Below, one piece after another: positions 1-25,711 of a stretch of 25,711 nucleotides of DNA. A program made the position numbers and the translations under genes. The notes beneath the pieces are model-generated. The model saw nothing but the letters and a program-made list of their open reading frames with translations, was not told the origin of the DNA and ran no database searches. The stretch is from a virus, in the IMG/VR virus record IMGVR_UViG_3300035180_000310, positions 1-25,711 of that record. One strand, written 5' to 3'. How positions within the stretch are numbered: position 1 is the first letter of the stretch; each line of letters opens with the position of its first letter.

Positions 1-1643
1 TTAAAGCTTATATTCAAGAACTAGAATTAGACATTACTGAACCAGAAGAAGTAATTCTTACTTCAGTATTGTCTGGACTTGGAAAGAACATTCCAATTCA
101 GTCTGTAGTAAATAGCCAAATCCATACTGGTATGGATTTGGCTTCTGCTACAGAAGCTATTATGAACTTTGTATCTTCAGGATATTACTCATTGGTGAAT
201 CACGGTGCTGGTAATATTGTACTTAAACCATTAGTAAAATTACCTAATGAGTTATTAAGACAATTTAGCATCACGACAGTATTACCACCATTACTTGTTA
301 AACCACGTAAGTGGAACAAACAAGGTAAGAATGGCGGATATTTGTCTATTAAACATGACTTAGTATTAGGTCATGAGAACCAACATGAGTATCCTGTAAG
401 TGTTGATGTAGTTAACAAACTACAGGATATTCCTTGGGAGCTAGACCTTGATATAGCTACTCATTTCAAAGATGAGACTAGCTATAGCTGGGATAAAGCT
501 ATTGATATTACTGCTCAACTAATGGGTAATAAATTCTACTTTATGTGGAACTATGATAGTCGTGGAAGAATGTATTCCAAAGGCTACGAAGTTAATCTAC
601 AGAGCAGTGAGTACCATAAAGCTCTATTAAGCTTCTCTAATAAAGAAGTCTGTACTGAAGATGGTATAGAGGAATTGCTATGCTGGGTAGCTAATACAGC
701 TGGCTACGATAAGTTATCTTGGGCTGATCGTAAGGTTAAAGGACAGCAGTTAATAGCTAAAACTGTTACCTTTAACGGTAACGAAATGTCTATTGACTTA
801 GATGGTATTGCTGAGCCTATTCTCTATACAAAAGCTGTTAATGCATACTTTGATGCAATTAATGGGCTTCCTGTAGGTATTCCTACTATGTGGGATTGCA
901 CAGCTTCAGGTTTACAGTGCCTTGCTGTACTAACAGGCTGTAAAGAAACAGCTAAGAAAGTCAATCTTACTAATACAGGTAAACGTGAAGATGTTTACAT
1001 GTATCTAGTAGATTTGATGAACGATCAACTAGATCCACAAGATTATGTAGATCGTGAGGTAGTTAAACGCCCACTGATGACCCATTGGTATGGTAGTACT
1101 GCCAATCCAAAGAATACATTCAATGATAAGCAACTAAAAGCTTTCTATAAAGCTTTAGCTACTGGATTTACAGGTGCTGAAGCATTTATGAATGTAATTG
1201 GAAGTGTGTGGGAAGATAAAGCAGAATATGTATGGACATTACCAGATGGTCATACATCTTGCGTTAGAACCCAAGTAGCTGAAACTACTCGTGTTACTTT
1301 AGCTGAAAATGTGTTCTTTGATTACCAAGAAATGGTTAATAAACCATCAGGTAATAAATTACATATTTGGGCTAACGTTACCCATAGTGTAGATGCTTAT
1401 GTAGCTAGAGAGTTAATTAGATCTTGTGACTTTGAAGTTGCTCATATTCATGACAGCTTTGTATGCCATCCTAATAACGCTAAGAAGATGCGTAAGATCT
1501 TTAAAGAGGTATTAGCTCGTCTAGCTCAAGATAATCTATTAGAGAGGATTGTAAGCGATTTAGCAGGGTATCCTGTTAAGCTTGAGAAACTCTCTAATGA
1601 TCTACATCTTAATATTCTTAATTCAGAATATGCATTAAGCTGA
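1..1643 (+). CDS. T7-type phage RNA polymerase, C-terminal part (N4 RNAP2-like), 5' end outside window
   Basis: Single-subunit, T7-family DNA-dependent RNA polymerase, the enzyme that transcribes phage middle genes in N4-like viruses. The frame is already open at base 3 with no start in view, so the gene is cut by the window edge; the TTG at 69 is internal. The catalytic core is complete. Motif A (YDSRGRMY) has the first catalytic Asp at 555-557. A DxxxSGLQ element follows, then motif B (VVKRPLMTHWYG) with Lys at 1065-1067. Motif C (HIHDSF) has the second catalytic Asp at 1452-1454. The protein ends EYALS, like the aromatic C-terminal foot of T7 polymerase. At least 546 codons are present, with about 184 residues before motif A. 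That is longer than I recall for N4 gp16 (about 400), so the N-terminal half may not be split off here. A strong terminator follows. Confidence 0.93.
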   Translation, partial: KAYIQELELDITEPEEVILTSVLSGLGKNIPIQSVVNSQIHTGMDLASATEAIMNFVSSGYYSLVNHGAGNIVLKPLVKLPNELLRQFSITTVLPPLLVKPRKWNKQGKNGGYLSIKHDLVLGHENQHEYPVSVDVVNKLQDIPWELDLDIATHFKDETSYSWDKAIDITAQLMGNKFYFMWNYDSRGRMYSKGYEVNLQSSEYHKALLSFSNKEVCTEDGIEELLCWVANTAGYDKLSWADRKVKGQQLIAKTVTFNGNEMSIDLDGIAEPILYTKAVNAYFDAINGLPVGIPTMWDCTASGLQCLAVLTGCKETAKKVNLTNTGKREDVYMYLVDLMNDQLDPQDYVDREVVKRPLMTHWYGSTANPKNTFNDKQLKAFYKALATGFTGAEAFMNVIGSVWEDKAEYVWTLPDGHTSCVRTQVAETTRVTLAENVFFDYQEMVNKPSGNKLHIWANVTHSVDAYVARELIRSCDFEVAHIHDSFVCHPNNAKKMRKIFKEVLARLAQDNLLERIVSDLAGYPVKLEKLSNDLHLNILNSEYALS

Positions 1644-1671
1644 TACTTGATTATACATAGAGTACTATTTA

Positions 1672-1717
1672 ACGGTAGAGATTAGGGCGAAAGCCTTAGT
1701 CTTTACTGTTTTTTTTT
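1672..1717 (+). terminator. strong intrinsic terminator with GAAA tetraloop after the RNA polymerase gene
   Basis: Two 17-base arms (1672-1688 and 1693-1709) pair along their whole length with a few G-T wobbles, closed by a C-GAAA-G (GNRA) tetraloop at 1689-1692. A run of nine T follows at 1709-1717. Stem, loop and T-run are textbook for factor-independent termination of rightward transcription. There is no A-run upstream, so it should not act on leftward transcription. It ends only 22 bases before the next start codon, so the following gene needs readthrough or a promoter inside this short gap. Confidence 0.93.
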
Positions 1718-1739
1718 AATCTAATTTAAGGTGAATAAA

Positions 1740-1970
1740 ATGGCTGTAAGACAAGTAAAAAGTATTAAAACTACTTCAATTGCAAGTGAAGCCTATAATG
1801 CAAATGGTGTAGGTAATACATTAGATGTATTAGAGAATCAAAGTATTGTAAGCTATCTAGTATCAAGTGTTAAACTATCAATGGTAGCTGTATGGGCTTC
1901 TATTGCTGGCTTTATTGGTCTTTTAGCATATGCTAAAGAGATGAGTAAAGAACAGAACCAAGCTGTTTAA
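1740..1970 (+). CDS. small single-pass membrane protein
   Basis: 76 residues, unknown function. I chose the ATG at 1740 over the in-frame GTG at 1731. The GTG lies inside the AAGGTG Shine-Dalgarno sequence (1728-1733), which is spaced six bases from the ATG. The N-terminal half is polar and Ser/Asn/Val-rich. One hydrophobic segment (about residues 46-66, LSMVAVWASIAGFIGLLAYA) precedes a short charged tail. The gene stands alone between two intrinsic terminators, so it forms its own transcription unit. That is unusual in this otherwise contiguous region and suggests separate control. I recognise no family. Confidence 0.75.
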   Translation: MAVRQVKSIKTTSIASEAYNANGVGNTLDVLENQSIVSYLVSSVKLSMVAVWASIAGFIGLLAYAKEMSKEQNQAV

Positions 1971-2013
1971 TCTAATTTAGGTTAATCACCTATCTTATTT
2001 GTTTTGCTGTTTT

Positions 2014-2052
2014 ACTACATGATCTACTTAGGTAGGTTATGTAGTTTTTTTT
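2014..2052 (+). terminator. intrinsic terminator after the 76-residue membrane-protein gene
   Basis: Arms 2014-2027 and 2032-2045 form a 14-bp stem with two G-T wobbles around a four-base loop (TTAG). Eight T follow at 2045-2052. It lies 44 bases after the stop of the small membrane-protein gene and isolates it from the next run of genes. Confidence 0.9.
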
Positions 2053-2125
2053 ATTTATCCAGTATATTCAGTAGTACATAACAATTACTGTAGTTACTAT
2101 CTAATGAATAGTTAAAGGACACTTT

Positions 2126-2257
2126 ATGAAAAACCTTATTGTAGATTGTATGGAAAAGCTTGTAAATTGGCTAGATAATCATTTTTACAAAGTATGTATA
2201 GGATTAATTATTTTTATAACTATATCATTATATTTTATTATAGGTATTAGTAAATGA
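2126..2257 (+). CDS. very small membrane protein
   Basis: 43 residues, unknown function. The ATG at 2126 follows a good Shine-Dalgarno (AAAGGAC, 2114-2120). The first 20 residues are polar and amphipathic (MKNLIVDCMEKLVNWLDNHF). The rest is one continuous hydrophobic segment ending in GISK. The stop overlaps the next start as ATGA at 2254-2257, so the two genes are probably translationally coupled. The ribosome site, the coupling and the transmembrane profile make this a real gene despite its size. Confidence 0.7.
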   Translation: MKNLIVDCMEKLVNWLDNHFYKVCIGLIIFITISLYFIIGISK

Positions 2258-2544
2258 ATAATACATTTACAGCTATTGCATTAGGAGATTATCTTTGTAT
2301 TGGTATGGATGGTGTAAGATTACTAATTAACTCATCATTTGTACCTATGAACCCAAATGCATTAACTGAGGAAAATATTAAGTTACTATTTAGTAAATAT
2401 CCTAAACTCATAGGTGATCCAGATGAGTTTATATCTTGGTATTATCTAGACTATAGTGTAGATAAAGATGACGCTGCTAATAAGCGTTATGTTTTAGTAC
2501 GAGATCTTAATTGGAGATATATAACAGGCTATGAACTCTATTGA
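2254..2544 (+). CDS. hypothetical protein, 96 residues
   Basis: Unrecognised soluble protein, rich in Asp, Tyr and Leu, with no cysteine pair or nucleotide-binding motif visible. Its ATG overlaps the stop of the preceding 43-residue gene (ATGA), and an AGG lies about eight bases upstream. The last 14 bases overlap the next gene in another frame. It belongs to the run of small genes typical of the early region of N4-like phages, where many products interfere with host functions. No function can be assigned from sequence. Confidence 0.7.
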   Translation: MNNTFTAIALGDYLCIGMDGVRLLINSSFVPMNPNALTEENIKLLFSKYPKLIGDPDEFISWYYLDYSVDKDDAANKRYVLVRDLNWRYITGYELY

Positions 2545-2788
2545 TGCTGATAGTGACATTAAGTATAGAGCTTATCATGTACAAGCTTTTATGGAGCAAT
2601 ATGGATGTGGTAAAAATTACACACGCTTATGGCTATCATGGAATAGTTCATGCATAGTTAGTCAAATAACTTTAGAAAATGCATTTAAAGCTTGTGAAGG
2701 AGATATGCCTGATATTTTAGAAGCATTTAAAATTTGGTATATACTCACTGGAAGATATTTGGAAGAACCAGATGATTTTCCTTTCTAA
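2531..2788 (+). CDS. hypothetical protein, 85 residues
   Basis: Small acidic protein of unknown function. It has three cysteines (in GCGKN, SSCIV and KACEG) and is rich in Trp and Tyr. The start at 2531 lies inside the end of the preceding gene, with a weak Shine-Dalgarno (ACAGG, about 2523-2527), consistent with coupled translation. It is the last gene before the 269-base leader that precedes the next run. Confidence 0.65.
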   Translation: MNSIDADSDIKYRAYHVQAFMEQYGCGKNYTRLWLSWNSSCIVSQITLENAFKACEGDMPDILEAFKIWYILTGRYLEEPDDFPF

Positions 2789-2842
2789 GTAAACCATAGA
2801 AATTTATCTATAGATAATCATAATTTCATAAGAAACTTTGAT

Positions 2843-2871
2843 TTGACAAGGTAAATTTTGAACACTACACT
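2843..2871 (+). promoter_or_regulatory. candidate sigma70-type promoter
   Basis: A perfect -35 box TTGACA (2843-2848) lies 17 bases from TACACT (2866-2871), a 4/6 match to TATAAT. Placement in the largest gap of this part and ahead of a gene run supports it. In such AT-rich DNA, promoter-like sequences arise by chance. N4-like phages use phage polymerases for early and middle genes, so use by the host enzyme is an inference. It conflicts with the tiny frame at 2858-2932, whose start would lie upstream of the transcript. Confidence 0.3.
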
Positions 2872-2932
2872 ATGTGCTCTTCTTTTCTTTTTACTTGGTT
2901 TTTCTTTTCTTCTGTTTATATTTAATATCTAA
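2858..2932 (+). CDS. possible 24-residue hydrophobic micropeptide
   Basis: A TTG start at 2858, five bases after an AAGG Shine-Dalgarno (2849-2852), opens a 24-codon frame read through the pyrimidine tract. It encodes almost only Leu, Phe and Ile after a short NTTLCA start, a minimal transmembrane helix. Pyrimidine-rich DNA always codes for hydrophobic residues, so the composition alone is weak evidence. The ribosome site is the only independent support, and the start codon is rare. Treat as tentative. Confidence 0.2.
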   Translation: MNTTLCALLFFLLGFSFLLFIFNI

Positions 2933-3057
2933 ATATAGTCTTAATATAACCCTCTTTTTATACTACTAAATACTAAATCTCTTATATTTTATAATTTAGG
3001 TATAAGACATACTTAGTAGTAAGTAATAATCTTAATCATGAATCCAGAGGTATAAAC

Positions 3058-3294
3058 ATGTATAAATATAAAGTTAAATTATCTATCTTTTGGAAAAACC
3101 TAGAGGTTACTTATGTAACATTAGATATAGAATCTATGAATCTTGTAGAAGGTGTAGAAGATTCTGAAGAAGACTATGACTTCTTTATGCAATCAGTTAT
3201 TACTGATTATGAAGCAACCCTACCTGATGAATTGCTTGAGAACATTGGGTATATAGATGCAGATATCATCGATGTAATCTTTTTAGGAGATTAA
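3058..3294 (+). CDS. hypothetical acidic protein, 78 residues
   Basis: Unknown function. A GAGG ribosome site precedes the ATG. The N-terminus is basic and beta-like (MYKYKVKLSIFWKN). The remainder is strongly acidic, with an EGVEDSEEDYDFF stretch and a C-terminus of alternating acidic and Ile residues. Net charge is very negative, as in many small phage proteins that mimic DNA or bind host enzymes, but nothing specific points to that role. It ends three bases before the SleB-like hydrolase gene, so the two are co-transcribed. Confidence 0.7.
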   Translation: MYKYKVKLSIFWKNLEVTYVTLDIESMNLVEGVEDSEEDYDFFMQSVITDYEATLPDELLENIGYIDADIIDVIFLGD

Positions 3295-3297
3295 TAA

Positions 3298-3930
3298 ATG
3301 TTTAAGAACCTACTAAAATCTAATTTATTTGTTGTACTAGTAGTTATGTTACCTGTAGGTCTAGTGCTAGCATATAACGACTACAAAAATAGATTATTAG
3401 AATCTAATCCAGAAGTCTATGGAGTAGAGTTAGGTCAATTAGATAAACCTAAATTATTAGCTCCTAGTATGCCTGATCAGAAAGAAGCTATCGCTTTAAA
3501 TGCTTATCAAGAAGCTAGAGGTGAAGGTAAAGAAGGTATGATTGCTGTTACTAATGCAGTAAGACATAGATTACATGATCCTGAATTCCCTAAGACTTAT
3601 TACGAAGTAATTTATCAACCTAAACAATTCTCTTGGACTATGAATAAAGGTTCAATTGAAATTGATGAAGAGGATAAATGGAAAGAAGCAATACATATTG
3701 CTGATTTAGAACTTAAAGGTAAACTTCCTGATCTAGTTAATGGTGCTAGATACTATGCTAATGTAGCTAAAGTAGATGTTAAAAAACATCAATGGGTTAA
3801 GAAGTATGTACCTATTGCTAAAGTCGGTAATCATACTTTTATGGATAAACCAACATACATAAAAGCTAAAGGTATTAAACCTATTATTAACTTAAAGACT
3901 AAACCAGTAAATAAATCTAAAAAAGCATAA
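3298..3930 (+). CDS. membrane-anchored cell-wall hydrolase, SleB/Hydrolase_2 family
   Basis: Putative peptidoglycan hydrolase (lytic-transglycosylase-like fold of the spore-cortex enzyme SleB). Residues 10-26 form a hydrophobic N-terminal anchor or uncleaved signal (LFVVLVVMLPVGLVLAY), so the catalytic part should face the periplasm. The family pattern is clear: an AYQEARGEG stretch with the presumed catalytic Glu72, AVTNAVRHRL (83-92), QFSW (110-113), an ARYY element near 150-153 and GNHTFM (177-182). A basic tail follows. At 210 residues it is usual for phage members. The single Leu/Val-rich anchor would fit a signal-arrest-release endolysin, but a role in DNA entry or superinfection exclusion is also possible. 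Neighbours encoding membrane proteins and a lipoprotein support an envelope role. Confidence 0.85.
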   Translation: MFKNLLKSNLFVVLVVMLPVGLVLAYNDYKNRLLESNPEVYGVELGQLDKPKLLAPSMPDQKEAIALNAYQEARGEGKEGMIAVTNAVRHRLHDPEFPKTYYEVIYQPKQFSWTMNKGSIEIDEEDKWKEAIHIADLELKGKLPDLVNGARYYANVAKVDVKKHQWVKKYVPIAKVGNHTFMDKPTYIKAKGIKPIINLKTKPVNKSKKA

Positions 3931-3959
3931 AGCATTAAATAAATATAAAGGACAATCAA

Positions 3960-4214
3960 ATGAATATTCTAAATATTATTAAAGATATTGCTAAAGATAT
4001 TAATTCAGCAGATATAGTTGCATATATCTTATTTTTACTTGCTCTATCTCGTTATGTATTTACAGACGATAAAGATGGTTCTTTATATTTAAGTACATTA
4101 GCACTATTCTTTTTTGGTATCTCTTTCATTATTGATGCAGTAAATAGACTTGAAACTAGAATAGTTGTGATAACAGATCCAAATTTACTAGTAAAAAGTT
4201 CTAATGAAGAATAA
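3960..4214 (+). CDS. two-helix membrane protein, holin-like topology
   Basis: 84 residues with a clear Shine-Dalgarno (AAAGGAC). There are two hydrophobic segments, about residues 19-34 (ADIVAYILFLLALSRYVF) and 43-61 (YLSTLALFFFGISFIID). A short charged turn (TDDKDG) separates them, and a polar tail ends in acidic residues. Two short helices with a tight turn and a charged tail match the general shape of class II holins. Holins share no conserved motif, so this is topology only. Its place just after the anchored hydrolase strengthens the idea. It could equally be another small inner-membrane protein. Confidence 0.7.
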   Translation: MNILNIIKDIAKDINSADIVAYILFLLALSRYVFTDDKDGSLYLSTLALFFFGISFIIDAVNRLETRIVVITDPNLLVKSSNEE

Positions 4215-4229
4215 TTTGAGAAAATTTAA

Positions 4230-4838
4230 ATGAAATTTGAAAGTAAAGCACATATGGCACAAGAGTTAATGTCAGGTAAACATTTTAAATTAGGTAATAA
4301 GGGTGTAATTTATTATGATGAAAAATCAGTATGCCCTTTTAGATTTGAAAAGTCAGATATAGGTAGTTTATGGAATTTGTATGATAAAGATGTTTGGACA
4401 GAGGTTGTAATTAATCATGTTCATCAGGATTTAATTGACAGTTACAAAGAAGGACAAGCTTGGCAATACATGTCAGATATGGGTACTTGTTATTGTGATT
4501 GTAAAGATGGTGATAAATGGATTGAGCCAGATTGGGCTATAAATAGGATTTATCGTTTACATCCCTGCAATGAGTTTATACAGGCATATAATAATGGTGT
4601 AAAAATTCAAGTTTATAGCCATAATGAATGGGTAGATGTACTTGATCCATATTGGTATGAAGATAATCAATATCGTATTAAGCCAGCTACTAAGATTGTA
4701 TATGAATGGATGTTTAAATCTAAGTTTGAAGATAAATGGATGATTGAAGAAGTGTTGTTAGATGAGGAAAAAGCTAAAGAACATTTTAAAGAACATACAT
4801 ATCGTAAAACTGGCAGAGAATTTGAGGTAGAAGTATGA
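4230..4838 (+). CDS. hypothetical phage protein with repeated W...YR[IL] modules
   Basis: 202 residues, unknown role. The middle holds at least two copies of a short beta-type module seen in many phage early proteins. Each has an aromatic-rich strand, a 'W(I/V)(E/D)' element and a 'YR(I/L)(K/H)P' end. One ends INRIYRLHP (about residue 110) and the next ends NQYRIKP (about 153). An N-terminal section (CPFRFEKSDIGSLWN) may be a degenerate third copy. An acidic, Lys/Glu-rich C-terminal region follows. Tryptophan content is high. Its stop overlaps the next ATG as ATGA. Confidence 0.75.
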   Translation: MKFESKAHMAQELMSGKHFKLGNKGVIYYDEKSVCPFRFEKSDIGSLWNLYDKDVWTEVVINHVHQDLIDSYKEGQAWQYMSDMGTCYCDCKDGDKWIEPDWAINRIYRLHPCNEFIQAYNNGVKIQVYSHNEWVDVLDPYWYEDNQYRIKPATKIVYEWMFKSKFEDKWMIEEVLLDEEKAKEHFKEHTYRKTGREFEVEV

Positions 4839-5026
4839 ATGATTCTTTTTTATCACTAGTAATAGGTGTATCAATGGTAGCATCAATAGCATTTGTATTA
4901 GCTACTACATGGATGATAGCAGAAACAAGTATAAGTAAGGACTGTGAGCGATTAGGTAGTTTTTACATAGGACATAAAACCTACAAATGTGAATTAACAA
5001 AGGAAGGTAACAGAGAATTGAAATGA
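4835..5026 (+). CDS. small inner-membrane protein with paired cysteines
   Basis: 63 residues. One transmembrane helix (about residues 6-29) is followed by a short tail with Cys37 and Cys52 in a 'DCERLGSFYIGHKTYKCE' pattern. Short phage membrane proteins with a similar C..G.F..G..Y.C tail are common, and the cysteines could form a disulfide if the tail is periplasmic. It overlaps both neighbours by ATGA, so it is translationally coupled to the gene before and to the lipoprotein gene after. The tail is too short for a standard inner-membrane spanin that must cross the periplasm. Confidence 0.75.
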   Translation: MNDSFLSLVIGVSMVASIAFVLATTWMIAETSISKDCERLGSFYIGHKTYKCELTKEGNRELK

Positions 5027-5316
5027 CATTACAATCTAAATTACTATTTATTATTGGGGTCATATTACTAACAGGTTGTGCAAAACAAGAAGCTATAACT
5101 CCAATCTCACCAGAGTTACAAGCCATTAGAGATCAACATGGGGGTGCAACTAACTGGTTAGAATGTCAACAAGGTATTGTTGTAGAAGTGTATACAAGAT
5201 ACTTAGATCATAATTTCATGCCTCGTACTAATCCATTAAAACAAAGTGGTAACTATGTAAGATGCAATGCGGACCTTACAACAATTCAAACAATAGAAGT
5301 ATCTAAAGACGAATAA
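5023..5316 (+). CDS. phage lipoprotein
   Basis: 97 residues with a classical type II signal peptide: basic start, hydrophobic stretch LLFIIGVILLTG, and lipobox L-T-G-C with lipidated Cys19. The mature part (about 79 residues) has two more cysteines (LECQQG and VRCNAD) that could form a disulfide. The residue after Cys is Ala, not Asp, so export to the outer membrane is likely under the E. coli sorting rule. It starts inside the stop of the membrane-protein gene before it (ATGA). A membrane protein coupled to a lipoprotein recalls a two-gene spanin, but a surface exclusion or periplasmic role fits as well. Confidence 0.8.
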   Translation: MTLQSKLLFIIGVILLTGCAKQEAITPISPELQAIRDQHGGATNWLECQQGIVVEVYTRYLDHNFMPRTNPLKQSGNYVRCNADLTTIQTIEVSKDE

Positions 5317-5338
5317 ATACGAATAAGGAATCTTAATT

Positions 5339-5758
5339 ATGTTAACTATGTCAGAAGATATTATGTTTTGGATGGATATACTAAGAAAGCTTTTAAGTAA
5401 ACGTAAATCTTGCAAATATCATTCAGACTTTACAGTTAAATCTTCAATTAGATTAAATGCAAATGAAGTATATGAATTTGTTTTAGTAGCTGAGGCTATT
5501 GATACAGGTTTTGTATACGACATATTTGTTAATCTAGATAATGATACTAAATTACTATGCTTTGAGCGTGTAGATGGACTTAAATGTAGTTTTAAAGTTC
5601 ATATAGTCCCTTCTAGGCTTACTAGAACAGTAAATGAAGCTAATTTGTTAATTAGCTGTGATAAAGCTAACCAAGCTCTTTCTAAAAAAGTTAAAGCATT
5701 AGAAGAGCGTAATAAACAATTAGAATCTAAATTAGAAACTATTAAGAAGTTACTATAG
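5339..5758 (+). CDS. hypothetical protein with C-terminal coiled coil
   Basis: 139 residues, unknown. The ATG at 5339 lies eight bases after an AAGGAA site; a second in-frame ATG at 5348 is possible. The N-terminal two thirds look like a mixed alpha/beta domain. Residues about 109-139 are a strong coiled coil (heptads of Leu/Val with Lys/Glu, such as KKVKALEERNKQLESKLETI), suggesting a dimer or oligomer. No catalytic motif is visible. Confidence 0.7.
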   Translation: MLTMSEDIMFWMDILRKLLSKRKSCKYHSDFTVKSSIRLNANEVYEFVLVAEAIDTGFVYDIFVNLDNDTKLLCFERVDGLKCSFKVHIVPSRLTRTVNEANLLISCDKANQALSKKVKALEERNKQLESKLETIKKLL

Positions 5759-5766
5759 AGGTATTT

Positions 5767-6243
5767 ATGTCAACAACATTCGAAAAAGCACGAGTAGGGG
5801 ATAAAGTATTTTCCCATACATTTGGATGGGGTGTGATTGAATACATCAATAGTAATGATAATTTATATCCTATTTATGTAAACTTTCATGATGTAGTTGG
5901 ATTAATTTGTCGTTATTCATTTAAAGGGTATTATGATTCAGATAGTGGAATGCAATCACTATTTTGGGATGAAGTAGTTATTGAAGCTCCAAAAAAACCT
6001 AAGAAATATATAAATATTAAAGTAGTTAATGGGATAGAAATACCCAATATTTCTTTTAGCCCTAATCCAGGAGAATATTGTTACAGTCCTGTACCTATTC
6101 ATCCAGATTTACATCGGCATCTGTATTATTGCTTTAATGAAGCAAATGAGCATCTTAAAAATAATGGCTTATGCTATCCATGTACAGAAGAGGGTAAAGC
6201 GGCAGCGATTTTACACGCTACAGCAATGTTAAAGTCTAATTAA
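5767..6243 (+). CDS. conserved hypothetical phage protein (GDKVFS...GWG...LFWDEV type)
   Basis: 158 residues. The first 75 residues carry a pattern I have seen in many phage hypothetical proteins: 'ARVGDKVFSHTFGWGVI', a 'YPIYVNFHD' strand and 'QSLFWDEVVIEAP'. This is a small SH3-like beta domain of unknown role. The C-terminal half (from residue about 78) is different and ends in a helical part with 'EEGKAAAILHATAM'. That part resembles the tail of other phage early proteins. The start codon lies eight bases after the previous stop. Confidence 0.72.
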   Translation: MSTTFEKARVGDKVFSHTFGWGVIEYINSNDNLYPIYVNFHDVVGLICRYSFKGYYDSDSGMQSLFWDEVVIEAPKKPKKYINIKVVNGIEIPNISFSPNPGEYCYSPVPIHPDLHRHLYYCFNEANEHLKNNGLCYPCTEEGKAAAILHATAMLKSN

Positions 6244-6259
6244 TTTATAGAGGTATTCT

Positions 6260-6445
6260 ATGACTAAACAAGAAGTAATTGGGGTCATCGACTATATGTT
6301 GAATGACCCTAAACTAAGAACTTATATTTTAGAACAGCTATATTGGATTGCTTACTCTGATGGTAGAGACCATCAAGCTGGTCAGAAATTTAGTTCTTTA
6401 GTAACTAAAGAAATAAAAAAATCACTCAATTTACACAATAGATAG
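6260..6445 (+). CDS. hypothetical small helical protein
   Basis: 61 residues, unknown function, mostly helical. It starts after a GAGG ribosome site. Its first codons (MTKQE) and 16 bases around its start are identical to the start of the next gene (6502), although the rest differs. This may be a remnant of duplication or of recombination at the start regions. Confidence 0.6.
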   Translation: MTKQEVIGVIDYMLNDPKLRTYILEQLYWIAYSDGRDHQAGQKFSSLVTKEIKKSLNLHNR

Positions 6446-6501
6446 TATTTACTATTTTGTGGATCAATTCTAATCTTTTTAACCAAACCAAGGAGTCATA
6501 T

Positions 6502-6861
6502 ATGACTAAACAAGAAATGCTAGAAATTTTAGGTATTATTGAAGAATTAACAGGTAAAGCTGGTAATAACAATAGTACTAGTAATACTAGTAATACTAAA
6601 AATGACAGCGAAGATTCATCATCTGATGTTTGTTTAAAACTTGCATTAGTTCAAGAATCAAGAACTGAAGATAACACTACTATGCTTGTTTACGAAGGTA
6701 AACTTTGTAATAAAGTACCATTACTTGTAGAAATCGAAAAACATGATTCTGAAGGAATCCGTTTGGAAACTCTAAATGCAATTCCAGGAAGATTCTTGAA
6801 AAAGAAATTTAAACATATCTTTTTACAAAATATGTACAACAATTTTCCAGAATTGCACTAA
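6502..6861 (+). CDS. hypothetical protein with low-complexity Asn/Ser/Thr linker
   Basis: 119 residues. An upstream in-frame TTG at 6457 exists, but I chose the ATG at 6502 because AAGGAG (6490-6495) sits six bases before it. A short helical N-terminus (MTKQEMLEILGIIEEL) is followed by a flexible linker, residues about 19-40, made of Asn, Ser, Thr and Asp and encoded by repeated AATACTAGT-like units. A mixed alpha/beta C-terminal domain ends the protein. The triplet-like repeat could vary in length between isolates. Function unknown. Confidence 0.7.
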   Translation: MTKQEMLEILGIIEELTGKAGNNNSTSNTSNTKNDSEDSSSDVCLKLALVQESRTEDNTTMLVYEGKLCNKVPLLVEIEKHDSEGIRLETLNAIPGRFLKKKFKHIFLQNMYNNFPELH

Positions 6862-6874
6862 TTTTAAACAATGC

Positions 6875-6898
6875 CCTATACAGCTAAGTCTGTATAGG
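6875..6898 (+). repeat. perfect 9-bp inverted repeat ahead of the MoxR ATPase gene
   Basis: CCTATACAG (6875-6883) and CTGTATAGG (6890-6898) form a 9-bp perfect hairpin with loop CTAAGT. Outer GC pairs can add two more base pairs past a one-base bulge. No T-run follows, so it is not a typical intrinsic terminator. It lies 58 bases before the MoxR start, in the only sizeable gap between 6502 and 10058. It could be an operator, a processing site, or an element read by a phage RNA polymerase. N4-family promoters for the virion polymerase are hairpins, but with shorter stems and three-base loops. Confidence 0.6.
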
Positions 6899-6956
6899 TG
6901 CTACTGAATTCTAATCATAAATCAATTAATCTAAATAATCTTTAAAGGAATAAACC

Positions 6957-8006
6957 ATGAATATTCAACAAATTGCTAATGCTATTCTAAACACTGGTAC
7001 AGATATTACTTATTTGGTAGTCGGAGAGCCTGGTGTTGGTAAAAGTTCAATTCTAGACTACTTACAAGAAGCTCCAGAATTGTCTAATCACCAATTTATC
7101 TATATTGACTGTCCAGTAAATGATGTACCAGATGTACAATTACCGTATGTAGAAGATGGTGTATCTTATTTTGCTACTAACTCTAGCTGGGGTGTTAATG
7201 ACCCTCGTCCTAAAGTAATTATGCTGGATGAGTTAAGTAAATCTAATGCTACTACTCGTTTACTGTTTACTCGTCTATTGTTGAACAAACAGATTGGTGC
7301 TTATAAGTTGCCAGAAGGTTCTATTGTATTTGCTACAGGTAACCAGTCTAAAGATGGTGTAGGTGATACATTTCCTGCACATATGCTTAACCGTGTTACA
7401 GAAGTACATATGGATAAACCTAATGTAGAAGCTTGGTGTAACTGGGCAGCTAATGCTGGGATTGATCCTATTATTATGGCTTGGGTAAACCAATTCCCTC
7501 ATGCTCTTAGTGAAGGTGAACAGGATAATCCTTATACGTTTAATCCAAAGACTAACAATAAACAATTTGTAAGTCCTCGTAGCTTAGATAAAGCTAGTCG
7601 TATTATTTCTAAACGAGATAAATTAGATGGTGCTACATTGCATCAAGCTTTAGTAGGTACTGTAGGTGCTTCTGCAGCTGTAGATATTATGGCTTATATT
7701 CAATTAGCTGATCAGTTACCTACTTGGAAAGAAGTACTAACTTCACCAGATACTGCTACAGTGCCTACAAGTGTTGCTGCTCAATTAATTATGGCTTATG
7801 GTGCATTACAAACACTTGTTGCAAATGATGATAAAGAAAGTTGTACAGCAGTTGTAGAGTATCTATCTCGTTACCCTCTAGAAGCTAGTGCTGTAGCATT
7901 TAGTTCACTAGCTCGTAATGCTCCTATGCATGTAAAACGTAATGTATTGGTGCATCCTGTAGTGTCTAAATGGGTTAAAGAAAATGCTATGTATTTAGCA
8001 GGTTAA
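6957..8006 (+). CDS. MoxR-type AAA+ ATPase (N4 gp24-like)
   Basis: 349 residues. AAA+ ATPase of the MoxR/CbbQ kind, thought to act as a chaperone that remodels partners through VWA proteins. Walker A is GEPGVGKS (23-30), Walker B is VIMLDE (87-92), sensor 1 is FATGNQ (125-130) and a candidate arginine finger is Arg146 in LNRV. The C-terminal third is helical. A strong AAAGGA ribosome site precedes the ATG. Two genes downstream lies a VWA-domain protein, the usual MoxR partner; the same pair occurs in N4-like phages. Their target in the phage cycle is not known to me. Confidence 0.92.
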   Translation: MNIQQIANAILNTGTDITYLVVGEPGVGKSSILDYLQEAPELSNHQFIYIDCPVNDVPDVQLPYVEDGVSYFATNSSWGVNDPRPKVIMLDELSKSNATTRLLFTRLLLNKQIGAYKLPEGSIVFATGNQSKDGVGDTFPAHMLNRVTEVHMDKPNVEAWCNWAANAGIDPIIMAWVNQFPHALSEGEQDNPYTFNPKTNNKQFVSPRSLDKASRIISKRDKLDGATLHQALVGTVGASAAVDIMAYIQLADQLPTWKEVLTSPDTATVPTSVAAQLIMAYGALQTLVANDDKESCTAVVEYLSRYPLEASAVAFSSLARNAPMHVKRNVLVHPVVSKWVKENAMYLAG

Positions 8007-8020
8007 TAAAGGAAATTATT

Positions 8021-8416
8021 ATGAGTAACAAATCTCATGTAGGTATGGGGCATTATGTATGCCCCTACTGTGGTTCAAAACATAGCGAAGTAGTTTTAGT
8101 AAATAAAAGTCTTAAAGACACTTTAGAACGTGAAAATATGCTTGGCTATGAATTATGCGAAGAACATAAACTATTAGCTAAAGATTATGTATTGCTGATT
8201 GGTATTACTGGTGATCCTAATACAGATGACACAGCTGCATTAACTGGCGAAAATGTTGCTATTAAACGTGGTGAGTTTGCTAATGAACTATTTAATGTGG
8301 ATGTAAATAAATACGAATATGCATTTGTAGAAGCTGATGTAGTTACGTATTTGACACATATGTTAGAAGAGGCTACTAAAGCAGATAACACAGAAGAATC
8401 TAATTCAGTTTCTTGA
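8021..8416 (+). CDS. zinc-ribbon protein between MoxR and VWA genes
   Basis: 131 residues, unknown function. The N-terminus has a likely zinc site made from CPYC (Cys14, Cys17) and CEEH (Cys46, His49). A compact region follows with an LLIGITGDPNTDDTAAL stretch, then an acidic C-terminus. It starts 14 bases after the MoxR stop with an AAAGGAAA ribosome site, so it is in the same operon and may be an accessory of the MoxR/VWA system. A minus-strand frame over the same bases is a shadow. Confidence 0.75.
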   Translation: MSNKSHVGMGHYVCPYCGSKHSEVVLVNKSLKDTLERENMLGYELCEEHKLLAKDYVLLIGITGDPNTDDTAALTGENVAIKRGEFANELFNVDVNKYEYAFVEADVVTYLTHMLEEATKADNTEESNSVS

Positions 8417-8427
8417 GGAATTACTAA

Positions 8428-8946
8428 ATGACTCAAAGAGTTCAGACAGTAAAGAAGCTTAAAGAATCTTTAGAAAGTTATCTAATGCTATCAGGAATGT
8501 ATGAACAAGCCCGCAGTACATATTATTTATGGGTACGTGCTGCGAGCAATCCTACTATAACTATAGGCAATATTGAACTAACTGCAGCTAATAGAGAAGT
8601 ATTAGCAGGATTTGAACCTATATTTATGCATGGTGTATTCCATAATTCTCGTAGTAGTTTAAGTCTTACTGCAAAACATCTTCATAATTTAACTTATTAC
8701 AAGTTTATGCAAGAAACTGAGGAGCATATAAAAAATCTTTTTAGATATGCTTATAGTGTTGAAGAACTAATTAATTTTGACATTGCTGAGTTTATCTTTG
8801 CTAAAGTTTTAGATTCTAAAGCTCCATTATTAGCTGCGTATACTGTACTTCATTTAATGTGTGCAGGTCACATCTATTCTAAGACTGTAAAAAATTTAAG
8901 AAAGAGACAACTGTATTACATAGAGAGAAAGAAAAGGAATCATTAA
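8428..8946 (+). CDS. hypothetical helical protein between MoxR and VWA genes
   Basis: 172 residues, mostly helical, unknown function. A GAGGAA site lies nine bases before the ATG. Visible features are a Tyr/His-rich middle and a very basic C-terminus (KNLRKRQLYYIERKKRNH) that could bind nucleic acid or an acidic partner. It ends two bases before the VWA gene, so it is part of the same operon. No family recognised. Confidence 0.72.
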   Translation: MTQRVQTVKKLKESLESYLMLSGMYEQARSTYYLWVRAASNPTITIGNIELTAANREVLAGFEPIFMHGVFHNSRSSLSLTAKHLHNLTYYKFMQETEEHIKNLFRYAYSVEELINFDIAEFIFAKVLDSKAPLLAAYTVLHLMCAGHIYSKTVKNLRKRQLYYIERKKRNH

Positions 8947-8948
8947 CC

Positions 8949-10058
8949 ATGAACATTGAACAACGTGTTACTAAAGTTTTAGTAGGAATTATGATGTCTC
9001 CTGATTGGGGATTTCTTGGAGGTGTGCTAAAAACTGGTAAATTAGTACCTGATACAGATACTAAAACTATTAAAACTGATGGATTGGATGTTCTTTATAA
9101 TCCAGAGTGGTTAGATAATCATTCAAATGAAGAAATTGCTTTTATCTTATTACATGAAGGTCTACATAAAGCATATCAACATATGCATTTATGGGAAGGC
9201 TTAGTACGCTTAGATAAGAAAAAAGCTGATAAAGCTATGGATTTAGTAGTTAATAATGAAATTATGGAGAACTCTAAATCCTTTAAAATAGAAGTACCAT
9301 GTGGTTATGAAGTTAATTCTGAATACAATGGTATGAGTACTCCTCAAGTATTCCATGTAATTGAGGTTGATCCAGATGGCGATGGTAATGATCAGCCTGG
9401 ATCAGGTAGTGGTGCAGATGAGCATCAACATGGTGTTGCTATGTCTCCTGCAGATTCTAATGAGCTAGATTTAGCTATTAGACAAGCAGCAGGTATGTTA
9501 CCAGCTAATCGTGCTAGAGCTTTACAAAATGCTTTAGCAGTTAAACGTGATTGGAAAGAGTTGCTACAAGCTGAATGGTCTACAACAGTACCTGGTAAAG
9601 ATGATACTAGTTGGTCACGTGTAAATACTGTGTATATGGCTATGGGTTTCTATTTACCTGGAACTGTATCTATGACAGCTAAACATGTTAACTTCTGTAT
9701 TGATACTTCTGGATCTATTACAGAAGAGATTATTGCAGAAGCTGCTAGTGAAGTAGCTTATTTAGCTTCTTCAATGCCACCAAATAGTTTAGATGTTATA
9801 TGGTGGGATACAGAGGCATATGTACAATCTATTAACCCTGAGCGTTATAGCTTCATTAAGGAAGACTTAGAACCTATGGGAGGAGGAGGTACTGATCCTA
9901 CATGCTTGAATGAATTTATGCATGAAGACAGTGTTACTATTATTCTTACAGATGGTTATTTCAGTGAATATACACCACCTCAAGATAATACTATCTTTCT
10001 AATTACTCCTAATGGTACAACTAGTTACATTAAGAAGGGGACAATCATTGAGATGTAA
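8949..10058 (+). CDS. VWA-domain protein with HExxH metallopeptidase-like domain (N4 gp25-like)
   Basis: 369 residues in two domains. The N-terminal part resembles the putative metallopeptidase domain found with VWA-like proteins: HEGLH at 69-73 matches HExxH zinc proteases, followed by a helix with Asp98 and Glu104. A Gly/Asp-rich linker (about 141-160) follows. The C-terminal half is a VWA-like domain with an intact metal-binding site: DTSGS (252-256), GGGGTDP with Thr315, and LTDG with Asp335. This is the classic MoxR partner, and the operon order ATPase, two small genes, VWA is clear. Whether it cleaves protein or only binds it cannot be told. Confidence 0.9.
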   Translation: MNIEQRVTKVLVGIMMSPDWGFLGGVLKTGKLVPDTDTKTIKTDGLDVLYNPEWLDNHSNEEIAFILLHEGLHKAYQHMHLWEGLVRLDKKKADKAMDLVVNNEIMENSKSFKIEVPCGYEVNSEYNGMSTPQVFHVIEVDPDGDGNDQPGSGSGADEHQHGVAMSPADSNELDLAIRQAAGMLPANRARALQNALAVKRDWKELLQAEWSTTVPGKDDTSWSRVNTVYMAMGFYLPGTVSMTAKHVNFCIDTSGSITEEIIAEAASEVAYLASSMPPNSLDVIWWDTEAYVQSINPERYSFIKEDLEPMGGGGTDPTCLNEFMHEDSVTIILTDGYFSEYTPPQDNTIFLITPNGTTSYIKKGTIIEM

Positions 10059-10512
10059 ACCAAAGATTAAAACATTTGTAGAGATGTACTTTGAGACTGT
10101 AGAGTACTTGGATACGTATATTAAATTAGCAGTATTACCTTCTGATTTCGTATTCCAAGTACCAACAAATGAAGATGGATTACGTGCAACTGCACATACA
10201 AATCAAAGATTAAGGCTTAGCTTTAAATTACTCTTAGAAAAGCTTACAGAGGTGTTTAATCAAGTACATGTTAATGAATGTTATTTAGATAAGTCTACTA
10301 CTGAATTAGTAGAATTAGCTATATTTGAATTGAATAATTTAAACTATAAAGTATCAACATACTTCTCAGTATACCACTATTTTATAGCAGTATTAATTAT
10401 AAAAAATAAACTTAAATCTGAAAAACAGGAAAACTTAATAAGGCTTCAAATTTTGAAAGCAATTAAGGAGAATAATCATGAAATACAATCAACAAATAAC
10501 AGAGTTAGTTGA
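10048..10512 (+). CDS. hypothetical helical protein (start uncertain)
   Basis: About 154 residues, unknown. The longest frame starts at an ATG at 10012, deep inside the VWA gene. I prefer the TTG at 10048, which lies seven bases after an AAGGGG site (10035-10040) and overlaps the VWA stop. The ATG at 10084 is another option, with a poorer ribosome site. The protein is helical and Leu-rich, without motifs. Its last 35 bases overlap the next gene. It is followed by several genes of the same helical character. Confidence 0.6.
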   Translation: MRCKPKIKTFVEMYFETVEYLDTYIKLAVLPSDFVFQVPTNEDGLRATAHTNQRLRLSFKLLLEKLTEVFNQVHVNECYLDKSTTELVELAIFELNNLNYKVSTYFSVYHYFIAVLIIKNKLKSEKQENLIRLQILKAIKENNHEIQSTNNRVS

Positions 10513-10846
10513 ATACTTTACAGTACTAAAAGCTTTAGGGCAGCCTGTAGATTTGTATACTTATGCAGTTCACTATGATCATAGAGTTGTTGCTAATGTT
10601 CGTAGAGCACTGCTTCAAGACTTCAGTTTAGATAATGTGTGGAAGTCCACTTTGTTAGAGTTTTTTACTATGTTAGAAAATGTGCTAGGAGATCATGTTT
10701 TTACACTATATCAATACTGTACATTATCTACTAAAAATACTTGGTCTACTTTAGAAGCAATATCTAAATTAGAAACCCCTATTAATGTTAATGCTTTAAC
10801 TATTGGTATGGTAATAAGTTTACATAAATTAATAACAAGAACATAA
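10478..10846 (+). CDS. hypothetical helical protein, 122 residues
   Basis: Unknown. The ATG follows AAGGAG (10465-10470) at a good distance although it lies within the previous gene, so the 35-base overlap is probably real and couples translation. The product is all-helical by composition, with no catalytic motif. It resembles its neighbours in size and Leu/Tyr content, but I see no clear sequence repeat between them. Confidence 0.65.
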   Translation: MKYNQQITELVEYFTVLKALGQPVDLYTYAVHYDHRVVANVRRALLQDFSLDNVWKSTLLEFFTMLENVLGDHVFTLYQYCTLSTKNTWSTLEAISKLETPINVNALTIGMVISLHKLITRT

Positions 10847-10861
10847 AGGAATATTATTAAT

Positions 10862-11116
10862 ATGAATAAGGAACATCAAAAAGCTTTATTACAATTAGAA
10901 CAAATTATTGAATTAGAATTACAAGAAATGAAACAATTTCTACCTAATCGTTTTGTAAGATTGCAGAATGCTATTAATACATTGCAAACTATGGATATGT
11001 CTTTGAATTTAGAAGATCTAGAAGATAGTGAATATAATGCGTTAATTACATCAATTTTTCTAGCTACTTTATTAAAAGATCTACCTCCATATGTATCTAA
11101 TAAACAAGCTAATTAA
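10862..11116 (+). CDS. hypothetical helical protein, 84 residues
   Basis: Unknown, amphipathic helices. The first half is rich in Gln, Glu and Leu (KALLQLEQIIELELQEMKQF) and looks like a coiled coil, which suggests oligomer formation. The second half is acidic (LNLEDLEDSEYN). The gene has an AAAGGA site about nine bases before the ATG and lies in the tightly packed run of small genes after the VWA gene. Confidence 0.65.
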   Translation: MNKEHQKALLQLEQIIELELQEMKQFLPNRFVRLQNAINTLQTMDMSLNLEDLEDSEYNALITSIFLATLLKDLPPYVSNKQAN

Positions 11117-11135
11117 ACATATTTAGGATATTTAT

Positions 11136-11528
11136 ATGAGTTATTACTCAGAAGTACTACTTGATGTATATTCAGTAGCTAAAACCGAAGAAGATAAAGC
11201 AATTCTTATAAACACTATAGAATTAACGCTTAAAAATATCTTAGATGAATTTTATTCCACTTTAAAAGCTTTAGATTATCATAGAGGTGTTGAATGCTTT
11301 TTAGAAAATAGATCATTGTTACTTTACTCAAGTACTGTTAGGTATGATCGTATAGAAGATTCTTTAGCAACTACACTAGATAAACTTGAAGAATTAGATA
11401 GTATAGGTGTTAAAGTAGCTTATGAGTTAATTATTATAGGTGAAGATTTCACTGATATTGTAGAACAGTACAGCGATAATGCAGAATATCGTTGGTATGT
11501 TTCACGCAATATTGCACATAATCATTAA
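11136..11528 (+). CDS. hypothetical acidic helical protein, 130 residues
   Basis: Unknown. It is acidic, helical and rich in Leu, Asp, Glu and Tyr, with no motif that names a family. It starts 19 bases after the previous stop behind a TTAGGATA ribosome site. The overall character (a string of helices ending in a His/Asn tail) is like the other small genes here. A role in host takeover would fit the position but is not shown by the sequence. Confidence 0.65.
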   Translation: MSYYSEVLLDVYSVAKTEEDKAILINTIELTLKNILDEFYSTLKALDYHRGVECFLENRSLLLYSSTVRYDRIEDSLATTLDKLEELDSIGVKVAYELIIIGEDFTDIVEQYSDNAEYRWYVSRNIAHNH

Positions 11529-11558
11529 TCAATTAAATTAATTAGGTATTTATTATAT

Positions 11559-11771
11559 ATGAGAAGAAAGCGTATATATGAACCAGATGTGCATAAGTAC
11601 ATTCTTACGCAGCCTAGACAAGAAATTAAGCCTTATACATTCAATCCTAATAGAGCATTACGCTACTGTGAATCTTGTAAATCACATCAGCCTAAAACAA
11701 GTAATAAGATGGTCAAAGGATGGAAATGTGATAAATGTAGAGGAAAGGAAAAAGAAAAGGAAGTAAATTAA
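11559..11771 (+). CDS. small basic zinc-ribbon protein
   Basis: 70 residues. The N-terminal half is basic (MRRKRIYEPDVHKYI). The C-terminal half has two CxxC pairs (Cys37/Cys40 and Cys57/Cys60) 16 residues apart, a zinc ribbon, and the chain ends in a Lys/Glu tail. Such proteins often bind nucleic acid or RNA polymerase. Its stop codon touches the next start (TAA then ATG at 11772), and its last codons supply that gene's Shine-Dalgarno. A second frame over the same bases (11578-11766) is a shadow. Confidence 0.75.
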   Translation: MRRKRIYEPDVHKYILTQPRQEIKPYTFNPNRALRYCESCKSHQPKTSNKMVKGWKCDKCRGKEKEKEVN

Positions 11772-11925
11772 ATGTATGAAATAACTAGGTTAACTAATAA
11801 CTAGGTTAACTCTTAAACAAAAAATTACTGAATTAGAAAAACAATTAAAACAAAGTGTATTTTATAACAGAATTTCAATTACAGTAGCACTAGTAATTGG
11901 TTTTGTTTTAGGAAAACTATCCTAA
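11772..11925 (+). pseudogene. small membrane-protein gene frameshifted by a 16-bp tandem duplication
   Basis: The ATG at 11772 has a good ribosome site (AAGGAAG, 11757-11763) and directly follows the previous stop. As written, the frame ends after ten codons at TAG 11802-11804. The bases at 11780-11795 are repeated exactly at 11796-11811. Removing one copy restores a 45-residue frame to TAA 11923-11925. That protein would have a charged coiled-coil start (TLKQKITELEKQLKQ), then one transmembrane helix (ISITVALVIGFVLGKL). The intact logic of ribosome site, start, coding and stop shows this was or is a gene. Ten residues are made now unless the repeat is lost, slipped over or a sequencing error. 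Confidence 0.75.
11780..11811 (+). repeat. exact 16-bp tandem duplication (two copies)
   Basis: The unit AATAACTAGGTTAACT occurs twice head to tail without a mismatch (11780-11795 and 11796-11811). It contains the palindrome GTTAAC. Sixteen is not a multiple of three, so gain or loss of a copy shifts the frame of the small membrane-protein gene. Perfect identity indicates a recent event. Confidence 0.97.
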
Positions 11926-11963
11926 AACGAATAATAAATTAATCTTAATAAAAGGAATTAAAT

Positions 11964-12725
11964 ATGTATTTCTTAAATTTATCTACATTTGAAGATAATT
12001 TAAATGCGCATAATGATTTTATTATGCAACGTATACAGACATCTGAAATGGATTCTGTAACAAGTACTGTAAGAAATAAATGTGTGTTTAAATATTCTAA
12101 AAATGATGGATCTATTAAACAATATCGTAATGATAAATTAGTATCAATCTCTACACATGATTCTTATACATTAGTTAAGACTCCTTATCCAGGTAGCGTA
12201 AATCAAATCTACACTCCAAATGGATTCTATTTTAATGATAAATTTAAAACTGAGAGTGTCATTGTATTCGCATATAAAGATACAGATACACATAAAACCC
12301 TAATAGAAAAGACATATCTTGCTGAGAATTTAAGATTTTCAGATATGACTTGGGATACTTCAGGAAATTTATTAACTCCTGTAGCATTTAAATGGGTACA
12401 CTCAATTATTAATCTTAAGTATGTTAATTCTTGGATTAAAAATAATGTACCAGAATTAGTAGACATGCGCAGTAATAATAAAAAGTTAAAAGGTACTACT
12501 GCTAGTAATAATACTGTTGCTTATGTTACAGATGTACAAGCTTATCTTGATAATACTATTACAGATATAGCTTTAACCAGATTACTAGATACACCAGACT
12601 TTAAAAAAATTATAGCGCAATATCTTAAATATACAAATGATGAGAATGCCTACATCAACACATATTTTGATACTTATGAAGAACTTGAACAATATAAATC
12701 CAGTAGACTAGGGAAAAATAAATGA
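11964..12725 (+). CDS. hypothetical protein, 253 residues
   Basis: Unrecognised. The start at 11964 lies about eight bases after AAAAGGA. The N-terminal half is rich in beta-type strands (CVFKYSKNDGSIKQYRND, then YTLVKTPYPGSVNQIY), and the C-terminal third is helical and acidic. There is no visible catalytic motif, signal or membrane segment. The stop overlaps the thyX start as ATGA, so it is coupled to the nucleotide-metabolism block and may be translated with it. This is the largest unknown gene of the window. Confidence 0.75.
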   Translation: MYFLNLSTFEDNLNAHNDFIMQRIQTSEMDSVTSTVRNKCVFKYSKNDGSIKQYRNDKLVSISTHDSYTLVKTPYPGSVNQIYTPNGFYFNDKFKTESVIVFAYKDTDTHKTLIEKTYLAENLRFSDMTWDTSGNLLTPVAFKWVHSIINLKYVNSWIKNNVPELVDMRSNNKKLKGTTASNNTVAYVTDVQAYLDNTITDIALTRLLDTPDFKKIIAQYLKYTNDENAYINTYFDTYEELEQYKSSRLGKNK

Positions 12726-13711
12726 AAGTAGAATTACTTGAAAATACACAGGATGATACATTTATTGCAAATGTAGCTAGAGTTAGCTTTGATAAATGGA
12801 GTACAGAACCTCAAGAACGAGATGCAGGATTAATTAAGTATCTTGCTACTCATAAACATATTAGTCCATTTTTTCATGTAAGATTCACATTCTTACTTGA
12901 AGAAAGTACTATTGATTTTAAATCTATCGCAGATCCAACACTATTAAGAGGAGCTGTTTGGGATTTTGATGAATTAACTGAGACAGTGTTATTTCGTACT
13001 TCTTATTATGGTTGGATTCGTTTAATTAAATCAGGATATTTAGATTCTTGTGCAAGTCGCAGTATTGCTAAATTATTGTTAACTAAAGACAACTTAAAGT
13101 TCTCAAATGAAGCTTACAATTTAGCAGAGAGTATGGGACTTCTTTTACCAACACAGCGTGAGATTACTTCTATGGATTCAGCATATATACCTAATCCTAA
13201 GTACCCTTTAACCGCTGAAATGGTAGATGTAAGCTTACGTATTACATGTGCTATTCCTGTAGCTCGGCAGTTATTCACACATCGTATGTTTGATACTAAT
13301 GAGATTAGTCGTAGATATGTATCTACTAGCCCAACAGTTCATCTATTTGATACATTACGTTCTAAACCAGAAGGTAATGTTAAACAAGGAAGTACTGGAA
13401 TCCATCCTAATAGTGCTATGTGGATACATACTATTAAAGATAAATATGCAGAAGACCTAGCTTTGTATGATAATCTTATTGCTGATGGCGTAGCACCTGA
13501 GCAAGCTAGATTTGTATTACCTCAAGCTATGGAAACTAGTATTATTTTTACTGGATCTCTTGCTTCTTGGGCTAAATTAGTAGTCAGTCGTACAGATCTT
13601 CATGCTCAGCTTGAAATTCAAGATGTAGCTAATGATATTCATCACGTTCTTAGTATTGATCCTCGTTATTCGGAATTGTACTTAGATCAAATTAATTCTA
13701 TTCTTTCGTAA
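12722..13711 (+). CDS. thyX: flavin-dependent thymidylate synthase ThyX, divergent and enlarged
   Basis: Makes dTMP from dUMP with FAD, NADPH and methylene-tetrahydrofolate. Recognised by 'HISPFFHVRFTFLLE' (46-60), 'IPVARQLFTHRMFDTNEISRRY' as the ThyX signature (178-199), and 'ARFVLPQAMET' near the C-terminus. The signature is normally RHR(x7)S; here it reads T186-H187-R188 then Ser196, so the first Arg is Thr. In usual ThyX (about 220-260 residues) the FTF strand is followed within a dozen residues by the signature. Here about 115 residues intervene, giving 329 residues. N4-like phages carry enlarged ThyX proteins, so this may be a family trait. It overlaps the gene before by ATGA and is followed by the MazG-like gene. 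Confidence 0.88.
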   Translation: MKVELLENTQDDTFIANVARVSFDKWSTEPQERDAGLIKYLATHKHISPFFHVRFTFLLEESTIDFKSIADPTLLRGAVWDFDELTETVLFRTSYYGWIRLIKSGYLDSCASRSIAKLLLTKDNLKFSNEAYNLAESMGLLLPTQREITSMDSAYIPNPKYPLTAEMVDVSLRITCAIPVARQLFTHRMFDTNEISRRYVSTSPTVHLFDTLRSKPEGNVKQGSTGIHPNSAMWIHTIKDKYAEDLALYDNLIADGVAPEQARFVLPQAMETSIIFTGSLASWAKLVVSRTDLHAQLEIQDVANDIHHVLSIDPRYSELYLDQINSILS

Positions 13712-13723
13712 AAGGTACTATTT

Positions 13724-14347
13724 ATGACATCTGAAACAAAACTAACAAATCTTATGGAGTTTGATTACACACCATATTTAGATAGAGTTACTACATTTAT
13801 GCGAATTACAGGTATGTATGATAATCCTGAAGAAGCATTGAAAAATCAATATAAGCAATTAGATGAAGAAGTTGAAGAATTATATTCTGCATGTACAACT
13901 TATAATGGGATTGCAATTCTAGATGGTATTGGTGATTGTGTATTTGTGCATAACACAATACTTCTATTAAAAATTCAATTACAAAACAATGATGTTGCTG
14001 CTAAAGCTTTATTTACTTTACAAGGATTAATTTCTCTATTACAACCTACAGTAGAAGTAGTTAATTACTGTTTAGATGCAGTTATTACTTCAAATTTAAG
14101 TAAATTTGATAAAAATGAATATGAAGCATCTAATACTGTAGCACACTATGCTACTTTAGATGTTAAAGCAGAAGCAATATTGGACTCTGAATCTAGTCTA
14201 TGGTTTGTTAAAACTACTGAAGACTGTACTGATATTAATGGCAAAACCTACCATAAAGGTAAAATTCTAAAATCTGTAACTAATTATCATGAACCTGATT
14301 TTAGTCTTGCTCTAGAAGAGGATACAGAAGATGACGTCCGCATTTAA
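13724..14347 (+). CDS. MazG-like nucleotide pyrophosphohydrolase
   Basis: 207 residues. It probably hydrolyses nucleoside triphosphates to monophosphates and PPi. The all-alpha MazG signature is visible as LDEEVEELYSA (47-57) and, on the next helix, ILDGIGDCVFV (65-75). These give the acidic metal ligands Glu48/49, Glu51/52, Asp67 and Asp71 (E-E-x-x-E and D-G-x-G-D). A helical middle and a beta-type tail (SLWFVKTTEDCTDINGKTY) follow. Its place between thyX and the reductase genes fits dUTP or dCTP breakdown to feed dUMP to ThyX, which is an inference. The last 17 bases overlap the next gene. Confidence 0.8.
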   Translation: MTSETKLTNLMEFDYTPYLDRVTTFMRITGMYDNPEEALKNQYKQLDEEVEELYSACTTYNGIAILDGIGDCVFVHNTILLLKIQLQNNDVAAKALFTLQGLISLLQPTVEVVNYCLDAVITSNLSKFDKNEYEASNTVAHYATLDVKAEAILDSESSLWFVKTTEDCTDINGKTYHKGKILKSVTNYHEPDFSLALEEDTEDDVRI

Positions 14348-14582
14348 TAGCCAAGTAGGTGGAGATCACTATAAAAGTCTTGCTATTCAACCTGTAGAGT
14401 ATATTACTGCTAATAATATTCCCTACATTGAAGGTAATATTATTAAATATATTACTCGATGGCGTAATAAAAATGGTGTACAAGACTTACAAAAAGTTAT
14501 TCATTATGCACAAATGCTAATTGAAATAGAGCAGAATAAAGCTTCTGCTAAACAAAAATATAATTTGGATGAATGGGTATGA
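14331..14582 (+). CDS. DUF3310 (SaV-like) protein
   Basis: 83 residues. It carries the DUF3310 pattern: GGDHYKSLAIQPVEYI (10-25), an EGNIIKYITRW stretch (34-44) and QDLQKVIHYAQMLIE (51-65). The family is widespread in phages, often next to nucleotide-metabolism genes, and its activity is not firmly known; some members are annotated as nucleotide kinases without clear support. It starts inside the MazG-like gene and its stop overlaps the nrdB start (ATGA at 14579), so the three are translationally coupled. Confidence 0.9.
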   Translation: MTSAFNSQVGGDHYKSLAIQPVEYITANNIPYIEGNIIKYITRWRNKNGVQDLQKVIHYAQMLIEIEQNKASAKQKYNLDEWV

Positions 14583-15667
14583 TAAGTGTATTTGAACCAA
14601 CAGAAATATCTCATCTCGAACAGCCAATGTTTTTAGGTGAAGGTGTAGATGTAGCTCGCTACGATATTATGAAATACCCTTGGATTGATAAGTTTACAGA
14701 ACGTCAATTAAGCTTCTTCTGGAGACCAGAAGAAGTTGATTTGACTAAGGATAAGTATGATTTCAGTAGACTAACTGAAGCAGAACAGCACATGTTTACT
14801 AGCAATCTTAAGTATCAAATTTTATTAGATTCAGTTCAAGGTAGAAGTCCTAATTTAGCTTTTTTACCTATTGTAAGTTTACCTGAACTAGAAACTTGGA
14901 TTGAAACATGGGCATTTAGTGAGACTATTCATAGTAGAAGTTATACTCATATTATTCGTAATGTGTACCCTAATCCTACTGAGGTACTTGATGAAATTAC
15001 ATCTATTAGTGAAATTTTAGAAAGAGCTGCTAGTGTTGGGGAAGAGTACGATTCATTGATTAAAATGAATCAAACATCTGAGATTGGTCCAATTAGATAT
15101 ATGTCACAAATATATAGAACTTTGTTCAGTGTGTATGCACTTGAAGCAGTTAGGTTCTATGTATCATTTGCTTGTTCATTTAGCTTTAATGAACGCTCTT
15201 TAATGGAAGGTAATTCTAAGATTATCACCCTTATTGCTAGGGATGAAAGTCTTCATATGAGTGCAGTTCAGAATATACTTACAACGCTTGCAAATGGCTC
15301 TGAAGGAGAATTGTGGGCTAGTGTGGCAAATGGTAACTCTACTTGGATTAAAACAACTATGGACGCTGTAATTAAGCAGGAAACTGCTTGGGCAGAGTAC
15401 TTATTTAGTAAAGGTTCAGTTCTAGGTCTTAATGCAGAAATTCTTACACAATATATCCGTTATATTGCAGATATTCGTATGAGAGCTATTGGTGTAAATA
15501 CAAATTATTCTGGAGATAAGAAAAAGAATCCTATTCCTTGGATTAACAAATACTTAAATTCAGACACAGTACAAGTAGCTCCTCAAGAGACAGAAATTGC
15601 CTCTTACCTTACAGGTGCAGTTGATAGTACAATCGACAGTTCGTTATTTGGAGGTATAAGTTTGTGA
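14579..15667 (+). CDS. nrdB: ribonucleotide reductase class Ia small subunit (R2)
   Basis: Holds the di-iron tyrosyl radical used by the large subunit to reduce ribonucleoside diphosphates. I chose the ATG at 14579, not 14573. It overlaps the previous stop (ATGA), has GGAT eight bases upstream, and brings residue numbers into register with E. coli R2: Asp84, Glu115, His118 and radical Tyr122 in SETIHSRSYTHI. The other ligands are Glu189 (ALEAVRFY), Glu223 and His226 (ARDESLH). The C-terminal radical-transfer Tyr is present (EIASYLTG). About 15 residues are missing between 150 and 185 compared with E. coli. Length is 362. Its last four bases overlap the nrdA start (GTGA). The order nrdB-nrdA is the reverse of the E. 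coli operon. Confidence 0.96.
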   Translation: MISVFEPTEISHLEQPMFLGEGVDVARYDIMKYPWIDKFTERQLSFFWRPEEVDLTKDKYDFSRLTEAEQHMFTSNLKYQILLDSVQGRSPNLAFLPIVSLPELETWIETWAFSETIHSRSYTHIIRNVYPNPTEVLDEITSISEILERAASVGEEYDSLIKMNQTSEIGPIRYMSQIYRTLFSVYALEAVRFYVSFACSFSFNERSLMEGNSKIITLIARDESLHMSAVQNILTTLANGSEGELWASVANGNSTWIKTTMDAVIKQETAWAEYLFSKGSVLGLNAEILTQYIRYIADIRMRAIGVNTNYSGDKKKNPIPWINKYLNSDTVQVAPQETEIASYLTGAVDSTIDSSLFGGISL

Positions 15668-17901
15668 GAATTAATGTATTAAAAAGAAGTGGTGAATTAG
15701 AGCCATTAGACATTAAAAAGATTGAAAATGTACTTTCATGGGCAGCAGAAGGTTTAGATGTATCTGTATCTGAAGTTGCTTTAAAAGCACATATTCAGTT
15801 AACTGATGGTATTAGTACTGATACTATTCATGAGCTATTAATTAAATCAGCAGCTGACTTGATTAGTGCTCAAGAACCTGATTATCAGTATATGGCATCT
15901 AAGCTAGTAATGATGGCTCTAAGAAAACGTATATACAATAGCAATAATCCAGACTACTTTACTAATGTAGTTAAATCTAATGTAGAGCTAGGTAAATATG
16001 ATCCAGAAATCCTAGAACTATATAGTGTAGAAGAGTTAAATGAGTTAGCTGATTACATAGATTATGATAGAGATTTTCTATTTAGCTATGCTGCAACTAT
16101 TCAATTGCTTACTAAATATTTAGTACAAGATCGTGTTACAGGTCAACATTATGAAACGCCACAAGCAGCTTACATGATGATTGCTGCAACATTATTTGGT
16201 AAGTATCCTAAAGCTACTAGAATGGCCTATGTTAAATCTTTTTATGATGCAGTATCACTTCATAAGATTAGCTTACCAACGCCTATTATGGGCGGTTTAA
16301 GAACTCCTACACGTCAATTTAGTTCATGTGTCCTAATTGAAGCAGATGATTCTCTGAAGTCAATTAATGCTACAGCAGCAGCTATTATTAACTATATCTC
16401 TCAAAAGGCAGGTATAGGTCTTAATGTAGGACGTATTCGTACTGAAGGATCTAAGATCCGTAATGGTGATGCTAGACATACTGGCGTAATTCCATTCATG
16501 AAACACTTCCATTCAGCTGTTAAAAGCTGTTCACAGGGAGCTATTCGTGGTGGTAGTGCTACTATGTTCTACCCATTATGGCGTTTAGATATTATGGACT
16601 TACTAGTTCTTAAAAATAATAGAGGTACTGAAGAAACTCGTATTCGAGGTAGTGATTATGGTGTACAGCTAAATAAATTGATGTATCAACGTCTAATCAC
16701 AGATGGGGTTATTACTCTATTTAGTCCTAGCGATGTTCCTGGATTATATGATGCTTTCTTCCAAGATCAAGATGAGTTTGAACGCTTATATGTACAGTAT
16801 GAGAATGATAAGACTATTCGTAAGAATGTAGTTAAAGCTTCAACTTTATTCGCTACACTTATGCAAGAACGCGCTCAAACAGGACGTATTTACATTCAAA
16901 ACGTAGATCATTGTAATAATAATAGTGCATTTATTGCTGAAGTAGCTCCAATTAGACAATCTAATCTTTGTATGGAAATTACTCTTCCTACTAACCCAAT
17001 GGGTACAGAAAATGAAGAGATTGCTCTATGTACACTAGCAGCAATTAACTTAGGTGCTATTGATGAATTAGCTGAACTAGAACATCTATCTAATTTATTA
17101 GTTAGAGGTTTAGATGCATTACTAGACTACCAAGATTATCCTGAAGAAGCAGCTTTAAAAGCTAAATCTCGTAGATCATTAGGTATTGGTGTAACTAACT
17201 TTGCTTACTATTTAGCGAAGAATGGTGTTTACTATTCAAATGGTTCCGCTAATAACTTAGTACATAGAACTATGGAAGCACTTCAGTACTATCTTTTGAA
17301 AGCTAGTAATGAATTAGCTTTTGAAGTAGGTGCTTGTGAATATTATTCTCATACATCATACTCAAAAGGTATTCTACCTATTGATCGATATAAGAAAGAT
17401 GTAGATACTATTCATACACAAGAACTATTGCTAGATTGGGAATTACTTCGTAGAAATATTGCAGCTTATGGCTTACGTAATTCTACTGTAACTTCTCAAA
17501 TGCCTTGTGAAACTAGTTCTGCAGTTACTAACTCAACTAATGGCATAGAGCCACCTAGAGGCTTAGTATCTGTTAAAGCTAGTAAATCTGGAGCATATAA
17601 TCAGGTAGTACCAGATGTAGGTAATGTACATTATGAACTACTATGGGATATTCCTGATAATACTGGTTATCTAGAAATTGTTGCTATTATGCAAAAATTT
17701 ATAGATCAATCAATTTCTGCTAATACAAATTATGATCCATCAAAATTTGATGCAGGAAAAGTATCTATGAATGTCCTACTTCAAGATTTGATTACTGCTT
17801 ATAAACTCGGCATTAAAACTCTCTATTATCATAATACTCGTGATGGCAATAATCAGGATAGTGATGATGATGGTTGTGCTGGCGGAGCATGTAAACTGTG
17901 A
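15664..17901 (+). CDS. nrdA: ribonucleotide reductase class Ia large subunit (R1)
   Basis: 745 residues, complete, close to E. coli NrdA (761). The GTG start overlaps the nrdB stop. Residues 1-90 form an ATP-cone (VLKRSGELEPLDIKKIENVL), so dATP/ATP control of overall activity is expected. The active site has Cys222 (FSSCVLIE), Asn434, Cys436 and Glu438 (SNLCMEI), and Cys456 (ALCTLAAINLG). A YY pair in TLYYHNTRDG serves radical transfer. The C-terminal shuttle cysteines Cys738 and Cys743 are in the tail GCAGGACKL. All catalytic parts are intact. No glutaredoxin or thioredoxin gene is visible in the window, so re-reduction probably relies on the host or on genes elsewhere. The non-coding RNA candidate begins right after its stop. 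Confidence 0.97.
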   Translation: MRINVLKRSGELEPLDIKKIENVLSWAAEGLDVSVSEVALKAHIQLTDGISTDTIHELLIKSAADLISAQEPDYQYMASKLVMMALRKRIYNSNNPDYFTNVVKSNVELGKYDPEILELYSVEELNELADYIDYDRDFLFSYAATIQLLTKYLVQDRVTGQHYETPQAAYMMIAATLFGKYPKATRMAYVKSFYDAVSLHKISLPTPIMGGLRTPTRQFSSCVLIEADDSLKSINATAAAIINYISQKAGIGLNVGRIRTEGSKIRNGDARHTGVIPFMKHFHSAVKSCSQGAIRGGSATMFYPLWRLDIMDLLVLKNNRGTEETRIRGSDYGVQLNKLMYQRLITDGVITLFSPSDVPGLYDAFFQDQDEFERLYVQYENDKTIRKNVVKASTLFATLMQERAQTGRIYIQNVDHCNNNSAFIAEVAPIRQSNLCMEITLPTNPMGTENEEIALCTLAAINLGAIDELAELEHLSNLLVRGLDALLDYQDYPEEAALKAKSRRSLGIGVTNFAYYLAKNGVYYSNGSANNLVHRTMEALQYYLLKASNELAFEVGACEYYSHTSYSKGILPIDRYKKDVDTIHTQELLLDWELLRRNIAAYGLRNSTVTSQMPCETSSAVTNSTNGIEPPRGLVSVKASKSGAYNQVVPDVGNVHYELLWDIPDNTGYLEIVAIMQKFIDQSISANTNYDPSKFDAGKVSMNVLLQDLITAYKLGIKTLYYHNTRDGNNQDSDDDGCAGGACKL

Positions 17902-17909
17902 GTATAAAC

Positions 17910-18034
17910 ACTTATCTACAATACATAGATTACTATGGTGTCAGTAAGGTAGCAGCAGGGATCGTACCCCTGGACAGACTGGAATGAGAATGGGTCGAGA
18001 CGGCAGTGAACTCCTTAGCCAGTAGTAGATAAGT
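17910..18034 (+). ncRNA. candidate structured RNA of unknown family, about 125 nt
   Basis: A perfect 10-bp closing helix joins ACTTATCTAC (17910-17919) to GTAGATAAGT (18025-18034). Inside, bases 17940-18024 are 46/85 G+C (54%) in a genome near one third GC, a classic sign of a structured RNA in AT-rich DNA. Possible inner helices are CATAG/CTATG (17924-17928/17933-17937), CAGGG/CCCTG (17956-17960/17968-17972), TAAGG/CCTTA (17945-17949/18013-18017) and ACTGG/CCAGT (17978-17982/18019-18023). The last two would cross and form a pseudoknot, or be alternatives. I match it to no family: not a tRNA, tmRNA, 6S or RNase P core, and no obvious known ribozyme or group I intron core. It is probably transcribed with nrdA. 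Confidence 0.6.
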
Positions 18035-18040
18035 ATTCCA

Positions 18041-18079
18041 ACTATGGATTAAATAGTCCTAGCTATGGGTTAAATAGCT
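18041..18079 (+). repeat. two tandem sister hairpins with near-identical GGRTTAA loops
   Basis: Hairpin 1 has stem ACTAT/ATAGT (18041-18045/18053-18057) and loop GGATTAA. Hairpin 2 has stem AGCTAT/ATAGCT (18061-18066/18074-18079) and loop GGGTTAA. The units are about 20 bases apart, align along their length, and keep pairing where the stem bases differ. They lie just after the structured RNA candidate. They look like paired protein- or RNA-binding sites. Confidence 0.6.
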
Positions 18080-18093
18080 TTGCTCCAACCGTT

Positions 18094-18120
18094 TGCTAGT
18101 TTAGGTTTATCAAACTAGCA
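18094..18120 (+). other. 9-bp perfect hairpin, possible weak terminator or processing site
   Basis: TGCTAGTTT (18094-18102) pairs with AAACTAGCA (18112-18120) around a nine-base loop. Only a broken T-rich stretch follows (TCTAATTTATCCCTTT), so termination would be weak. Placed 30 bases before the tRNA, it could also be a stop for the nrdA transcript or a cleavage site that frees the tRNA. Confidence 0.45.
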
Positions 18121-18150
18121 TCTAATTTATCCCTTTAGTTTAATTACGAT

Positions 18151-18227
18151 GCGCTTATAGCTCAATTGGATAGAGCATTGGTCTTCTACACCACTGGTTG
18201 AGGGTTCGACTCCTTCTAAGCGCACCA
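18151..18227 (+). tRNA. tRNA-Arg (anticodon UCU), CCA encoded
   Basis: 77 bases folding as a complete cloverleaf. The acceptor is GCGCTTA/TAAGCGC (7 bp), the D-stem GCTC/GAGC, the anticodon stem TTGGT/ACCAC and the loop CTTCTAC with anticodon TCT at 18185-18187. The variable loop has five bases, the T-stem is GAGGG/CCTTC with loop TTCGACT, the discriminator is A, and CCA is encoded. It reads AGA, a common Arg codon in these AT-rich genes and a rare one in many proteobacteria, so it probably aids phage translation. Small oddities are a T-C mismatch at 27-43 and C rather than A at position 38. The minus-strand frame across it is an artefact of antisense tRNA sequence. Confidence 0.95.
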
Positions 18228-18277
18228 TAATTAAATTAATTAAATAGTAAACTAAATAAACATATAGGTTATACAAA

Positions 18278-18646
18278 ATGATTATTACTACAACAAATTC
18301 CGAATTAGCTACAGCATCGGTAATTAGTATTCCAATTGGTTTAGGAGTTATTATCAACACACAAAGAACTATGGTTCTATCTTTACAAGGCTCAGAGTGT
18401 AATGCAGTTACTAGTTTAACATCCTATTTTTGGACTTTTTCAAATGAGTATCAATCAGAAATAGAAGTGACAATAGAACTAATACCTGAAAATACTGATG
18501 AAGAAAATCTTCTTAAAGGTGTTAAATACTTTAATTATGAACGAGGTCAATTTTACTTTCTATTAGTTGATCCAAGTAAATTAGTTAGCTTAGCTATGTT
18601 GGCAACAACATACACAGATACAGAAGAGAATAACGCTACACTATAA
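18278..18646 (+). CDS. hypothetical protein, 122 residues
   Basis: Unknown. The start is preceded by a weak ATAGGTT site. The N-terminal third is rich in Thr, Ile and Val (MIITTTNSELATASVISIPI), beta-like. The rest is mixed and acidic, ending in TDTEENNATL. There is no membrane segment or catalytic motif that I trust. It lies between the tRNA and the DNA polymerase gene, where the N4 order would place helicase-related genes, but it is far too short to be one. Confidence 0.65.
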   Translation: MIITTTNSELATASVISIPIGLGVIINTQRTMVLSLQGSECNAVTSLTSYFWTFSNEYQSEIEVTIELIPENTDEENLLKGVKYFNYERGQFYFLLVDPSKLVSLAMLATTYTDTEENNATL

Positions 18647-18684
18647 AGCGTATTTACTATTAAGCTATTTTAGAGAATTACAAT

Positions 18685-21255
18685 ATGAAACAAATAACAT
18701 TTGATGCTGATACATCAAGTATCACTACTGCTATTCTAATTAAAACAGATAATATGATTAAACAGCAGTTAGAGCATTTCTATGTTAAACCTTTAGCTGA
18801 ACTAGGAATTGATCCAAAGACTCTAATTGCATTTGATTTACTATATACTGACGGTAAAGTTAGTGCTAAAGAAGGTAAAGCTTATGTATTAGAGCTTTTA
18901 AAAATGCTTGATTTTATGGGTGTACAGCATCTTATTGTTGCTGATAGTACTTATTTTAAATTTATAACAGGCATTCAAAAAACTGCTACAGCTAGAGGTT
19001 ATGTTCATAAATGTAATATACATCCGTATAAACATATGAATGTAATTCTTTCTATGAATTATGGTGTTATTTACCATAATGCTAATTCAATAACAGACTT
19101 AGAAAGATCCTTAGTTACTTATTCAGGATTAGTATCTGCAAACCAAGTGAGTACTTTTACACATAAAGTACTTACTGAAGTCTATTATCCAGATAACATT
19201 ATTAGTATCTATAGACATCTTCAAAAACTTCACTTACAGCCTATGCTTACATGCGATATTGAGACCTTCTCACTACGTTTTGAGAAAGCAGGTATTGGTA
19301 CTATTGCATTTGCATGGGATTTACATAGCGGTGTAGCTTTTGAAGTAGATTGCTTACGATCTATGCAAAAGAACTACGTTATTAGGAGTATGTTAAAAAA
19401 CTTCTTTGATACATATCAAGGTAAGTTAATTTTTCATAATGCTCTATTTGACGTTAAAATTCTAACGTATCAGTTATATATGGAACATGATGCAGATTGG
19501 GAAGGGTTAGAAAAAGGGCTTGAAACATTTAGTAATATAGATGATTCAATGGTTATAGCATTCCTAGCTACTAATTCTACTGCAGATGCTCCTATTGGCC
19601 TAAAAGAGCTTGCTTATGACTATGTAGGTGATTATGCAGAAGATGTGAAGGATATTCGTTTAGTAGATAAATCTGACTTACTAGAGTATAACCTAACAGA
19701 CTGTGTAGCTACTTGGTATGTGTATAATAAGTACTACCCAATAATGGTTAATGATAATCAGTTAGATTTTTATTATTCTATGGCTTTACCTACTCTTAGA
19801 GTATCATTAAAAATGATGCTTGTAGGATTACCTATGGATATGAAGCAGGTAGCTAAAACTAAGGATAAACTTACTTTCCTTAACCTTAAATATGCAACTC
19901 AAATTGCTAATAATCCATATGTAGCACAAGCTAGACATAAGAATAATGTAGCTAGATGGAATAAAGCTAATTCTAAACTCAAAACTAAAATCAGACCTTT
20001 ATCTGATTTTAATGAGCCATTTAATCCTAATTCAGATGCACAGTTAAGTATATTGCTTTATGATGTATTAAAGCTTCCTATACTTGATACTACTGATTCA
20101 GGTGCTCCTAGTACTTCAGCTAAAGTTATTAAACGCTTGATGGAACATGAAGCAGCTCAACCTCACTTAGCATTATTAAATAGTATTATCGGTATCTCTG
20201 AAACAAGTACTGTTATTAGTACATTTATTAATGCGTTTGAATCTTATGCATTTACTAGAAAAGCTCCTACAGAGTTTAATGATACTGTTTGGCTTAATGG
20301 TAACCTTAAGTCTACAGGAACTATTTCAGGTAGATTTAGTAGTGGGGAACCGAATCTTCAAAACTTGCCTAGTAACTCTGCGTGGGGTAAACCAGTAAAA
20401 GAATGCTTTGTAGCTCCTGAAGGCTACTTGTTTGTCTATGCAGACTTTAATGCTCTAGAAGCTAAGATTAATGCCTTACTTACTAAAGATCCAAATAAAA
20501 TTAAAGTATTTGCTGAAGGCTATGATTCACATAGTCTAAATGCTTATACTTATTATGGCGATCAAATGGAGGGCATTGATCCAACAGATCCAGAGAGTAT
20601 TAATAGTATTGCTGACAAATATAAAGCTTTACGTGCTAGAAGTAAGTCTCCTACATTTGCTTTACAGTACGGAGGAAGCTGGAAAACACTAGTAAAAAAT
20701 CTAGGATTTAGTAGGGAAGAGGCTGAAAGTATTGAGGCTAGATATCATCGTTTGTATGAAGTTTCTAATACACATGCTGCATATGTAAATTTACAAGCTT
20801 CACGTAATGGTTATACAGAATTAGCTTTTGGTTTACGTTTAAGAACTCCTGTACTTAAAAGCACAGTAATGAATGTAAAAAATTTACCTGCATTAGCTGC
20901 TGCTGAAGGTAGGACTATTAATAATGCTGAAAGTCAATCCTATGGCATGTTATTAAACAGAGCATTAATTGAGTTAGATCAGCGTTTACGTAGAGACAAC
21001 TTAACAAGCGAAATTCTTATGGCTAACTGCATTCATGATGCTGCTTACTTTATTGTTAAGAAAGATCCTGAAGTAGTCTACTGGCTTAATCAAAATCTTA
21101 TTGAAGTTATGAGCTGGCAAGAAGATCCAGCAATTAAAAGTACAGAAGTACTATTAGGTGCAGAGTTAGATATTGGCACTACTTGGGCTAATGGTAACAC
21201 TATACCTAACGATGCTTCAATTGAATATATAACAGAGTTCTTGGAAAAACTATGA
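18685..21255 (+). CDS. family A DNA polymerase with 3'-5' exonuclease (N4 gp39-like)
   Basis: 856 residues, the phage replicative polymerase. An N-terminal region of about 185 residues of unclear role precedes the proofreading domain. Exo I is CDIETF (Asp191, Glu193), Exo II is HNALFD (Asp256) and Exo III is Y335-NLTD339, all intact. The polymerase domain has TGTISGRFSSGEPNLQNLP (thumb/palm), motif A VYADFNALE (Asp587, Glu592) and motif B R650-xxx-K654-xxx-F658-xxxYG. Motif C is CIHDAAYF with Asp785. The Glu that follows Asp in usual family A motif C (HDE) is Ala786. Phe658 occupies the site that governs sugar discrimination. The stop overlaps the next start (ATGA). Confidence 0.95.
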   Translation: MKQITFDADTSSITTAILIKTDNMIKQQLEHFYVKPLAELGIDPKTLIAFDLLYTDGKVSAKEGKAYVLELLKMLDFMGVQHLIVADSTYFKFITGIQKTATARGYVHKCNIHPYKHMNVILSMNYGVIYHNANSITDLERSLVTYSGLVSANQVSTFTHKVLTEVYYPDNIISIYRHLQKLHLQPMLTCDIETFSLRFEKAGIGTIAFAWDLHSGVAFEVDCLRSMQKNYVIRSMLKNFFDTYQGKLIFHNALFDVKILTYQLYMEHDADWEGLEKGLETFSNIDDSMVIAFLATNSTADAPIGLKELAYDYVGDYAEDVKDIRLVDKSDLLEYNLTDCVATWYVYNKYYPIMVNDNQLDFYYSMALPTLRVSLKMMLVGLPMDMKQVAKTKDKLTFLNLKYATQIANNPYVAQARHKNNVARWNKANSKLKTKIRPLSDFNEPFNPNSDAQLSILLYDVLKLPILDTTDSGAPSTSAKVIKRLMEHEAAQPHLALLNSIIGISETSTVISTFINAFESYAFTRKAPTEFNDTVWLNGNLKSTGTISGRFSSGEPNLQNLPSNSAWGKPVKECFVAPEGYLFVYADFNALEAKINALLTKDPNKIKVFAEGYDSHSLNAYTYYGDQMEGIDPTDPESINSIADKYKALRARSKSPTFALQYGGSWKTLVKNLGFSREEAESIEARYHRLYEVSNTHAAYVNLQASRNGYTELAFGLRLRTPVLKSTVMNVKNLPALAAAEGRTINNAESQSYGMLLNRALIELDQRLRRDNLTSEILMANCIHDAAYFIVKKDPEVVYWLNQNLIEVMSWQEDPAIKSTEVLLGAELDIGTTWANGNTIPNDASIEYITEFLEKL

Positions 21256-22232
21256 ATATAAAATATACTAATACTAATGGCGTACCATTAGCTATGTTAC
21301 CTTGGCTAGTACACGACACTTATGATCATTCAGACAATCCAAACCAGATAAGTGCTACAAGCCTTATTAAACCTCTAAAGCAAGTTGTACTAACTTCTAG
21401 AATTACTGATGCGAATGTAGATGTAAGCACACTTACAGCTTCTCGTATTGGTACTGCTATTCATGATGCTATTGAACGTTCATGGATGACACCAGAATCA
21501 GTACAAAAAGCATTTAAATTGGCAGGGTATCCATCAAGAATTGCTAATTCAGTAGTAGTTAATCCATCTACTGATATGGATTTGACGGATAAAATTCCTG
21601 TGTATGTAGAGCAACGTGTTGATAGAGAATTTCTTGGATATACGCTATCAGGTAAGTTTGATATTGTAATTGATGGTACATTAGGGGATTTTAAGAATAC
21701 TTCTGTATTCACTTATATGAACCAAACCAATGCAGAAAAATACATCCAACAAGGGAGTATCTATCGCTGGTTAAATCCTACAATCATTACTCAAGATTAT
21801 ATGGAAATATACCATCAATTTACTGATTGGTCTGCACTAAATGCGCAAACTCAAAGAGATAAAGGTTATCCGCAAAGTAAGCTTATGACTGTTAAATATG
21901 AGCTTATGTCTCTTAGAGATACAGAACGCTTCATCAAAGATAGGCTAAATAGATTAACTGAAGCAAAATCTATGACTCAAGAAGAGTTACCAGACTGTAC
22001 TGATGAAGAGTTATGGCGAGGAGAATCAGTATATAAATATTATACCGATTCAAGTAAGTTGAGTAGATCGACAAAGAACTTTGACGACTATCTAAGTGCT
22101 CATACTCATTTAGCAAATATGGGTAAAGGCATTGTGTTAGAAGTTAAAGGTAAAGCTAAAGCATGTAATTATTGCTCAGCTAATCCAATATGCTTACAAG
22201 CAGAATCGTTAAGACAACAAGGACTATTATAA
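21252..22232 (+). CDS. PD-(D/E)XK nuclease, RecB/Cas4-like (N4 gp43-like)
   Basis: 326 residues, probably a DNA exonuclease for replication or recombination. The RecB-type core is visible: His71 in TAIHDAIE, then SGKFDIVIDGTLGDFKNTS with Asp137, Asp146 and Lys148 as the D...(D)xK metal site. The QxxxY-type helix is EKYIQQGSIYRW (about 162-173). Cys305, Cys308 and Cys314 near the end (CNYCSANPIC) recall the Fe-S cluster cysteines of Cas4/AddB. Only three are clustered; the fourth ligand, if any, would be an earlier Cys (PDCTDE). It is coupled by overlap to the polymerase gene before and to the next gene (TAATG). Confidence 0.82.
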   Translation: MNIKYTNTNGVPLAMLPWLVHDTYDHSDNPNQISATSLIKPLKQVVLTSRITDANVDVSTLTASRIGTAIHDAIERSWMTPESVQKAFKLAGYPSRIANSVVVNPSTDMDLTDKIPVYVEQRVDREFLGYTLSGKFDIVIDGTLGDFKNTSVFTYMNQTNAEKYIQQGSIYRWLNPTIITQDYMEIYHQFTDWSALNAQTQRDKGYPQSKLMTVKYELMSLRDTERFIKDRLNRLTEAKSMTQEELPDCTDEELWRGESVYKYYTDSSKLSRSTKNFDDYLSAHTHLANMGKGIVLEVKGKAKACNYCSANPICLQAESLRQQGLL

Positions 22233-22552
22233 TGTTAAATAAAATCATTAATTCAATTAAATCAGCATTTTCTAAAGAACCAGAAACAGTAGATGCTATA
22301 GTACCTACTACTTCTACTATTAAACAGCGTAAGAAAGTAGATAGATCAAAGCTTACTAGCTTTCAAGTAGCCGCAGGATACGCAGCTCTTATGAAATATC
22401 AACAAGATAAACTAGCAGGTAATGCTGTTCACAATACTCTAGAAGAGATGTATGCTGAACTTAATCAGCGTCTAGGTACTAATAAATCAAGATCTGCTTG
22501 GACTGTAGCTATTACAAAATATATGCGTACTTTAGACCATAAAGGAGAATGA
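22232..22552 (+). CDS. hypothetical basic protein between nuclease and primase
   Basis: 106 residues. The frame is open from an ATG at 22190, but I chose the ATG at 22232: it has AAGGA eight bases upstream and overlaps the previous stop. The N-terminal half is polar and basic with KQRKKVDRSKL. The rest is helical with alternating charges (YQQDKLAGNAVHNTLEEMYAEL). It may bind DNA. A gene of this size at the same place occurs in N4-like phages, without assigned function to my knowledge. It ends one base before the primase gene. Confidence 0.75.
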   Translation: MLNKIINSIKSAFSKEPETVDAIVPTTSTIKQRKKVDRSKLTSFQVAAGYAALMKYQQDKLAGNAVHNTLEEMYAELNQRLGTNKSRSAWTVAITKYMRTLDHKGE

Positions 22553-22553
22553 T

Positions 22554-24680
22554 ATGTACCATGCACGTTCAGAACAGATTGTAGATGTACTGGCAGGACG
22601 TACTGGGGGAGAAGATAGACATTTCTTTCGTATCATGACAGCTTATTATGTGTCTTTAATTGCTTCTATGATGCGTACAGAGATTAAGACACATGATAGA
22701 GGTATCATTCCAGTAAATCTTTATGCATTAGCATTACAACCTTCAGGAGCAGGCAAAACATTTACTATGACTACTCTTGAAGAGTTGTTAATTGATCCAT
22801 TTAAAGATGATTTTATGGATGAAGTATTTAATGTTAATGCTGCTAAAAATCTTAATGCTATCGCATTAAAGATTGCATCATCTACTGGCGATGATCCAGA
22901 TCGAATACTAGATCAGCTAACTAGTGAATACGAAAGCTTAGGTACTTTACCATTTACTTTTGACAGTGCTACCAGTGCTGCTATTAAACAACTTCGCAGA
23001 AAGTTACTAATGGCTCGTACTGGTTCATTAAATCTAGTTGTGGATGAAGTAGGTTCTAACTTAGCTGGTAATATGGAAGCTTTAGTAGATTATTTATCAT
23101 TATTTGATAAAGGTCTTATTAAGCAGAAAATTACTAAAAGTACTGCAGAGAACAAACGTTCTATAGAAATGAATGGAGTAAGTCCAGCTAATCTATTAAT
23201 GTTTGGTACTCCAAGTAAATTATTGAATGCTTCTAAAACTGAAGAAGAATTTGATGATTTACTGCGTACTGGCTATGCTAGACGGATGTATTTTGCTTAT
23301 ACACAAACAGCTCGTAAAGCCGATACACGTACACCAGACGAAGTATATGATGCAATGACATCTACTGCTATGGTTACATCAGTGCAAGACATTACAGACT
23401 GGTTTAATGAGCTAGCTGACTATCAATACTACAACGTAACTCTTAGTATGGATAAAGCTACTAGTCTTAAACTTATTGAGTATAAGATTAACTGTGAGCG
23501 TTTAGCAGAGTCTATTCCAGAGCATAAAGAAGCATTAAAAGCTGAAGTAACACATAGATATTACAAAGCTCTTAAATTAGCTGGCGCATATGCATTTATT
23601 GATAAAGCTAAATCTATTAGCCAATATCATTTAGATTGTGCAATCCAATTAGCAGAAGATTCAGGTGAAGCATTTAAGTCTATTATGCATCGGGAAAAAC
23701 CTTACATCAAATTAGCTAAGTATTTAGCTAGTGTAGAGCATCCTGTAACACATGCTGATTTACTTGAGGATCTACCATTTTATAATGGTGCTGAATCTCG
23801 TAGACGTGATCTTATGAATTTAGCTATTGCTTATGGCTATAAAAATAATATTGTCATTACTAAAAGTTTTGAAAATACAGTTGAATTCTTTAAAGGTGAA
23901 GCTCTAAAAGAGACTAACCTAGAAGAAGTAACTTTAGCCTATAGCAGTAATATAACTACAGATTACGAAAACATAGTAGCTAATTGGAATGACTTACATG
24001 AATTAGTATGTAGTCCTGATCTTCACTTTACAGCTCATCATTTACGTAATGGTTATAGAAGTTCTGAAAATGTTATTCCAGGCTTTGATATGGTAGTCTT
24101 AGATGTAGATAGTGGTACTTCAATTGATACAGTTAAAATTCTACTGCAAGATTATAAGTACTTATTATATACAACTAAACGTCATACAGATGCTGCTAAC
24201 AGATTTAGAATCATTCTACCTATGTCTCATAAGCTTTTATTAGATCAAGCGTCTTATAAAGCTTTTATGGCTAATGTATTTGATTGGTTACCATTTAAAG
24301 TAGATGAAGCTACTGCTGACTATGCACGTAAATGGGCTACTAATCCAGGTACCCATTACTATAATGAAGGTATGCTATTTGATGCTACTTTGTTTATTCC
24401 TAAAACGAAGAAAGCTGACGAACAAGCTACATTCATTAATGAGCATAGTAATTTAACTAATTTAGAACGCTGGTTTGCTTCAAAAGCTGTAGAAGGTAGT
24501 AGAAGTAATACCCTCATTAAATATGCTTATGCTTTAGTAGATAAAGGTTATGACTTAGATGTAATCAAGTCTGCTATTAATGAGTTTAACAGTAAACTGC
24601 CTAAACCATTACCTGTATCTGAATTAGATTCAACAGTGATGATTAGTGTACATCGTAAATATATGGAGAAACGTGGATGA
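22554..24680 (+). CDS. ATPase/AEP-type primase fusion (N4 gp42-like)
   Basis: 708 residues. The N-terminal half is a P-loop ATPase: Walker A QPSGAGKT (62-69) and Walker B LVVDE (161-165), then FGTPSKLL as a possible sensor. It resembles DUF3987-type proteins near primases. The C-terminal part fits an archaeo-eukaryotic-type primase core: VVLDVDSG (Asp517, Asp519), TTKRH with His544, and RFRIILP (550-556). A final helical PriCT-like part follows (about 640-705). ATPase first and primase last is the reverse of T7 gp4. N4-like phages carry a protein of this size here. A GGAGAA site precedes the ATG. The stop overlaps the next start (ATGA). Confidence 0.85.
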   Translation: MYHARSEQIVDVLAGRTGGEDRHFFRIMTAYYVSLIASMMRTEIKTHDRGIIPVNLYALALQPSGAGKTFTMTTLEELLIDPFKDDFMDEVFNVNAAKNLNAIALKIASSTGDDPDRILDQLTSEYESLGTLPFTFDSATSAAIKQLRRKLLMARTGSLNLVVDEVGSNLAGNMEALVDYLSLFDKGLIKQKITKSTAENKRSIEMNGVSPANLLMFGTPSKLLNASKTEEEFDDLLRTGYARRMYFAYTQTARKADTRTPDEVYDAMTSTAMVTSVQDITDWFNELADYQYYNVTLSMDKATSLKLIEYKINCERLAESIPEHKEALKAEVTHRYYKALKLAGAYAFIDKAKSISQYHLDCAIQLAEDSGEAFKSIMHREKPYIKLAKYLASVEHPVTHADLLEDLPFYNGAESRRRDLMNLAIAYGYKNNIVITKSFENTVEFFKGEALKETNLEEVTLAYSSNITTDYENIVANWNDLHELVCSPDLHFTAHHLRNGYRSSENVIPGFDMVVLDVDSGTSIDTVKILLQDYKYLLYTTKRHTDAANRFRIILPMSHKLLLDQASYKAFMANVFDWLPFKVDEATADYARKWATNPGTHYYNEGMLFDATLFIPKTKKADEQATFINEHSNLTNLERWFASKAVEGSRSNTLIKYAYALVDKGYDLDVIKSAINEFNSKLPKPLPVSELDSTVMISVHRKYMEKRG

Positions 24681-25423
24681 GTGATGATTCAAATACCCAA
24701 GAAGATATTGTTCAGAATGACCATCTAGTATTAATTAGTGGTGCTTCTGCAACAGGTAAAAGTGCGTGTCTTATGGGTCTTAAAGATCCAGAAGGTGTAA
24801 TGTACTTAAACTGTGAATCTAAAAAATTACCTTTTAAAAGTAAGTTTGATGAATATAGAATTACAGATCCTTTGGAGATTATCCAAGGATTTGAAGCTGC
24901 TGAGCAGATGCCCCATATTCATACTATTGTAGTAGATACTCTAACATTTCTAATGGATATGTTTGAATCTACATATGTTGTCAATAGTTCAAATACTATG
25001 AAAGGATGGAGTGATTACGCACAATTCTTAAGAAATTTAATGCTACAAACTGTAGCTAAATCTACTAAGAATGTAATCTTCTTAGCACATACACGTCAGA
25101 TTATGAATGAATCTGAAATGGTATTAGAAACTAAAGTACCTGTTAAGGGTTCTTTAGCTAATGCTGGTGTAGAAGCCTTCTTCTCTACTGTAATTAGTAC
25201 TAAGAAAGTACCATTAAAGCAGTTAAAAGCTACTAACTCTTTATTAGAGATTACCCCAGAAGAAGAAGCTTTAGGGTTTAAGTATGTATTCCAGACACGC
25301 TTAACTAAAGAAACTGTAAATGAACGCATTCGTAGTCCTCTAAAAATGTGGTCTGCTGATGAAACATTTATTGACAACAATTTACAGTATGTAATTGATC
25401 GTTTACATGAATATTACGATTAA
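24677..25423 (+). CDS. RecA-like/Sak4-type ATPase (AAA_24, N4 gp44-like)
   Basis: 248 residues. Single-domain P-loop ATPase of the RecA fold, like phage single-strand annealing helpers of the Sak4 group. Walker A is GASATGKS (22-29), and Walker B is IVVDT (84-88) with an adjacent LTFLMDM. A segment NVIFLAHTRQ later in the chain fits the RecA-type sensor strand. It sits between the primase and the SSB genes, and Sak4-like proteins commonly act with a neighbouring SSB in recombination. Translation is coupled to the primase gene by an ATGA overlap. Confidence 0.87.
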   Translation: MSDDSNTQEDIVQNDHLVLISGASATGKSACLMGLKDPEGVMYLNCESKKLPFKSKFDEYRITDPLEIIQGFEAAEQMPHIHTIVVDTLTFLMDMFESTYVVNSSNTMKGWSDYAQFLRNLMLQTVAKSTKNVIFLAHTRQIMNESEMVLETKVPVKGSLANAGVEAFFSTVISTKKVPLKQLKATNSLLEITPEEEALGFKYVFQTRLTKETVNERIRSPLKMWSADETFIDNNLQYVIDRLHEYYD

Positions 25424-25473
25424 TTCTTACAAACTTTAACAAATTAAATTTATCAATTAGAAGGAAATATATT

Positions 25474-25711
25474 ATGTCATTATTGGCTAATTTAAAACGT
25501 AACGCAAATATTGAAGCTGCAACTGATCGTCCTATGGATGCGCGTCCTAAGATGACTCCAGGTGTACACAATATGACTATTGAAATGGCTTACCTAGAAG
25601 AATCTTCTGGGGGTGCTTTATCAGTAGCATTAAAACTAGTATCACCTACAGGTGCTACACTTAATACTAAAGAGTACATTACTTCAGGTCGTGAAAAAGG
25701 GCAAAAACATT
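25474..25711 (+). CDS. single-stranded DNA-binding protein (N4 gp45-like), 3' end outside window
   Basis: The first 79 residues are visible; the gene runs off the right edge without a stop. It has a strong AAGGAA ribosome site eight bases before the ATG. The start (MSLLANLKRNANIEAATDR) followed by a beta-rich part (GVHNMTIEMAYLEE) with no catalytic motif fits a phage SSB with an OB-like fold. Position after the RecA-like ATPase matches N4 gp45. The identification rests mainly on order and N-terminal character. A 50-base AT-rich gap before it has room for a phage promoter, but no clear terminator is seen. Confidence 0.75.
   Translation, partial: MSLLANLKRNANIEAATDRPMDARPKMTPGVHNMTIEMAYLEESSGGALSVALKLVSPTGATLNTKEYITSGREKGQKH

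Follow-up and report, generated by a model that had tools for sequence, protein, structure and literature searches.

The surroundings of phage tRNA genes carry large RNAs of unknown purpose. In the 25.7 kb stretch of DNA analysed here (the window), the 249-base gap between the end of nrdA (17901) and the start of a tRNA-Arg gene (18151) contains an RNA-like domain. Is this domain an RNA in its own right, and if so, of what kind? The window is a fragment of an N4-like phage, with genes for a single-subunit RNA polymerase, an N4-type primase, DNA polymerase A, a Sak4-like protein, Thy1, nrdA and nrdB. The best reading of the domain is that it is probably a distinct non-coding, structured RNA.

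The nrdA–tRNA gap and its RNA-like domain

The locus has the following features, all on the plus strand.

15664–17901: nrdA, the upstream gene (Pfam Ribonuc_red_lgC)
17910–18034: the domain (core), probably a conserved non-coding RNA, marked by conservation in relatives, no Rfam match and the top GC patch
17910–17919: closing helix P1, 5' strand ACUUAUCUAC, exact reverse complement of 18025–18034
17924–17937: predicted hairpin H1, CAUAG-AUUA-CUAUG, pair probabilities 0.92–0.98
17956–17972: predicted hairpin H2, CAGGG-AUCGUAC-CCCUG, pair probabilities about 0.93
17978–18023: predicted helix H3, ACUGG (17978–17982) with CCAGU (18019–18023), and its loop, pair probabilities 0.89–0.95
18025–18034: closing helix P1, 3' strand GUAGAUAAGU, exact reverse complement of 17910–17919
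18095–18119: hairpin GCUAGUUU-loop-AAACUAGC, kept in all tRNA-bearing relatives (sequence comparison)
18151–18227: tRNA-Arg(TCT), the downstream gene (ARAGORN, Rfam)

An earlier note, made from the letters of the window, described a perfect 10-bp closing helix around a GC-rich interior with no open frame, and all three descriptions hold. Specifically, ACTTATCTAC (17910–17919) and GTAGATAAGT (18025–18034) are exact reverse complements with 105 bases between them. These 105 bases take in most of the richest 85 bases of the window (17936–18020), which have 55.3% GC against 32.3% for the window; the second-ranked 85-base stretch reaches 50.6%, and the third is the tRNA. In the core, no stop-free run exceeds 33 codons, the longest lying on the minus strand. 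Reading frames are interrupted in all copies of the domain and none is shared between copies, leaving no conserved open frame by which the domain could be identified as a protein gene or gene remnant. The tRNA or decayed-gene hit named in the earlier note as fatal to its proposal is also absent, with ARAGORN and cmscan calling a tRNA only at 18151–18227.

The window on its own gives little sign of a fold. Eleven perfect 10-bp inverted repeats within 130 bases are present, where about 10 are expected at the composition of the window, and the P1 helix alone does not exceed chance. Folding-energy z-scores are −0.87 for 17902–18045, −1.2 for the core and −1.1 for the antisense strand of the core; thermodynamic stability was dropped as evidence for the domain because the energy lies only about one standard deviation below shuffles. 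The composition of the domain is unusual, yet composition is not structure. Because helix and folding energy are at chance level, the case for the domain rests on conservation in relatives.

Copies of the domain in other N4-like phages

Close relatives were chosen by NrdA (L001–L007, L022, L039 and L040), and the nrdA–tRNA site was compared in L001–L007, L039 and L040. At this site the domain is present in some close relatives and absent in others. L001 and L002 have it at the same locus, L003, L004, L006 and L007 lack it but share the tRNA and the small repeats, and in L005, L039 and L040 nrdA is followed by a different gene. The domain is thus not essential, since close relatives with the same tRNA lack it. 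At the site of the domain, L003, L004 and L007 carry a 103-nt tRNA-like sequence (6312–6414) with a long insertion in the anticodon region, which scores 37 bits against Rfam tRNA and is not called by ARAGORN.

When three separate stretches of the domain were used as scan patterns, L054 and L064 emerged in addition to L001 and L002. Both are other N4-like phages, in which the domain lies upstream of the primase gene, after a DNA ligase OB-domain gene in L064 and before a gp49-family gene in L054. Their primases are only 23–25% identical to that of the window, whereas the domain is about 94–96% identical; across L001/L002, L064 and L054 its identity is 94–98%. Such close agreement at two unrelated loci of distantly related phages indicates that the domain has been transferred, both from phage to phage and from one locus to another.

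The domain is known in four distinct copies only. Over 747 kb of phage loci, its covariance model returned these four and no others, an exact 21-mer and 19-mer from the domain had no match in bacterial genomes, DNA similarity to annotated phages and plasmids stayed at chance level, and the neighbouring 122-aa protein, used as a query, led to no relatives. L063 and L065 (one 18-mer match) and L052, L053 and L055 (one 17-mer match) were rejected as carriers, the matches lying in unrelated sequence.

A DNA-level element, for example a recombination or packaging site or the end of a mobile element with the inverted repeat as binding site, would combine a terminal inverted repeat with transfer between loci. 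It is a very unlikely explanation, in that the whole interior is conserved and not the ends alone, no transposase is linked to the domain, and the block conserved between L001 and L064 runs about 150 bases past the inverted repeat.

The helices inside the domain can be followed through its copies. H1 is invariant in the full-length relatives, H2 and H3 in all four copies, and P1 in L001 and L064 has lost its outermost A-U pair and kept the inner 9 bp. H1, H2, H3 and the inner nine pairs of P1 have no substitution, and the only known relatives, at 94–98% identity, are too alike to reveal covariation within the domain. All six interior differences among the window, L001 and L064 fall outside the four predicted helices, a placement that supports the helices and is suggestive only. 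The inner pseudoknot proposed in the earlier note fares less evenly. By inspection, UAAGG (17945–17949) can pair with CCUUA (18013–18017) in a helix that would cross ACUGG/CCAGU, but L064 loses one pair of this candidate through a T-to-C change at position 17945.

Between the window and L001, the core is identical at 122 of 125 positions (97.6%), the fourfold-degenerate sites of nrdA at 233 of 282, the spacer at 50 of 57 and tRNA-Arg at 61 of 76. The core has changed less than the fourfold sites (p 7e-6) and less than tRNA-Arg (p 5e-5). On these sequence comparisons, selection or recent recombinational replacement could each account for the low divergence of the core.

L001 has about 190 more non-coding bases upstream of the domain, a region that alone is not unusual (z −0.7). 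Upstream of the N4-like primase gene of L064 is a 921-nt non-coding region (305–1225) with two copies of the ACG motif described below. Its predicted folding lies at z −5.3 to −5.6 against shuffles (single-sequence energies), with predicted long-range helices of 16, 11 and 9 pairs, which makes it a candidate large structured RNA. L001 and L064 share 295 bases at 94% and the window has only the last 146, so the window appears to hold the downstream domain of a larger RNA-bearing segment. The proposal of a distinct small RNA thus stands in part: the domain is non-coding, belongs to no Rfam family, is strongly conserved and has a second locus, but it is not free-standing, since in both L001 and L064 a longer non-coding region includes it as one of its domains.

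The upstream part seen in L001 and L064 is missing from the window copy, which could thus be a remnant. On this account, a non-functional leftover of a larger L064-type non-coding RNA was brought to the nrdA–tRNA site by recombination, in line with the missing upstream part of the shared 295 bases and with a site that is empty in several relatives. However, the window copy has not decayed, with 3 changes in 125 positions against 49 in 282 at fourfold sites relative to L001, and its P1 is one pair longer than in L001 or L064. We consider a leftover rather improbable.

The nrdA–tRNA gap shows no terminator or clear promoter, which makes read-through transcription from nrdA into the tRNA likely. 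The domain could instead be a cis-acting element of the nrdA–tRNA–DNA polymerase operon that is never a separate RNA; it might, for instance, stabilise nrdA mRNA from its 3' side, serve as a processing site or mediate antitermination. In favour of this, its flanking genes run in the same direction, the gap has neither a terminator nor a strong promoter, and in L064 and L054 too the domain precedes genes. The genes that follow differ by context, however, and several relatives lack the domain in an otherwise unchanged operon; we regard a cis-acting element as unlikely.

Pseudoknot repeats and the ACG motif

Small pseudoknot repeats adjoin these non-coding segments. Directly 3' of the domain, the window has two CCCAGCUAUGGGUUAAAUAGC-like copies on the plus strand.

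18037–18057, plus strand: pseudoknot repeat copy 1, UCCA-ACUA-UGGA-UUAAA-UAGU, with compensatory changes in both stems relative to other copies
18058–18078, plus strand: pseudoknot repeat copy 2, CCUA-GCUA-UGGG-UUAAA-UAGC, with compensatory changes

Read as an H-type pseudoknot (NCCA/UGGN plus NCUA/UAGN), the repeats have 98.6% of cells paired. In four cells both sides have changed. The covariation score is reached by 6 of 500 shuffles and collapses when the partner is slid. Among the related phage records searched, the pattern is confined to the flanks of these non-coding segments: L006 has three tandem copies without the domain, and L001 has one copy before its RNA and two after it.

The pseudoknot word GCTATGGGTTAAATAGC also occurs behind GGTGATCC in gut Firmicutes phages. 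L066–L082, Dorea phage DO134P1 (L228) and MT838081 (L229) carry GGTGATCC, 6–7 bases and a possible H-type pseudoknot, which appears as TCCAGCTATGGGTTAAATAGC and as by-eye variants with other stem letters, lies between genes and has no Rfam entry. In two relatives there, annotated or deposited, the pseudoknot seems by eye to persist with other letters. The element may resemble the repeats of the window yet be separate, and it is not counted as evidence for the domain.

The longer non-coding regions of L001 and L064 that hold the domain also contain a motif supported by covariation. This ACG motif reads ACG, a variable stem, then GCYGG-AURACGUAA-CCRGC. Its hairpin, GCNGGATRACGTAACCNGC, is found in the non-coding regions of L001, L064 and L054 and is absent from the window.

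L001, 6356–6390: ACG motif
L064, 788–822 and 1132–1165: ACG motif, two copies
L054: ACG motif, also present

A scan of IMG/VR with the GCNGGATRACGTAACCNGC pattern gave at least 120 loci (contigs L107–L222, more than 100). The N/N pair, in 116 copies among the matches listed, is C:G in 77, T:A in 31, T:G in 4 and mismatched in 4. Directly before the GCNGGATRACGTAACCNGC hairpin is a stem-loop of variable sequence, and before the stem-loop is ACG. ACG precedes a stem of at least 4 bp abutting the hairpin in 44 of 57 non-redundant loci, and it was not required in their selection; the ACG–stem arrangement is observed in 49 of 59 loci, against a mean of 10.5 of 59 with shuffled upstream sequence. 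Among 25 members, both sides have changed in 31 cells, and not one shuffle in 500 attains the covariation score. These members were picked for the stem, which makes the result partly circular for stem 1 and leaves the N/N pair and the ACG count unaffected. ACG could pair with CGU of the loop, but the letters of this candidate pairing are invariant.

Where flanking genes could be called, the motif is mostly intergenic and on the sense strand. In two annotated phages, whose sequence is related to one upstream group, it lies beside a repressor gene and near the start of an early operon. Rfam gave no hit to the motif in 27 motif loci, and its sequence was not met within a limited literature search. 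HK022 putRNA, a short two-stem phage RNA in early operons (PMC9378689), is loosely like the motif found beside the relatives of the domain; it was rejected as the identity of the motif after a search of HK022 26–32 kb at up to 3 mismatches found no sequence match. Following the domain into its relatives has thus uncovered a widespread, strongly covarying phage RNA motif that Rfam 15 lacks, and this motif may be the larger find.

Known phage RNAs and a proposed role

Consistent with the view that the domain matches no known family, Rfam 15 has no match in the nrdA–tRNA gap even at E 10. Neither the GOLLD nor the ROOL model reaches gathering score in the window, L001, L003, L006, L007, L054 or L064, and the matches up to E 10 for window 17880–18160 and L064 290–1240 include neither of them.

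GOLLD is a phage and prophage non-coding RNA of more than 800 nt, often near tRNAs, with a conserved 3' region and a variable 5' region; ROOL, found near tRNAs in phages, is a pseudoknotted RNA with no known partner (PMC12286853). The domain resembles both as a phage RNA near a tRNA, with tRNA-Arg following 116 nt downstream in the window and about 100 nt downstream in L001; it further resembles GOLLD in that the L064 region holding it spans 921 nt, and ROOL in the pseudoknots. It differs from GOLLD in having no Rfam match in the window, L001 or L064 and from ROOL, which is much longer, in having no Rfam match to the domain; as had been supposed, the window copy (only about 125 nt) is shorter than either. 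ARAGORN finds no tRNA in L064 and L054, where the GOLLD- or ROOL-like location is accordingly lacking.

HDV-like theta ribozymes are small pseudoknotted phage RNAs within 5 nt of tRNAs (PMC10879173). The domain shares with them small size, pseudoknots and a nearby phage tRNA, and is set apart by position and by Rfam. As theta ribozymes are known neighbours of phage tRNAs, the domain might be a self-cleaving ribozyme or an intron remnant. We consider this highly improbable: tRNA-associated theta ribozymes lie no more than 5 nt from the tRNA (PMC10879173), whereas the domain ends at 18034, 116 nt short of the tRNA at 18151, and no Rfam ribozyme or intron family matches even at E 10. The suggestion that the RNA is catalytic is without support. 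The domain is assigned to no known RNA family.

The model that we favour, tentatively and at slightly less than even odds, is that the domain is an RNA part exchanged horizontally among N4-like phages within RNA cassettes. The domain would be transcribed on the plus strand within an nrdA–RNA–tRNA-Arg read-through transcript and would fold behind closing helix P1. It is probably released from this transcript, set free by RNase P and other host nucleases as they process the tRNA. The two pseudoknots would then shield the 3' side of the released domain, which, during infection, would bind a partner or serve as a scaffold in trans. Gain or loss of the cassette could proceed by recombination between pseudoknot repeats. 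A broader and more doubtful proposal is that phages have a so far undescribed class of long non-coding RNAs that carry the ACG motif in pseudoknotted form, a motif spread through contigs from many kinds of phage; the domain would be a part that can be detached from such RNAs, and their domains would be traded as cassettes between pseudoknot repeats. If the domain is indeed a mobile, near-invariant and compact RNA, it would be a tractable starting point in the search for the partner of large phage RNAs.

Elsewhere in the window, the 87 bases after the RNA polymerase gene (1644–1730) have very strong predicted folding (z −6.35) and are possibly a terminator hairpin.
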